This document shows, one piece after another, positions 1-64,000 of a DNA stretch of 64,000 nt. Below the pieces are notes generated by a model, which was not told the origin of the DNA, ran no database searches, and saw nothing but the letters and a program-made list of their open reading frames with translations. How positions within the stretch are numbered: the first letter of the stretch is position 1; every line of letters begins with the position of its first letter. The position numbers and the translations under genes are program-made. The stretch comes from Prochlorococcus sp. AG-409-B05. Lineage in GTDB: Bacteria > Cyanobacteriota > Cyanobacteriia > PCC-6307 > Cyanobiaceae. The stretch covers positions 1 through 64,000 of the forward strand of contig QCJK01000006.1 of the NCBI GenBank assembly GCA_003216075.1, in the 5' to 3' direction.

Positions 1-22
1 AGTCGTCTCAAGTGCAAGTTAT

Positions 23-1156
23 ATGGCTGGGAGTGTGCTTCAACCACTGGTATTTGATCCTTTAAGAAGACTGCAAGGCTCAGAGAACAACTCTTATCAA
101 ACTACTGTTTCCGATAAGGAGCGCATATGGATTGCAGTCGATGGCATGGGAGGTGATCATGCCCCAGGCGCAATTCTTGATGGTTGTTTGCAGGCTATAG
201 AGCGACTACCTTTGCGTATCAAATTTGTGGGAGTTTCTGATCAGATTTGGAAGGAAGCTAAGGATCTTGGAATAGATGAATTGTTTAACCAAGCGATCTC
301 AAATGGTCATATCGATCTGGTCCCTAGTGGCAGCTTTATAGGTATGGATGAGGAAGCCACTGCTGTTCGAAAGAAAAAAGACGCAAGTATCAATATTGCA
401 ATGGATCTTGTAAAGAAAAAAGAAGCTGCAGCCGTCTATTCAGCAGGTAATTCAGGTGCATTAATGGCTTCTGCAATTTTCAGGTTAGGTCGTCTTCCTG
501 GTATAGACCGTCCTGCGATTGGAGCTTTGTTTCCAACAAAGGACCCAGGTCAGCCTGTTTTAGTACTTGATGTAGGAGCAAATATGGATTGCAAACCAAG
601 TTACTTGTATCAATTTGCGTTACTTGGAAATATTTATTCAAGGGATGTTCTTCAGGTCGCTAAGCCAAGGATTGGTCTTTTGAATATTGGTGAAGAGGCC
701 TGTAAAGGTAACGAATTATCTCTTAGCACTTATGAGCTTTTGGCGAATGAGGAGAGGTTTTATTTTGCGGGTAATTGCGAAGGGCGTGATGTTCTATCAG
801 GTGAGTTTGATGTAGTTGTTTGTGATGGATTTACTGGCAATGTGCTTTTAAAATTCCTTGAATCTGTAGGTGGGGTTTTGCTTGATGTGTTGAGGGCGGA
901 ACTTCCTAGAGGAAGAAGAGGCAAAGTTGGTTCTGCTTTTCTTCGTAGTAACTTGAAGCGTATTAAGAAAAGACTAGATCACGCTGAGCATGGTGGGGCC
1001 CTTTTGCTTGGAGTAAATGGGATCTGTGTAATAGGTCATGGGAGTAGTAAATCTCTTTCAGTCGTAAGTGCTCTTAGAATTGCTCATTCAGCTGCTGTAC
1101 ATGGAGTAATGGAAGATCTCGCCAATCTTGATAAAGCTGTTGTTTTGAAAGCATAA
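23..1156 (+). CDS. plsX: Phosphate acyltransferase PlsX
   Basis: PlsX converts acyl-ACP and phosphate to acyl-phosphate, the acyl donor for the first step of phospholipid synthesis at the inner membrane. The conserved DGMGGD block lies at about residues 40-45, followed by the full nucleotide-fold-like body through a glycine-rich C-terminal part (VIGHGSS). The family core starts near residue 34, so the first 30 residues are a poorly conserved leader. The frame stays open to the left edge of the window, so the true start could lie upstream of base 1. It leads fabH, fabD and plsC on the same strand, which fits a fatty-acid/phospholipid operon. Identity is secure; only the start is uncertain. Confidence 0.93.
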   Translation: MAGSVLQPLVFDPLRRLQGSENNSYQTTVSDKERIWIAVDGMGGDHAPGAILDGCLQAIERLPLRIKFVGVSDQIWKEAKDLGIDELFNQAISNGHIDLVPSGSFIGMDEEATAVRKKKDASINIAMDLVKKKEAAAVYSAGNSGALMASAIFRLGRLPGIDRPAIGALFPTKDPGQPVLVLDVGANMDCKPSYLYQFALLGNIYSRDVLQVAKPRIGLLNIGEEACKGNELSLSTYELLANEERFYFAGNCEGRDVLSGEFDVVVCDGFTGNVLLKFLESVGGVLLDVLRAELPRGRRGKVGSAFLRSNLKRIKKRLDHAEHGGALLLGVNGICVIGHGSSKSLSVVSALRIAHSAAVHGVMEDLANLDKAVVLKA

Positions 1157-1212
1157 ATTTCAACTTGGTTGATGAATGTGATTGACTTAGCCAACTTGGT
1201 CTCCCTTGTTCC

Positions 1213-2232
1213 TTGGTTGGCACCCCTAAAACTATTGGAGGAGTAGCACTAGTTGGCACTGGTAGTGCTACTCCTTCTCAACAGCTCACCAATGATGATC
1301 TCGGTCAAAGAGTCGAGACAAATGATTCTTGGATTCAAAGTCGAACTGGCATTCGTGCAAGACGTGTACTTGGCCCAGATGAGTCTCTGTCTGAACTAAG
1401 TAGCAGAGCCGGGTCTGCTGCATTGCAGATGGCTGGTTGGGATCCAAATACGATTGATTTGGTTTTATTAGCGACATCTACTCCTGACGATTTGTTTGGG
1501 ATGGCACCAAAGGTTCAAGCTCATTTGGGAACGACCAAGGCAGTTGCATTCGACCTGACAGCTGCTTGTAGTGGGTTCCTGTTTGCATTGATAACAGCAA
1601 CCCAGTTTTTAAAAAATGGATCTATGAAGCGGGCTTTGGTGATAGGCGCTGATCAATTGTCGAGTTGGGTTGATTGGGATGATCGAAGAAGCTGTGTACT
1701 GTTTGGGGATGGTGCAGGAGCGGTTGCTTTAGAAGCAACAAGCCCAAACGAAGATGGGTTGATAGGGTTTTTGTTGAGAACAGATGGGAGTCGTGGTGAG
1801 TGTTTAAATTTGCCTCAGCACAAAGAATATTTCCCTTTGGTTGCTGGTCTTTCTCATCAAGGAGGTGGCTTTTCTCCAATCCAAATGAATGGACAGGAGG
1901 TTTATAAGTTTGCTGTTAGAGAAGTGCCTGCAGTTCTTGAAAAGCTGTTAACTATTCATGAAATAGAACCGAAATCTTTAGATTGGTTATTACTTCATCA
2001 GGCTAATCAGCGCATACTTGATGCTGTCGCTGATCGTTTTGATATCCCATATGGCAAGGTTCTAAGCAATTTGTCTGAATATGGCAATACTTCTGCAGCT
2101 ACTATCCCTTTAATGCTTGATGAAGCTGTAAAAGATGGGCGAGTTCACCCAGGTCACTTAATTGCTAGTAGTGGGTTTGGAGCTGGATTGAGTTGGGGTG
2201 CTGCACTTTTTCGCTGGCAAGGTCCCGTTTAG
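1213..2232 (+). CDS. fabH: 3-oxoacyl-ACP synthase III (FabH)
   Basis: FabH condenses acetyl-CoA with malonyl-ACP to start fatty-acid synthesis. The thiolase-fold catalytic triad is visible: Cys119 in TAACSGF, His262 in LLHQANQR and Asn292 in EYGNTSA. Length (339 aa) is normal. The start is TTG at 1213: the frame is closed by TGA at 1183-1185 and no ATG or GTG lies between that stop and the conserved beginning (GVALVGTGSATP). There is no clear Shine-Dalgarno sequence. It sits 56 bases after plsX and 26 bases before fabD, whose products act in the same pathway. Confidence 0.95.
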   Translation: MVGTPKTIGGVALVGTGSATPSQQLTNDDLGQRVETNDSWIQSRTGIRARRVLGPDESLSELSSRAGSAALQMAGWDPNTIDLVLLATSTPDDLFGMAPKVQAHLGTTKAVAFDLTAACSGFLFALITATQFLKNGSMKRALVIGADQLSSWVDWDDRRSCVLFGDGAGAVALEATSPNEDGLIGFLLRTDGSRGECLNLPQHKEYFPLVAGLSHQGGGFSPIQMNGQEVYKFAVREVPAVLEKLLTIHEIEPKSLDWLLLHQANQRILDAVADRFDIPYGKVLSNLSEYGNTSAATIPLMLDEAVKDGRVHPGHLIASSGFGAGLSWGAALFRWQGPV

Positions 2233-2258
2233 GCTCAAGAGTGAGCCTGGAATTTTTT

Positions 2259-3155
2259 ATGTCTATAGCTTGGGTATTTCCTGGTCAAGGTTCTCAGAAA
2301 CCCGGTATGGCTGAACAAGTGATGTCTTTGCCAGGGGCCTTAGAACGTTTTGAACTTGCGTCGCAGGTTTTAGGACGTGATCTTTTAGAGATTTGTGGGA
2401 AGAATGAAAGTAAGAAAGAGGGAATAAACGATCTTGACGATACCCGTAATACTCAACCAGCATTATTTACTGTTGAGTCATTACTTGTTGATGAGATGAA
2501 AAGGCAAGGGCGAGAAGCACAATTGCTTGCAGGTCACAGTCTTGGCGAGTTTGTTGCTCTGTATGGAGCGGAAGTCATTGATGTGAAAACAGCCTTGGTC
2601 TTACTTAAACGTCGCTCAGAGCTTATGGCACAGGCTGGAGGGGGAGCAATGACAGCAGTCATGGGATTTGATCGAAATCAACTTGAGGAGCTTGTTGAGG
2701 CGACTGAGGGAGTCGTAATAGCTAATGACAATAGTTCTGCTCAGGTTGTTCTTTCAGGATCTGAGAAGGCTATAAACAGTGTCATTAGCAATTTATCTTG
2801 TAAACGTGCTATTCCATTAAAGGTTTCAGGGGCTTTTCATTCTCCTTTTATGGAAGAAGCATCAAATACTTTTGCAGTTGAACTAGATAAGGCCTCCTTT
2901 AGTGATGCAATTATTCCTGTTTTGAGTAATGCCTCGCCTAAGCCAATTTGTGATTGCTCTATCTTGAAAGAGCGAGTTAAAGCACAAATGACGACTGGTG
3001 TCCGTTGGAGAGAAACCATGCAAGAAATGATGTCTCAAGGTATAACAAACTTGGTGGAGATTGGCCCAGGGAATGTTCTTGGTGGACTAGCTAAACGTTC
3101 TATGCCTGGGATTAGTATCAATCAATTAGCTACTGCAATTGATTTAGGATATTGA
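2259..3155 (+). CDS. fabD: Malonyl-CoA:ACP transacylase (FabD)
   Basis: FabD loads malonyl groups from CoA onto acyl carrier protein. The active-site serine is Ser94 in GHSLGE and the partner His194 lies in GAFHSPF; the N-terminal WVFPGQGSQ motif is the usual family beginning. The frame extends upstream into the end of fabH, but ATG 2259 places the start directly before the conserved core and gives 298 aa, the normal length. It follows fabH by 26 bases in the lipid-synthesis operon. Confidence 0.95.
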   Translation: MSIAWVFPGQGSQKPGMAEQVMSLPGALERFELASQVLGRDLLEICGKNESKKEGINDLDDTRNTQPALFTVESLLVDEMKRQGREAQLLAGHSLGEFVALYGAEVIDVKTALVLLKRRSELMAQAGGGAMTAVMGFDRNQLEELVEATEGVVIANDNSSAQVVLSGSEKAINSVISNLSCKRAIPLKVSGAFHSPFMEEASNTFAVELDKASFSDAIIPVLSNASPKPICDCSILKERVKAQMTTGVRWRETMQEMMSQGITNLVEIGPGNVLGGLAKRSMPGISINQLATAIDLGY

Positions 3156-3195
3156 GTTTTGAATCAATTATCTTCATTAACTGGAAATTTTTCTG

Positions 3196-3846
3196 ATGAA
3201 TTCAGTCCGCCCTAGTTTTACTTATAGATTAGTTAGTTATTTATTGGTTTTCCCCGTTTTTAGGTTTATTTTTCGAGGCTTATCTTCTGGGATTGAGAAT
3301 GTGCCTCGCAAGGGCCCCCTTGTTGTTGTGGCAAACCATGGTTCGTATTTGGATCCACCTATATTAGGGCATGCACTTGGAAGGCCAGTTGCATTCATGG
3401 CCAAGTCTGAGCTGTTTCAATTGCCATTGATTGGTTATGTGATTCGCCGCTGTGGAGCATATCCAGTTAACCGTGGATCTAGCGATCGTTCTGCAATACG
3501 CCAAGCCACTTCATTGCTTCTTGAAGGATGGGCAACAGGGGTTTTTTTGGATGGAACTCGTCAGACCAATGGCAGAGTTAATAAGCCTATGTCTGGCGCT
3601 GCTTTGTTGGCTGCTAGAAGTGGTGCAAGTTTATTACCAGTTGCGATTGTCAATAGTCATAGAGCACTTGGCAGTGGATCTTTCTTCCCTCGTTTAGTAC
3701 CTATTCATTTGCGTATAGGTAAAACTTTGCCTCCTCCAAAAAGTAGTAAAAAAGCAGATTTGGAAGCCACTTCATCCGAGCTAAAAGTTCAGATTAATTC
3801 TCTATTAGATAAGGGATTGATTTCTTTACATGAAAAATCTCGCTGA
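3196..3846 (+). CDS. plsC: 1-acyl-glycerol-3-phosphate acyltransferase family protein (PlsC)
   Basis: A PlsC-family acyltransferase that probably adds the second acyl chain to lysophosphatidic acid at the membrane. The catalytic HX4D motif is at His48-Asp53 (NHGSYLD). The substrate-binding block usually written FPEGTR is FLDGTR here (residues 117-122), so the acidic residue is Asp rather than Glu. A hydrophobic N-terminal segment (residues about 10-30) could anchor it. It is the fourth gene of the plsX-fabH-fabD-plsC run. Its last 53 bases overlap the end of the convergent DUF218 gene. Confidence 0.88.
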   Translation: MNSVRPSFTYRLVSYLLVFPVFRFIFRGLSSGIENVPRKGPLVVVANHGSYLDPPILGHALGRPVAFMAKSELFQLPLIGYVIRRCGAYPVNRGSSDRSAIRQATSLLLEGWATGVFLDGTRQTNGRVNKPMSGAALLAARSGASLLPVAIVNSHRALGSGSFFPRLVPIHLRIGKTLPPPKSSKKADLEATSSELKVQINSLLDKGLISLHEKSR

Positions 3847-4435
3847 ACTTATTTTCAAAATCCCATTTAATTACTTGCTTGGTTAGTTCTTTTACATCTT
3901 TGCCAGTAGTTACCCAAATTACTGCACGAATTAAGTCGATAAAAATCTTTTCTAAGCTTTCTTTTTTGCATCTATTGGCACATGAGACTGGGATGCTAGT
4001 CAAATTGATTCCTCTACTACCAGCGATTATTTTGCCCACTATTAATGCTCTAGGCAAATGATCTGTGCTAGTTATAACAATTATATGATTAATGTTTTTG
4101 GATAAAAGCTCATCAACTATTGAAGTGAAATTGCCCAGTGTGTCTTTGGCTCGATAATCAAACTTGACTTGCCATGAATCAAGGGCAGATTTTTTTATTA
4201 ACCATTCAGCATGTTCTGGGTTGCTCCCCCCACTCACGATCAAGGGTAGGTTCAGTTTGCTTGCTAGACTTACTCCAATATGTTCTCTATCTACATCTCC
4301 TCCAAGTACGAGAATTAATTGAGGGGACTCTTTATTCAGAATGGTTTTGCGATAGGGTTTTAAAGGACCGGAGGCTACTAATATAAAAAATAAAAGGCTT
4401 CCAATAGTAATTTGTAAAAGATTTTTTTGACTCAT
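3794..4435 (-). CDS. DUF218/YdcF-family membrane-anchored protein
   Basis: A protein of 213 aa with one N-terminal hydrophobic segment (residues about 6-24) followed by a DUF218 (YdcF-like) domain that begins with LILVLGGD and includes LPLIVSGG and ITSTDHLPRA. Members of this family are linked to envelope or vancomycin-sensitivity phenotypes, but the biochemical role is not settled. ATG 4435 was chosen because it overlaps the TAA of tsaB by one base (TAATG), indicating translational coupling; a longer frame to 4486 would run inside tsaB. It is the last gene of ycf34-tsaB-DUF218. Confidence 0.8.
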   Translation of the reverse strand: MSQKNLLQITIGSLLFFILVASGPLKPYRKTILNKESPQLILVLGGDVDREHIGVSLASKLNLPLIVSGGSNPEHAEWLIKKSALDSWQVKFDYRAKDTLGNFTSIVDELLSKNINHIIVITSTDHLPRALIVGKIIAGSRGINLTSIPVSCANRCKKESLEKIFIDLIRAVIWVTTGKDVKELTKQVIKWDFENKFSEIFHVKKSIPYLIEN

Positions 4436-5109
4436 TAAAAATCTTTTACAGGAGATGTTGGGTAAATAGGTGTCACTTCGTTCCAAGGAGCTTTTTTACC
4501 TTTTTTATGCGCGGTGAAAGATATTTCCAAAAGATGATTTACATCTATGGCAACATCTTCTGTGGCTTCTAAGGCAGGTTTTGCATCGGTCTTTGATGAA
4601 AGAAGATGAGGGGCTTTTAGCTCTAAAATCTGTTCATATACACTTAAATTAGATTTGTTTTGTATCAAATATTGGCCTGCGATAATCCCCCTTCTATTTG
4701 TCGATTTAAATATCCAAAATGGCTTCAGTATTTCTTCTGCTTTCAATAACTTTGCCAATCTTGGAGCCATTAAAGAAAAGCTGCTGATACCATCCAAATC
4801 ACAACCTATTTGTTGTGAAATGGTCCTAGCCATTACTACCGTTAGGCGTGTTCCAGTAAAGCTTCCGGGACCAGTCGCTACAGCCAAACGCGCTAATTGA
4901 TTCCAATGATTATTGGGAAGTGATTTTTGGATACAGGTAAAAAGATTATTTGAAAGTTGTTTGCCTACAGGAAATGTCGTAACTGTTCGACTTCTTTCTG
5001 GATTACGTATATCTAATACTCCTACTCCGAGGGTTTCTGAAGAACTGTGCATTGCTAGAAGAAAGTACCTTTTGGATGCATGTCCTTTTTTGTTGGCATT
5101 GAAATTCAT
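4435..5109 (-). CDS. tsaB: tRNA threonylcarbamoyladenosine biosynthesis protein TsaB
   Basis: TsaB (YeaZ) partners TsaD in making the t6A modification next to the anticodon of ANN-reading tRNAs. The ASKHA-fold hallmark is visible as ATGPGSFTGTRL at residues 78-89. The N-terminal strand (FLLAMHSSSETLGVGVL) is close to the family start, here preceded by about 15 extra residues. ATG 5109 overlaps the TGA of ycf34 as ATGA, and its own stop overlaps the start of the DUF218 gene, so the three genes look cotranscribed and coupled. The C-terminal half is divergent, as is common for TsaB. Confidence 0.9.
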   Translation of the reverse strand: MNFNANKKGHASKRYFLLAMHSSSETLGVGVLDIRNPERSRTVTTFPVGKQLSNNLFTCIQKSLPNNHWNQLARLAVATGPGSFTGTRLTVVMARTISQQIGCDLDGISSFSLMAPRLAKLLKAEEILKPFWIFKSTNRRGIIAGQYLIQNKSNLSVYEQILELKAPHLLSSKTDAKPALEATEDVAIDVNHLLEISFTAHKKGKKAPWNEVTPIYPTSPVKDF

Positions 5110-5357
5110 GTCGGGAGTGCCTCCCCAGGACGTAGTCGTTGCCAGCGTCCTTCGTCATTCTGAAAACTCTCGCATTCCCTGACATCCCATTCCTTTCCAA
5201 TCCCCCCATCACTTAGATCAATCAAACTTATGTGTATCTTTGGGTTTTTGGGTTTTATATCAGGTGTCGCGTTTAAATGAGCTACACCATGTTGTTGTTC
5301 AACAGAATGATAGACCTGGCAGCGGTCTACCCAGTGGCAGTTAATACATATGCACAT
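5106..5357 (-). CDS. ycf34: Ycf34-family protein
   Basis: A small protein (83 aa) matching the cyanobacterial/plastid Ycf34 family. The N-terminus MCICINCHWVDRC supplies four cysteines at positions 2, 4, 7 and 13. In Synechocystis Ycf34 has been reported as an iron-sulfur protein connected with photosynthesis regulation. The body ends with the conserved tryptophan/proline-rich tail (EGRWQRLRPGEA). It heads the ycf34-tsaB-DUF218 chain. Its start codon shares bases with the start region of the divergent cca gene (CATG at 5355-5358), so there is no intergenic space for separate promoters. Confidence 0.92.
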   Translation of the reverse strand: MCICINCHWVDRCQVYHSVEQQHGVAHLNATPDIKPKNPKIHISLIDLSDGGIGKEWDVRECESFQNDEGRWQRLRPGEALPT

Positions 5358-6597
5358 GACCTCCCCCTCTTTTGATTACTCCATTCTGGAGGGAGATAAG
5401 AACTTTTTGGCCCAATTCATTTGGAATAAGCTTAATGCTGATAAATGTCCTTTGGATATTAGGGACTTGCCTCCTGGAACCATCGTGGTGGGGGGAGCAA
5501 TTAGAGATGTACTTCTGGACCGCCACTCAACTCGTTTAGACCTTGATTTAGTTGTACCTAATGAAGCTATAAAACTTACTAGAAGATTGGCAAAGGATCT
5601 TGGAGGTACCTGTGTGGTACTTGATTTTGAGAGGGATATTGCTCGCTTGGTTTTAAGGGGTTGGTCGATTGATTTCGCTAGGCAGATTGGAGAAAGCATT
5701 GAAACCGATCTATGGCGAAGAGATTTCACAATCAATGCGATTGCCCTCACAACTGATCAACTTAATCCGAGAATTATTGATCCAACTGGGGGTTTATTGG
5801 ATATTCGTCGTAAAACCCTTTGTGCTGTTAAGGAATTGAACTTGATTGAGGATCCCTTGCGTTTGCTTCGAGGATTCAGATTGATGGCTGAGCATCAATT
5901 ATCAGTCGATTCGGAGACAAGAAATTTAATTGAGAGACATTCTCATTTACTTGAAAGATCTGCGCCGGAGCGAATCAAATCTGAACTTTTGCGACTAGCA
6001 GTTGCTCCTTGGGCTGATGAAGTATTGCCTGCGATCAAAAAAATTGGCTTGTTGAATCCTTGGAAAAATATAGGCGACAACTTTGAGGAGAAAGTGCCAT
6101 CTTTAGTTGATGCAAAGTTTTTTAAACCTAGCGAATTAGGTATTGCATTGCCTTTAGTTCGCTTGACTAATTTGTTAAGCGATAAGGGCTTGTTAAAACT
6201 TCGCTTCAGCAAAAAACAATGTCAGCGTTGCAAAGTACTTCGTAAATGGCAGAAGCGTAATGATGACAATGCTTCTAAAGGTTTTTCTGAAGTAGATTTA
6301 TTACAGTTGCATATTGATTTAGAGGCTGATTTACCTGCATTTATTTTGGGGCTACCTTTAAGAGATCAAGCACATTGGTTGGGGTGTTGGCGAGATATTA
6401 CAAACCCCCTTTTTCATCCTTCCTCCCCTTTAGATGGTAATATTTTGCAGGCTAAATTTGGAATCAGTTCTGGTATTAAGCTTGGCAAGCTTATTCATCA
6501 TCTCACCCATGAGAATGCCTTTGGTCGGTTGCGAAATCGAGAGGAGGCTTTTGAATCAGCAAAAAACTGGTTACAACAAAATCCCACCTTGCTGTGA
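5350..6597 (+). CDS. cca: CCA tRNA nucleotidyltransferase / poly(A) polymerase family
   Basis: A class II nucleotidyltransferase that adds or repairs the 3' CCA end of tRNAs. Motifs in order: GGAIRD (residues 48-53), the metal-binding DLDLVV block (64-69), RRDFTINAIAL (about 123-133), LLRGFRL and an ERIKSELLRL helix. The C-terminal half is divergent. In-frame ATGs lie at 5350 and 5356, both inside or abutting the ycf34 start; a TTG at 5407 preceded by GGAGGG is a less likely alternative. Whether it does full CCA addition or only the A or CC step cannot be told from the sequence. Confidence 0.88.
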   Translation: MHMTSPSFDYSILEGDKNFLAQFIWNKLNADKCPLDIRDLPPGTIVVGGAIRDVLLDRHSTRLDLDLVVPNEAIKLTRRLAKDLGGTCVVLDFERDIARLVLRGWSIDFARQIGESIETDLWRRDFTINAIALTTDQLNPRIIDPTGGLLDIRRKTLCAVKELNLIEDPLRLLRGFRLMAEHQLSVDSETRNLIERHSHLLERSAPERIKSELLRLAVAPWADEVLPAIKKIGLLNPWKNIGDNFEEKVPSLVDAKFFKPSELGIALPLVRLTNLLSDKGLLKLRFSKKQCQRCKVLRKWQKRNDDNASKGFSEVDLLQLHIDLEADLPAFILGLPLRDQAHWLGCWRDITNPLFHPSSPLDGNILQAKFGISSGIKLGKLIHHLTHENAFGRLRNREEAFESAKNWLQQNPTLL

Positions 6598-6665
6598 TTA
6601 ACTGCACAAGTAATTAATACATCGATCGGCCTGATCCGCATCATTTCCTATCTCCCCTCTTTTTC

Positions 6666-7100
6666 ATGAGTGTTCGCCTTTACATCGGCAACTTGCCGCA
6701 AAATTTCGAGAGCAAGGAGCTTGAGGCTCTCTTGGCAACTATTGGAGAAGGAATCCGATTTAAAGCAGTTTTTGATAGAGAAACCAAAGCCTGTAGAGGT
6801 TTTGGTTTCGCAAACGTAGAGAAAGAAAAAGTTGCTGAAGCTCTTATAGAGCAATTAAATGGTAGCGATTTCAAAGGGAACAATCTGAGAGTCGAGCGAT
6901 CAGAAAGACGTGATTCCAGCAATGGAGGTGGTCGTAGGAATGGCAATTCATCTGGAGGAAATGCACAAGGTTCAAAACGCAAAGAAGTAAAGAAATTTGT
7001 GCATAGCGATGCTCCCATTGATGAAGCACCTGATCCTCGATGGGCGGGAGAACTATCGAAATTAAAGGAACTATTGGCTAATCAAAAAACAGCAGTTTAA
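6666..7100 (+). CDS. RRM-type RNA-binding protein
   Basis: A 144-aa protein with one N-terminal RRM: RNP2 is LYIGNL (residues 5-10) and RNP1 is RGFGFANV (44-51). A low-complexity Arg/Gly/Asn/Ser segment follows (about 75-110). It resembles cyanobacterial glycine-rich Rbp proteins, which bind RNA and are often linked to cold or mRNA localisation responses. The C-terminal 30 residues are extra compared with the shortest Rbp proteins. It converges on crtB, with short inverted repeats in the 41-base gap. Confidence 0.9.
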   Translation: MSVRLYIGNLPQNFESKELEALLATIGEGIRFKAVFDRETKACRGFGFANVEKEKVAEALIEQLNGSDFKGNNLRVERSERRDSSNGGGRRNGNSSGGNAQGSKRKEVKKFVHSDAPIDEAPDPRWAGELSKLKELLANQKTAV

Positions 7101-7140
7101 GATCTTCGAAATAGATTTCGATATCTAGTTCATTTGAACT
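7101..7140. terminator. Possible bidirectional terminator between rbp and crtB
   Basis: Two inverted repeats fill the gap between two convergent genes: TCGAAAT/ATTTCGA (7106-7121) and AGTTCA/TGAACT (7127-7140). Both stems are short and no strong T-run follows, so this is only a plausible termination region. Confidence 0.3.
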
Positions 7141-7141
7141 G

Positions 7142-8071
7142 TTAACGGAATCGTGAAATGAAGTACGAAATAGGGATGTCAAGAATTTTCACCCATTTAT
7201 TTACATATGCCCGATTGTTAAAAACATCATAATCAAGTCTTTCTATTACATCTAGAATGCCTCTATAAAGCCTAAGAGAAGTCCAAACAGGTAATCTTGC
7301 GTCAGAGGATAGCCAACGCACGCCTTCCTCGGAACGTGTGAACCACTCTCTTGCACGTTGTAATTGAAAAGCCATTAGTGCTTTCCAATTTGTATTCAAC
7401 TTTCCAGCCATCAGATCACTTTCTGAGTAATTAAATCTTTTAAGATCTTCTTGTGGAAGATAAATACGACCGCGGCCGCGATCTTCGCCTATGTCTCTCA
7501 AGATATTTGTCAGTTGATTTGCAATCCCAAGAGCGATTGCTGCATCAGAAGGGTCCGGGAAAGAGCTCCATGGTGCAGATGTATAGGCTGGGTCTAGGCC
7601 CATGACACCTTGAGTCATCAACCCCACAGTCCCTGCCACTCTGTAGCAATAAAGTTCAAGCTCTTCAAAGGTTTCATATCTATGCTTGTGGAGATCCATT
7701 CGCTGACCTTCAATCATGTCTAAATATGGCTTAATAGGCATTGGGAAGCGGTTGAGTGTATCTGCCATTACTGCTTCAAGTTCATTTTCCACTCGACCCT
7801 CAAACATGGTTTTTGTTTTTTCTTCCCATTGATCCAATCGATCAGCAAGTTCATTTGTTGTTTTTAATTGCGCTTCAGGGCTATCCATTAACTCATCAGT
7901 TCTTCTGCACCAGACATATATTGCCCAAATAGCCTTCCTCTTAGGAGGAGGTAAAAGCATGGTTCCTAGATAAAATGTTTTTGCCCATTGTGCAGTTTCT
8001 TTTCGACATACTTCATATGCATCATCAAGGTTGAGGTAAGAGTTCTTAGTGAAAGTGTTTGTTTTATCCAT
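7142..8071 (-). CDS. crtB: Phytoene synthase
   Basis: Phytoene synthase joins two geranylgeranyl diphosphates into 15-cis-phytoene, the first committed step of carotenoid synthesis. Both aspartate-rich motifs that bind substrate through magnesium are present: DELMD (residues 59-63) and DIGED (193-197), the latter in NILRDIGEDRGRGRIYLP. Length 309 aa is normal. It lies 9 bases downstream of the phytoene desaturase gene on the same strand, so crtP and crtB are almost certainly cotranscribed. Confidence 0.96.
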   Translation of the reverse strand: MDKTNTFTKNSYLNLDDAYEVCRKETAQWAKTFYLGTMLLPPPKRKAIWAIYVWCRRTDELMDSPEAQLKTTNELADRLDQWEEKTKTMFEGRVENELEAVMADTLNRFPMPIKPYLDMIEGQRMDLHKHRYETFEELELYCYRVAGTVGLMTQGVMGLDPAYTSAPWSSFPDPSDAAIALGIANQLTNILRDIGEDRGRGRIYLPQEDLKRFNYSESDLMAGKLNTNWKALMAFQLQRAREWFTRSEEGVRWLSSDARLPVWTSLRLYRGILDVIERLDYDVFNNRAYVNKWVKILDIPISYFISRFR

Positions 8072-8080
8072 TGTTCATTT

Positions 8081-9553
<1,473 letters not shown>

Positions 9554-9605
9554 CTAGAGTTATTTCATATGTTGTATAGCGCCCTTTAAAGGCCTTCTGA
9601 ATTAG

Positions 9606-9953
9606 ATGACTGAGACTCAGCTCAAATGCACTACCCGACATGTGAGGATTTTTACTGCAAGGGTTGAGAATGACGATTTGATAACAGATCAGAATCACTT
9701 GACTCTTGATCTTGATCCTGATAACGAATTTCTTTGGACTGATAACGTAATAGCGAAGGTCAATACGCGTTTTCGTGAGTTGGTTGACTCTTATGCTGGT
9801 AATGAGCTAACTGATTACAATCTTCGACGTATTGGATCTGAGATTGAAGGAACAATCCGTCAATTACTTCAGGCTGGTGAGATTAGCTATAACCCTGAAT
9901 GTCGTGTTCTGAATTACTCAATGGGTCTGCCTAGGACCCCTGAATTGCTGTGA
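9606..9953 (+). CDS. ndhM: NAD(P)H-quinone oxidoreductase subunit M
   Basis: NdhM is an oxygenic-photosynthesis-specific subunit of the membrane NDH-1 complex, which feeds electrons from ferredoxin into plastoquinone for cyclic and respiratory flow. The 115-aa sequence carries the family features [11 protein letters not shown] near the N-terminus and [21 protein letters not shown]-type C-terminus (quoted in part). Its TGA overlaps the GTG start of the DUF3172 gene, so the two are translationally coupled. It is divergent from crtP. Confidence 0.93.
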
Positions 9954-10600
9954 CTCGCTCTTCCTATAACCGACAACCAGGTAGACGAAATTCAGGAGGT
10001 ATCCCTCCTGCTAATCGTGGAAGGCGATCTTCCGCTAGTGGAGGTTTAGATAGGGATGGTGGTTATAGCCGGAGTGCTAGGGGCGGAGGTTTGCCGCCTT
10101 CTGGAGGGTCTGGGATGAATTTGAACACAAGTTCAATTGCTGTTCTTGCAGGTGTTCTGGTAGTAGGAGTTGGTATTGGAAGTGCTATCACAAGTACGAC
10201 ACAAGGTGGACAAGGCAATATTGCTAGCCAGCAACAATTGGATATGGCTGTTCCAGATCCAGAGTTCTGTAGGCAGTGGGGAGCAAGTGCTTTTGTAATT
10301 GATGTTGAGATGTATACCACTCTTAACCCATCTACTAGCTTTGTTACCCAGCCAGCTCTTCAGCCTGGATGTGTAATTAGGAGGGAAAATTGGACTGTAT
10401 TGCAAAAACAGGGCGCTATTACTAATGAAGATGTTCGCGAATGTAAGCAAAGGATGAATACCTTTGCTTACATTGGATCTATAAGGGATAATCCAGTTGT
10501 GCGTTGTGTTTATCAGGCGGACATTAATGAGAATAAATTTATAACTAAAGGTGTAGCTGAAGACTCGGTAGGAGTTAATCAAGAAGCAATACAATTTTGA
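9950..10600 (+). CDS. DUF3172-family membrane protein
   Basis: A 216-aa protein of a cyanobacterial family of unknown function (recognised as DUF3172). The first 55 residues are rich in Gly, Arg and Ser, then one hydrophobic segment spans residues about 61-81, and a C-terminal domain follows with four spaced cysteines (FCRQW, GCVIR, ECKQ, RCVY). The GTG start at 9950 overlaps the ndhM stop (GTGA). Coupling to ndhM suggests, but does not show, a role near the NDH-1 complex or thylakoid membrane. Confidence 0.8.
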
Positions 10601-10607
10601 ATTAATT

Positions 10608-11564
10608 TTATCTGATTTGAAGTGATTTATATAATGGGCTTTCTTTGCTTGCAAACTTTGGTATTACGTTTTCTCGAAATGCTATGGATGCCTTTGAGCA
10701 GTAGCGAGCTGGATGACTAATTAATTTTAATTCACGTCGTACTTCTAAATCTGCAACATTTAGCTTCAGAATGGTTTCTGCAGCCAACTCTCTTTCAATA
10801 GATACGACTGGGAGAAAAGCAGCCCCCATCCCTGCTTGAACAGCGTTTTTTATTGCTTCAAGTGAATTGAGTTCCATTTCAATATGTAGTTTTTGAATTT
10901 CTAGTCCTGAATTTTCTAGAAGTCGATCTACAACTTTTCTTGTTGTGGATTGCGAATCTAGAGTGATAAAACTTAGCCGGTATAGATCTTCTTTCTTAAG
11001 CACTGTTAGATTTGCAAACTGATGTTTTGTAGGGAGCACTAAGGCTAGTTCATCAGTTGCGAAGGGGATCACTTCTAGTACTTCATTTAGATCTTGAGGT
11101 AGCTCACCACCAATAATGGCTAGATCTATTTGACCGTTGGCAACGCTCCAGCCTGTACGCCTAGTGCTGTGAACCTGTAATTGAACAGAAACATCAGGAT
11201 ATTTTTGTCGAAAAAGACTTATCATTCGTGGCATCAAGTAAGTGCCAGTTGTTTGACTGGCGCCTACGATTAACGATCCGCATTTTAAATTTTCTAGATC
11301 ATCAATTGCGCGACAGGCTTCTTGGCATTGACTAAGAATTCTTTCGCAGTAGAGGAGCAAGATTTGTCCTGCTTCAGTAAGTTCTGCTTTACGCCCACCT
11401 CTATCAAATAGGGCAACTTCAAGTTGCTTTTCTAGATTCTGAATTTGCAGACTAACTGCAGGCTGAGTGACATAGAGCCTTTCAGCTGCTTTTTTAAAGC
11501 TGCCCTCATTCACTATGGCGCGAAGGATACGCAGCTGATCAAGTGTGAAAGGCAGATCAGCCAT
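10608..11564 (-). CDS. rbcR: LysR-family transcriptional regulator, RbcR/Ycf30 type
   Basis: A 318-aa LysR regulator. The N-terminal winged helix-turn-helix covers residues about 6-65 ([31 protein letters not shown]), followed by the effector-binding domain. The sequence resembles the RbcR/CbbR/NdhR group that controls Rubisco, carbon-concentration and ndh genes in cyanobacteria and red plastids. The divergent Z-ISO-like gene and the ndhF-ndhD pair lie just upstream, so ndh or carbon-metabolism promoters are natural targets. The exact subgroup is inferred from resemblance. Confidence 0.85.
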
Positions 11565-11645
11565 CTAGGCCTTCCAAACATGCAGTAACAACAAAAAAAC
11601 TTTAAGCTGGAACCTTGCTTACGCTGAGAAGCAGATAACCATTCT

Positions 11646-12401
11646 GTGGATCAACTGGCACAAATGTTTTTAGACGAACTTCACCAAAGCAGCTTTGTAA
11701 TGCTTGGGTTATTGATGTTGTTTGCTGTTATTCATAGTGGAGGAGCGGCTATTCGTGACCGAGCGGAATCCTTAATTGGGGCAAGGGCTTGGCGCTTGCT
11801 TTTTGCGACTGCAAGTATTCCCTCTGCATTGTTATTAATTATTTATTTTATTTTGCATCGATATGATGGAGTTCGACTTTGGAATGTACAAGGTGTTTTT
11901 GGAATAACCCCAGTGGTATGGGTATTGTCGGCAATTAGTTTTTTGTTTTTGTATCCAGCTACTTACAACCTTCTAGAGATCCCAGCACTGCGTAAGCCTG
12001 AGGTTCGAATATATACACAAGGAATCATGAGGATTACTCGTCATCCTCAAGCGATTGGTCAAATCCTCTGGTGCTTAGCTCATCAGCTCTGGATAGGAAC
12101 TAGTTTTACGTTGGTTACTTGTTGTGGGCTGATCGGTCACCATTTATTTGCTGTATGGCACGGAGACCGAAGATTAAAAGCTCGTTTTGGGGATGATTTT
12201 GAGCAATTCAAAAGTCAAACTTCGATTATTCCTTTTGCTGCAGTTGTAGATGGAAGACAAGAATTGTTATTTCAAGAATTTTTCAGGCCTTCACAACTCG
12301 GGATTGCTATCGCGATAGGGCTTTTTTGGCGGTCTCATAGGTTTATATCCCCTTTTGCTGAAAAATTTCTCTTGACTGACATAGGCAAATTCTTTGGCTG
12401 A
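11646..12401 (+). CDS. Z-ISO / NnrU-family membrane protein (candidate 15-cis-zeta-carotene isomerase)
   Basis: A polytopic membrane protein of 251 aa from GTG 11646 (or 245 aa from ATG 11664), with hydrophobic segments at about residues 17-32, 48-70, 88-108, 137-162 and 211-226. The stretch TRHPQAIGQILWCLAH (131-146) followed by GLIGHHLF, GDRR and IPFAA..DGRQ is what I associate with plant Z-ISO, a heme-dependent isomerase of the 15-cis bond in zeta-carotene; Z-ISO is homologous to bacterial NnrU. Candidate heme-ligand histidines include His30, His133 and His146. crtB and crtP lie a few kilobases away, which fits. The older name would be NnrU-family protein. Confidence 0.8.
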   Translation: MDQLAQMFLDELHQSSFVMLGLLMLFAVIHSGGAAIRDRAESLIGARAWRLLFATASIPSALLLIIYFILHRYDGVRLWNVQGVFGITPVVWVLSAISFLFLYPATYNLLEIPALRKPEVRIYTQGIMRITRHPQAIGQILWCLAHQLWIGTSFTLVTCCGLIGHHLFAVWHGDRRLKARFGDDFEQFKSQTSIIPFAAVVDGRQELLFQEFFRPSQLGIAIAIGLFWRSHRFISPFAEKFLLTDIGKFFG

Positions 12402-12445
12402 ACACTCCTGCGCCTGATTACACTCCCAGAAGCGCTTTTCACCGA

Positions 12446-14452
12446 ATGCACTCGGCTGCCGAACTTGCTTGGTTAATTCCTTTATTTCCTCTGCTTGGTG
12501 CAGTGGTAGTAGGTCTTGGTTTAATTAGTTTTAATCGCAGAATCAATCAGGTTCGTAAGCCAGTTGCAATATCACTGGTTTCTTGCATCGGGATTTCGGC
12601 AATATTTAGTTATGCGGTTCTTTGGGAGCAATTAAGAGGGGTACCACCTGTAGAACATTTATTCGTGTGGGCTAGTGCAGGTAATTTCACGATACCTATG
12701 GGCTATGTGGTTGATCCATTGGGAGCAGTAATGCTGGCTTTGGTAACAACTATCGCGCTTTTGGTGATGATTTATTCGCATGGGTATATGGCCCATGACA
12801 AGGGATATGTAAGGTTTTTTACTTATTTGGCATTGTTTAGTAGTTCAATGCTTGGTTTGATTGTTAGTCCCAATTTGCTGGAGATATATGTTTTTTGGGA
12901 GTTGGTTGGAATGTGTTCATATCTTTTGGTTGGCTTTTGGTATGACCGTGATGGAGCCGCCCATGCAGCTCAAAAGGCTTTTGTTGTCAATCGTGTAGGT
13001 GATTTTGGATTGTTGTTAGGAATCCTTGGTTTGTTTTGGGCAACAGGAAGTTTTGACTTCAATGGCATTGCTTTGGGTTTGTCTGAGGCTGTTGATATAG
13101 GAGCTGTGCCTGGATGGGCGGCTTTGACATTGTGCTTGTTGGTCTTTATGGGTCCAATGGCAAAGTCGGCTCAGTTTCCTTTGCATGTTTGGCTTCCTGA
13201 TGCGATGGAAGGCCCTACACCAATCTCGGCACTCATTCATGCAGCCACCATGGTTGCTGCTGGAGTGTTTTTGGTAGCCAGGCTTGAGCCTCTTTACAGT
13301 CACTTTCCAGTTGTTGGTTTAGTCATTGCTGTTGTAGGTACTATTACCTGCTTTTTGGGGGCCTCTATTGCTTTAACTCAGATGGATCTCAAAAAAGGTC
13401 TTGCGTACAGCACTGTTTCACAACTTGGTTACATGATGTTGGCTATGGGTTGTGGAGCTCCCGTCGCAGGAATGTTCCATTTGGTGACACATGCCTTTTT
13501 TAAGGCGATGATGTTTCTTGGTTCTGGCTCGGTCATTCATGCCATGGAAGCTGTGGTAGGTCATGAGCCAATTCTTGCTCAAGATATGAGATTGATGGGC
13601 GGGCTGCGTAAAAAAATGCCCATTACGGCGATTACTTTTTTTGTTGGATGTATCGCAATAAGTGGAGTCCCGCCATTGGCTGGCTTTTGGAGTAAAGATG
13701 AAATTCTTGGTCAAGCATTTAATACTTATCCAATTTTGTGGCTTGTTGGCTTGTTAACAGCAGGTTTGACCGCTTTTTATATGTTCAGGCTTTATTTTTT
13801 GACATTTGAAGGTTCTTTTCGGGGTAATGATGAGAATCTTCAAAAGCAGTTGCTCGCTGATGCCGGTAAAGAAATTGAAGATGAAGAACACCATAGTGCA
13901 GGTACTTTGCATGAGTCACCTTGGTCCATGACCTCTCCTTTAATTGTGTTAGCTGTTCCATCTGTTCTTATTGGATTATTAGGCGTGCCTTGGAATAGCA
14001 AGTTTTCCTTTTTATTAAATCCAGTTGAGGCGATTGAAGCTGCTGAAAAATTTCACTTTGGGGAATTTCTAACCTTGGCAGGTGCTTCTGTGGCTATTTC
14101 TTTTACTGGAATAATTATAGCTGTAATGGCTTATGGTCTAAATAGAATAGATTTGAAGAAACTGTTTGCTGAAAGATTCCCATCTATTAATAGTTTTTTA
14201 AGTAATAAATGGTACCTAGATGACATCAATGAAAAGATTTTCGTGAAAGGTAGTCGCAGACTTGCCCGTGAGGTTCTGGAAGTTGATGCGAAGGTTGTTG
14301 ATGGAGTGGTTAATCTCACTGGATTATTAACCCTAGGTAGTGGCGAGGGTTTGAAGTATTTCGAGACAGGTCGAGCGCAGTTCTATGCACTAGTAGTTTT
14401 TGCAGGAGTGATAGCGTTAGTAGCTCTTTTTGGAGTTTTAGGTCCTACCTAG
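12446..14452 (+). CDS. ndhF: NAD(P)H-quinone oxidoreductase subunit 5 (NdhF, NDH-1L type)
   Basis: NdhF is a large proton-pumping, Mrp-antiporter-like subunit of thylakoid NDH-1. The 668-aa sequence has about 15 hydrophobic segments. It shows the antiporter-family motifs FWELVGMCSYLLVGFW (about 150-165), AKSAQFPLHVWLPDAMEGPTP (split around the conserved Lys) and a long soluble loop before the last helices. It is followed 100 bases later by ndhD, the usual pairing in cyanobacteria. The set matches the constitutive respiratory/cyclic NDH-1L form rather than the CO2-uptake forms, since no chpX/Y gene is nearby. Confidence 0.95.
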   Translation: MHSAAELAWLIPLFPLLGAVVVGLGLISFNRRINQVRKPVAISLVSCIGISAIFSYAVLWEQLRGVPPVEHLFVWASAGNFTIPMGYVVDPLGAVMLALVTTIALLVMIYSHGYMAHDKGYVRFFTYLALFSSSMLGLIVSPNLLEIYVFWELVGMCSYLLVGFWYDRDGAAHAAQKAFVVNRVGDFGLLLGILGLFWATGSFDFNGIALGLSEAVDIGAVPGWAALTLCLLVFMGPMAKSAQFPLHVWLPDAMEGPTPISALIHAATMVAAGVFLVARLEPLYSHFPVVGLVIAVVGTITCFLGASIALTQMDLKKGLAYSTVSQLGYMMLAMGCGAPVAGMFHLVTHAFFKAMMFLGSGSVIHAMEAVVGHEPILAQDMRLMGGLRKKMPITAITFFVGCIAISGVPPLAGFWSKDEILGQAFNTYPILWLVGLLTAGLTAFYMFRLYFLTFEGSFRGNDENLQKQLLADAGKEIEDEEHHSAGTLHESPWSMTSPLIVLAVPSVLIGLLGVPWNSKFSFLLNPVEAIEAAEKFHFGEFLTLAGASVAISFTGIIIAVMAYGLNRIDLKKLFAERFPSINSFLSNKWYLDDINEKIFVKGSRRLAREVLEVDAKVVDGVVNLTGLLTLGSGEGLKYFETGRAQFYALVVFAGVIALVALFGVLGPT

Positions 14453-14552
14453 ATTTGACGTAATCAATATGTTCTGTGTGTCAACGCCTATCGAGGTGAT
14501 GTAATACCGCTCAGTATTTCTACACTCCGAACAGTGCTCAGAAGAATTTTTC

Positions 14553-16208
14553 GTGCTGGAGTTTGCTTTAGGCTCCCAATTAGACCTCATTGGCAGTCTT
14601 GGATTCAATCAGCCAAGCACCAGTTTCCCTTGGTTGAGTTGTTCCATTCTGTTCCCAATTGTTGGAGCATTAATAGTTCCATTCTTTCCTGATCAAGGAG
14701 AGGGCAAGCAGGTTCGATGGTTTGCTTTGGGGATAGCCTTAGTTACTTTTTTGATCACAGTGGGGGCATATCTGACTGGATATGATCCTGCTCAAGAAGG
14801 CTTGCAATTATCGGAAAGAGTCAATTGGCTTCCTGACTTAGGACTTGTTTGGGCTGTCGGTGCAGATGGCTTGTCAATGCCGTTGATTTTGCTTACAAGT
14901 TTTATTACTGCTCTTGCTGTTTTGGCCGCTTGGCCTGTTTCTTTTAAGCCGAAATTATTTTTCTTTTTGATTTTGGCGATGGATGGAGGCCAGATCGCAG
15001 TTTTTGCTGTGCAAGATATGTTGCTTTTCTTTCTTGCCTGGGAACTTGAATTATTGCCGGTTTATTTATTGCTAGCAATTTGGGGTGGTAAGAAAAGGCA
15101 GTATGCAGCTACAAAATTCATAATTTATACGGCAGGAAGCTCATTGTTTATTCTTTTAGCAGCTTTGGCAATGGGTTTCGTTGGTGGCGGAGCCCCTAAT
15201 TTTGAATTTTCGAACCTTGCAGAGAAGGGGTTTGGTACAGGTTTTCAATTAGCTTGTTATGCAGGCCTTTTGATTGCCTTTGGTGTAAAGCTACCAATAG
15301 TTCCACTACACACATGGTTGCCAGATGCGCATGGCGAAGCAACAGCCCCAGTGCATATGCTTTTAGCGGGTATCTTATTGAAGATGGGTGGTTATGCGCT
15401 TTTACGCTTTAATGCTCAACTTTTGCCTGAAGCACATGCGCAATTTGCACCACTCTTAATTGTTCTTGGGGTTGTAAATATAATTTATGCGGCTCTTACC
15501 TCTTTTGCTCAGCGTAATCTCAAACGAAAAATTGCATATAGCTCAATAAGTCATATGGGTTTTGTCTTAATTGGTATTGGAAGCTTTAGCTCACTTGGTA
15601 CAAGTGGGGCGATGCTTCAAATGGTGAGTCATGGCTTGATTGGCGCAAGTTTATTTTTCCTTGTGGGAGCGACTTACGACAGGACCAGGACTTTGCAGCT
15701 TGATGAGATGGGAGGAGTTGGTCAAAAGATGAGAATTATGTTTGCACTTTGGACCGTTTGTGCGTTGGCATCTTTGGCACTTCCTGGAATGAGTGGTTTT
15801 GTTTCTGAGTTAATGGTTTTTGCAGGGTTTGTAACTGATGAGGCATATACCTTGCCTTTTAGGATTGTAATGGCTTCACTTGCAGCAATTGGAGTGATAT
15901 TGACGCCTATTTATTTATTATCTATGCTTAGAGAAATTTTCTTTGGTAAAGAGAATACTAAGCTTGTGTCTAATTCAAATCTAGTAGATGCAGAGCCTAG
16001 AGAGATATATATAATCGGTTGTTTGTTGGTTCCAATTATTGGCATTGGTTTATATCCAAGGTTAATGACAGATACTTATAGTGCTTCCATAGATGCTTTG
16101 GTAGGTAGGGATATTGCGGCCCTGGAAAGATTGAATAAGAAGAGTAGCTCTTCTGAAATAAGTCAATTAAAGTTTCTGCCTGCAGTTATTTCTGCCCCTA
16201 TATTATGA
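14553..16208 (+). CDS. ndhD: NAD(P)H-quinone oxidoreductase subunit 4 (NdhD)
   Basis: NdhD is the second antiporter-like NDH-1 subunit encoded next to ndhF. The 551-aa polytopic protein has the family motifs [21 protein letters not shown] and [18 protein letters not shown], including the glutamate and lysine used in proton translocation, and [11 protein letters not shown]. The start is GTG 14553 just ahead of the hydrophobic N-terminus. Expression is probably joint with ndhF. A 326-base gap without a gene follows. Confidence 0.95.
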
Positions 16209-16534
16209 GTGATTACATAGAAGTAAGTACTTGATTGTATTTCAGATTTCTCACTCTTTACGCGCTTCAAATGAAGTTAATATTATTTTAATTTAGTGAC
16301 ACAAAGTAATTGTTTCATGTTGGATATTTATTAGTTCTAGTTTTTTATTGATCTTGTTTAATTGTCTAGGGCAAAATTGAAGTTAATAGCCGATTGCCTG
16401 GCACCATTTAGATGATCGTAGATTTCAATTTTCACCTTTTCTGCCATTCTCAAGATGTTTTGTGAACAATCATTCTTTTAAGGTCTGGCGCCATCCCTGC
16501 AAGCTTGATATTTTGAAAAAGCTAACTGAAAGAT
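16209..16534. other. Intergenic region between ndhD and scpA with no recognised gene
   Basis: This AT-rich stretch of 326 bases shows no convincing open frame, tRNA or known RNA motif. It holds an 8-base palindrome TGGCGCCA (16486-16493) within GTCTGGCGCCAT (16483-16494), and a close copy, GCCTGGCACCAT, 87 bases upstream (16396-16407). These could be regulator sites for scpA or chance. The ndhD 3' end has no obvious hairpin with a T-run. Confidence 0.4.
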
Positions 16535-17425
16535 TTGCAGGTTGAGGGTCTAACAAAAGGAGCTGATGCAGGAGCGCGACTTGCTATTCGTCTCCTTCAA
16601 GATGCTGCTCAAGCAGGTGATCTGGACCCATGGGATGTGGATGTTATCTCTGTGATAGATGGCTTCTTAGATCAACTACGCCAAAGAATCGAGGTGCCTA
16701 GACGCATTTCGGCTCATTTCAAGAAGCATGGAGGTAGTTTTGAACAAGAACTAGCTGATAGCAGTGAAGCGTTTTTGGCTGCTTCGGTATTGGTGGGTTT
16801 AAAAGCTGAAGTTTTGGAGGCTGAAACTTTTCCTCCTGAGCCTGAATTAGAAAATGAGTTTGATTTTGGAGTTATTGAGCAAGGGTGGTTAGATTCTAGT
16901 TTTCAATTACCCAAGCTTCCAGAGCGTCATCTTCATAGACGCCCAGTTGCCCCTCCGCCACTAAGAAGACCAGTCACCCTTGGAGAGTTAATAGAGCAAC
17001 TCGAATCAATTGCGGAACAGCTTGAATCAGAAGAGTTTCAATCACGAAGACGTAAAAGACAAAGACGTTTTAGTGAAAGAGAGGCTATTGCTCAAGTCAC
17101 CTCTTTGGCTCATAGGGAAAAACTCCCTGAAACCACTGCTGCCTTGGGTACACTTTTTAACAATTGGGAGCAGGCTCTTCATTGGGTTGAGTTTGAGTTT
17201 TTAGTTGATTATTGGAATGAAATTGCTTCACCGGATTTGGATACAGATCGAGTAGGAGTGTTTTGGGCTCTTTTGTTTCTTTGTTCTCAGGGAAAAGTCG
17301 AGCTGCAGCAAGAGGGTTCCCTTTATTCAACATTAAGAGTTAAGCGAATTCTTGCTCCTGGCTCAATTGCTCAATTGCCTTTGAAGGTAATGGACGTGAC
17401 AGCTGTTGCGCCGGCTGCTGCTTAA
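16535..17425 (+). CDS. scpA: Segregation and condensation protein A (ScpA family)
   Basis: A 296-aa ScpA/kleisin-family protein, expected to bridge SMC heads in chromosome condensation. The N-terminal block LAIRLLQDAAQAGDLDPWDVDVISVIDGFL contains the family signature (LDPWDVDV, about residues 32-39), with a C-terminal winged-helix-like region (VGVFWALLFLCSQGKVELQQ). The middle is charged and proline-rich. The start is TTG 16535: an in-frame TAA at 16523 leaves no ATG or GTG. No scpB lies in this window. Confidence 0.85.
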   Translation: MQVEGLTKGADAGARLAIRLLQDAAQAGDLDPWDVDVISVIDGFLDQLRQRIEVPRRISAHFKKHGGSFEQELADSSEAFLAASVLVGLKAEVLEAETFPPEPELENEFDFGVIEQGWLDSSFQLPKLPERHLHRRPVAPPPLRRPVTLGELIEQLESIAEQLESEEFQSRRRKRQRRFSEREAIAQVTSLAHREKLPETTAALGTLFNNWEQALHWVEFEFLVDYWNEIASPDLDTDRVGVFWALLFLCSQGKVELQQEGSLYSTLRVKRILAPGSIAQLPLKVMDVTAVAPAAA

Positions 17426-17480
17426 GGGTTGTTTCTAATAGGCGTCTATGTTGTCTGATTAGCTGAGGCCTGCAAAGCCA

Positions 17481-18659
17481 ATGAAGGCGATGATCCTGGC
17501 GGCCGGCAAAGGGACTCGCGTCCAGCCGATCACCCACGTGATCCCTAAACCAATGATTCCGATCCTTCAGAAACCAGTAATGGAGTTTCTGTTGGAACTG
17601 CTCAAGGAGCATGGTTTTAAAGAAGTTATGGTGAATGTTTCTCACCTAGCAGAAGAAATCGAGAACTATTTTCGTGATGGACAGAGGTTTGGCGTTGAAA
17701 TCGCATACAGCTTTGAAGGGCGAATTGAAGAAGGAGAGTTGATTGGAGATGCACTTGGTTCAGCTGGGGGCCTTAAAAAGATTCAAGATTTTCAGAAATT
17801 TTTTGATGACACCTTTGTTGTTCTGTGTGGTGATGCACTGATTGATCTTGACCTTACGGAGGCAGTTAAAAGACACAAAGAAAAGGGCGCATTGGCTAGT
17901 TTGATAACAAAAAGAGTGCCTAAGAATCAAGTTAGTAGTTATGGTGTGGTAGTTACAGATGAGAATGATCGGGTGAAGGCCTTTCAGGAAAAGCCTGAGA
18001 TAGATTCGGCTTTAAGTGATACTATTAATACAGGTATTTATCTTTTTGAACCAGAGATATTTGAACATATACCTTCAGGGAAACCATTTGATATCGGTTC
18101 TGATTTGTTCCCGAAATTAGTCGATAGTGGCTCACCTTTTTATGCTTTACCAATGGATTTTGAGTGGGTAGATATTGGTAAGGTGCCTGACTATTGGAGG
18201 GCTATCAGGAGTGTTCTTCAAGGTGAAGTTCGTCAGGTTGGCATACCTGGAAAGCAAGTTCGTGAGGGCGTTTATACGGGATTAAATGTTGCTGCTAATT
18301 GGGATAAGATAAATGTGAAAGGCCCCATATATGTTGGAGGTATGACCCGTATAGAGGATGGAGCCACGATTATTGGCCCATCCATGATTGGACCTAGTTG
18401 TTGTATCTGTGAGGGAGCAACTATTGATAATTCAATTATTTTTGACTATTCCAGAATTGGTCCTGGGGTTCAGTTAGTTGAAAAATTGGTTTTTGGAAGA
18501 TATTGCGTAGGTAAAAATGGTAATCATTTTGATTTACAAGAGGCAGCTCTTGATTGGTTGATTACTGATGCCAGAAGGCAAGATTTAGTTGAGCCATCCC
18601 CTCAACAAAAAGCTATGGCTGAACTACTAGGTACAGACCTTACTGCTGCAGCTAGTTAA
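17481..18659 (+). CDS. Sugar-phosphate nucleotidyltransferase (NDP-sugar pyrophosphorylase family)
   Basis: A 392-aa enzyme with an N-terminal nucleotidyltransferase domain (AAGKGTRVQPITHVIPKPM, from residue 7; catalytic CGDALID at 116-122; EKPE; NTGIYLFEPE) and a C-terminal hexapeptide/left-handed beta-helix region (from about 270). It probably makes GDP-mannose, dTDP-glucose or UDP-glucose for envelope polysaccharide; the sugar and nucleotide cannot be assigned from sequence alone. Its end overlaps the convergent metF by 8 bases. Confidence 0.85.
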   Translation: MKAMILAAGKGTRVQPITHVIPKPMIPILQKPVMEFLLELLKEHGFKEVMVNVSHLAEEIENYFRDGQRFGVEIAYSFEGRIEEGELIGDALGSAGGLKKIQDFQKFFDDTFVVLCGDALIDLDLTEAVKRHKEKGALASLITKRVPKNQVSSYGVVVTDENDRVKAFQEKPEIDSALSDTINTGIYLFEPEIFEHIPSGKPFDIGSDLFPKLVDSGSPFYALPMDFEWVDIGKVPDYWRAIRSVLQGEVRQVGIPGKQVREGVYTGLNVAANWDKINVKGPIYVGGMTRIEDGATIIGPSMIGPSCCICEGATIDNSIIFDYSRIGPGVQLVEKLVFGRYCVGKNGNHFDLQEAALDWLITDARRQDLVEPSPQQKAMAELLGTDLTAAAS

Positions 18660-19533
18660 TTCCAGCTTGGTCCAGGATCTCTGGAATTTTATCCTCAGCT
18701 TTGATCGCCATGATGTGAACGCCTTGTGTCACATTTAGGTAATTCTTGACTTGTTCAGCGGCTATCGATATACCTTCTGATGAAGGATCGGGTGCGTCTT
18801 TTAGTCGTTGGATTATTGAGTCCGGGATACATGCTCCAGGTACGACACGGTTTATAAACATTGCATTTCGAGCTGATTTCAGCAAGAACACACCTGCCAG
18901 TACTGGGAGTTGTAAGGGCTTAGCAATTTCACTACAAAAGTTTTCTAGTACTGCAGAATCCATCACCATTTGTGTTTGTAGGAAGCGGGCACCTGCTTCT
19001 TGTTTTTTTTCCAATCGACTACGCAATCCACTTATGCTTTTGCAATTGGGGTCTGCAGCTGCTCCAGGGAAGAAATTTGTTCCCCCTTCAGGCAACACTC
19101 CTGATACAGGGTCTTGAGCATTGTTTAGAGCCGTGACCTGTTTAATCAACCTCACAGCTTCATAATCATTTACAGGTTTAGCTTTTGGTTGATCTCCTAC
19201 ACGAACTGGATCCCCAGTCAGACACAGAACATTTTTGATTCCAAGAGCACTTGCTCCTAAGAGATCAGCTTGAAGGGCAATGCGGTTGCGATCTCTACAT
19301 GCCAATTGAAGTATAGGTTCTATGCCCGCTTCAATTAGCAATTTTGAAACTGCAAGACTGCTCATTCTCATTACTGCTCTACTTCCATCAGTAATGTTTA
19401 AAGCGGTAACAAGCCCCTTGAGTTTTTTTGCCATATCAATGGCATGAGAGGGATCAGCTCCACGTGGTGGCATGATCTCTGCTGTGATTGTGACTCCTCC
19501 TGACTCGAGGGAGTGTTGCAAATCTGACCTCAA
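18652..19533 (-). CDS. metF: 5,10-methylenetetrahydrofolate reductase
   Basis: MetF reduces methylene-THF to methyl-THF, the methyl donor for methionine synthesis, with FAD in a TIM barrel. Recognisable blocks are TAEIMPPRGAD near the N-terminus, TDGSRAVMRMSSL, LACRDRNRIALQADLLGASALGI and LTGDPVRVGDQP. Length 293 aa is normal. The start is TTG 19533; an in-frame TAA lies a few codons upstream and no ATG intervenes. It is divergent from the PedR-like regulator with a 93-base gap. Confidence 0.9.
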   Translation of the reverse strand: MRSDLQHSLESGGVTITAEIMPPRGADPSHAIDMAKKLKGLVTALNITDGSRAVMRMSSLAVSKLLIEAGIEPILQLACRDRNRIALQADLLGASALGIKNVLCLTGDPVRVGDQPKAKPVNDYEAVRLIKQVTALNNAQDPVSGVLPEGGTNFFPGAAADPNCKSISGLRSRLEKKQEAGARFLQTQMVMDSAVLENFCSEIAKPLQLPVLAGVFLLKSARNAMFINRVVPGACIPDSIIQRLKDAPDPSSEGISIAAEQVKNYLNVTQGVHIMAIKAEDKIPEILDQAGIN

Positions 19534-19626
19534 ATCTCTTTCTTCGTAAGCTAATTACTATTAATTATGAGATATCTTCTAACGTGCGTAGTATGAATCG
19601 TAAGGGTTGAGAGGGGGGTTTCATTC

Positions 19627-19902
19627 ATGTCCACAGGCGATTCATCTGCAATTCATCTTTCGGCGAGAGAGATGGAGATAATTGATCTTGTAGCAGATGG
19701 TTTGACTAATCAGGAAATAGCTCAGCGGCTGACTATCAGCAAGAGAACCGTAGATAACCATGTGAGCAACATGTTCACAAAAACTGGCTCAAAAAATAGA
19801 GTTGCATTATTGAATTGGGCGATGGACCATGGGAAAATTTGTCGTGATGGGTTTAATTGTTGTTCATTGCCCGATTCTTCTTCTTCCGATTCTGACCTTT
19901 AA
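19627..19902 (+). CDS. Small LuxR-type regulator, PedR-like
   Basis: A 91-aa protein that is essentially one LuxR/GerE helix-turn-helix (LSAREMEIIDLVADGLTNQEIAQRL and SKRTVDNHVSNMF in residues 11-50) with a short cysteine-bearing tail (Cys72, Cys78, Cys79). It has no receiver domain. Size and tail cysteines match PedR, a small cyanobacterial LuxR regulator reported to sense photosynthetic electron transport through thioredoxin. A Shine-Dalgarno-like GAGAGGGGGG precedes ATG 19627. Its last 50 bases overlap the convergent tiny gene at 19853-20044. Confidence 0.85.
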   Translation: MSTGDSSAIHLSAREMEIIDLVADGLTNQEIAQRLTISKRTVDNHVSNMFTKTGSKNRVALLNWAMDHGKICRDGFNCCSLPDSSSSDSDL

Positions 19903-20044
19903 CGGCAAATAAGGTTTGTTCTGGGAGTGGCATTAAGGAGCATTCAATTGAAGGGAGCTCAAAGAGGTCTGCATATGCCAGGCAAGCTTCTTTGTCTCTG
20001 CATACATATCGCAGGATCCCGTCATTGTCATACAACCCGTACAA
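19853..20044 (-). CDS. Tiny conserved protein of unknown function (63 aa)
   Basis: A 63-aa reading frame beginning MYGLYDNDGILRYVCRDKEAC, a pattern I recall from small picocyanobacterial proteins of unknown function. It contains several aromatic and acidic residues (YADLFELP) and a basic tail (RKKKNR). The start would be TTG at 20044, directly at the conserved beginning. It overlaps the PedR-like gene tail-to-tail by 50 bases. Support is the recalled family pattern and the lack of another gene in 19903-20129. Confidence 0.6.
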   Translation of the reverse strand: MYGLYDNDGILRYVCRDKEACLAYADLFELPSIECSLMPLPEQTLFAVKGQNRKKKNRAMNNN

Positions 20045-20129
20045 AACAGCCTCTCTGCAGCGTTTGCTGCTTGATTGGCCAGCGCAATGCTGACGAGAAT
20101 ATAAAAATATTCTAAAGGAACAAGGGGCG

Positions 20130-20633
20130 TTATGGACGCTCCTGGTGATTTAAACGTTTTTCAATTGGCCAGTCGGCAATAGAAGTAACTGCTAATGCAG
20201 CATTGCTCCAATGATATTTTCCGGTAATCTCTTCAACACACCAAGAGGGCTTGCTGATCACTTCTCGTTTGTTTGATAGTTCTACCTCTGCGATTACCAA
20301 GGGAATATTTTTTGCTTCGAAGCAGTCGACTACCCATGATCCACCAGGCAGCTTCAATTGGTAGCGAGTTTTGAGGATTTTATAAGGGGTTAACTTCAAG
20401 ATTGATTGAGCCTCTTTTATTGGGATTGCATATTCAAATTCATGATTTTCAATTGCATTCTTTGGCGATTTTATTGTGATCCATGATTTATTTTGCCCCT
20501 GAATTCTCACTCTTACGGTCCAACCCCCAATATTACTTGTGAGATATCCTTGCTGTAAATATTCAGATTTTTGTATAAATTCTTGCCATTGGTCCCCTTG
20601 CACTAAGTATCGTCTTTCGATTTCCAGACCCAT
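20130..20633 (-). CDS. CYTH-domain protein (triphosphate tunnel metalloenzyme)
   Basis: A 167-aa CYTH-family protein. The signature ExExR sits at the N-terminus (EIERRYLV, residues 4-11), followed by RVRIQG, ITIKSP, FEYAIP, KTRYQL and VDCFE strands that form the tunnel. Family members hydrolyse tripolyphosphate or thiamine triphosphate or act as class IV adenylate cyclase; the small bacterial ones are mostly triphosphatases, and I favour that. It follows nadK by 5 bases on the same strand. Confidence 0.85.
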   Translation of the reverse strand: MGLEIERRYLVQGDQWQEFIQKSEYLQQGYLTSNIGGWTVRVRIQGQNKSWITIKSPKNAIENHEFEYAIPIKEAQSILKLTPYKILKTRYQLKLPGGSWVVDCFEAKNIPLVIAEVELSNKREVISKPSWCVEEITGKYHWSNAALAVTSIADWPIEKRLNHQERP

Positions 20634-20638
20634 CTGCT

Positions 20639-21550
20639 CTAGTTTTTAGTTGTTTGATCATTTATTAAACTGCCAGCCCAATGAAGTTTTTTTGTTAGTG
20701 TTGTGAAATAAGAGGCAGTGTTATTTAGTACAACCATTAATGCGTAGTGATGACACCTTCGAATGATACAACTGTCTTTTGGAGAGAGTAAAACTTCACT
20801 TGTGCCATCTTTCCATAGCTTGACTTTTCTATTCTCATCTCCTAGAGGTTTGACAACAAGTTCTGATGTAGGAGGGACAACTACAGGCCGACTGGATAAA
20901 CTCATTGGGCAAATGGCGCTTACGACTATTGCATCAATGCTGGGGTGGAGTATTGGACCTCCTGTCGCCATTGCATATGCTGTAGAGCCTGTTGGAGTAG
21001 CGAGAATTAAACCATCGCCTCTATATAGATCAACTATTTCATTGTCTATTGATAGTTGCAGGTTACATGTTGGTGAAAGCTCATCATCATCTGCCTTGAA
21101 ATAGAAGTCATTTAAAGCAAAACAAATATCATTCTGCCTTGGTTGTGAAGCCGAGCCAATATTACAAGTTGCTTGCAACATCATTCGATTTTGAATTGAA
21201 AAATTGCCTTGTAAAATTAGTTGCCATAGATTCTTATTATTTAGTTCTTTTTTGTCATGAGTTAGGAAGCCTAAATTTCCACCTACATTAAAACTTAAGA
21301 GCGGGATTTTGTATACTGAAAGGTTTCTTGCTACACCTAAGACAGTCCCGTCGCCTCCAAGAACTACAGCAAGATCTGGTAGTTTTGCTTGAGATTTTAT
21401 TAGGTCTGGAAATGGATTTACCCCTGGCCCACTAATGACATAGATTGCTTTTATCCCTAGAGACTGAAGCGCTATAAAGCAATTTTGTGCTTGCTCTCTT
21501 GCTTCTTTGCTATTTTTCTTATAAATCAACCAGACCAGGTGAAGGTCCAT
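20639..21550 (-). CDS. nadK: NAD kinase
   Basis: NAD kinase phosphorylates NAD to NADP. The catalytic GGDGT motif is at residues 65-69 (VVLGGDGTVLG), and LATPTGSTAYAMATGGPILHP with CPMSLSSRPVVV follow in the C-terminal domain. Length 303 aa is normal for cyanobacterial NadK. It follows ndhE by 12 bases in the ndhA-I-G-E run, so an NADP-producing enzyme is probably expressed with the NDH-1 core. Confidence 0.94.
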   Translation of the reverse strand: MDLHLVWLIYKKNSKEAREQAQNCFIALQSLGIKAIYVISGPGVNPFPDLIKSQAKLPDLAVVLGGDGTVLGVARNLSVYKIPLLSFNVGGNLGFLTHDKKELNNKNLWQLILQGNFSIQNRMMLQATCNIGSASQPRQNDICFALNDFYFKADDDELSPTCNLQLSIDNEIVDLYRGDGLILATPTGSTAYAMATGGPILHPSIDAIVVSAICPMSLSSRPVVVPPTSELVVKPLGDENRKVKLWKDGTSEVLLSPKDSCIIRRCHHYALMVVLNNTASYFTTLTKKLHWAGSLINDQTTKN

Positions 21551-21562
21551 ATTTAATACTCT

Positions 21563-21892
21563 CTACCAGCGTAGTAAGTTGAAGCTTTCCATGTCGACTG
21601 TCACCCGATTTCGATATATAGAGAGAAGAATTGCTAGGCCAACTGCTGCCTCTGCTGCGGCAACTGTTATTACAAATACAGTAAAAACTTGTCCCCTAAT
21701 TAATTCACCATCAAGGTATGCTGAGAATGCCATTAGATTTATATTCACTGCATTCAACATTAATTCAATGCTCATCAATACTCGAACTGCATTTCGACTA
21801 TTGATTAAGCCCCAGACTCCAATACAAAAGAGAAGGGATGCAAGTATTAGATAGGCTTGCAGTGGAACTTGTTCTATAGGAGAATTGAACAT
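21563..21892 (-). CDS. ndhE: NAD(P)H-quinone oxidoreductase subunit 4L
   Basis: NdhE (NuoK homologue) is a small NDH-1 membrane subunit with three transmembrane segments (about residues 12-28, 36-58, 66-92 of 109 aa). The glutamates of the proton path are visible in [15 protein letters not shown] and [11 protein letters not shown]. It follows ndhG by 42 bases in the conserved ndhAIGE order. Confidence 0.95.
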
Positions 21893-21934
21893 TAGAGTGT
21901 CAGTATAAAAAGCTAGAAGACTAAAGTGATAAAT

Positions 21935-22540
21935 TCATGAAGATGAATTCTTGTCTATTAAAAGAGGTGACGTTGCCTTTTCAATTAATCCTTGATTGAC
22001 TTCTTTGCCAGTGCCAACATCAGTGATAAGAACATCTCTACGGGCTAATACGATGGCTCCTATCATTGCCATTAAAAGTAGAACTGATGCGAGTTCAAAT
22101 GGTAAGAGGTAATCAGTAAACAAGTGCTCACCAATTCTTTCTGTTGCAAGTTCTCCGATTGAAGTTGGCCCAGGTAGCGACCAAGGAGTAGTTAGATCAA
22201 CTCTGATTAACAAAGCCAAAAGGCCAGCACAAACCCCTGCTGAAATTATTTTTCTTAATTGTAATCCTTTGATTGGCTTTGGATCTTCGCGTTTATTGAC
22301 AAGCATTATCGCGAAGAGAATGAGGACATTGACTGCACCTACATAAACTAAGATTTGAGCAGCTGCTACAAAGCTTGCATTGAGAAGTAGATAAAGACCA
22401 GCTATTGCCATAAATACTCCTCCTAATAGGAAGGCTGAGTAAACAATATTTTCTAGGAAAACTATTCCTATACCTCCTGCGATTATGACAACACTAAGTA
22501 TCAAAAAACAAATCAACTCTGTTGAGGCAGCGATAGTCAT
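21935..22540 (-). CDS. ndhG: NAD(P)H-quinone oxidoreductase subunit 6
   Basis: NdhG (NuoJ homologue), 201 aa, with five hydrophobic segments and the family stretch ILVYVGAVNVLILFAIMLVN (around residues 63-82), the pi-bulge helix of complex I. The hydrophilic C-terminal tail (from about residue 170) is typical of the cyanobacterial protein. Its start is 2 bases from the ndhI stop, indicating tight coupling. Confidence 0.95.
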   Translation of the reverse strand: MTIAASTELICFLILSVVIIAGGIGIVFLENIVYSAFLLGGVFMAIAGLYLLLNASFVAAAQILVYVGAVNVLILFAIMLVNKREDPKPIKGLQLRKIISAGVCAGLLALLIRVDLTTPWSLPGPTSIGELATERIGEHLFTDYLLPFELASVLLLMAMIGAIVLARRDVLITDVGTGKEVNQGLIEKATSPLLIDKNSSS

Positions 22541-22542
22541 TA

Positions 22543-23157
22543 TTATTTCTCGATTGTATTATTGTTTTTTGAATTTTTTTGGAGTAATTCAAGTACCTCA
22601 GATGGGAGTTGGCCTGTTCTGGTTTGAGTAGAAGGAACATCATGTGGATCCATTACACCTTTTGGTAGATATCCAAGCTCTCTAAGAGGTTTGATTGACG
22701 GGTCTGTTGTGACGCTAGTTGGTAGTCGCCCTAGCGCAACGTTGTCGTAGTTAAGACTGTGCCTGTCAAAAGTTGCAAGCTCATATTCCTCTGTCATTGA
22801 AAGGCAATTGGTAGGACAGTATTCGACACAATTTCCGCAGAAAATACAGACCCCGAAATCAATAGAGTAGTTCCGTAACTCTTTCTTTTTAGCTTCTTTA
22901 TTCATTACCCAGTCGACAACTGGAAGATTGATAGGGCAAACCCTTACGCAAACCTCACAAGCAATGCACTTGTCAAATTCATAGTGGATTCTTCCTCGGT
23001 ATCTTTCTGACGGAATTAGCTTTTCATATGGATATTGGACTGTGATTGGACTACGTCCCATGTGGTCAAAGGTCACTGAAAGACCTTGGGCCAAGTATTT
23101 GGCCGCGTTTAACGCATCCTGCGTGTAGTGAGAAATTTTCTTGAGGAACCCGAACAT
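22543..23157 (-). CDS. ndhI: NAD(P)H-quinone oxidoreductase subunit I (2x4Fe-4S)
   Basis: NdhI carries electrons through two [4Fe-4S] clusters in the peripheral arm of NDH-1. Both CxxCxxCxxxCP motifs are intact: [12 protein letters not shown] (residues 64-75) and [12 protein letters not shown] (104-115). Length 204 aa is normal. It sits between ndhA and ndhG. Confidence 0.96.
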
Positions 23158-23253
23158 TTGAACGGTTTACCTTTGGTTTGAGGGACCTTGGATAAATCTT
23201 ACAAGTTTTTTAGCTCATTAGGTCTAATTATCTATTTGAGTTTGAAAGTGTTG

Positions 23254-24408
23254 TTATCCACCAAATGCTGTAGGGAATGCAAGTTTCAGCCCTGCAGTAA
23301 AAAGTAAATTAACTAATGAGATGGGTAGTAGAAATTTCCATCCAAGGTCAAGTAATTGGTCAATGCGAATTCTTGGTGTAGTCCATCGTAGTAGTATAGC
23401 CAGAAAAACTAGCAAATAAGCTTTTAATATTGTCATTACAATGCCTACAGCCCCGATTATTAGTTGAATTAAAGGAGCATTAATTGATAGTCCAGTTAAT
23501 TGAGCCAGCCATTCAATAGGTATCGGAAATCCCCAGCCACCTAAATAAAGTACAGATACCAATAATGCAGATAGGATAAGGTTGATATAACTACCTAAAT
23601 AAAAGAGAGCAAATTTCATGCCCGCGTATTCAGTTTGATAGCCTGCGACTAATTCTTCTTCTGCTTCAGGAAGATCAAAAGGAAGTCTTTCACATTCTGC
23701 AAGTGCACATATCCAAAATATCAAGAAACCAACAGGTTGTCGCCAAATATTCCAACTAAGTAAACCAGCACTATTTTGTTGATTGACAATATCTACAGTG
23801 CTTAAAGAATTACTCATCATCACTATTGCAAGTACAGATAATGCCAAGGGTATTTCGTAACTTATTGATTGTGCAGCAGCCCTTAAACCCCCTAATAAAG
23901 AGTATTTATTGTTTGAGGCATATCCGCTCATTAATAGACCAATAGGTTGAATACTACTTAGTGAGATCCATAAAAAGATTCCAACTCCTACATTGCTGAT
24001 TAATAAATTTTGTCCAAATGGCACTATGAGCCAAGAGAGAATAACTGGAACAAGGACTAAAACTGGCCCAAGGGTGAATAGCAAGTTATCTGCTCTTGCA
24101 GGAATGATGTCTTCCTTGACAAGTAATTTCAGGCCATCTGCCATTGGTTGCAGCACACCAAGGGCTCCTGCATATTCAGGCCCAATTCGTTGTTGAGCAG
24201 CTGCAGACACTTTTCTTTCTAGCCAAACAGTTACAAGGACTCCTATTAATGCAGCTGTAAGCACAAGCAGCATGGGCAGAGGCAGCCAAAGAATATGCGC
24301 AAATTGACTTGAAAGTCCTAATCCTTTCATCGCTTCTGTGAAGCTAAATTCCAAATCGAGTCCAGGATTAATCAAGGCTAGGAAGATTGGTTCAGAAATA
24401 TTTTCCAT
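23254..24408 (-). CDS. ndhA: NAD(P)H-quinone oxidoreductase subunit 1
   Basis: NdhA (NuoH homologue), 384 aa with about eight membrane segments, forms the quinone-binding heel of NDH-1. The quinone-site loops are visible: [21 protein letters not shown] after the first helix and [33 protein letters not shown] in the middle (segments quoted in part). It follows gltA by 24 bases and precedes ndhI by 96 bases. Confidence 0.96.
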
Positions 24409-24432
24409 CAGTTTGATCTAGATGTTTGCAAC

Positions 24433-25578
24433 TTAGATGTCTATGGCCAGTTTGCGTTCATCTGAGGGAATCCATTTTCTGGATTGCATACCTGTATAAA
24501 TTTGAGAAGGTCGAAAAATTCGATTGGCGCCAAGCTGCTCTTTCCAATGGGCAAGCCAACCAGCCACTCTTGAAATAGCAAAGATTGGAGTAAAAAGATC
24601 TCTCGCGATCCCCAATTTTCGATAAACCAAGCCAGAGTAAAAGTCAACATTTGGATATATCCCTTTTGAACTTAGTCGCTTGGCGGCTTCTTTTTCTAGT
24701 GCTTTTGCTACGTCATACATCTCATCTTTGCCAAATCTTGCAAAAAGTTCTTCGGCAAGCTCTTGCAGTAGTGATGCACGAGGATCTTTGACTCTGTATT
24801 CACGATGGCCAAAGCCCATGATTTTTTGTTTTTTAGAAATGGCATTGTCAAGATAAGCTCCTGATTTTTCAGGACTTCCAATCTCTTCGAGCATTGCCAG
24901 AACATCTTCATTGGCTCCACCATGTAAAGGTCCTGCAAGGGTCCCTACGGCAGATGCAACTACTGCATAAGGATCAGTAAGAGTGCTTGCAGTGACTCTT
25001 GCACTGAATGTGCTGGCATTCAGACTATGTTCTGCATGCAAAATCAGACATCGATCTAAGATCCTTGCAGCCAATGGATCAGGTTCACGTTCTGTGAGCA
25101 TGTATAAAAAATTTGCTGAGTAAGCAAGATCATCGCGGGGTTGAATTGGATCTTGTCCTTTTCTAATTAACTGAAAAGCTGCAACCATTGTTGGAATTTT
25201 CGCAATCAGCCTTACTACAGCGTCAAAAACGTATTGAGGATCATCAATTGCGCGTCTGGAATAGAAAAGCCCTAGAGATGCTGCGCTTGCTTGTAATGCG
25301 TCCATAGGGTGACCAGTTGCGGGAAAGCATTTCATCATGTCTCTTACCCGAAAGCTCATTCTTCGGTGCATTTGCACTTCTGCTTCAAACTCTTTGAGTT
25401 GTTGAGGACTTGGTAATTCTCCCCAAATAAGTAGATAAGTTGTCTCTAGAAAGCTGCTGTGACTAGTTAAATCTGCAATGGGGTAGCCCCTATAGGTGAG
25501 GAGGCCTTGGTCACCATCAATATCACAAATCGAGGAATGAGCTACTGGTACTCCTTCAAGTCCTGGACGCAAAATCAT
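24433..25578 (-). CDS. gltA: Citrate synthase
   Basis: Citrate synthase condenses oxaloacetate and acetyl-CoA, here mainly feeding 2-oxoglutarate for nitrogen assimilation. The catalytic histidines are visible in LHAEHSLNAST and MGFGHREYRVKDPRA, with GPLHGGANEDVL between. ATG 25578 starts directly at the family N-terminus (MILRPGLEGVP) and gives 381 aa, the usual size. The frame continues upstream to a TTG at 25647 (23 more residues), which I consider less likely. It precedes the ndhAIGE run. Confidence 0.94.
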   Translation of the reverse strand: MILRPGLEGVPVAHSSICDIDGDQGLLTYRGYPIADLTSHSSFLETTYLLIWGELPSPQQLKEFEAEVQMHRRMSFRVRDMMKCFPATGHPMDALQASAASLGLFYSRRAIDDPQYVFDAVVRLIAKIPTMVAAFQLIRKGQDPIQPRDDLAYSANFLYMLTEREPDPLAARILDRCLILHAEHSLNASTFSARVTASTLTDPYAVVASAVGTLAGPLHGGANEDVLAMLEEIGSPEKSGAYLDNAISKKQKIMGFGHREYRVKDPRASLLQELAEELFARFGKDEMYDVAKALEKEAAKRLSSKGIYPNVDFYSGLVYRKLGIARDLFTPIFAISRVAGWLAHWKEQLGANRIFRPSQIYTGMQSRKWIPSDERKLAIDI

Positions 25579-25829
25579 GTCATTGCGTTTGCTTTGGTTG
25601 CTTATGGCAGGATCTTTGTTCACCGAATTTTCAAAAGCGATTAGCAAACGAAATGGAATTTAAAATTCTCATATACTTGAGCTTAGGCAATAGGTGCTTC
25701 CTGTTTAAAGAGGTTGTTTGATGACTAGAGTTATTTGAACTCAAATTATAAGCTCATAGAAATCATTTGGTCATAGTTTTGGATGACTGTGGATATTGAT
25801 TTTTTTGTTGGCATGGTTTCTTTGTGAAA

Positions 25830-27440
25830 TCAGTCCACAAACCTTAAGTTTGCTTTGAGACGAAGTAATGAGTGGTCTATATCCTCGTCAGGACCAATCC
25901 CAAGGTCTAGAGCATGTATGTGTTGCTTGAAAGCTCCTCCTGTAACTGTCTGAGTTAGGCGCCAAGGAGTCCATCTTTCAAGAAGTTCTTGAGCGGAATT
26001 TGCTCCAAGAGAAAAAATTTCTGCTAAAAGGTCTCCATTTTGCTTTTGCAATTCATTTATTTCAAGGCTGCTTTCCAGTAATAGATTTGGTTCTCGCCTA
26101 TCTTGAAGGGCATGTAGATTATTACTCCACCAATTATGATTTGCTTCTTCTGAGAGAATTATACCTAATTCATTATCTATGGAATGATCATTCTTTATGG
26201 TTTTGACTATTAATTTTGACCATACTTTTATATTTTGATCGTCAATCAATAGATTTGTTATCAAAAAATTGTCTTTTTGAAGTACTTCATTTATTTTGGA
26301 AAGAGAAGGTTGATCTTTTTGTGTACCCAGAACCCACTCTTTAGGTTCGTATAACAATATTAAGACCTCTTTACTTGACTGGAATATTGTATTCAATGGA
26401 GTTGAATTTAATAAAATCATTTTCTTTTTAATTTCCGGGCCTAATAGTTGAGATAAAGGATCGTCACTCTTCTCTGAAATTAATAGACTTGGCTTACGTA
26501 AAAGTAGAACATCGTTGCCTACAGTATTAGAATCATCCAATAGAGAAGTTGCATAATTGCTTTCTTCAATGTAGTTATTGAGAGCATGATTAAATCTAAT
26601 AAGCCCTTCTAGTGAAAGTTTTGATGCTTGAGGCTTTAATGCAGCTACGATCCCATTTAGATCTTTTCTTTGAGTAAATTTTAAAGGCATCCCTAGCCAT
26701 GTATGAAGCATGGACGGAGATCCTATTATGAGCGCTATTCCTGTATTAAGTGTTTTAATATCTTGATTAAGTTTTTGGTCGTTGAACTGGTTCTGATCAT
26801 TAATTTGTGAAATATCTAATGCGTATTTAAGCACTTCTTTATTGGACCCAATTAAAATAAGATCATCATCAATTAATGCAGTTGCGAATGATGCTGAATC
26901 AGATGATAAGTTTGGATTGTTTGTGTATATTAAGTCAATCCCCCTATGATTAGAAGATTCTATATTTGCCCCTGCCAAACTTCGAGTTTGCCAAATACGT
27001 TGTAGGAATTGTTTGGCTCCATCCTTATCTCGGCTAGATAACCCTATTAACCATTCGACTTTTTCTGCTTCTGTTTGTGATTCTAAAATGGTAAAGGTGT
27101 TTTCTGAGCCTATCCATGTTGCAATTTCATTATTAAAGTCCAAGCCAGCCACGGCAAATATTCCATCTCTTAATTGCGCTGCAACTTTACGCATCGTTGC
27201 TTTATTTTTGGTTGGTAAAATAGTTGTAAAAATCTCTTCAAGACTATTGGGGTTGATTAGTAAATGTATGGAAAGAGAAGCTCTTTTTGGAACGAATTTG
27301 GCTGTTTTTGGTAACGACAGCTGCTGATTAGTTGAGTTGATCAAACTTTCTTGATGCAGGCTAAGCCAAACCCCGCCCGCACAAGCAAGTAAGACAAGCA
27401 AGGCAGTCACCATGGCCATAAGGAAGGAGGGAACCTTCAT
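25830..27440 (-). CDS. DUF3352-family membrane-anchored protein
   Basis: A 536-aa protein with one N-terminal hydrophobic segment (residues about 5-28) and a large, probably extracytoplasmic domain. It matches the pattern of the cyanobacterial DUF3352 family: repeated LLINPNSLEEI-like and LGMPLKF segments, FAVAGLDF, GGAFKQHIHALDLGIG near the C-terminus. No catalytic motif is recognisable. An AGGAGGG Shine-Dalgarno match is on the opposite sense of its start region and is not used. It stands alone between gltA and the divergent rhodanese gene. Confidence 0.75.
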   Translation of the reverse strand: MKVPSFLMAMVTALLVLLACAGGVWLSLHQESLINSTNQQLSLPKTAKFVPKRASLSIHLLINPNSLEEIFTTILPTKNKATMRKVAAQLRDGIFAVAGLDFNNEIATWIGSENTFTILESQTEAEKVEWLIGLSSRDKDGAKQFLQRIWQTRSLAGANIESSNHRGIDLIYTNNPNLSSDSASFATALIDDDLILIGSNKEVLKYALDISQINDQNQFNDQKLNQDIKTLNTGIALIIGSPSMLHTWLGMPLKFTQRKDLNGIVAALKPQASKLSLEGLIRFNHALNNYIEESNYATSLLDDSNTVGNDVLLLRKPSLLISEKSDDPLSQLLGPEIKKKMILLNSTPLNTIFQSSKEVLILLYEPKEWVLGTQKDQPSLSKINEVLQKDNFLITNLLIDDQNIKVWSKLIVKTIKNDHSIDNELGIILSEEANHNWWSNNLHALQDRREPNLLLESSLEINELQKQNGDLLAEIFSLGANSAQELLERWTPWRLTQTVTGGAFKQHIHALDLGIGPDEDIDHSLLRLKANLRFVD

Positions 27441-27522
27441 GAAGAAACTGGCGTTGCGAAACGGTTGATCATTTTTGTCTATTAACCTTTAGTTGGATAT
27501 CCATTCAGTTGAAAATAGAGAA

Positions 27523-27876
27523 ATGAATCAAACAAGTCCTAGCAAAATATCTTCAAGTGAACTTTCACGTTGGTTAGATAGTTCTTCAGTAAAACCAGTT
27601 TTGATAGATGTTCGTGAAGATAATGAGTTGTCTATAGCTCCTTTCTCATTTCCTGTTGTTCATTTGCCTTTAAGCAAGGCTTCAATCTGGATTGATGATC
27701 TGAGTAAGAAAGTGCCAACCAAGCAACCAGTGGTTGTGATTTGCCATTCGGGAATTAGAAGTTGGAATTTTGGAATTTGGCTATTAGAGCAAAGTTTGGG
27801 CTATGAAGTATGGAACCTTGAGGGGGGAATAGATAATTGGAGCTTAAATGTTGACCCCTCAATACCTAGATATTGA
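27523..27876 (+). CDS. Rhodanese-like sulfurtransferase
   Basis: A single-domain rhodanese of 117 aa. The sequence runs VLIDVRE (residues 27-32), HLPLS, then the active-site loop CHSGIRS with Cys74, and ends with VWNLEGGIDNW. The intact cysteine suggests a working sulfur carrier or thiosulfate sulfurtransferase; the partner is unknown. ATG 27523 is chosen over an in-frame TTG at 27493. The last codons lie in a 10-bp inverted repeat. Confidence 0.9.
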   Translation: MNQTSPSKISSSELSRWLDSSSVKPVLIDVREDNELSIAPFSFPVVHLPLSKASIWIDDLSKKVPTKQPVVVICHSGIRSWNFGIWLLEQSLGYEVWNLEGGIDNWSLNVDPSIPRY

Positions 27877-27880
27877 GGGG
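27855..27880. terminator. Inverted repeat spanning the rhodanese stop codon
   Basis: CCCCTCAATA (27855-27864) and TATTGAGGGG (27871-27880) are perfect 10-base complements around a 6-base loop. The stop TGA (27874-27876) is inside the right arm. The stem is GC-rich at its base but the following bases lack a T-run, so it may be a terminator, an mRNA 3' stabiliser, or both. Confidence 0.5.
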
Positions 27881-27953
27881 GCTAAAGAGTTCTTCACATT
27901 GCCATGAATGACTTGATAGCTGCTCGTAATATCTATCTACATCGCTAGTCCAA

Positions 27954-28955
27954 TTGGAGACGCTGCCATACCGACACCAACAGGTGCTTCGATCCACGGT
28001 TCATCATTACGTGGATACGATGGAGCCTGTAGGTAGTAAAACGTTAGTACAGCGTTTTGGGCTGAAAGCAAGTTCTTCCACTATTCGCTCTGCGATGGGT
28101 GCTCTTGAGCAGAAAGGCTTGCTGATCCAACCTCACACTTCGGCAGGAAGAGTTCCGAGTCCACAGGGTTATAGGCATTATGTTGATTGCCTGTTGCCTC
28201 CTCCGGGAACTCCTGTTCAACATTTAGAGAGCGAATTAACTAATTTGAGTCTCAGATGGGCGGCATTTGATGATTTGTTATGGCAGCTCGCTAGACGTCT
28301 GACTGATTTCACTGGATTAATGAGTCTAATTACTAAACCTGCAGGTCAGCGTCAAATGTTGCAGGAAGTACGGTTGGTGCAAAGTGGTGACAGGCTTTTA
28401 GTGATGCTTGTAGAGAATTCGAATCAAGCAACTCATCTCAATATTCGATGCCCTCCTGAGGCTGTTAGCGAGCTTGAAGCAATGGAAGAATGGATTTCTT
28501 ATCAATTAAATAATTCATCTCATGGAGTTTTGGATTGGTCTAGTTTGCCGTCTCACCTTCATTTGAGTGGGTCAGTGTTGAGAGAAGCTATTCAGAGTCA
28601 TGGTCAATCAACATTGACTCCTGAGAATGGTGCGATTTTTCATGGCCTGTCTCGTCTTGTTACCCAGCCAGAATTTAGCGATAGCAGTAGTTTTCGCCCC
28701 CTTTTGGAGTTGATGGATAGTCATCCATCTGCTGTTGTTCCAGTCGCTACAAATCAAGAGATGAATGGTGTTTGGATTGGCGCTGAACATCCACACACTG
28801 CTTTAGTAGATTGTTCTGTGGTACAGGCTTCATATAGAAGTTCAAGTGCAGGAGTAGGTCAAGTGGCTTTGGTTGGGCCTATGAGAATGGCCTATGCAAC
28901 AGCGATGGCATCAGTTCGAAGTGTCGCAAATCTTCTCGACAGATTGTTGTATTGA
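27954..28955 (+). CDS. hrcA: Heat-inducible transcription repressor HrcA
   Basis: HrcA represses groE/dnaK-type heat-shock genes by binding CIRCE elements. The N-terminal winged helix (LPYRHQQVLRSTVHHYVDTMEPVGSKTL, ASSSTIRSAMGALEQKGLLIQPHTSAGR, quoted in part) and the C-terminal VALVGPMRMAYATAMASVRSVANLL block are clear. Length 333 aa is normal. The start is TTG 27954, since an in-frame TAA at 27927 leaves no ATG. I saw no CIRCE sequence in the window, so its targets lie elsewhere. Confidence 0.9.
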   Translation: METLPYRHQQVLRSTVHHYVDTMEPVGSKTLVQRFGLKASSSTIRSAMGALEQKGLLIQPHTSAGRVPSPQGYRHYVDCLLPPPGTPVQHLESELTNLSLRWAAFDDLLWQLARRLTDFTGLMSLITKPAGQRQMLQEVRLVQSGDRLLVMLVENSNQATHLNIRCPPEAVSELEAMEEWISYQLNNSSHGVLDWSSLPSHLHLSGSVLREAIQSHGQSTLTPENGAIFHGLSRLVTQPEFSDSSSFRPLLELMDSHPSAVVPVATNQEMNGVWIGAEHPHTALVDCSVVQASYRSSSAGVGQVALVGPMRMAYATAMASVRSVANLLDRLLY

Positions 28956-28964
28956 TATTTGGAT

Positions 28965-30215
28965 TTAAAGCTCCTCTCCAAGTCTTTTGGCGACTGTATT
29001 CACGTCTTTATCTCCCCTGCCTGAACAATTGATAACTATTTCAGTCCCTTGCGAGAGTGTTGGGCAAAGCTTTTCTAGCCATGCAAAAGCATGAGCAGTT
29101 TCCAGGGCAGGGATGATGCCTTCAAGCTCACTGACTAGTTGTAGGGCACTTAGAGCTTGTACGTCGGTGACAGATACATATTCTGCTCGTCCTATCTCTT
29201 GCAAATAGCTGTGCTCTGGACCTACTCCGGGATAGTCAAGACCAGCACTAATTGAGTGTGCCTCTTGAACTTGACCATCTTGATCTTGTAGCAAAAGACT
29301 CATGGCACCATGTAATACGCCTACTCGCCCTTCGGTAATTGTTGCTGCATGGCGACCAGTGTCGATACCCTCTCCAGCAGCTTCCACCCCAATCATTCTC
29401 ACTGACGTTTCTTTGACAAAGGGATGGAACAAGCCCATTGCATTGGAACCACCACCAATGCATGCCATGAGTACATCCGGAAGGCGGCCAAAAGATTCTG
29501 CACATTGTTGACGCGTCTCTTCACCAATAACGGCATGAAAATCCCTGACGAGCATTGGATAAGGATGAGGACCGGCGACTGATCCAAGAATGTAGTGGGT
29601 GGTTTCTACATTGGTGACCCAATCACGAATGGCTTCACTTGTTGCATCCTTTAGGGTTGCTGTTCCAGCGGTCACAGGAGTAACCGTTGCTCCAAGAAGT
29701 CGCATTCTGAAAACATTTAGGGATTGACGATGCATGTCCTCTTCGCCCATATAAATCACACATTCGAGCCCGAAGCGTGCGCAGACAGTTGCAGTTGCTA
29801 CACCATGTTGACCAGCACCAGTTTCAGCAATGATGCGCTTTTTTCCCATGCGAATTGCTAATAGGGCTTGGCCTAGTGCGTTGTTGATTTTGTGGGCACC
29901 TGTATGGTTAAGGTCTTCTCGTTTCAACCAAATCCTTGGCCCACCTGCGGGCCCTTGATAATGCTTTGTAAGCCTTTCTGCTTCATAAAGAGGGGTTGAG
30001 CGTCCGACATATGTTTTCAATAATTGATTTAATTCATGTGTAAAGGATTGGTCTGCCCATGCTTCCTTTGCAGCTTCTTCTAGTTCAATTAGTGCAGGTA
30101 TCAGAGTTTCTGGGACGTATTGGCCACCGTATTTGCCAAATCGACCCAGTGCTGAAGGGCGTGCATTTGCTGCAAGATCTGCATCTTTGATTTGAGACGG
30201 AATTGTGCGTGCCAA
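28965..30215 (-). CDS. trpB: Tryptophan synthase beta chain
   Basis: TrpB makes tryptophan from indole and serine with PLP. The PLP lysine lies in [17 protein letters not shown], the phosphate loop in [15 protein letters not shown], and the N-terminal signature [19 protein letters not shown] is present. The frame runs open to 30350, overlapping the divergent SUI1-like gene, but a TTG at 30215 gives the expected short leader before SALGRFG and 416 aa. The start is inferred; the product is certain. It converges on hrcA with a 9-base gap. Confidence 0.93.
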
Positions 30216-30258
30216 TTGATTGCAGAGGAAGATAGAACCCAGCCTAAGAATTAGATCA

Positions 30259-30582
30259 ATGTCTAAGGGAAATTGGCGTGAATTTGATGTTCCAGCGGTA
30301 ACAGTTCGTTCAGATGTTTCCTCAGAGTTAGATGGAAAAGCGGAGCGCAAGGTTTATGTTCAGAGGACTAAAGCTGGCAAGGCAGGGAAAACTGTCACGA
30401 CGATTAGTGGATTGCAACTAGAGCCTGATGCATCTCGAATGCTCTTGAAGAGGATTAAGGCTAGATGTGGAACTGGTGGAACTGTGAAAGGCGAAGTATT
30501 AGAGCTTCAAGGAGATCAGGTGACACTTGCAATTGAGATTCTTAAAGGGGAGGGCTATTGTCCCAAGCAATCGGGGGGCTAG
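30259..30582 (+). CDS. SUI1/eIF1-like translation factor (YciH family)
   Basis: A 107-aa protein with the SUI1 fold signature: [21 protein letters not shown], then [26 protein letters not shown] (quoted in part). Bacterial YciH resembles eukaryotic eIF1 and may discriminate against aberrant initiation, but its role in cyanobacteria is not established. ATG 30259 was chosen because it begins just before the domain leader; longer in-frame sequence upstream overlaps the trpB start region. cysC follows 58 bases later. Confidence 0.88.
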
Positions 30583-30640
30583 TGAGTATGTGAGGTTGAC
30601 CTCATTAACATGGACAATAGTATTCAGATAATTTTTTTTC

Positions 30641-31282
30641 ATGAAAGACGCTTCAACTAGAGGTATAAGCTCAAAATCTACAAACATTGTTTGGCATCAA
30701 GCTTCAGTTGATCGTGAGGTAATAGCCCAAAAAAGAGATCATCAAAGTGCAATTCTTTGGTTTACAGGCTTATCTGGCTCAGGTAAAAGTACTTTGGCTA
30801 ATGCTGTTAATGCAGCTTTATTTGATCGTGGATTGTCCACATATGTATTGGATGGAGATAATATTCGTCATGGACTTTGCAAGGATCTTGGTTTTTCAGA
30901 TTCCGATCGAGAAGAAAATATACGTAGGATTGGAGAGGTGGCTAAGTTGTTTCTTGACGCAGGCATAATTGTCTTAACAGCTTTTGTTTCTCCCTTTCGC
31001 TCTGATCGTGCCAAGGCAAGAAATCTTGTGGAGGGAAAGGACTTTATAGAGATTTATTGTTCGGCAAACCTAAAAACCTGTGAGACTAGAGATACCAAGG
31101 GTTTGTATGCAAAGGCAAGGTCTGGTCAAATTAATGATTTTACTGGGATTTCGAGCCCATATGAAGAACCTAAAAACCCTGAGTTGGACATAAATACTGG
31201 TCAGTTAACTTTGGAGGAATGTGTTCAGATTATTATAACTAAGTTGATTGAACTTGAAATCATACCTGCTAATAATCATTAA
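30641..31282 (+). CDS. cysC: Adenylylsulfate kinase
   Basis: APS kinase phosphorylates adenylylsulfate to PAPS for sulfate assimilation or sulfation. The P-loop GLSGSGKST is at residues 43-51, followed by LDGDNIRHGL, the FSDSDREENIRRIGEVAKLF lid region and FVSPFRSDR. Length 213 aa matches the stand-alone enzyme; there is no ATP-sulfurylase fusion. Confidence 0.95.
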   Translation: MKDASTRGISSKSTNIVWHQASVDREVIAQKRDHQSAILWFTGLSGSGKSTLANAVNAALFDRGLSTYVLDGDNIRHGLCKDLGFSDSDREENIRRIGEVAKLFLDAGIIVLTAFVSPFRSDRAKARNLVEGKDFIEIYCSANLKTCETRDTKGLYAKARSGQINDFTGISSPYEEPKNPELDINTGQLTLEECVQIIITKLIELEIIPANNH

Positions 31283-31349
31283 TAGAAAATCATAAATTTG
31301 TTTGAGCATATGACTGAATTTTTGTTTGTAAAGCTATAAATTCTATCTC

Positions 31350-31916
31350 TTATTTTATTCTGCATGACAAATATTCCTTCACTCCTAAGTTAACAAGTAG
31401 TTGGTCTTTTGCAGTCACTTGCTCATGAAGGGATTTACGGTATTGAGAGAGATTACTTTCAATTTCCTGATCGAAATTAGACAGTATTTGTGCTGCAAAT
31501 AGGCCAGCATTCAATCCTCCTCCAATTGCCATGGTTGCCACTGGGATCCCTGCCGGCATTTGCAAAATCGAATACATGGAATCGATTCCTGACAGGGTTT
31601 TACTTTTCACTGGGACTCCAATCACAGGAATTGTTGTGAGGGAGGCCAGCATCCCTGGTAGATGAGCAGCTCCTCCTGCTCCAGCAATGATGACTTTTAT
31701 CCCTTTTGATTTTGCATTTTGAGCAAAATGAACCATTTCAATAGGGGTGCGATGTGCTGAGAGGACTCTTACTTCTACGTTGATGCCAAAACTTTCTAAA
31801 ATTTCTACAGCGGGTTCAAGTGTTGATAGGTCGGAATCGCTCCCCATTACTACTGCTACTAATGGTGATTGTTGAGCTTGACCTGAAGGCACTTTTCCGG
31901 AAACAGAGGTCATCAT
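31350..31916 (-). CDS. purE: N5-carboxyaminoimidazole ribonucleotide mutase (PurE)
   Basis: PurE rearranges N5-CAIR to CAIR in purine synthesis. The signature VVMGSDSDLSTLEPAVEIL and the substrate loop SAHRTP are present, as is IIAGAGGAAHLPGMLA. The N-terminal 20 residues and the C-terminal KEYLSCRIK tail are extra. Two adjacent ATGs (31916 and 31913) could start it. The frame is intact. It is divergent from nagA. Confidence 0.95.
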   Translation of the reverse strand: MMTSVSGKVPSGQAQQSPLVAVVMGSDSDLSTLEPAVEILESFGINVEVRVLSAHRTPIEMVHFAQNAKSKGIKVIIAGAGGAAHLPGMLASLTTIPVIGVPVKSKTLSGIDSMYSILQMPAGIPVATMAIGGGLNAGLFAAQILSNFDQEIESNLSQYRKSLHEQVTAKDQLLVNLGVKEYLSCRIK

Positions 31917-31968
31917 TAATAATGACCTCTGTTCAAGGGTTGTGCACTAATTACTTCTGATTTCATTT

Positions 31969-33126
31969 ATGCGGCGGATTGTCAATGTCAGCTTGCCCCA
32001 GCCATTGAGTGCGTTTAACGAACACAATGCTTGGTGGATTCTTTTGGATGATGAAGATGTTGTTGTTTCTATCAACGCAATGATCCCTGGATCTTGTTTG
32101 TCCGGAGAGAGTTGGGATGGGGATTGTCTTAGTCCTCGATGCATAGATCTACAAATGAATGGAGGGCTAGGAATATCTTTTACTGAATTGACATCAAATG
32201 ATTTGCCGAAGTTACTAGATTTGCTTGATCTGCTTTGGCAGGATGGAGTAGAGGCGATTTGTCCAACATTTGTTAGTTGCAATAGTGCTGCCTTACGTGA
32301 GGCATTGTTGGTTCTTAGAGAGGCGAGAAAATATCATTGTTATGAGCGTTGCAAATTACTAGGTGCTCATCTTGAAGGACCTTTCTTGGCTTCTAGTCGC
32401 CATGGAGCACATGATCGAGATTTCATTTGTGACCCTAGTCTCCATGCCCTAGAGGAACGTATTGCAGGATTTGAGGAGGAAATTAAGCTTGTTACTTTGG
32501 CGCCTGAACTTTCTGGAGCTGCAGAAGTAATTGCAAAGCTTAAAAAGATTGATGTGGTTATTTGTTTGGGCCATTCCAATGCAGACGCAGAAACTGCAAG
32601 AACTTCATTTGATCAAGGCGTGACGATGTTGACTCACACTTTCAATGCTATGCGTGGTTTTCACCATAGGTTCCCTGGGCCAGTTGAAGCATCATTAAGT
32701 GATAGTAAGGTTTTCCTTGGGTTGATTGCTGATGGAGTGCATGTGCACCCTGATGTCGTTTGCTTATTGCATCGCCTGGCATCAGATCAATTAGTACTTG
32801 TTAGTGATGCTTTGTCGCCTTATGGGCTTTATGAGGGTAAATATTGCTGGAATCAAAGGTCTGTTTTTGTTAATGAAGGTACTTGTTATTTAGAAGATGG
32901 AGTTTTAGCAGGTGTAACTCTTCCTTTGATTGAGGGATGTAAGCGGTTGGCGCGATGGACTGGTGAGCCTGCTTCTTCAATATGGGCTGCGACTGTTAAT
33001 CCTCGTCGAGTCTTCGAAAAGAGTTTTGACTTGAAGGATTTTCTTCTTGGTAAGTCTTTAAAGCACTTACTTCGGTGGCAATTCAATCCTGACGATTTTG
33101 TGCTGACATGGCAACGAGCTGCTTAG
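31969..33126 (+). CDS. nagA: N-acetylglucosamine-6-phosphate deacetylase
   Basis: NagA removes acetate from GlcNAc-6-P, recycling amino sugars. Amidohydrolase motifs occur in order: GAHLEGPFLA, CLGHSNADAETA (metal His), LTHTFNAM (metal His) and LVSDALSPYG with the catalytic Asp. The N-terminal strand and RCIDLQMNGG (usually PG.ID.H.HG) are modified. Length 385 aa is normal. chlM follows 25 bases later on the same strand. Confidence 0.9.
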   Translation: MRRIVNVSLPQPLSAFNEHNAWWILLDDEDVVVSINAMIPGSCLSGESWDGDCLSPRCIDLQMNGGLGISFTELTSNDLPKLLDLLDLLWQDGVEAICPTFVSCNSAALREALLVLREARKYHCYERCKLLGAHLEGPFLASSRHGAHDRDFICDPSLHALEERIAGFEEEIKLVTLAPELSGAAEVIAKLKKIDVVICLGHSNADAETARTSFDQGVTMLTHTFNAMRGFHHRFPGPVEASLSDSKVFLGLIADGVHVHPDVVCLLHRLASDQLVLVSDALSPYGLYEGKYCWNQRSVFVNEGTCYLEDGVLAGVTLPLIEGCKRLARWTGEPASSIWAATVNPRRVFEKSFDLKDFLLGKSLKHLLRWQFNPDDFVLTWQRAA

Positions 33127-33151
33127 GATTCCTGCTATTGGTATTTGGTTC

Positions 33152-33871
33152 ATGGCAAAAGAACATCTTCAAGAGATCAAGCAGGTTGAGAAAGCCGAAG
33201 TAGAAACCTACTTCAATGGCACGGGCTTTGATCGATGGAATCGCATATATAGCGATAGTGATGATGTCAACCGGGTACAGCGCAACATCCGTATTGGTCA
33301 TCAGAAGACAGTTGATGATGTTCTTAATTGGTTGAAGGAAGATAATGGACTTAATGGGATGACGTTTTGTGATGCTGGATGTGGTGTGGGGAGTTTGTCT
33401 GTGCCCCTGGCGCAAATGGGCGCAGGATCAATATCTGCAAGTGATATTTCTGAGGCAATGGTTATTGAAGCCCAACGTCGTGCTCAACAGGTCGATATTG
33501 ATTCTGCTCGGTTGACTTTCAAAACATCAGATTTAGAAAGTTTGACTGGTTCTTTTCACACTGTCATTTGTTTAGATGTTTTTATTCATTACCCCCAAAA
33601 TGCTGCTGAAGATATGGTTCGACACCTTTGTGGCCTGGCACAAAACCGATTAATCGTTAGCTTTGCTCCCTATACACCTTCTCTAGCTTTACTAAAGAAA
33701 ATTGGTCAGCTTTTTCCTGGTTCTAGCAAAACAACACGTGCTTATACATTACGTGAAGATGGAATCCTGGCTGTAGCTAGAGAATGCGGCTTTGAAACTG
33801 TTCGTAGTAAACTAAACAAAGCTCCTTTTTATTTCTCGCAATTGATTGAGTTAAAACGATCTTGGTCGTGA
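33152..33871 (+). CDS. chlM: Magnesium-protoporphyrin IX O-methyltransferase
   Basis: ChlM methylates Mg-protoporphyrin using SAM in chlorophyll synthesis. The family-specific N-terminus (VETYFNGTGFDRWNRIYSD, residues 17-35) and the SAM motif DAGCGVGSLSVPLA (74-87) are clear, with VICLDVFIHYPQ and SFAPYTP later. Length 239 aa is normal. Membrane association during the ring-E steps is known for the family. Confidence 0.96.
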   Translation: MAKEHLQEIKQVEKAEVETYFNGTGFDRWNRIYSDSDDVNRVQRNIRIGHQKTVDDVLNWLKEDNGLNGMTFCDAGCGVGSLSVPLAQMGAGSISASDISEAMVIEAQRRAQQVDIDSARLTFKTSDLESLTGSFHTVICLDVFIHYPQNAAEDMVRHLCGLAQNRLIVSFAPYTPSLALLKKIGQLFPGSSKTTRAYTLREDGILAVARECGFETVRSKLNKAPFYFSQLIELKRSWS

Positions 33872-33920
33872 TGAAATTTAGCATTAATTAGATAAATGGA
33901 GATTTCAAAAGACATCATCA

Positions 33921-34913
33921 TTACTCTTGATTCAAATTGGTGTTTTTTTTGCTATTGATTCTGAGAGGTAATGGAGGCAAAGCTTCAAAAGAGTATTCTT
34001 TTTTATTAATATGAATGTTTGAAATTTTGTTGGAATGAAGTAAAAATCCTCCTTCTCCTGGAGTTGCATGATATGAAATAGCCCCTCTTTCATGGTATAG
34101 AGGGTCGCCTATTAGAGGTGATTCTATTGCTGCTAAATGTATACGTATTTGATGAGGACGCCCTGTGCTAATTGTTACCTCTAATAGATCCGATTCTTCA
34201 CGCCGTTCTAGAAACTTAACTTTGGAGAGTGCTTTTAAAGATTTGTATGTTAGCCCCTTGATTGGAGTTGTTTCATTCTTTTCTGATGAGGTATTCCATA
34301 TATATCCTAGTAAAGGATGAAAATGCTTTTCAATTGGTTTTATTATTTCTATGGTTTCGCCTGGTTGAAAGTTCGAATTTCTTTTTGCTAGTGCACGATA
34401 AATTCTTTTCAAATGCAATTTTTTATTTTCATTCGCATTAAAAAGTTTACAAAGCTTGGCGCGAGTATTTCTTTCTCTTGCACATATTAAGACTCCTGAA
34501 GTAAAACGACCCAGCCTATGTACAGGCTTTGGTACTAGCTTATTACAACTATTTTTAGTATTTAGTTTTAGTAATGTCGTGAGAGTATGATTTACAAAAC
34601 CCCCACCTGGAATCACTGGAAGTCCTGATGGTTTATTGATTACCAATATGTCATTATCATCAAATATTGTCTCCCATTTGCAAGGTATAGATTGCTCTAT
34701 CCATGGGGGTCTTGACCAGCAAACTATATCTTTATGGTAAAGGTCTATATCTTTACTCGTTAAGGAATTATTGATTCTTATCTGACCCGATTCAATTCGA
34801 TTCCTCCATGTTTGGATAGAAGAATGTTGATATCTTGTGCTAAGAACTTTCAACAAACTCATCCCATTTTCCTGATGAGAAACGTAATGTTTGTATGTCC
34901 AGCCATTGTTCAT
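33921..34913 (-). CDS. RluA-family pseudouridine synthase-like protein lacking the catalytic Asp
   Basis: A 330-aa protein with an N-terminal S4-like segment (SSIQTWRNRIESGQIRIN, about 31-48) and a C-terminal RluA domain (INKPSGLPVIPGGG, then GRPHQIRIHLAAI). The catalytic loop, normally HRLDxxTSG, reads HRLGRFTSG (132-140), so the catalytic aspartate is Gly135 (GGT at 34509-34511). It may bind RNA without making pseudouridine, or use another residue. ATG 34913 is chosen over 34961 because it begins with the conserved NNGWTY segment. A genuine RluD-type gene lies at 59571. Confidence 0.85.
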   Translation of the reverse strand: MNNGWTYKHYVSHQENGMSLLKVLSTRYQHSSIQTWRNRIESGQIRINNSLTSKDIDLYHKDIVCWSRPPWIEQSIPCKWETIFDDNDILVINKPSGLPVIPGGGFVNHTLTTLLKLNTKNSCNKLVPKPVHRLGRFTSGVLICARERNTRAKLCKLFNANENKKLHLKRIYRALAKRNSNFQPGETIEIIKPIEKHFHPLLGYIWNTSSEKNETTPIKGLTYKSLKALSKVKFLERREESDLLEVTISTGRPHQIRIHLAAIESPLIGDPLYHERGAISYHATPGEGGFLLHSNKISNIHINKKEYSFEALPPLPLRINSKKNTNLNQE

Positions 34914-34965
34914 CCTCTCTGGAATATATTCAGAATAATGATTGAAAGAATTGACTTGCAAGATT

Positions 34966-35691
34966 TTATGTTACTAAATGATTCTCTAGTGCATAACGAA
35001 CTAATTCTGTTCTACTAGATGTTCCTGTTTTAATGAATAGTCGACTAACATATTTTTCTACATTCCGGATGGAAGTCTCTAGTTTTCTTGCAATCTCTTT
35101 GTTCATTAATCCTTCGGCTACCAATTGAAGAACGCTAGCTTCTCGGGGGGTGAAGCTTGGGAGTTGGAGGTTTTTATTTGGGGCCTCATCGACTTGGGAA
35201 AGCATTGATCGAATTTCTGTGATTTGCTTAGCCATTTGTCCTACATCTGCGTCAGCGAATCGAGCCGCTTCAGCAAGTAATCTGTCCTGACGTTTTACAA
35301 CATTACGAACTCGAGCCACTAATTCATCGGGATCAAAAGGCTTAGGGATGTAATCATCTACTCCTGCTTGGTAGCCTTGTGTTCGATCTATTGTCATGCC
35401 TTTGGCAGTAAGAAATATCACTGGTATACCTCCAAGCCTTTCGTCTTCTCTTAATCGTTTTAGTAGCTCATAGCCATCACAGCGTGGCATCATCACATCA
35501 CTTATTACGAGATCTGGAAATATTTGCTTCGCTTTTTGCCATCCGTCCTCTCCATCAATTGCGGTAGTCACTTCGAACCCTTCATCTTGGAGATATGCTT
35601 GGACTGCGTTTCTCATTCCTGGCTCATCATCAACAAGTAATAGCCGAGGGGTTTGGAGGATTTCAGAGTGTTTGGCTTGAGGTTCACTCAT
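34966..35691 (-). CDS. Response regulator with LuxR-type HTH, Ycf29-like
   Basis: A 241-aa two-component response regulator. The N-terminal receiver is complete: LLLVDDEPG, phosphoacceptor Asp65 in ISDVMMPR, FLTAKG and Lys116 in IPKPFDP. A linker with a probable helix follows, then a LuxR/NarL DNA-binding domain (FTPREASVLQLVAEGLMNKEIA, RNVEKYVSRLF). It resembles the cyanobacterial and plastid Ycf29 group. No sensor kinase is adjacent. The RluA-like gene begins 52 bases downstream on the same strand. Confidence 0.88.
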   Translation of the reverse strand: MSEPQAKHSEILQTPRLLLVDDEPGMRNAVQAYLQDEGFEVTTAIDGEDGWQKAKQIFPDLVISDVMMPRCDGYELLKRLREDERLGGIPVIFLTAKGMTIDRTQGYQAGVDDYIPKPFDPDELVARVRNVVKRQDRLLAEAARFADADVGQMAKQITEIRSMLSQVDEAPNKNLQLPSFTPREASVLQLVAEGLMNKEIARKLETSIRNVEKYVSRLFIKTGTSSRTELVRYALENHLVT

Positions 35692-35976
35692 AGAAATGAC
35701 ACTATGGAATGTTGTAGAAAATCTAGAAGCTATATCCGGTAAAAGTTAGAATTTTAAAGAGTTAATCATAAATTACATATGTTCTAGATCTTTTTGGCAG
35801 TTTTACTGGTTCATCTTTTGCAAGTAATCACTTGGCCCCATCGATTTTATTTATATACCAGCTCATTTGAGATTCCCAGAGCTTGTTGGGCTTTAGTAAT
35901 TGCTTTACTTAGATCAAAAAAGGTTCATGTTCTATACCAAGATCAATAACACGGAGCATGTTCATATAAGAAGTGC
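35692..35976. other. Intergenic region between response regulator and cysteine desulfurase
   Basis: This 285-base divergent gap contains a possible minus-strand peptide frame interrupted by a T-run (35847-35928). It reads MNLF/DLSKAITKAQQALG and on to a TAA only if one T of six (35916-35921 on the plus strand as A's) is ignored. Otherwise I see no gene, tRNA or known RNA. Confidence 0.35.
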
Positions 35977-37200
35977 ATGTATTCAACAGGATTGATTAGA
36001 GACTCATCAGCAATGGTAAAAATGGTCTTAAACCTTTCAGGGCAATCACAACAAAGATATCCATTGGCCTTTGATTATCAGGCGACTACGCCATGTTCTG
36101 AGGAGGTAATAGATGCAATGAAACCATATTGGAATGAATGTTGGGGCAATGCATCCAATCGGCAAAACCGTTTAGGTCTTTTGGCTTCAGCTGCGGTTGG
36201 CCTTGCTAGGGAGCAGTTGGGCTCAAATTTGAACATCAAGCCAGAAAGTTTGATCTTCACTAGTGGAGCAACAGAAGCTAACAATTTGGCATTACTTGGT
36301 CATGCTCGGGCAAAAGCTAGAGAAATTGGTAGACCCGGACATTTGATTACTGTTACTACAGAGCATCATGCTGTCTTAGACCCAATGCGGGCATTGAGAA
36401 GAGAAGGGTTTCGTTTAAGTGAAATAAACCCAAATGCTGATGGCCTCATATCTCCAGTTGATCTAATAAATGCGTTTAAGGACGATACTTTTATGGTTAG
36501 TGTGATGATTGCCAATAATGAAATTGGTGTTATTCAACCAATTGCAGATTTAGCCAGAACTTGCAAACAAAGAGGGATAACTTTTCATACAGATGCGGCT
36601 CAAGCTTTTGGCCATTTACCGATTGACATTTCTGAACTGGGTGTTGACCTTTTGAGCCTTAGTGGGCACAAGCTATATGGTCCAAAAGGTATAGGGGCCT
36701 TGGTCATGAGATCAGATCTGCCGATGCTTCCTTTGTATTGGGGAGGAGGACAAGAAATGGGACTGCGTCCCGGGACTATTCCAGTCCCATTAGTGGTTGG
36801 TTTTGCTAAGGCTGCAGAAATTGCTATGAGGGATCTTGTTAAACGCAGTGAAAAGCTGACTTTTCTCCGAAATCGACTTTGGGAAGAATTAAATCAATTA
36901 TTACCTGATTTAATTCTCAATGGCTCATTGGAACAACGATTGCCTCACAATCTGAATTTCACAGTCCCTTCTGTCTTAGGAAGTCGTTTGCATAGATCTT
37001 TGCGACCTATTGTTGGTCTAAGTAGTGGGTCGGCGTGTAGTAATGGCAGACCTTCTCATGTTTTAAGGGCTCTAGGACGCAGTTCGACTCAGGCTGAGGC
37101 ATCTTTACGTTTGAGTATTGGTTGGCATACAACTGAAGATGACATAAAACTGGCAGTTAAAGCTATTGCGAAAGTCGTTAATGATTTGAGGAATTGGTGA
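35977..37200 (+). CDS. Cysteine desulfurase (NifS/IscS family)
   Basis: A PLP enzyme that releases sulfur from cysteine for iron-sulfur clusters or other thio-cofactors. The PLP lysine lies in SLSGHKLYGPKG and the active-site cysteine in SSGSACSNGRPS; N-terminal FDYQATTPCSEEV is typical. The first 26 residues are atypical: ATGs also occur at 36013 and 36022, and 36022 would give a more usual 393-aa-size protein. Group I (IscS/NifS) features are seen, but no scaffold gene is adjacent. Confidence 0.9.
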   Translation: MYSTGLIRDSSAMVKMVLNLSGQSQQRYPLAFDYQATTPCSEEVIDAMKPYWNECWGNASNRQNRLGLLASAAVGLAREQLGSNLNIKPESLIFTSGATEANNLALLGHARAKAREIGRPGHLITVTTEHHAVLDPMRALRREGFRLSEINPNADGLISPVDLINAFKDDTFMVSVMIANNEIGVIQPIADLARTCKQRGITFHTDAAQAFGHLPIDISELGVDLLSLSGHKLYGPKGIGALVMRSDLPMLPLYWGGGQEMGLRPGTIPVPLVVGFAKAAEIAMRDLVKRSEKLTFLRNRLWEELNQLLPDLILNGSLEQRLPHNLNFTVPSVLGSRLHRSLRPIVGLSSGSACSNGRPSHVLRALGRSSTQAEASLRLSIGWHTTEDDIKLAVKAIAKVVNDLRNW

Positions 37201-37206
37201 TTTTTG

Positions 37207-37241
37207 AATATGCATTGAAGGCTTCTTTATGCATGTTTTTT
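37207..37241 (+). terminator. Probable rho-independent terminator after cysteine desulfurase
   Basis: AATATGCAT (37207-37215) pairs with ATGCATGTT (37229-37237), one G-U included, around a 13-base loop that itself holds GAAGGCTTC. Six T's (37236-37241) end the structure. It lies 6 bases after the cysteine desulfurase stop and before the convergent rsmH end. Confidence 0.5.
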
Positions 37242-37258
37242 GTAGTCATAATCAATTA

Positions 37259-38164
37259 TTATTTTTTTCTTGCGATACGACACTTTGCACTTCGACTCCT
37301 CGGATTGTTTTGAATCTCTTCTGCACTAGCTATTATTGGTTTTCGTGTGACTCTTTCTAACCTCTCATCAGTCAAGAAAGTAGTTTTCACTTTACGATCT
37401 TCAAGCGAGTGAAAGCTAATAATAATAATAAGACCTCCAGGCAGGAGCCATTCAGGCGACTGGGTTAAGAAGCGGTCTAATACTTCAAGTTCATTATTGA
37501 CAGCAATTCTTAGTGCTTGAAAGGTGCGTGTAGCTGGATGAATGCGGCCATGTCGCATTCTTTTTGGATAACAACCTGCTATTGCATAAGCCAGGGCTTT
37601 TGTACCCTTATATGCGCCATGTTCTAAAAGGTCTTTTTTGATTTTTCTGGCGATACGCCTTGAAAGCCTTTCTTCTCCATATTGATAAATCACATTGGCC
37701 AGTGTGTTCTCATCGAGGTGTTCGATCAGTTCGGCTGCCGTCATACTTGTTTCTGGGTTCATACGCATATCGAGAGGACCATCACGAAGAAAGCTGAAGC
37801 CTCTTTCAGGTATATCTAATTGGGGACTGCTTACTCCGAGATCTGCAAAAACGATTGCTACTTGTTCTGGTGGGACGAAATCGGCAAAATTATTTGCGAG
37901 TATTTCAATCTGCGAGCCAAAGGTTGCAAGTGCGTTAGATGCAGCTGCTCTGGCACTTGGGTCTTGGTCAAGACCAATTATGCGTAAGTTTGGATAAGCC
38001 TCAAGGAGTAGAGAACTATGGCCACCACTACCAATGGTCGCATCAATTACTAGTCCTCCATCAAGCAGCTTTGATGGAAGCTCTTTTGTGGAATTAATGA
38101 CAACTTCAGCAAGAACAGGTAAGTGATTAAAGCTTGAAGCGTTAACTTGAGGTTTGTCTGGCAT
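37259..38164 (-). CDS. rsmH: 16S rRNA m4C1402 methyltransferase RsmH (MraW)
   Basis: RsmH methylates N4 of C1402 in the 16S rRNA decoding centre. The N-terminal [12 protein letters not shown] motif [22 protein letters not shown] and [15 protein letters not shown] blocks, and C-terminal HSLEDRKVK, are all present. Length 301 aa is normal. It is divergent from ndhH with a 49-base gap and is not in a cell-wall (mra) cluster here. Confidence 0.95.
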
Positions 38165-38213
38165 AGGTCCTTCCTAAGATCTAAGTCAATGCCCTCTATA
38201 GATTCGTGGCACC

Positions 38214-39398
38214 ATGACGCAGCTTGAAACGCGTACGGAGCCAATGGTGGTCAATTTTGGCCCCCATCATCCTTCTATGCACGGTGTCTTGCGTTTAGTA
38301 GTGACACTTGATGGTGAAGATGTGGTGGATTGTGAGCCAGTGATTGGTTATTTGCATAGGGGTATGGAGAAAATCGCTGAGAATAGAACAAATGTGATGT
38401 TTGTTCCTTATGTCAGTCGAATGGATTATGCCGCTGGAATGTTTTATGAGGCTATTGTTGTTAATGCACCGGAACGATTGGCAAATATTTCGGTTCCAAA
38501 GCGTGCAAGTTATATCCGTGTATTAATGCTTGAGCTTAATCGTATTGCCAATCATCTTCTCTGGTTAGGACCTTTTTTAGCTGATGTAGGTGCTCAAACA
38601 CCCTTCTTTTATATCTTTAGAGAAAGGGAAATGATTTATGACTTATGGGAAGCAGCTACTGGACAACGTTTGATAAATAATAATTATTTTCGGATTGGGG
38701 GAGTTGCCTGTGATCTTCCTTGGGGTTGGCTTGAAAAATGTACTGACTTCTGTGATTGGTTTGGTCCGAAAATTGATGAATATGAAAAATTAATTACTAA
38801 TAACCCTATTTTTCGCCGTCGAATTGAAGGTTTGGGAATTATTCAACATGATGAAGCAATTAATTGGAGTTTATCTGGTCCAATGTTGCGTGCTTCAGGA
38901 GTGCCTTGGGATTTGCGTAAAGTTGACCATTATGAATGCTATGACGATTTTGACTGGGATATTGCTTATGAGAAGGAGGGAGATTGTTATGCCCGATATC
39001 GAGTCCGCATAGAGGAAATGCGCCAATCATTAAAGATCCTTCGTCAGGCTTGCAATATGATTCCGGGAGGGCCAACAGAAAACCTTGAAGCTCGACGCTT
39101 ATATGAAGGGAAGGATAGTAAATTGATAGATTTTGATTATCAGTATGTTGCTAAGAAAGTAGCGCCTACATTTAAGATTCCCAATGGAGAACTATATACA
39201 CGATTGGAGTCTGGCAAAGGAGAAATTGGTGTTTTCATTCAAGGGAATAATGATGTGACTCCATGGAGATTCAAAATACGTGCGGCTGATTTGAATAATT
39301 TGCAGATATTGCCTCATATTCTTAAGGGTGCAAAAGTTGCAGATATAATGGCAATTCTTGGTTCCATTGATGTCATTATGGGATCGGTGGACCGCTAA
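38214..39398 (+). CDS. ndhH: NAD(P)H-quinone oxidoreductase subunit H
   Basis: NdhH (49-kDa subunit homologue) lies in the peripheral arm of NDH-1 beside the quinone cavity. The N-terminal [15 protein letters not shown] motif, [31 protein letters not shown] and C-terminal DVIMGSVDR are typical. Length 394 aa is normal. The DHNA-CoA thioesterase gene begins 6 bases after its stop, coupling an NDH-1 subunit with quinone synthesis. Confidence 0.97.
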
Positions 39399-39404
39399 GT
39401 TTAT

Positions 39405-39872
39405 TTGTCTTCTATTAATTCCCATCAATGGCTTCTTATTGACCGAAAAGTTCGGTTTGGCGATACAGACCCTGCTGGTGTAATTCATTTTCATAATCTT
39501 TTGAGATGGTCTCATGAGGCATGGGAACAAAGCCTTGAGCTTTATGGACTCCAGCCTTCGGATATTTTTCCTTGTAATAAGAAAGTAGATGATGATCAAA
39601 ACATTGTCTTGCCCATTGTTCACTGTGAAGCTGATTTTCGAAGGCCAATTTTTATAGGCGATCATTTGAAAGTAGAAATTATTCCTGAAAAATTGGATAT
39701 AGGCAGTTTTCAGGTCAGAACCAAATTTCTATGTCAAGACTATTGCGTAGCTTTAGGCCTGATTCGTCATCTTGCAATTAGGGAGAATACACGTGAAAGA
39801 TGCTCATTGCCTAAGCATATTGAACTTTGGCTAGAAGCTTCTTCGTTAAATCTTGGACTACGACCAGTTTAA
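39405..39872 (+). CDS. 1,4-dihydroxy-2-naphthoyl-CoA thioesterase (4HBT family)
   Basis: A 155-aa hot-dog-fold thioesterase that probably hydrolyses DHNA-CoA in phylloquinone synthesis. The N-terminal RKVRFGDTDPAGVIHFHNLLRWSHEAWE contains the catalytic Asp and the family pattern (quoted in part). The men genes menE, menC, menA and menF follow, which supports the substrate. The start is TTG 39405: no ATG lies in frame before the conserved region. It follows ndhH by 6 bases. Confidence 0.88.
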   Translation: MSSINSHQWLLIDRKVRFGDTDPAGVIHFHNLLRWSHEAWEQSLELYGLQPSDIFPCNKKVDDDQNIVLPIVHCEADFRRPIFIGDHLKVEIIPEKLDIGSFQVRTKFLCQDYCVALGLIRHLAIRENTRERCSLPKHIELWLEASSLNLGLRPV

Positions 39873-39906
39873 GAAAATCAAAAATTTAGCTTTGATTAAT
39901 TATTAA

Positions 39907-41172
39907 TTAGACATGACCTTTAGGACAATCTTTGAATTCTGAACTATTAGTTTCAACCCATTTTTTCCATTTTGAATAGTCCCACTTGCCAGCCTCATTT
40001 GGTGAAAGTTCTGGACACCAAAACCACTTGCAAGGTCGCTCAGCGGGTGCCCAGTTGTTTACAATGTTCTTGAGTTGATTAGTTCTTATGGAGTGATTTT
40101 TAGGGTCAATTTCTTTAGACCAGCGAACAAGAGCTATCAATCTTTGGCCCCATTCTTTGTTGTCAACGGGCAAAAACATTACTGACTCTAATGGTACTTC
40201 ATATAAAGTTGCTTCTTTAAGAAAGCGTGCTTCTAGTTCTTCGGGGAAAACAGTCTCTCCTCCAGAATTAATAGCCCTATCAACTCTGCCAAGTATTTTT
40301 AGTTCAGTTTGTTGGTTGTTTTCAATTAGTTCTGCAATATCACCGGATGCCCACCAGCCATCTGCGTTGCTTAGTTTTACGAGTTTTGTATTTTCCCATC
40401 TTATTTGCGCAAGTCTTTGGGTGCGAATCTCTAAAGTTTTATTTTTTGCAATGCGAAGTTCTATATCTTCTAGTGGAGATCCGCAACCTGTTTTTCCTTC
40501 TAAAAAGTCTTTTGGCGAGAGAATACTTACCATTGCTGCAGTTTCTGTAGTGCCGTAACAAGGGGCTAGTTTGATTCTCTTTGATCTTGCTATTTCTTCT
40601 AAATCTTTTGAAAGTCTGGCTCCCCCAACCCAAATAATCTCAAAATGTTTTAACCATCTTAACCCCGCAGGATTGAATATGAGTCGTTTGAGTTGAGTGG
40701 GCACTAAGGATAAGAGTACTGGTCGTTTCTCTTGAAGAAATAAAGGATGCCAGGTCTTCTCTAAAGCAACTGGATCTCGCATTAGTTGAGGCATTAACCA
40801 ATGATGTTCTGCACCCCAATTGCGACTCCGCCACCAAGGCATCAAACCACTCATGTGGTGTAGAGGTAATGGATTGAGTATGAGGCAATTTTTTGGTTCA
40901 ATACCTTGATGTTTGAGCCAAGTACTTGTTGCTGATGCTGATTGATTTAAATTATGAGTGTGATGAAGACATGGATGTGACCCTCCTGAACTTCCACCAG
41001 TAGCAATGACAATCCCAGGCCCTTTTGGTAAAAGGTATTGAGGTATAGATTTCTGATTTGATTTGGCAGCTATTAGTTGAACCCAAATTTGTTCTTCAAG
41101 CGCATTATTAAGAGTGTCAGAACATTTAGTTGCCTGCTTAGGATCGCATTTCAGTAGTAAAAGGTTTGTCAT
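39907..41172 (-). CDS. menE: o-Succinylbenzoate-CoA ligase
   Basis: MenE is the acyl-activating enzyme that forms OSB-CoA for phylloquinone. The AMP-binding loop ATGGSSGGSHP and CYGTTETAAMVS (adenylate-forming core) are visible, followed by DGWWASGDIAE and ILGRVDRAINSGGE. At 421 aa it is shorter than many ligases because the N-terminal domain is reduced, as expected in picocyanobacteria. ATG 41172 overlaps the menC stop as ATGA; menC-menE are coupled. Confidence 0.9.
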   Translation of the reverse strand: MTNLLLLKCDPKQATKCSDTLNNALEEQIWVQLIAAKSNQKSIPQYLLPKGPGIVIATGGSSGGSHPCLHHTHNLNQSASATSTWLKHQGIEPKNCLILNPLPLHHMSGLMPWWRSRNWGAEHHWLMPQLMRDPVALEKTWHPLFLQEKRPVLLSLVPTQLKRLIFNPAGLRWLKHFEIIWVGGARLSKDLEEIARSKRIKLAPCYGTTETAAMVSILSPKDFLEGKTGCGSPLEDIELRIAKNKTLEIRTQRLAQIRWENTKLVKLSNADGWWASGDIAELIENNQQTELKILGRVDRAINSGGETVFPEELEARFLKEATLYEVPLESVMFLPVDNKEWGQRLIALVRWSKEIDPKNHSIRTNQLKNIVNNWAPAERPCKWFWCPELSPNEAGKWDYSKWKKWVETNSSEFKDCPKGHV

Positions 41173-42140
41173 ACGGCAGACCAAACCAATTCTGGATTTG
41201 GACTAAAAAGAGGTCCCTTAGGGCACCAGCCAGGAGCTAGTCCAGGTGCTGTTGGGGTTGGGCCTTGTTGTTGCAATGCTGCGAGATGGTTTAGCCAGCG
41301 TTTGCCAATACCAGTCTCGAAGGCGGTGCTTAAGACTCGATAACCCACGCCTTTTTTGAGCTCATGCAGGATATTTCTTGGGTCTCCTTCTAAAACGGGT
41401 CTACGCACTTGCCAACCTTTCCAGTGTTCTCTTAGGGATGGATTAGCAACAAGTGATTCGTCTAATGCTATAGGGATTTGTTCGGATAACTCAAGTAGTC
41501 CTTCAAAATCTTTTGTAGATAAAGGTTGTTCAAGCCATTCCAGTCGAGGATCTTCTAGGAAGTTGGGGATCCATTTTTTGGCTTGATCACGATTCCATCC
41601 GCCATTTGCATCTAACCTTAAATGAGCATTCGCAGGAAGTCTCTCTAGGATTTGTTTGAGTAGGGTTTTTTCGTGACTATTTGATTTAATGCCTACTTTC
41701 CATTTTACGGTTAATTGTTGATTAGATCTTGCAAAATGCTTTACTAGGCAATCAACTTCTTCAAGTAACGAATTTTTTGTTTGAGTTAATAGTCTTGCTG
41801 AAGGAGGTCCCTTTAACCATCCTTCATTGGTTTTACATCCAATTATTTCGTCGTATTCAGCCAGGGCAGCTCCTATTCCAAAGGACATAGCTTGAGGCCA
41901 ATTTATAATTCCATCTTCCAATTCTTGTCGAGAGGGATTTGCACTCAATTCATCTAAGACTTCTTCACATAGTTTTAATTCAGATAATTGCATAGGAGAT
42001 ACTTCACCCCAGCCAATATTGCCAGTGGATCCTTTTAAATAAATAAGCCAACCTCTCTTCTTTTCTATAAAGCCTTGCGATGTATTCAGCTTTCTTGAGA
42101 GACGAAAGGTAAATGGTTTTTTTTGTAAGCAAAAACTCAT
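41169..42140 (-). CDS. menC: o-Succinylbenzoate synthase
   Basis: MenC dehydrates SHCHC to o-succinylbenzoate. It belongs to the enolase superfamily; conserved LTVKWKVG (catalytic Lys region), LRLDANGGWNRDQA (metal Asp), and LEQPLS with the Asp in ALDESL are visible, but sequence identity to model MenC is probably low. Length 323 aa fits. It lies between menA (12 bases upstream) and menE (overlapping). Confidence 0.9.
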   Translation of the reverse strand: MSFCLQKKPFTFRLSRKLNTSQGFIEKKRGWLIYLKGSTGNIGWGEVSPMQLSELKLCEEVLDELSANPSRQELEDGIINWPQAMSFGIGAALAEYDEIIGCKTNEGWLKGPPSARLLTQTKNSLLEEVDCLVKHFARSNQQLTVKWKVGIKSNSHEKTLLKQILERLPANAHLRLDANGGWNRDQAKKWIPNFLEDPRLEWLEQPLSTKDFEGLLELSEQIPIALDESLVANPSLREHWKGWQVRRPVLEGDPRNILHELKKGVGYRVLSTAFETGIGKRWLNHLAALQQQGPTPTAPGLAPGWCPKGPLFSPNPELVWSAV

Positions 42141-42152
42141 TAATTTATATGT

Positions 42153-43109
42153 TCAGTTAATAGTTACTAGAGGAGATATTGCTAGGCCAATGCTTAAACC
42201 AATGCCGTTTAAGGCCTGAAAACGTAATGCTAGAAACTTGCTATGAATTATTTTTTCGGGATGGTCATGATGTTTCCTAAGTAATCGAATGAGAGTAATT
42301 GCATATGGTAATCCAATCACTCCAAATAGAGCAGTTATTGGCCATTGCCCAAGGATTATAGGTGTAATTTCTAAAATAAGTATTAAAGCAATTAGCCAGG
42401 GAATTAGTTTTGAAGCATTATTTGTCCCCAGACGAACCAAGGGAGATTTTTTCCCATGTGCAGCGTCTTCAGCAACTTGATGGAAATGTGAGCAAAACAG
42501 TACTAGTGTTGTAGCTAGTGCAGGACCAGAGCCAAGAGTTAATGCTGTTGACCATGGAATCTCTGATTGATTGACTCCATTGGGAGATAACACTAATAAT
42601 GCTGCAGCAGTAGCAAAAGGTCCAAAGGCTAACCAACACAATGGTTCCCCTAATCCCTGATATCCCAGGCGGAAAGGAGGACCTTGATAAAGATAACCTA
42701 AAAAACAACACACAAGCACTAGGAAAAGGACTGCAGTACTGCTTTTTAGTGCTAGTTGGAGAATTATTAATAAACCTAATGCCAAAGCAACATTAGCGAT
42801 TCTATTGACTGGTTCACGCTTGCCAAGCAGAGCGACTACTGAATGCAGCTTGAATTGATCAACTCCTGTTTGGGCATCGAAAAGATCATTTGTGAGGTTT
42901 TCCCATAGCAGAAGTAGCACTGAAGCAGAGAGAAAACCTGCTAATTGATCTAGGCGAATTGATTGCCCAGCTCCTACCTTCCAGCCTGTGGCTAAAAGGG
43001 TTGGCATAACAGCAACTGAGTACAAAGGCCATTTAATGGCTTCCTTCCAAAGATGTCGTTTTTCAGCTTTCTTGGCGTAAAGGGATGCAACAGCATTACG
43101 GTTTTCCAT
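42153..43109 (-). CDS. menA: 1,4-dihydroxy-2-naphthoate phytyltransferase (MenA)
   Basis: A UbiA-family membrane prenyltransferase that attaches the phytyl tail to DHNA. The first prenyl-phosphate motif is NLTNDLFDAQTGVD (Asp-rich, about residues 71-84); the second is in CSHFHQVAEDAAHGKKS. About eight hydrophobic segments span the protein. Length 318 aa is normal. It starts the menA-menC-menE operon and is divergent from menF. Confidence 0.93.
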   Translation of the reverse strand: MENRNAVASLYAKKAEKRHLWKEAIKWPLYSVAVMPTLLATGWKVGAGQSIRLDQLAGFLSASVLLLLWENLTNDLFDAQTGVDQFKLHSVVALLGKREPVNRIANVALALGLLIILQLALKSSTAVLFLVLVCCFLGYLYQGPPFRLGYQGLGEPLCWLAFGPFATAAALLVLSPNGVNQSEIPWSTALTLGSGPALATTLVLFCSHFHQVAEDAAHGKKSPLVRLGTNNASKLIPWLIALILILEITPIILGQWPITALFGVIGLPYAITLIRLLRKHHDHPEKIIHSKFLALRFQALNGIGLSIGLAISPLVTIN

Positions 43110-43182
43110 GTGTTTATCCTCCCTTTAACCTTGGTGACGGTTTATACATTGCAGCAGTACCTGTAATCAGGGTGAGATTCTG

Positions 43183-44595
43183 ATGACGGTTTGCTCTGAT
43201 TTCAATGACATTTTGGCGGCGACCGCAAGGAGTTGGAATGCGAGGAAGGGAGATGAAGGAGTTCTTAGCCTTGCATTGCCTCTGAAGGGGGTGGATCCTC
43301 TTAAATATCTGCCTGTTATTGCTGAAAATCACCAATTTCGTTTTCTTTGGGATGGGGCCCCGGGACTTTGCTTGGCTGCTAGTGGTCATTGCCAGAAACT
43401 TGATTTGGCAGGTTCAAGAAGATTTGAGTTGGCACAACGTTTTAGTTCTCTAACTCTTGGACGTCTTACCGATGTAACACCAGAGGCACCACTCCAAGCT
43501 TCGCCTCGGATCCTGTTGGCTTTCACATTCTTTGAGCACACTGCAGAAAGGCAACATACGTTGGGAGTTCCACCTTCAGTACAAGTTGTATTGCCTAGAT
43601 GGCAACTTACTCGTCAAGGTCATTCTGGGTGGTTGCGTCTGAATGGAGTTGCAACGAATGAGGCTGATGCAAGAGAGCTTGTTGAGCAATTATGGCTGAT
43701 GAGAATGAGATTATTTCAGCAATTGGCTACTGATGAAAATGATTGGTCTAAATCAGTTTCTGGGATCCAGTTGCCCACTACATGGCGTGAATGTTATTCC
43801 CAAGTTTTAAAGCGTGGTATTGAATTAGTTAATAGTCATTCATTAAAGAAATTAGTTTTGGCTGTTCGTGAATCAATTCCACTAACAGTCCCATTAGATC
43901 CATTGCCCATGCTTAGTCGCTTAAGACATAATCAAGCTGGGAGTTGTCGTTTCTTGTGGCAACGTAATCAAGTTGACGCATGCTTTGGCGCTTCACCGGA
44001 AAGATTGTTGAGTCTTAAGAGTGGTTTTTTAACTAGTGATGCACTCGCCGGAACAGCTGGTGTCAATGATGATGGTAGATGCTTGCTTCAATCGGAAAAA
44101 GATCGACTTGAGCATGAATTAGTTGTTGCTTCAATTACTAATGAGCTTGTTGGATTGGGCTTGGAGCCTCGTTTACCGAGGAGGCCTCGTTTGGCTAGGC
44201 ATGGTCGTTTGGTTCATTTGCATACTCCAATCACAGCATCAGTTAAAGGACAATTACCTCTTCATTTGGCTGATGCATTACATCCAACTCCAGCGGTTGC
44301 TGGTTTGCCTAGGAGAGAAGCTATGAGCTGGCTGAGGACCTTGGAGCCTTTTGAAAGAGGCATATATGCTGCTCCAATCGGTTGGATTGATACTCAAGGA
44401 AATGCTGAATTTAGAGTGGCTATTAGGTGTGGCAATATTCGAGGTAATCAGTTGGAATTAACAGCTGGTGCTGGTCTTGTTAGAGGTTCCATTGCTGAGT
44501 TGGAGTTGCAAGAAGTAGGACTAAAACTTGCAGTTTTAGCTGATCAGTTAGAGATAAATTCAAGATTTAATTCAGACTCTCAAGTAGAAGTTTAA
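43183..44595 (+). CDS. menF: Isochorismate synthase
   Basis: MenF converts chorismate to isochorismate, entry to phylloquinone. It is a 470-aa member of the chorismate-binding family; the C-terminal catalytic region includes [54 protein letters not shown] and [12 protein letters not shown]. The N-terminal half is divergent. It is transcribed away from menA and its end overlaps gshB by 29 bases. Confidence 0.93.
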
Positions 44596-45493
44596 TTATT
44601 TCATCAGCGAGTGGCTTGCCAACAAGATTTTCTACTTCTCTTATTCCAGTAGGACTTGTAACGTTAATTTCACTAAGCATTCCACCAATTACATCTATAC
44701 CAACGAAGAAGAGACCTTGATTAATTAATTCAGGGGCTAAGACTTCACAGATTTCCTGCTCTCGATGAGAAAGCTGGGTTACTTCTGCAGTTCCACCTAA
44801 AGCAAGATTACTTCTGAAATCTCCTTGTTTAGGTCTACGATTGATTGCTCCAAGTGGCTTGCCTTGTACTAGCAATATGCGCTTGTCGCCTTCAAAAACT
44901 CCTGGTAAAAAACTTTGCATCATTACAGGTAATCGTTCTTGTTCTGTCACCAATTCAAGCAATGCCTCTAGACCCGGAGCTGCTTTGGCGACTCGAATTA
45001 CACCTTGACCTCCTTTCCCGCCAAGTGGTTTAAGCACTACATCTCCTTGTTCATTCGCAAAATTAGCTAACTCTGTAACTCGGCTTGCAACAAGAGTTGG
45101 TGCCATTAGTTCGCTGTATCTAAGTGCTCCCAACTTTTCATTCCAGGCTCTTAATGATGCAGGTTTATTGAGAACTAAGACTCCATCGCGTTCTGCGACT
45201 TCCAGTAAATGAGTGGCATATAAAAACGCTTCATCTACAGGTGGGTCTTTCCTCATCCAAATGCATGCAAAATCTGAAAGAGGCAGACTTTGAGGACTTT
45301 CTATATTTATCCAAGGATCAGGTTGGACAGGTCTGGCTACGGCCCAGGCTTTATCTCCTCTGGCTTGAAGGTCGGCTGGTGTACATGCCCAAACTTGAAT
45401 ATCGGCTCTTTGGGCGGCTTGCATTAATGCTGCAGAGGAATCTTTAGCAGGATTGATCTGATCAATTGGATCTAGTACGAAAAGTTGCCTCAT
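44567..45493 (-). CDS. gshB: Glutathione synthetase
   Basis: GshB joins gamma-glutamylcysteine and glycine using an ATP-grasp fold. [11 protein letters not shown] is the usual family beginning and sets the start at 45493 (a longer frame to 45526 is not needed), giving 308 aa. ATP-grasp blocks [16 protein letters not shown] and the C-terminal [28 protein letters not shown] (quoted in part) are present. It follows the glutaredoxin gene by 4 bases. Confidence 0.95.
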
Positions 45494-45497
45494 ATTT

Positions 45498-45761
45498 TTA
45501 ATTCCCAAGAGCAAGTAGATCGTCAAGTTGCTTTGAGTCTTCTAAAGCATGAAGTTCGTCACAACCTCCGATACCCTCATCATTAATAAAAATCTGAGGA
45601 ACGCTTGATCGGCCATTAGCTCTATTAATCATTCTGACTCGCCCTGCTTGATCACCATCAATTTTGTGTTCTTCATATTTCACACCTTTGCGGTCTAGTA
45701 AGGATTTTGCTCTTATACAGAATGGACATGATTGCCAAGTGTAGATCTCAACTTTTGTCAT
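45498..45761 (-). CDS. grxC: Glutaredoxin 3-type protein
   Basis: An 87-aa glutaredoxin with the dithiol active site CPFC at residues 12-15, SVPQIFIN (cis-Pro) and [10 protein letters not shown] (GSH-binding). It reduces disulfides using glutathione. It precedes gshB by 4 bases, so glutathione synthesis and use appear cotranscribed. Confidence 0.95.
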
Positions 45762-45839
45762 TGGTCTTAGAAGTTTCAGATGATTTTATGAAGGCCTGTT
45801 TTGCTGATAGCGTCAATGTTGTTCATTGAATCATTACAC

Positions 45840-46968
45840 TTGCTAGAAATCACCGATTTCAAGAGGGATCTTTCTGTACTCACTGATCGCCTGGGCAATG
45901 CCCAGGACTGTCTTTGACTCCTCTGCTCTAGAAGCTAGGCAAAAGGATTTGGAACAATTAGCTGCACAGCCCAATTTTTGGAATGATCAGCACAATGCTC
46001 AGAAGCAAATGCGGCAGTTGGATGAGGTAAAGGAACAATTGAGTCAACTGAAGCGTTGGTGCAATGTGATTGAAGAGGCAAAACTCTCATTGGAGTTATT
46101 TGATCTTGAGCCAGATCAGAAGTTGCTTTCAGAAGCTAATGTTGGGTTGAAAAACCTAAGTTTTGAATTGGATCGCTGGGAGCTTGAACGGCTCTTGAGC
46201 GGTCCTTATGACAAAGAAGGTGCAGTACTGTCAATCAATGCTGGTGCTGGCGGAACAGATGCTCAGGATTGGGCACAGATGTTAATGAGAATGTATGTCC
46301 GTTGGGCTGAAGATCATGGTATGAAGGTTTCTGTTAATGAGTTATCTGAAGGGGAAGAAGCAGGGATTAAAAGTGCCACAATTGAGATTGAAGGTAGATA
46401 TGCCTATGGTTATTTGCAAAATGAAAAAGGAACCCATCGATTAGTTCGTATTTCACCATTTAATGCCAATGCAAAAAGACAAACTAGTTTTGCGGGTGTT
46501 GAGGTAATGCCAAAATTAGATGAAGAAATTGAATTGGAAATTCCAGAAAAGGACCTGGAAATTACTACTAGTAGGTCAGGAGGTGCTGGGGGGCAAAATG
46601 TTAATAAAGTTGAGACTGCTGTTCGTATTCTTCATACTCCTACTGGATTAGCAGTTAGATGCACACAAGAGCGATCACAGTTGCAAAATAAAGAGAAGGC
46701 TTTGACTTTATTGAAAGCCAAGTTAATGATAATTGCTCAAGAACAGAGAGCCGCCAAAATCGCAGATATCAGAGGAGATATTGTTGAAGCAGCATGGGGT
46801 AATCAAATTCGTAATTATGTTTTTCACCCTTATCAGATGGTTAAAGATTTAAGAACTTCTGAAGAAACAACTGATGTTCAGGGAGTAATGGATGGAAAAC
46901 TTGATAAATTTATTCAAGGACTCTTGAGGCAAGGACTAGACCCAATGGCAATGGATTCAGAGAGTTAA
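45840..46968 (+). CDS. prfB: Peptide chain release factor 2, with programmed +1 frameshift
   Basis: RF2 ends translation at UGA and UAA. The first 25 codons lie in one frame from TTG 45840 ([19 protein letters not shown]) and end CTT TGA (45912-45917). The rest is in the +1 frame from GAC 45916 to the stop at 46966, where the conserved [14 protein letters not shown] (GGQ) is found. The slip CTT to TTT, the in-frame UGA as codon 26 and an AGGA four bases upstream copy the classic autoregulatory prfB site. Total 375 aa. ATG 45816 is an alternative start. The apparent start at 45898 is a downstream internal ATG. Confidence 0.93.
45904..45918 (+). promoter_or_regulatory. prfB programmed +1 frameshift site
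   Basis: AGGA (45904-45907), CTT (45912-45914), TGA (45915-45917) and C form a Shine-Dalgarno-like stimulator, slippery codon and stop. Low RF2 favours a shift from CUU to UUU over termination, so RF2 controls its own synthesis. The stimulator is weaker than the E. coli AGGGGG and is shifted by about one base. Confidence 0.85.
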
Positions 46969-46980
46969 CGGTTGAACATC

Positions 46981-47178
46981 ATGAAACAGAACTCAATTGA
47001 CGTGGATCAAATTTCCACTGCCAAGACAGTACCTCCGCCTAGCTTTGTAAAGCTTGCGATGCGCAATATGGTACGTAAAGGCAAGCAAAGCCTTTCCCAT
47101 TTTGCTCTTACAGGGTTTGGATTTCTAGCGTTTATTTTGATAATTGCTTGGATAGGACGACCTAATATCCCTAATTAG
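46981..47178 (+). CDS. Small single-pass membrane protein (DUF3285-like)
   Basis: A 65-aa protein with a polar N-terminus (PPPSFVKLAMRNMVRKG, residues about 17-33) and one C-terminal hydrophobic helix (about 40-58). The pattern matches DUF3285, a cyanobacterial family of unknown function. ATG 46981 is chosen over TTG 46972. It lies between prfB and ybeY on the same strand, 12 and 5 bases from them. Confidence 0.75.
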   Translation: MKQNSIDVDQISTAKTVPPPSFVKLAMRNMVRKGKQSLSHFALTGFGFLAFILIIAWIGRPNIPN

Positions 47179-47183
47179 AATAT

Positions 47184-47780
47184 ATGTATCAACATAAGAG
47201 TACTTTCTTAGAACTAGATTTTGATCTGGCTTTTTCAAGTGCATCTAACGAATTACTTGAAGATTTAAATGACTTATCTGTTATAGACCGTTTGACAAAA
47301 GTGGACCTTTGGTTGAAAGATTTGAAAAATTGGATTCAAGTTATTCGTCATAATCCTAATTGGAGTTGCCCTGACATTGTGCGCAAGACATCTGCTTTGA
47401 GCATGGGGCTTCAATTAACTGATGATTTAACAATCAAACAATTGAATGCAACTTGGCGAAAAAAGGATGAGACAACAGATGTTTTAGCATTCCCTGCGCT
47501 TGATGAGAGTGTGGTTTTTCTCAAAGATCAATGCATTGAACTTGGTGACATTGTTGTTTCAGTACCAGTGGCTCAGGATCAAGCAAAGAATTTTGGCTAT
47601 GAATTTAATACCGAATTACGATGGTTGGTCAGTCATGGCTTGTTGCATTTATTAGGGTGGGATCATCCAAATCCAATTGCTTTGGATGAAATGCTGTTGT
47701 GCCAAAAGCAACTTTTAAAAATCAGCGATAATGTTCATGGTTGTGGTGATCGCATAAAAGAGCATAAAAATGCTTCCTGA
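47184..47780 (+). CDS. ybeY: Endoribonuclease YbeY (rRNA maturation)
   Basis: YbeY is a metal-dependent factor in 16S rRNA 3' maturation and ribosome quality control. The zinc motif is HGLLHLLGWDH near the C-terminus, with KDETTDVLAFPAL upstream. Length 198 aa is longer than many because of an N-terminal extension of about 60 residues, as is common in cyanobacteria. Its end overlaps the DgkA-type gene by 11 bases. Confidence 0.93.
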   Translation: MYQHKSTFLELDFDLAFSSASNELLEDLNDLSVIDRLTKVDLWLKDLKNWIQVIRHNPNWSCPDIVRKTSALSMGLQLTDDLTIKQLNATWRKKDETTDVLAFPALDESVVFLKDQCIELGDIVVSVPVAQDQAKNFGYEFNTELRWLVSHGLLHLLGWDHPNPIALDEMLLCQKQLLKISDNVHGCGDRIKEHKNAS

Positions 47781-48228
47781 TCCAAACATTTTTCAACCCA
47801 AAAAAATTACTGCTCTATCTACTCATAGTCATAGAGCTGCTCGTCGCGAAGCTTGGCGAATAGCCACCGATTTGCCTTCTAGTTTTCGATATGCAGCTCA
47901 GGGTCTGAGCTATAGCTTTAAAAGCCAGCGGAATTTTCGCATACATGTCTTTATGGGTGCTCTCGCCTTTGCTTTGGGAGTTTGGTTACGACTTGATTTT
48001 ATTGACTTAGCAGTTCTAGTTCTAACCATCGCAGCAGTATTGGTTTTGGAGCTATTAAATTCTGCTGTTGAAGCTGTAGTGGATCTTGCTATTGGTCGTA
48101 GATTTCATCCACTTGCTCGAATTGCAAAGGACTGTGCAGCAGGAGCTGTGCTTGTTGCCTCACTTGCTTCTTTGATAGTGGCTAATTTATTGCTATTACC
48201 ACCATTCCTATCTCGAGTAGGACTTTAA
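47770..48228 (+). CDS. dgkA: Diacylglycerol/undecaprenol kinase family protein (DgkA)
   Basis: A small integral membrane kinase (152 aa) with three hydrophobic helices. The family stretch RNFRIHVFMG, ELLNSAVEAVVDLAIGR and AKDCAAGAVLVAS includes the catalytic Glu and the metal-site Glu/Asp residues. It probably phosphorylates diacylglycerol or undecaprenol. An N-terminal cytosolic leader of about 45 residues is extra. It overlaps ybeY, which is often next to dgkA in other bacteria. Confidence 0.9.
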   Translation: MLPDPNIFQPKKITALSTHSHRAARREAWRIATDLPSSFRYAAQGLSYSFKSQRNFRIHVFMGALAFALGVWLRLDFIDLAVLVLTIAAVLVLELLNSAVEAVVDLAIGRRFHPLARIAKDCAAGAVLVASLASLIVANLLLLPPFLSRVGL

Positions 48229-48243
48229 GTCTATTAAATCATT

Positions 48244-48840
48244 ATGCTTTTAGTTATTGATAACTACGACAGCTTTACTTTCAATCTTGTTCAGTATCTG
48301 GGAGAGCTTGCTCCTAATTATCCTGTTGCTGAAAATGTATTGGTTAAGAGAAATGATGCAATTTCTATTAGTGAAATCCAATCCCTTAAGCCTGACGCGA
48401 TAGTTGTGTCTCCTGGACCTGGAAATCCAGATCAATCTGGCATATGCCTTGATGTATTGGTCATGCTTGCTCCTGACACTCCTATTCTTGGGGTGTGTTT
48501 AGGACATCAAGCGTTAGCACAGGCTTATGGGGCCAAGATTGTTAAAGCCAACCAATTAATGCATGGAAAGACTTCACCCGTTATTCATCGAGGAGAGGGA
48601 GTGTTTCAGGATTTACCTAATCCACTTGTTGCGACTAGGTATCACAGCCTCATTGTTGAAAGGGAAAGTTTGCCTGATTGCTTAGAGGTAACTGCTTGGT
48701 TAGAAGATTTGACAATCATGGGAATTAGACATCGTAATTACCCTTTGTTGCAAGGAGTTCAGTTCCATCCTGAGAGTGTTTTAACGGAATCAGGTCATCA
48801 ATTGCTCAGCAACTTTTTGAAATCGACTCAACAAAGTTGA
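48244..48840 (+). CDS. trpG: Anthranilate/aminodeoxychorismate synthase glutaminase component
   Basis: A class I glutamine amidotransferase, 198 aa. The catalytic triad is visible: Cys in [10 protein letters not shown], His and Glu in [27 protein letters not shown] is the typical N-terminus. Such proteins serve TrpE or PabB, often both, and neither partner is adjacent, so trpG or pabA are both possible. Confidence 0.92.
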
Positions 48841-48871
48841 AAGCGCTGCTAATTTTCTTTATTGAAGGTTT

Positions 48872-49615
48872 ATGTTCATGCCATTCCACTTTTATATTTT
48901 CAACGGCTGGCGGCTACTCTTGTTCGCTACCTTTGGTGTATTGCTGGGTTGTACCGGGCAAACCAATTTTGGTGGCGTTCAAATAACCAGTTATGGAAAT
49001 AGGTCTTTATTAATTAGAGGGGAAGGGAAATCTGTTCTTTTAAATCCTTATAAGGCTGTTGGATGTGCGGCTCGCCTTAAAGAGCCGAAAGTACGAGCTG
49101 ATGTAATTCTTGCTAGTTCTGAACTAGCAGATGAGGGAGCAAAGGTTGCTAAAGGAATCTTTTTTGCTCAGCCAGGTTCATATCGAGTAGGGCAATTAGC
49201 CATAGAAGGATTCTCAGTGCCTCATGATCGTTTTGGTGGCAGGCGTTATGGCCAAGGCACTGTTTGGCAGTGGGATCAGGGAGGTTTACGCTTTGCACAT
49301 CTTGGAGGGGTTGCAGCTCCTCTAAAGAGAGAAGACAAAATTTTGTTGGGGCGTCCAGATGTATTAGTTATTGCTGTCGGTGGAGGTAGTAAAGTTTATG
49401 ATGGTGTTGAGGCGGCAGAGTTGGTTAAAGATTTGAATCCTCGACGTGTTATTCCAGTGCAATATGTGAGGGGTATTAAGCCTGACAATTGTGATCAATC
49501 AGGAATTCAACCATTTTTAGATGCCGTGCCAGGTGTAAAAGTCAAGAAAGTAGGTCGAAAATATTTTTTACCTTCTAAGCTCTCTGATCAAACTATTATA
49601 AATCTTATGGAATAA
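48872..49615 (+). CDS. MBL-fold lipoprotein with degenerate metal site
   Basis: A 247-aa protein with a lipoprotein signal: hydrophobic segment then LLGC with Cys27. The body follows the UPF0173/Lactamase_B_3 pattern (ITSYGNRSLLIRG, SVLLNPYKAVGC, VLVIAVGG, RRVIPVQYVRG). The metal ligands normally in THxHxDH are replaced by ASSELADEG (81-89), so catalytic activity is doubtful. ATG 48872 is preceded by GAAGG; ATG 48878 is an alternative. It follows trpG by 31 bases and overlaps the convergent aminotransferase by 11 bases. Confidence 0.75.
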   Translation: MFMPFHFYIFNGWRLLLFATFGVLLGCTGQTNFGGVQITSYGNRSLLIRGEGKSVLLNPYKAVGCAARLKEPKVRADVILASSELADEGAKVAKGIFFAQPGSYRVGQLAIEGFSVPHDRFGGRRYGQGTVWQWDQGGLRFAHLGGVAAPLKREDKILLGRPDVLVIAVGGGSKVYDGVEAAELVKDLNPRRVIPVQYVRGIKPDNCDQSGIQPFLDAVPGVKVKKVGRKYFLPSKLSDQTIINLME

Positions 49616-50735
49616 AAGAATTATTATCATGCTTTGTGAATGCATTCCAAAATAGTTTCATTTGTGATTGGATACCAATACTTACCCTGATTGAACCATC
49701 AATAAGATCTTTCCCCTTCATATTCCTTACAAGAATGCCTTCTTTCTTAAGTGAAAATTCAATATATTCTGACTTATGGTTAGGCCAGATTAGAAAATAG
49801 TTTCCACTTTCAATATGGTGCTTTACATTATTAGTCAGTAGTTTTCTTTTGATCCATTCCCGAGCTTGAAGTATTTCTTGGACATAATTATCTACATAAG
49901 TTTGATCTTTAAGTGCGGCAAATGCTGCTGTAACTGCAAAACTATTAATATCGTAAGGACCTTTAAGTCGACTTATACGAGATATGACTTCATGATGTCC
50001 AATCGCAAACCCTATCCGTAAGCCTGCGAGACCGGCAGTTTTAGATAAAGATCTAAGGACTAAAAGATTTGTGGTTGCATTGAAATTAATTTTGGATAAA
50101 ACACTTTCGCCTAAAAAAGCTTCGTACAGTTCATCTATTACAAATAAGGTATTTGGTGCTATTGCTGCTAACTCAAGAATCTTTTCAGGGTCAAGTTGTG
50201 TACCAGTGGGATTATTGGGATTACATATCAACACCAACTTGGGATTTTTGTCTATCAGAGTCTTTTGGATTTCCGTAAGAGGGAATTGAAACTTCTCGCC
50301 TACATAAGGTATTGAAAGTATTTTCATGCCTTGCATTTGTGCACATGGAGTGTAATAACCGAAAGTTGGGGTAGTAGTAAGAAGGTAGTCGCCTCTGTCA
50401 CCGTAGGCATGGAAGGTCGCATGAATGGCTGCATCGACTCCATTGAAGACTTCTATTTGCGAGGTGGTTAGTGGAATCGAGATTTTTTGCTTGTTTAGAC
50501 TGTTCGCTATTGCTTCTCTAAGGCCAGTGTATTCAGGGTAAATTGAGATATGATTTTGTGGAATATTTCTTAGGGCTTTTTGCACGAGTGGACTTGGTCC
50601 TAAAGTATTTTCATTAAAGTCAAGACGTAGCAATTTTCGCCTACCTTCTAGGGGGGCTGTATAGGTTTGCATTTCTTCTACTTCTTTCCTCGCTAGTGGA
50701 CCACTCCAAGATGGAGAATTTTGGCTTGTTTGCAT
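49605..50735 (-). CDS. hisC: Histidinol-phosphate/aromatic aminotransferase (HisC family)
   Basis: A fold-type I PLP aminotransferase, 376 aa, that probably makes histidinol phosphate from imidazole-acetol phosphate. The PLP lysine lies in LRSLSKTAGLAGLRIGFA; LDFNENTLGPSP, CNPNNPTGTQLD and VIDELYEAF are typical. The start ATG 50735 overlaps the argS stop (TAATG); a frame further upstream runs inside argS. Other aromatic or cobalamin-pathway aminotransferases of this family cannot be excluded. Confidence 0.88.
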   Translation of the reverse strand: MQTSQNSPSWSGPLARKEVEEMQTYTAPLEGRRKLLRLDFNENTLGPSPLVQKALRNIPQNHISIYPEYTGLREAIANSLNKQKISIPLTTSQIEVFNGVDAAIHATFHAYGDRGDYLLTTTPTFGYYTPCAQMQGMKILSIPYVGEKFQFPLTEIQKTLIDKNPKLVLICNPNNPTGTQLDPEKILELAAIAPNTLFVIDELYEAFLGESVLSKINFNATTNLLVLRSLSKTAGLAGLRIGFAIGHHEVISRISRLKGPYDINSFAVTAAFAALKDQTYVDNYVQEILQAREWIKRKLLTNNVKHHIESGNYFLIWPNHKSEYIEFSLKKEGILVRNMKGKDLIDGSIRVSIGIQSQMKLFWNAFTKHDNNSFIP

Positions 50736-52549
50736 TACATTCTCTCCAATGTAGGTATTCCTAATAAATTCATTCCTAATTTTAGAGTTTCTGCGGTCAG
50801 AAGACAGAGCGCTAGACGGCAATTTTTATATTGACTTTCTGCTTTCAAAATAGGTAATTGCTCGTAGAAACGATTAAATACTTGACTGACTTCAAATAGA
50901 TAACTGCAAAGACGATTAGGTAGTAATTCTTCTTCGACCTCTACGATAACTTCGTCTAGCTTGAGTAATTCTCTTATAAGATTCCATTCTTGACTTTCAG
51001 TAAATTGGAGCTCATTCAATTCAATATTTATATCTCCTCCTTTGCGAATTATTCCGGCTATACGTACTAATGCATATAGGAGATATGGCGCGGTATTCCC
51101 TTGAAGCGCAAGCATTTTCTCGAAACTAAATTGATAATTACTCACTCTATTTTGGCTTAGATCAGCGTATTTCACTGCTGCAATACCTATTGTTGTTGCA
51201 ACATGGTCAATGAAGACTTCATCCTCTTTACGATTTTCTTCTTGAAGACGACTGCGGAGGTTAGCCTTTGCTTTGATAACCGCTTCGTCTAGTAGATCAC
51301 GAAGGCGGACCGTTTCACCTGACCGAGTTTTAAGCTTTTTGCCATCTTCGCCTTGTACAAGTCCGAAGGGCACGTGTTCGATTTGAGCACCGGTTGGTAT
51401 CCAATTCGCTCGTTTGGCAATTTGAAAAACAGCTGCAAAATGGTTGGCTTGTCCTGCATCGGTCACGTAAATAACTCGACATGCACCATCACCGTTTGGT
51501 GGCTTATTAAATCTGTATCTGATGGCCGCCAGGTCTGTTGTTGCATAATTGAAGCCTCCATCACTTTTTTGGACAATAACTGGTAGAGGTTGACCGTTTT
51601 TCCCTTTGATATCTTCAAGGAAAATACATTTGGCCCCATCATCAACGACTAGTAATCCTGATGAGTCAAGATCAACTATCACTTTTTCTAAATAGGGGTT
51701 ATAGAATGATTCGCCTCGTTCCGTGAGCTTAATATCAAGCCGCTCGTATATTTTTTGGAATTCTTTTCTGGATTGCTCACACAATAATTCCCAGGCTTGT
51801 TTTGCTATTGGGTCACCATTTTGTAATTTGACTACTTCTTGACGGGAAGCCATTTGAAACTCTTCATCTTCATCAAAACGTTTTTTTGATTTGCGATAGA
51901 AAGTCACTAGATCACCAATATTGACGACATTGGCTTGTTTTAAAGCTTGTGGTGCTTCTTCTTTGAGCTGGGTGATTAGCATTCCAAATTGAGTTCCCCA
52001 GTCTCCAATGTGATTGAGGCGGAGAACTGAGTGGCCACGGAACTCCAATATTCTTGCTATTGAATCGCCAATGATTGTGGAACGAAGGTGTCCGACATGC
52101 ATTTCTTTGGCAATGTTAGGACTTGAAAAGTCAATGATAATGGGCTCAGCAGAAGGTTGGTTTTTTGCGCAGTTTTTAAATAAGGGGACTCCAAGTCGTT
52201 CATCTTTAAGGCGTTGGCGAATTTCTTCAACTAGACATTGAGGCTGAATGGTCAGATTGATAAATCCAGGGCCTGCGATCTCGGGAGACTTACAAAGGCT
52301 TAAGAAGTCTTGGTTTTGTTTTAGTTGCTTAACGATTTCACAGGCGATGAGACGAGGTGGTTTTTTAAGGGTTTTAGCTAATGAGAGAGCTCCATTAACT
52401 TGTAGGTCTCCGAATTCGGGTTTGCTAGCCGATACAAGCTGAGGATCAACAGGGAAGCCTGTGACCTTTGCTATTGCAACAATTTCCGGGAAAGCTTGTT
52501 CTAGAGCATCTTCTAGATGCTTTTTTAAAGTTTGGGTAAGGTTGAGCAT
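50735..52549 (-). CDS. argS: Arginyl-tRNA synthetase
   Basis: A class I synthetase, 604 aa. The HIGH motif appears as [11 protein letters not shown] and the KMSKS-like region as [14 protein letters not shown]. The N-terminal Add-1 domain and the C-terminal anticodon-binding domain ([20 protein letters not shown], quoted in part) are present. It lies between nadC and hisC, coupled to the latter. Confidence 0.97.
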
Positions 52550-52625
52550 GACTGGCTAATCGACTGGTTATTGATCAAACAAGTTTTGATGACTGTTGGT
52601 GGATGTGTTGTGCTGTATTCATGAG

Positions 52626-53492
52626 TCATTCATAACGCATGCTGAAGTCAATCCATGAACTTTTGGTGATAGGCGCACTACTTGAGATTAAGTCAATACC
52701 TGTTGAGGCATAGGCTTTTAAATTACTAGGGTCGACTCCAGAAACTTCGATGACAATTTGATTACAGTTTTTTTCTTGCTTACGAAGCGCTGCCAAATTT
52801 CGTAACTTTGGGACAAGCTTCAAAACTTCTTCTGGGGGAAGTTCATCAAGTAGAACGCCGTCAGCTCCTCCGATTACAGCTTGCTCTGCTTGTGTCGCAG
52901 TTTCAGCTTCAACGATGATTTTTGCCGGCCAGGGACTATTGCTTTTGATTTTATGGATTCCAGCTGATATATCGCCATCCAACCAGGCAATGTGATTCTC
53001 TTTGAGCATGGCTGCATCATCAAGTCCTTGACGGTGATTAATGCCTCCCCCACATCGGGTAGCATATTTTTCAAGTACACGTAGACCTGGTGTTGTTTTA
53101 CGTGTGTCAGCTAGTTGAACTTGGAAGTTTTTCAGCTCTGCTACAAGCTTGGAAGTTGTGGTCGCAATACCTGAAAGATGCATTGCGACATTTAATGCAG
53201 TACGTTCACCCGCCAAAAGAGAACGGGCACGTCCTTGAAGCTTCAAGAGTTTTTGACCAGTGGTGAAGCCTTCTCCGTCATTGACTAATAGTTGCAGTTC
53301 TATGTTTTGATCTATGCGTTTGAATAAGTGCTCCACTACTAATCCACCACAAAAAATACCCTTTTGCTTGGCAATCCAATGAGCTTGGACAATGTCGTTT
53401 TGAATTGCTATTGCGGACAGATCACCTCGCCCTAAATCCTCATCAAGCCAGGCGTCAATGAGATGATTAAGTGATGGTGTAAGTAGATCCAA
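52626..53492 (-). CDS. nadC: Nicotinate-nucleotide pyrophosphorylase (quinolinate phosphoribosyltransferase)
   Basis: NadC converts quinolinate and PRPP to nicotinate mononucleotide in NAD synthesis. The N-terminal EDLGRGDLSA, LAGERTALNVAMHLSGIAT, DTRKTTPGLRVLEKYATRCGGGINHR (in part) and ENHI motifs are present, and VDGVLLDELPPEE in the C-terminal barrel. Length 288 aa. The start is TTG 53492. It stands between argS and mnmE on the same strand with short gaps. Confidence 0.93.
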   Translation of the reverse strand: MDLLTPSLNHLIDAWLDEDLGRGDLSAIAIQNDIVQAHWIAKQKGIFCGGLVVEHLFKRIDQNIELQLLVNDGEGFTTGQKLLKLQGRARSLLAGERTALNVAMHLSGIATTTSKLVAELKNFQVQLADTRKTTPGLRVLEKYATRCGGGINHRQGLDDAAMLKENHIAWLDGDISAGIHKIKSNSPWPAKIIVEAETATQAEQAVIGGADGVLLDELPPEEVLKLVPKLRNLAALRKQEKNCNQIVIEVSGVDPSNLKAYASTGIDLISSSAPITKSSWIDFSMRYE

Positions 53493-53562
53493 GATTAAGT
53501 AGGTGAAGAGTTAGCGATAGAAGAGCCGATTGACCCAAGGTTTTCTTGGGAAAACAATCCTT

Positions 53563-54948
53563 CTATTTGCCGATACAAAACTGCGAAAAGATTCTATCCA
53601 GAACAGCTTCAGTTACTTCTTCTCCTGTGACTTCTCCTAAATAGTGAATTGCTTGTCTCAAGTCAATAGTCCAAAAATCCCATGGCAATTTCTGATCTGC
53701 TGCTCCTTGCATATGTATTAATGCTTGTTCGGCTTTTTCAGCAAGATCTCTTTGTCTTTCATTTAACGCAATGATTACACTTTGTACTCCGCTAGATCCG
53801 CATTTCTTTAAAATCATTTCAATTAGTGCCTGCTCGCCTTGACCAGTATGAGCGCTAAATTTTATACAATTACTTACCATTTTCTTTCTGGAATTAATGT
53901 TTAATTGACTAGCAATATCAACTTTATTTCCTACAATAATTCTTGGAGATTCTTCCGGTATGGTAGACAATAGTAACTCGTCATTCTCTGTCCATCCTTG
54001 ATTTATATCAAAAACAAAAATAATGACATCGGCCCCACATAATACTTTCTTTGTCCTAATAATACCAAGTTTTTCGATTTCATTATCTGTAGTTCTTATT
54101 CCGGCAGTGTCGATCAATTTGATGGGTACGCCTTCCAGGACCACTTCACTCTCCAGAAGATCTCTTGTTGTCCCTGGGATATTTGTAACGATAGCTCTAT
54201 TACTCCGACTGAGAAGGTTAAGCATGGAACTTTTTCCAACATTCGTCCGACCAATAATTGCTACATTTAATCCGTTTCGGAGGCACTGACTCCTCTTAGA
54301 GTCGGCTATTAAATTATTTAGTTTATGTCGAACATCCTTGATACTATTTAATAGCTTCCTCCCGTCTAGTGGTGGCAATTCATCCTCAAAATCTACTCTT
54401 GCTTCAAGCTCACTGAGTTGATTCAAGAGTATCTCTCTAAGTGAAGAAATGCGATTTTGAATTCCTCCATCCATGCCCGTGATTGCCAGTTGGGCTGCTT
54501 GGCGACTTTTGGCGGCTATAAGATCATTTATCGCTTCTGCTTGGGTGAGATTTAGTCGGCCATTCAGAACGGCGCGTTGACTGAACTCACCGGGTAATGC
54601 TCGCCTTATAGCGGGATGGGCAAGAACTCTTTCAAATACTTGTTGCACAACAATTAAGCCACCATGACAGTGAATTTCCACTACATCTTCTCCGGTGAAA
54701 CTGCGTGGTGCTTCCATGAGTAGGGCTAAAACTTCATCAATTCTTTTACCTTTTCTTTCGTCACGGATATACCCATAAATGACACTATGAGTTTTCCAAA
54801 GTTGTCTCCCTGGTGTCGAAACCAAGGTTTGACCAACTTCTTTAGCTGAAGGACCTGAGATTCTTATAACAGCAATGCCACCATGACCTGCTGCTACAGC
54901 GGTTGCAATTGCTGCAATTGTCTCACTTGTATGGGTGTCTAAGGTCAT
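53563..54948 (-). CDS. mnmE: tRNA modification GTPase MnmE (TrmE)
   Basis: MnmE with MnmG modifies uridine-34 of several tRNAs. The folate-binding N-domain (ETIAAIATAVAAGHGGIAVIRISG, in part), GTPase motifs GRTNVGKSS, DTAGIR and NKVD, and the C-terminal FCIGK catalytic cysteine are present. Length 461 aa is normal. It is divergent from the DUF2062 gene. Confidence 0.97.
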   Translation of the reverse strand: MTLDTHTSETIAAIATAVAAGHGGIAVIRISGPSAKEVGQTLVSTPGRQLWKTHSVIYGYIRDERKGKRIDEVLALLMEAPRSFTGEDVVEIHCHGGLIVVQQVFERVLAHPAIRRALPGEFSQRAVLNGRLNLTQAEAINDLIAAKSRQAAQLAITGMDGGIQNRISSLREILLNQLSELEARVDFEDELPPLDGRKLLNSIKDVRHKLNNLIADSKRSQCLRNGLNVAIIGRTNVGKSSMLNLLSRSNRAIVTNIPGTTRDLLESEVVLEGVPIKLIDTAGIRTTDNEIEKLGIIRTKKVLCGADVIIFVFDINQGWTENDELLLSTIPEESPRIIVGNKVDIASQLNINSRKKMVSNCIKFSAHTGQGEQALIEMILKKCGSSGVQSVIIALNERQRDLAEKAEQALIHMQGAADQKLPWDFWTIDLRQAIHYLGEVTGEEVTEAVLDRIFSQFCIGK

Positions 54949-55005
54949 TTATGCGCAATAATTGAACTTTTCGTACGATCCGACTCATCTGTAAGACCTG
55001 ACCAT

Positions 55006-55011
55006 AGGAGG
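55006..55011 (+). promoter_or_regulatory. Shine-Dalgarno AGGAGG selecting the DUF2062 start
   Basis: A perfect AGGAGG lies 7 bases before ATG 55019 and only one base before ATG 55013, favouring 55019. Strong Shine-Dalgarno sites are rare in this window. Confidence 0.7.
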
Positions 55012-55018
55012 CATGCCA

Positions 55019-55498
55019 ATGTCCCCACGTTCACACTCATTGATTTTCCGATTTCGTAGAGCGTTGCTTTGGTTGTGGCAGCAGGAAGGAACCCCAGGTC
55101 AACGTGCCAGAGGGTTTGCAGTAGGTGTTTTTTGTGGTTGCTTTCCATTATTTGGCTTACAGACATTGTTAGGAATCATTCTTGCAAGCTTATGTCGCGG
55201 GAATCGTTTGCTTGCAGCCATGGGGACTTGGATTAGCAATCCAATTACATATGTACCACTTTATTGGGCGAACTATCAAATAGGTTGTTTCCTTTTAGGG
55301 CAAAGTTTAAACTTCGAAGAGGTTAATGAACTCACAGTTTCATCGATATGGAATCAAGGTTGGATATTTAGCAATCGTTTGTTAGTAGGGTGCACTTTTG
55401 TTGGAGGAATATTAGGTTTAATCGCAGGATTAACAATCTATAGCTTACTGACTAATCAATTTATCATTAGAAAATATCGAGAAAAACATTTTAATTAA
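55019..55498 (+). CDS. DUF2062-family membrane protein
   Basis: A 159-aa protein with about three hydrophobic segments. It shows the DUF2062 pattern: GTPGQRARGFAVGVFCGCFPLFGLQT, GTWISNPITYVPLYWANYQIG (in part) and a final helix. The function is unknown; membrane location is likely. ATG 55019 is selected by AGGAGG seven bases upstream. It stands between divergent mnmE and convergent relA. Confidence 0.8.
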   Translation: MSPRSHSLIFRFRRALLWLWQQEGTPGQRARGFAVGVFCGCFPLFGLQTLLGIILASLCRGNRLLAAMGTWISNPITYVPLYWANYQIGCFLLGQSLNFEEVNELTVSSIWNQGWIFSNRLLVGCTFVGGILGLIAGLTIYSLLTNQFIIRKYREKHFN

Positions 55499-55573
55499 TC
55501 TCATCTAACCTAATTATTATCAAGTTGTTAGCCTACTTTTTAGATGATTAATTGTTGAAACATCTCATACTCA

Positions 55574-57925
55574 TTAACCTAGCCCTATGCGAGCAATATC
55601 TAGTACGTCTGCCATGGATCGAATTTGATCCATGGTTTTGAAGAGTTGCTTAGCACTAGCTAGTTCTACTTTTAGATCAATACAGGCAGGTTTGCAATAA
55701 GCAGTTTTTACACGAGCATCACTTACATTAATGTGATTATCTGATAACTTCATAAGTATATCTTTGAGAATTCCTACTCGATCAATTACTTCAATCCTTA
55801 ATTGCACCGGGAATCTTTCTTCATTCATAAATGAACTTTGATTCCAATGTACTGGCAACTTTCTTTCGCTAGGTGTTGATGTCACATTTGCACAATCGTG
55901 GCGATGGATTGTTATCCCATGATTGCCCAAAGCAACTGTGCCTAGGATTGCTTCGCCCGGGAGCGGACTGCAACATCCACCCAGTCTGTAATCAAGGCCT
56001 TCTACACCAATGATTGGTACTCCATGAAAGGTACTGGCTTTGGCTGGTGGAGTTTCGCCTTTGGTTGTGATTTGTTTAGCTACTTCTATATTGTCTATTG
56101 TTTGTTGAATGCCGATATTTTGTAGATGAATTTCTTCACGTAGTCGATTAAGGACTTGTTGTATCGTTAGAGCTCCAAACCCAAGCGAGGCCAATAGGTC
56201 TTCTGTTGATTGCATGTTGCAACGTTCAGCAACCTTTTGGATCGCCTCACTTTTTAGTAATGCATCAAAACCATTGCGACCGACCTCACGTTCAAGAAGC
56301 TCTTTGCCTCTTTGCACAGTTTCATCACGGTGACTCCTTTTGTACCATTGGCGAATACGATTTCGAGCTGTAGGTGTTGCTACAAAATTGAGCCAATCTA
56401 AGCTTGGATGAGCGGTGCGACTGGTAAGGATTTGGACAAAATCTCCATTGTTAAGTGGTGTTGCCAGTGGACATAGGCGATCGTTGATTCGTGTCCCATG
56501 GCAATGATTGCCAATTTCAGAGTGTATACGATAAGCAAAGTCAACAGCTGTTGACCCTTTGCGTAGCCCTACGACATCTCCTTTGGGTGTAAAAACAAAT
56601 ACCTCTTCATCAAAAAGATCTTCTTTGATCGATGCCAGGTAGTCATTATGATCATCATTGCCACCTTCCTGTTGCCATTCAACTAGTTGTCGCAACCAAT
56701 TGAATTTATCGGCATCGCCAGCGGCAGGTGATCCACCCTCTTTATATTTCCAATGAGCAGCAATCCCAAATTCTGCCACTCGATGCATTTCTGGAGTTCT
56801 AATTTGTACTTCGATTGGGCGATGTTTTCCAATAACAGCAGTGTGTAGGGACTGATATCCATTTGGCTTTGGGAGACCGATGTAATCTTTAAAGCGGCCA
56901 GGGATTGGTCTGAATGTGTCGTGGACCACGGCTAGAGTTCTGTAACAAGTTTCAACGCTGGGTGCAACTATTCGTAGCGCTGCCACATCGAAGATTTCGT
57001 GAAAGGCTTTTTGTTGTCGTTGCATCTTGCTCCAGATGCCGAATAGATGTTTTGGCCTTCCGCTGACTTCACAGCTATCAAGACCTACCGAAAGAAGTTT
57101 GTCCCTAAGTAGTTGTACTGTGTCAGCTAGACGCTCTTCTCTCTCGCTACGTTTAGTAGCGACTTGCTCTTGGATTTCTCTATATGCATCTGGTTCAAGC
57201 AGTTTGAAAGCTAAATCTTCAAGTTCCCATTTGAAACGACCAATTCCAAGACGATTGGCTAGTGGGGCATAGATTTCACGAGTTTCGCGCGCGATTCTTT
57301 GTTGTTTCTCAGATTGAAGAGAATTGATCGTACGCATGTTGTGAAGTCTGTCTGCAAGTTTCACTAAAACCACTCGTATATCACTAGCCATGGCAAGAAA
57401 CATTTTGCGTAAGTTTTCTGCTTGTGCTTCTGTCCTATTCGTAAAATGAATGCCGCCCAATTTTGTAACACCTTCAACTAATTCTTTGACTTCACGTCCA
57501 AAATAATCTTCTAATTGTTCAGGGGTAACATTTGTATCTTCCACTACATCGTGTAGAAAACCTGCTGCAATAACGCTTGCACTAGCACCTATATCACGTA
57601 AAAGATCAGCAACTGCCACTGGATGAACGATGTATGGTTCTCCACTGGCTCGAAATTGCCCTTCGTGTAGTTGAAAAGCCAAGTCAAAAGCTGCAGCAAG
57701 TAAAGCTTCTGAATCAGTTGGACATGTTTGTCCTATCCCTGGAGGGATATGTTCAATGCAGTTGATCAACCATGACGGTAGAGGAATGCCATAGTCTTCA
57801 CTTGAATGTATTGGATTAGGCCTTAGGGGAGGTTCCCCAGGCACATTATTACCGCAGACCTGATTGGTCTGTGTTGAATTGCATGCAGTGGTGATGTCAA
57901 GCATCTGACCCAGCTGATATTCCAT
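55574..57925 (-). CDS. spoT: (p)ppGpp synthetase/hydrolase (RelA/SpoT family)
   Basis: A bifunctional stringent-response enzyme. Domains in order: HD hydrolase (HLHEGQFRASGEPYIVHPV region and HDVVEDT), synthetase (RFKDYIGLPKPNGYQSLHTAV), TGS (VFTPKGDVVGLRKGSTAVDFAY), a zinc-finger/helical region (CCSPLPGEAILG), and a C-terminal ACT domain (RVGILKDILMKLSD), quoted in part. Both catalytic domains look intact. In-frame starts exist at GTG 57946, ATG 57925 and ATG 57904; the N-terminus is variable, so the choice is uncertain. It is divergent from the ABC ATPase gene. Confidence 0.93.
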   Translation of the reverse strand: MEYQLGQMLDITTACNSTQTNQVCGNNVPGEPPLRPNPIHSSEDYGIPLPSWLINCIEHIPPGIGQTCPTDSEALLAAAFDLAFQLHEGQFRASGEPYIVHPVAVADLLRDIGASASVIAAGFLHDVVEDTNVTPEQLEDYFGREVKELVEGVTKLGGIHFTNRTEAQAENLRKMFLAMASDIRVVLVKLADRLHNMRTINSLQSEKQQRIARETREIYAPLANRLGIGRFKWELEDLAFKLLEPDAYREIQEQVATKRSEREERLADTVQLLRDKLLSVGLDSCEVSGRPKHLFGIWSKMQRQQKAFHEIFDVAALRIVAPSVETCYRTLAVVHDTFRPIPGRFKDYIGLPKPNGYQSLHTAVIGKHRPIEVQIRTPEMHRVAEFGIAAHWKYKEGGSPAAGDADKFNWLRQLVEWQQEGGNDDHNDYLASIKEDLFDEEVFVFTPKGDVVGLRKGSTAVDFAYRIHSEIGNHCHGTRINDRLCPLATPLNNGDFVQILTSRTAHPSLDWLNFVATPTARNRIRQWYKRSHRDETVQRGKELLEREVGRNGFDALLKSEAIQKVAERCNMQSTEDLLASLGFGALTIQQVLNRLREEIHLQNIGIQQTIDNIEVAKQITTKGETPPAKASTFHGVPIIGVEGLDYRLGGCCSPLPGEAILGTVALGNHGITIHRHDCANVTSTPSERKLPVHWNQSSFMNEERFPVQLRIEVIDRVGILKDILMKLSDNHINVSDARVKTAYCKPACIDLKVELASAKQLFKTMDQIRSMADVLDIARIGLG

Positions 57926-57958
57926 GCTATTCAGACTTATGAACACGTGCTACTTCTT

Positions 57959-59593
57959 ATGCCCACTTTCCAAGGGCATGTTTTAGAGATTAAACATTTT
58001 CGTATGCGCTATCCCGGCAGCATGCATTGGATTTTGGATGGGTTGAATTTCACTATTGCATCTGGGGATCGTGTTGCGTTGGTGGGCCCTTCAGGTTGTG
58101 GAAAGAGCACCATTGCAAGAGCGATTCTTCAGTTATTGCCTTCAGGAAGCGTTTGTCAAGGTCAACTCTTGTTGACTGGACAAGATACTAGTCTTATTAA
58201 TCCATCAACCTTACGGAGATTACGAGGAGAGGCAGTCGGGTTGGTTTTCCAGGATCCAATGACCCGTCTCAATCCATTGATGACTCTTGGTGGACATCTT
58301 GTGGATACATTGAAGGCTCATTTGCCAGAAAAAAATCGTCAATGGTATCGAAATAGGGCAGAAGAATTGCTGGAGAAAGTGGGTATCAGTTCGGAAAGAT
58401 TCTCGGCATACCCTCATGAACTCAGTGGTGGCATGCGTCAGCGCTTAGCAATTGCTTTGGCTATTGCGCTTAACCCTCCTTTGATAATTGCTGATGAGCC
58501 AACTACCAGTCTTGATGTATCGGTAGCTGATCAAGTTATGAATGAATTAAGCAGTTTGTGTGAAGATCTTGGGACTGCTCTTTTGTTGATTAGCCATGAT
58601 TTGGCACTTGCTGCCCGTTGGTGTGAACGTATGGCTGTAATTGAGAATGGAAAGATTGTTGAGGATAGACCTAGTAGAGAGCTTTTGATGCAGCCCAAAT
58701 CTCTTGTAGGGATGAGGTTGGTAAAAGCTGCTAGGTCCTTAAATGAAACTTTTCTCCCTTTAATTAAACAGCAAGAGCTTGTCTTGGAGATAAATAGATT
58801 GCGTTGTTGGCATTCCATCAATGAAGTGCCTTGGAGAATGAGATGGATAAAGGCTGTTGATGAAATATCTTTCTCAATTCGTAGGGGAGAAACCCTGGGG
58901 ATTGTTGGTATCTCTGGATGTGGGAAAACGACTCTTTGTAGAGCTTTGATGGGTTTGGTTCCGCTTCGAGGCGGTGAAGTTAAGTTGCATGGTGAGAACA
59001 TCCTTAGGCTTCGTGGCAAATCTTTGAAAGAGGCGCGTCAATCAATGCAAATGGTTTTTCAAGATCCATTGGCTTGTTTGAATCCAAAAATGACTATTGG
59101 AGAATCAGTTTCTGATCCTTTGTTAGTACATAAATTGGCTAGCCGATTAGAGGCTAGCCAAAAGACCCGTGAACTCTTAGAGCAGGTTGGCTTGAGTCCT
59201 GCAGAGCATTATCAAAATCGTCTGCCATCTGAATTGTCAGGCGGTCAATTGCAACGAGTGGCAATTGCTAGGGCCTTATCTCTAAAACCTACGGTTTTGA
59301 TATGTGATGAAAGTGTTAGTATGCTTGATGCGGAGATTCAATATGAGATACTTTTTTTACTTAGATCATTGCAGGAAAAGCTTGGATTATCAATCTTATT
59401 TATTACTCATGATCTCGTGATAGCATCTAGTTTTTGTGATAATATAATTGTTTTAGAGCATGGAAAGATAGCCGAAAGAGCTTCTGGAGATAAACTTTTA
59501 AGTGATCCCAAAGCATTAATCACAAGAAAACTTGTAGAAGCTTCCTGTAGATTGCCGTTGAGATTTGATGCTATGATTTTTGACGCAAAATAG
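57959..59593 (+). CDS. Duplicated ABC transporter ATPase (DppDF/OppDF-type fusion)
   Basis: A 544-aa protein with two ABC nucleotide-binding domains in tandem: Walker A GPSGCGKST (residues 43-51), LSGGMRQRLAIALAIAL, ADEPTTSLDVSV; then GISGCGKTT, LSGGQLQRVAIARALSL and ICDESVSMLDAEI. It resembles fused peptide/nickel importer ATPases such as YejF. No permease or binding-protein gene is adjacent, so the substrate is unknown. The second Walker B region reads DESVS rather than DEPTS, but the catalytic Glu is kept. Start ATG 57959 over GTG 57947. Confidence 0.88.
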   Translation: MPTFQGHVLEIKHFRMRYPGSMHWILDGLNFTIASGDRVALVGPSGCGKSTIARAILQLLPSGSVCQGQLLLTGQDTSLINPSTLRRLRGEAVGLVFQDPMTRLNPLMTLGGHLVDTLKAHLPEKNRQWYRNRAEELLEKVGISSERFSAYPHELSGGMRQRLAIALAIALNPPLIIADEPTTSLDVSVADQVMNELSSLCEDLGTALLLISHDLALAARWCERMAVIENGKIVEDRPSRELLMQPKSLVGMRLVKAARSLNETFLPLIKQQELVLEINRLRCWHSINEVPWRMRWIKAVDEISFSIRRGETLGIVGISGCGKTTLCRALMGLVPLRGGEVKLHGENILRLRGKSLKEARQSMQMVFQDPLACLNPKMTIGESVSDPLLVHKLASRLEASQKTRELLEQVGLSPAEHYQNRLPSELSGGQLQRVAIARALSLKPTVLICDESVSMLDAEIQYEILFLLRSLQEKLGLSILFITHDLVIASSFCDNIIVLEHGKIAERASGDKLLSDPKALITRKLVEASCRLPLRFDAMIFDAK

Positions 59594-60533
59594 TTAAAAA
59601 TTTCTGGAAAGTTTTGGGTAAAGGAGCATCGAATTCCATTCGATTATTTGTTATTGGATGGTTTAATTCAAGTTTTATTGCATGTAATAATTGCCCTGAG
59701 AGTTTTGTTGGTAGTTTTCTGCATCGACTGTATGTTTGGTCGCCAACGATTGCATGGCCGATATGCGAACAATGGACTCTGATTTGGTGTGTACGGCCTG
59801 TCTCTAATTTAAAATTAACTAGTGAATAATCACCGAGCCTCTCGCTTAAAGACCAGTATGTGCATGCATATCTACCAGTTGATTCATCGACAACTGCATA
59901 TTTTTTTCTGTCTACAGGGTGCCTGCCGATAGCACCAATTATCATTCCATTATCACCTTTTGGGACTCCATGAACTATGCCTATATAGTTTCGTGATGCA
60001 ATTCTACTTTGAATTTGTTTCTGTAATTTTATTAGTGATTCTTGGCTCTTGGCAATGACTATGCATCCAGTTGTATCTTTATCAAGTCGATGAACTATTC
60101 CTGGTCGAAGCTTTCCATTGATTCCTGGCAAATCAGGACAGTGATGCAAAAGCCCATTAACTAACGTACCAGTTTTGTTCCCAGGTGCTGGATGAACTGT
60201 TATTCCTGCTGATTTGTTAATAACAATGAGGTGCTTATCTTCAAAGAGAATATCTAGTTCCATTGCTTCTGGCTGTAGATAATCAAGTGGTTCAGGTGGA
60301 GGTATCCATAATTGAATTTTGTCTCCTGAACGGAGTGGTGTTTTCGCACGTGCATTGATCCCATTGACGCGAACAAAACCTGCGTCTATAAATTTTTGGA
60401 TCGTGGCGCGACTTTGTTCGGATCGTTGACTGACCAACCATCGATCTAGGCGCATTGGCAGTGGTTTGGAATAATGAAGTATGAATAGTTCACCTTCACC
60501 TTCTCCAAAGGAATTGGTAGGTGATTCAGTCAT
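59571..60533 (-). CDS. RluD-type 23S rRNA pseudouridine synthase
   Basis: A 320-aa RluA-family enzyme with an N-terminal S4 domain (RLDRWLVSQRSEQSRATIQKFIDAGFVRVNG, in part) and the catalytic loop VHRLDKDTTGCIVIAKS, where the Asp is intact, followed by LETGRTHQIRVHCSHIGHAIVGD (in part). It likely makes pseudouridines in 23S rRNA helix 69, by analogy with RluD. ATG 60533 overlaps the rbgA stop by one base. Confidence 0.92.
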   Translation of the reverse strand: MTESPTNSFGEGEGELFILHYSKPLPMRLDRWLVSQRSEQSRATIQKFIDAGFVRVNGINARAKTPLRSGDKIQLWIPPPEPLDYLQPEAMELDILFEDKHLIVINKSAGITVHPAPGNKTGTLVNGLLHHCPDLPGINGKLRPGIVHRLDKDTTGCIVIAKSQESLIKLQKQIQSRIASRNYIGIVHGVPKGDNGMIIGAIGRHPVDRKKYAVVDESTGRYACTYWSLSERLGDYSLVNFKLETGRTHQIRVHCSHIGHAIVGDQTYSRCRKLPTKLSGQLLHAIKLELNHPITNNRMEFDAPLPKTFQKFLTILRQKS

Positions 60534-61393
60534 CAAGGTAGTTCTAGTGATATAAGGCCTAATAAAATTTTTCGAAAGTCATCAAGCAGTCTTTCTGCCA
60601 TACGCTTTGTGTCCCCAGACGTGTGTCGCCAGGCAGATTGGAGTAACCATTCATGATGATCCGAATTACAAGTGAATGGTAGGCCGTAGCGTTCTTGAAT
60701 TAGGCCTTGAGTTACCCCTGTAGCTTCTTGCTTTTCTAATACTTGTAGCATTTTTAAAAATGCTATGGCTACCGATTCGACGTCATATGCGGCCTGTCCA
60801 ATGTCATCGCAAATTGCAAGACGAATAGCAGCTTCTTGATCATCTATTCGTGAAGGTAAAACTCCTGGCGCGTCAAGTAAATCAAGGCTTTGCCCCATCC
60901 GTATCCAACGTAATGTTCGTGTGACTCCTGCACGACGAGCACTTTGAACTACTTTTTTGCGTACTAGGCGATTAATTAGTGCTGATTTCCCAACGTTTGG
61001 GAATCCAAGCGTTAGTGCTCTAACAGGTCTTTTTAGCATACCTCTAGATCTTCGACGACTATTTAACTCATTCCCTGCATGTATTGCTGCTTCAAGTATT
61101 TGCTTGACTCCTGTACCGGACTTTGCATTACACCACCAAGGCTTTTGCCCTTGTCTACGAAACCAGGTGTCCCAGCTTTTTAAAGCCTCTGGAGAAATCA
61201 TATCTTTACGGTTGATTACCAAAAGATGATTTTTGCCTTTAATCCATTTTTGAAGGCTGGGATGTGAGGTTGTTAATGGGATTCGCGCATCTCTTACTTC
61301 AATTACAAGATCAACTTTATCAAGGTTTTTACTGAGTTGTTTTTCTGCCTTAGCAATGTGGCCTGGATACCACTGAATTTTGGGAGTGCTCAT
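60533..61393 (-). CDS. rbgA: Ribosome biogenesis GTPase YlqF/RbgA
   Basis: A circularly permuted GTPase needed for 50S assembly. The order is G4 (INRKDM), then G1 (GFPNVGKSALINRL) and G3 (DAPGVL), as expected for the permuted family. N-terminal WYPGHIAKAEKQL is typical. Length 286 aa. It is translationally coupled to the RluD-type gene, another 23S factor. Confidence 0.94.
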   Translation of the reverse strand: MSTPKIQWYPGHIAKAEKQLSKNLDKVDLVIEVRDARIPLTTSHPSLQKWIKGKNHLLVINRKDMISPEALKSWDTWFRRQGQKPWWCNAKSGTGVKQILEAAIHAGNELNSRRRSRGMLKRPVRALTLGFPNVGKSALINRLVRKKVVQSARRAGVTRTLRWIRMGQSLDLLDAPGVLPSRIDDQEAAIRLAICDDIGQAAYDVESVAIAFLKMLQVLEKQEATGVTQGLIQERYGLPFTCNSDHHEWLLQSAWRHTSGDTKRMAERLLDDFRKILLGLISLELP

Positions 61394-61746
61394 CGGATAA
61401 CAAGCATAGGGGATTTTGCTGGTTCGTTACTTGACATTGATGAGCAATGACTGATTGGTTGTTGTGCCTTTTACGTCATTTTCAATAGCTTTGAGTACTT
61501 AAAAACAATATTAAACGGCTGTTTTGATTGCCAATTACTGCCATCGTTTTGATTGTTGTTTTTGTAAGGCTTTTTGGGGTGGATTAATAGTCAAGAGGAT
61601 GGTTTCACGCATTTAGGTCATTGGCGCGATTGGGTTTAGCCTTCAAGCGAGTAGAGACTGATTGGATTGCTTTTTCTTGAAAGCACATCAATGGTGCAAT
61701 CCACGGGTTAATCTCATGCTTATTTATTACCACTGCAAGGCACCCC
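61394..61746. other. Gene-free leader region upstream of pgk
   Basis: This 353-base stretch between divergent rbgA and pgk has no convincing frame, tRNA or known riboswitch. A TTGACA hexamer at 61431 lacks a matching -10. GTTTTGATTG occurs twice (61521-61530 and 61546-61555). It may hold the pgk promoter and 5' leader or an unrecognised RNA. Confidence 0.4.
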
Positions 61747-62955
61747 ATGGCAAAGCGCTCCCTTTCTAGTCTCAATGCTGAGGAACTACGAGGCAAGCGA
61801 GTGTTGGTGCGCGTTGATTTCAATGTGCCATTGAATGATCAAGGCGTGATCACCGACGACACAAGAATTAGAGCTGCCCTCCCCACTATTAATCATTTAA
61901 TAGGGGCGGGCTCTAAGATCATTCTCGCTGCACATTTTGGTCGTCCAAAAGGACAGGTCAATGAGTCCATGAGACTTACTCCTGTGTCCAAAAGGTTGAG
62001 CGAGCTTTTAAGTAAAAATGTTGTCAAAACCGATAGCTGCATTGGTCCTGATGCTGAGGCCAAGGTTAGCGCTTTGTCTGAAGGTGAAGTTGTTTTACTT
62101 GAAAATGTTCGTTTTTTTGCAGAAGAAGAAAAAAATGATGTTGAATTTTCTAAAAAGCTTGCAGCTTTAGCAGATGTTTATGTAAATGATGCTTTTGGCG
62201 CAGCTCATCGCGCTCATGCTTCTACTGAGGGGGTTACGAAGTTCTTAAACCCTAGTGTTGCAGGTTATTTAATGGAGAAAGAACTTCAATATCTTCAAGG
62301 TGCTATTGAACAACCAAAGCGTCCTTTGGCTGCGATAGTAGGAGGGTCAAAAGTCAGTAGTAAAATTGGAGTGCTTGAGACATTAATTGATAAATGTGAT
62401 CGAGTATTGATAGGAGGTGGAATGATTTTCACATTTTATAAAGCTAGGGGATTATCAGTCGGTAAGAGTTTGGTTGAAGAGGATAAATTAGATCTTGCAA
62501 AAGAATTAGAAGCAAAAGCAAAAACAAAGGGTGTTCAATTTCTTTTGCCGACTGATGTTGTATTGGCAGATAATTTTTCCCCTGATGCTAATAGTCAACT
62601 TGCTTCTATTGAATCAATACCTGAAGGATGGATGGGTTTAGATATTGGTCCTAACTCAATAAAAGTGTTTCAGGAGGCTTTGAGTGATTGTAAAACGATC
62701 ATTTGGAATGGCCCTATGGGGGTTTTTGAATTCGACAAGTTTGCTAATGGAACAAATTCCATTGCAACTACTCTTGCTGAATTAAGTGATGCTGGTTGCT
62801 GCACAATTATCGGAGGAGGAGACTCGGTCGCTGCAGTTGAGAAGGCAGGACTTGCAGAAAAAATGTCTCATATTTCTACTGGTGGAGGAGCAAGTCTAGA
62901 ATTGCTTGAGGGCAAAGTTCTGCCTGGAGTTTCTGCCCTTGATAATGCAAATTAA
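61747..62955 (+). CDS. pgk: Phosphoglycerate kinase
   Basis: PGK interconverts 3-phosphoglycerate and 1,3-bisphosphoglycerate in the Calvin cycle and glycolysis. The N-domain [19 protein letters not shown], and AAHRAHAST, and the C-domain [24 protein letters not shown] and GGGDSVAAV are present. Length 402 aa is normal. It is monocistronic here and converges on an exported protein with a long palindrome between them. Confidence 0.97.
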
Positions 62956-63032
62956 TGACATTACTCTAGGTTTAAGTCCCTTGCTTTTGGGAAGTGGTTA
63001 TACATCTAACTAATAATTAGGTTCTTGGCTAT

Positions 63033-63078
63033 GATTCAATCAAGCCATAAATATATATATTTATGGCTTGATTGAATC
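63033..63078. terminator. Perfect 46-bp palindrome between pgk and convergent gene
   Basis: GATTCAATCAAGCCATAAATA and its exact reverse complement meet in an ATATAT core, giving 23-base arms with no mismatch. The right arm contains the last codons and stop TAA of the minus-strand gene (63061). It would form a long hairpin in either transcript. It lacks flanking T-runs, so it may act as a bidirectional terminator by stem strength, or as a 3' processing site. Confidence 0.55.
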
Positions 63079-63807
63079 GGAATTAGATATTACTTTGACG
63101 TATTTTGTTACTGAAATTAGACCGTCTGGATGCGCGAGAATAGCAGCCCATGTCTGAGAACCAGGCTCTAATGGAGCTTGGACTGATTTAAATAGTCCTC
63201 CACTTCCCATAGGGGCAATCTCTATATTAGGGTTTGCCTCAGCCTTTACTTGTGCAGCACTAAGGCCAATCAAGCCACCAGCCACCATGGCATTATTAAT
63301 AGGCTGATCTAAAATGATATCGATATCATATTTTGATCCTGTTAGTACAATGTCAGGGATATTTAGAGTGATAGGTAAGTAAACATTACTGCTCCTCAAG
63401 ATAGAATATTCACTTAAGAGCTCAGTGTTTTTAATTACCCCTTCAGAAGCAATAAGAGCAATTTTTTGTTTTGATTCTAGATAATACTTGCTCCCATTTA
63501 ACTTTTGAGTACCTGTTATTGTAATGTCCAATATTTGGCGACCATCTTGCGTTGTATTAGATGGCTTAATATTCCAATTAGCGTCAGAGAAACGCTTTAT
63601 AAGTTGTTGATATTTAAATTTTATACTTGAGTTTTCATTTATTAAGAAAGGAAAATTTGAGAATGCAGATGTATCTCTTTTGTTTAAGACTTTTTGTAGT
63701 TTTAGGCTAAGATTTTCGGTGGATAGCTCTTGGGCCTTAAGTTGTGGGCTGGCTAGTAATGAAAATAATAATCCAGAGGTTAGTAAAGTTGTCAGTAAAT
63801 TTTGCAT
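63061..63807 (-). CDS. Exported protein of unknown function
   Basis: A 248-aa protein with an N-terminal signal peptide (LLTTLLTSGLLFSLLASPQLKA). The body is beta-rich in appearance and has GSGGLFKSVQAPLEPGSQTWAAILAHPDGLISVTKYVKV near the end (in part). I recognise no catalytic motif or named family with confidence. Signal and position suggest a periplasmic or envelope location. Its last codons lie in the palindrome. Confidence 0.7.
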   Translation of the reverse strand: MQNLLTTLLTSGLLFSLLASPQLKAQELSTENLSLKLQKVLNKRDTSAFSNFPFLINENSSIKFKYQQLIKRFSDANWNIKPSNTTQDGRQILDITITGTQKLNGSKYYLESKQKIALIASEGVIKNTELLSEYSILRSSNVYLPITLNIPDIVLTGSKYDIDIILDQPINNAMVAGGLIGLSAAQVKAEANPNIEIAPMGSGGLFKSVQAPLEPGSQTWAAILAHPDGLISVTKYVKVISNSDSIKP

Positions 63808-63862
63808 TGGCTCTTGATCACACTCTAGATAACTTAAGTTCCATTCCCTTTCTGTGCTTTTT

Positions 63863-64000
63863 ATGCATCGGCTTTTGATTGCTGCCAGTGGTACCGGAGG
63901 ACATATTTTCCCTGCACTTGCTGTGGCAGAGGAATTGTCTGCTTCTTGGCAAGTGCATTGGCTGGGTGTTCCAGATCGTATGGAGACAAAATTGGTCCCT
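63863..64000 (+). CDS. murG: UDP-GlcNAc:lipid II transferase MurG (5' part)
   Basis: The first 46 codons of murG, truncated by the window edge. [25 protein letters not shown] contains the glycine-rich loop [11 protein letters not shown] that binds lipid I, and [14 protein letters not shown] follows. MurG makes lipid II for peptidoglycan. The gene is divergent from the exported protein. Confidence 0.95.

Follow-up and report, generated by a model that had tools for sequence, protein, structure and literature searches.

The canonical prfB cassette, which brings about the +1 frameshift of release factor 2 (RF2), is described in the available text of PMC12421855 as having a purine-rich, Shine-Dalgarno (SD)-like element close to AGGGGG in sequence, set 3 nt ahead of the CUU shift codon. 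The same text reports the frameshift in 64% of 12,753 genomes and calls the SD hyper-conserved; neither 'cyano' nor 'hairpin' occurs in it. Stimulation by a hairpin has been studied with an artificial construct: according to the available portion of Huang, Cho and Chang 2018 (PMC6321510), a stable hairpin placed upstream, adjoining the E site, stimulates +1 shifting by the 70S ribosome in an E. coli lysate to about 60% of the SD-stimulated level at CUUUGA, an effect that is smaller when the hairpin is destabilised and is seen only without RF2. That hairpin is a designed 12-bp reporter stem, whereas the stem that we describe here is natural, has 7 bp and belongs to a native gene. For the 5' stem-loop of T4 gene 60, the available part of PMC5009743 gives the proposal that a stem at the mRNA exit pulls the mRNA and moves the ribosome forward; there, in a phage gene, the ribosome bypasses a coding gap over a long distance, whereas the locus studied here calls for a shift of one base.

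We analysed a stretch of 64,000 nucleotides (the window) from a genome of 1.8 Mb in 52 contigs, 91% complete, which, judged from its named relatives, is that of a picocyanobacterium. Comparisons were made across the window's class, which we take to be the oxygenic cyanobacteria, the other classes of the phylum being non-oxygenic (GTDB taxonomy). They used 143 class sites, namely the window, 80 named relatives (ranging from Prochlorococcus and Cyanobium to relatives of Nostoc, Oscillatoria and Leptolyngbya) and 62 of 63 other genomes of the same class, G133 having no match over the cut-off. These sites hold 49 distinct 31-mers, and the named and other genomes may share species. A further 11 sites, most of them chosen for low covariance-model scores, brought the set to 154.

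By these comparisons, prfB in the window is an RF2 gene with a +1 frameshift of the ordinary kind at codon 26. On the forward strand, a zero-frame leader of 25 codons (45840..45914) runs from a TTG start (45840-45842) to CTT. The shift site CTT TGA C (45912..45918) consists of the P-site CUU (45912-45914), the RF2-specific stop UGA (45915-45917), which is codon 26, and a weak 3' C (45918), and from the GAC codon to TAA (45916..46968) the +1 frame encodes the RF2 body. The locus therefore has the early in-frame RF2-specific stop, the body in the +1 frame and the CUU_U shift codon in a UGAC context that define the prfB frameshift generally, and it has UGA at codon 26, CUU_U, the 3' C and the +1 body in common with the cassette of E. 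coli. When a +1 step is made at TGAC, translation yields a product of 375 aa with PCRF and RF-1 domains that scores 478.1 bits against TIGR00020; RF2 can be identified from the body alone, because the 356-aa open reading frame from ATG 45898 already scores 473.3 bits. The heptamer CTTTGAC is no commoner in the window than chance would have it (10 observed, 10.8 expected), and the evidence for the shift site therefore lies in its position and conservation. It stands at the same junction in 80/80 named relatives kept, with L035 carrying a one-base deletion further upstream, and the TGA and the upstream frame were retained when picocyanobacterial prfB upstream regions were aligned, a check that the initial annotation of this locus had proposed. 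The frameshift, the position of UGA and the TTG 45840 leader, all put forward in that annotation, are borne out by these comparisons. Across the 154 class sites the shift site reads CTTTGAC in 151, CTTTGAG in 2 and CTTTGAA in 1, the variants being those of L208, L210 and L211, class genomes of family f42.

The choice of start codon is supported in the same way. The first leader codon is TTG in 23 and GTG in 13 of 38 picocyanobacterial genes, window included (36/38 together), and several of them have an in-frame stop just above it. Both observations argue against a start at the upstream ATG 45816. Only 45/154 class sites have an ATG corresponding to that at 45898, which overlaps the loop of the hairpin described below, so we do not regard it as a conserved start; the warning in the initial annotation that a gene model beginning there would truncate the protein was well placed.

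The element that should stimulate the shift departs from the canonical one. In place of a purine-rich stretch near AGGGGG, positions -9 to -4 relative to the shift codon read CAGGAC, in which a vestigial SD-like core, AGGA (45904..45907), forms a predicted duplex with the anti-SD of only -4.0 kcal/mol, compared with -8.7 kcal/mol computed for E. coli prfB. Across the 154 class sites, the duplex has a median of -4.0 kcal/mol and is at its strongest -6.2, with 0/154 at or below -7, and strong SD pairing is, on this comparison, lost in the window's class. A changed anti-SD is ruled out as the cause, since the 16S-end pattern in the genome itself carries CCTCCT and reads on to GGATCACCTCCT; a looser match to this pattern (L194) lacked an Rfam match and was dropped. 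The initial annotation had called AGGA a weaker Shine-Dalgarno stimulator than that of E. coli. The weak pairing stands, but the description was incomplete, because AGGA forms the 3' edge of a conserved hairpin at 45890-45906.

This hairpin is predicted to form between CCUGGGC (45890-45896) and GCCCAGG (45900-45906) around a loop AAU (45897-45899), with a stability of -13.4 kcal/mol. AGGA lies mostly within its 3' arm. A 5-nt spacer, ACTGT (45907..45911), which includes the E-site codon TGT, separates the base of the stem from the shift codon, so that, by prediction and conservation, the shift site has a stable hairpin immediately before it and close to the E site. In the alignment the stem has the consensus CCTGGGN-NNN-NCCCAGG and ends five bases upstream of CTT; counted from the shift codon, it stops at -6 and the SD stretch of E. 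coli at -4. No such hairpin precedes the strongly pairing AGGGGG of E. coli, whose computed fold is a loose one of -4.1 kcal/mol. Class sites have a median predicted stability of -11.7 kcal/mol, with weaker stems of -8.7 kcal/mol or weaker in 20/154. No Rfam family matched at gathering scores anywhere in the window, and structure downstream was rejected as a stimulator, the 101 nt from UGA folding no better than shuffles (z 0.56).

The prfB cassettes of other classes of the same phylum share the gene and the shift site with the window and differ in what lies before it. We read 48 of 82 such genomes, of which 43 with CTTTGA were scored and 5 lacked it. All 43 sites carry AAGGAG, AGGAGG, CGGAGG, AGGGGG or GGGAGG at -9 to -4, and their anti-SD duplexes have a median of -8.0 kcal/mol, with 43/43 at or below -7. 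Conversely, six or seven of the seven stem pairs can form in only 3/43, and a hairpin at or below -5 kcal/mol is present in 4/43 of these sites, against 153/154 in the window's class. At four sites of other classes (L177, L178, L108 and L173) a hairpin of -7 to -8.6 kcal/mol coexists with a strong SD; these are possible intermediates of a swap. Some cassettes of the other classes vary at the shift itself. L171-L173 (family f31) read AGGGGG TTG CTT TGA T, with T rather than C after the stop. L186 and L188 (family f24, another class) read AAGGAG TGY CCC TGA, which suggests slippage on proline CCC_U instead of CUU_U, and in L103, L181 and L193 (family f24) prfB lacks CTTTGA and is apparently in frame from ATG, so that the frameshift may have been lost.

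Taken together, we put at roughly three in four the probability that this is the autoregulatory +1 frameshift of RF2 with its stimulator changed, an intramolecular hairpin having supplanted the mRNA:16S rRNA duplex in both position and function. A shortage of RF2 would leave the ribosome waiting with P-site CUU and A-site UGA. Having been unwound during its own translation, the 7-bp hairpin would refold at the mRNA exit beside the E site, and its zipping would either pull the mRNA out backwards or loosen the E-site contact. The peptidyl-tRNA-Leu could then slip from CUU to UUU, and GAC would enter the A site; the mRNA would be drawn towards its 5' side by the zipping of a stem at the exit, and a +1 slip moves it in that same direction. 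The comparisons themselves establish the shift site, the predicted fold with its register, conservation and partial covariation, and the decay of strong SD pairing; we infer that the stem forms and stimulates in the cell, that it functionally replaces the mRNA:rRNA duplex and drives the forward slip through such a pulling step, and that RF2 is autoregulated in this organism. That the oxygenic cyanobacteria as a whole have exchanged the mRNA:rRNA stimulator of their RF2 frameshift for an mRNA hairpin acting as a mechanical motor seems to us likely. The hairpin that has been tested experimentally is one of 12 bp rather than 7, which counts against reading the stem as the stimulator.

A further point against that reading is the persistence of AGGA, which is retained in 146/154 class sites (altered in 8/154) and could still pair weakly. 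AGGA might itself be the stimulator, with the overlapping 3' arm of the stem hiding or exposing it, for example with temperature, and its anti-SD register matches, in our own reading, that of the AAGGAG of sister classes. Several observations make this unlikely. Ribosomes unwind stems while translating them. A stronger SD, CAGGAG, is one base away and yet is found in only 7/154 class sites. In three genomes, the Chamaesiphon L073 and two members of one genus (L212 and L213), AGGA is absent and anti-SD pairing is gone (duplex +1.2 kcal/mol), whereas the shift site and five or six stem pairs are kept. Residual pairing of AGGA may nevertheless add to stimulation by the hairpin in most species. 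One genome of the window's own family fits the hairpin poorly: in L214 (G428; a single contig of 1.8 Mb), AGGA has been lost and the stem is weak (5/7 pairs, -3.7 kcal/mol), and CTTTGAC is kept.

Among the 143 class sites, all seven pairs of the stem form in 121, six in 21 and five in 1; among the 154 the counts are 126, 26 and 2. The register of the predicted hairpin is thus constant, with at least six of seven pairs at the same 5-nt spacing in 152/154. A covariance model of the 42-nt cassette matched 376/388 class genomes and 158/160 genera, a prevalence that is not independent proof given that the model was built from class sequences. We inspected all 12 misses: in 11 the matches all fell well short of the prfB cut-off, and the twelfth has a truncated prfB beginning at profile position 74. 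The misses are thus explained by assemblies in which no start of prfB was found, and none is a prfB seen to be without a stem. In 36 of 37 class genomes that we rechecked, only one match per genome fell below 1e-13; the 37 were picked by eye among genomes with more than one model match, a choice that omitted at least G111 and G123. We also considered, and rejected, the idea that further genes carry the cassette, because the secondary matches in the rechecked genomes were weak (E 1e-4 or worse), apart from one in G171, a second, mirrored copy with the look of an assembly fold-back.

These data bear on the possibility that the hairpin is unrelated to the shift and serves, near the gene start, to pause or pace translation, or as an RNA-processing site. 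Stable structures near the start of a coding sequence can slow translation, and the hairpin lies 50 nt into this one. Against it stand the unchanged spacing to the shift codon at which six or seven pairs form in 152/154 class sites, the occurrence of the stem in the very group that lost its strong SD at that place, and the weakness of the other model matches in the rechecked genomes, the mirrored copy apart. We consider this reading improbable.

Synonymous codon choice was examined in the aligned genes by a codon-column test; L035 was left out of this test, of the tree and of alignment A1 because of its one-base deletion upstream. Leu18 is CTG in 80/80 genes, Gln22 is CAG in 80/80 and Arg17 is CGC in 77/79, whereas the highest share reached by any one codon in columns of the RF2 body is 0.65 for six-fold codons (44 columns) and 0.85 for two-fold codons (79 columns). 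Bodies from 18 AT-rich Prochlorococcus loci use CTG for 26/678 Leu, CGC for 4/269 Arg and CAG for 70/342 Gln. Selection appears, from these patterns, to act on the RNA. A synonymous-codon shuffle of each sequence gave a median P of 0.026, with P below 0.05 in 54/81 and at or above 0.05 in 27/81, and the strength of the case for synonymous constraint lies in conservation across lineages rather than in the per-sequence shuffle.

We also asked how the paired bases vary among 98 distinct rows of the alignment, in which three of the seven pairs are invariant. Pair 5 is G-C in 70 rows, G-U in 18, A-U in 9 and U-U in 1, and A-C never occurs; pair 7 is U-A, C-G or U-G in 82 rows and unpaired in 16. 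The covariation score was 0.182, compared with 0.116 when shuffled (0/500 shuffles as high), and fell to 0.068 or less when the arms were slid. All 500 shuffles were likewise exceeded by the proportion of cells that pair and by the cells with changes on both sides, whereas the number of pairs with a change on both sides and the number of pair types were not above the 500 shuffles. Of the cells, 96.9% are paired, and 58% or less once the partner is slid by one base. On a tree of the RF2 body, pair 5 has undergone at least 5 changes at its left base and 10 at its right. A tree-based independent-pairs test of covariation was not significant, with at most 3 usable pairs: for pairs 5 and 7 the direction was right and the independent pairs too few. 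Covariation of the predicted hairpin is therefore best described as partial. Conservation of the nascent peptide RLGKTQDYL or of chosen codons, with incidental pairing, would accommodate the conserved peptide and the invariant pairs, but it is very improbable given six-fold and two-fold codons fixed at 100% in AT-rich and GC-rich genomes alike, a pair 5 that becomes A-U at the cost of turning Gly19 into Ser (9/98 rows) with A never opposite C, and a background rate for the full 7/7 stem of only 757 in 380,956 windows.

Some class genomes carry a second RF2-like sequence. In Nostoc, a second frame lies just upstream of prfB in L060 (site 246), L064 (site 252) and L076 (site 224), with its own CTTTGAC and a degenerate hairpin. 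The GGQ catalytic motif is absent from the second bodies of L060 and L064, the two that were translated, which read WHGGNVN and RHWGNVN. This second frame may, on its sequence, be a catalytically dead RF2 paralogue. A neighbouring second match was also found in G068 and G125.

The prfB frameshift is known in most bacteria; what is new, as far as the literature searched extends, is a hairpin in place of a strong SD. That literature contained no report of this hairpin; Baranov 2002 (PMC1084053) may carry an earlier remark. Programs that search for frameshifts and require a strong SD could overlook or misjudge these prfB genes. The RF2 frameshift is a textbook case, and here a major lineage appears to have made a natural swap of its SD-like stimulator with the anti-SD intact. 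This opens to direct test the question of whether a forward slip can be driven by any duplex pulling on the mRNA at the exit, or whether there is something special about pairing with 16S rRNA. If our reading is true, the oxygenic cyanobacteria would offer a natural, class-wide, SD-independent +1 frameshift in bacteria.
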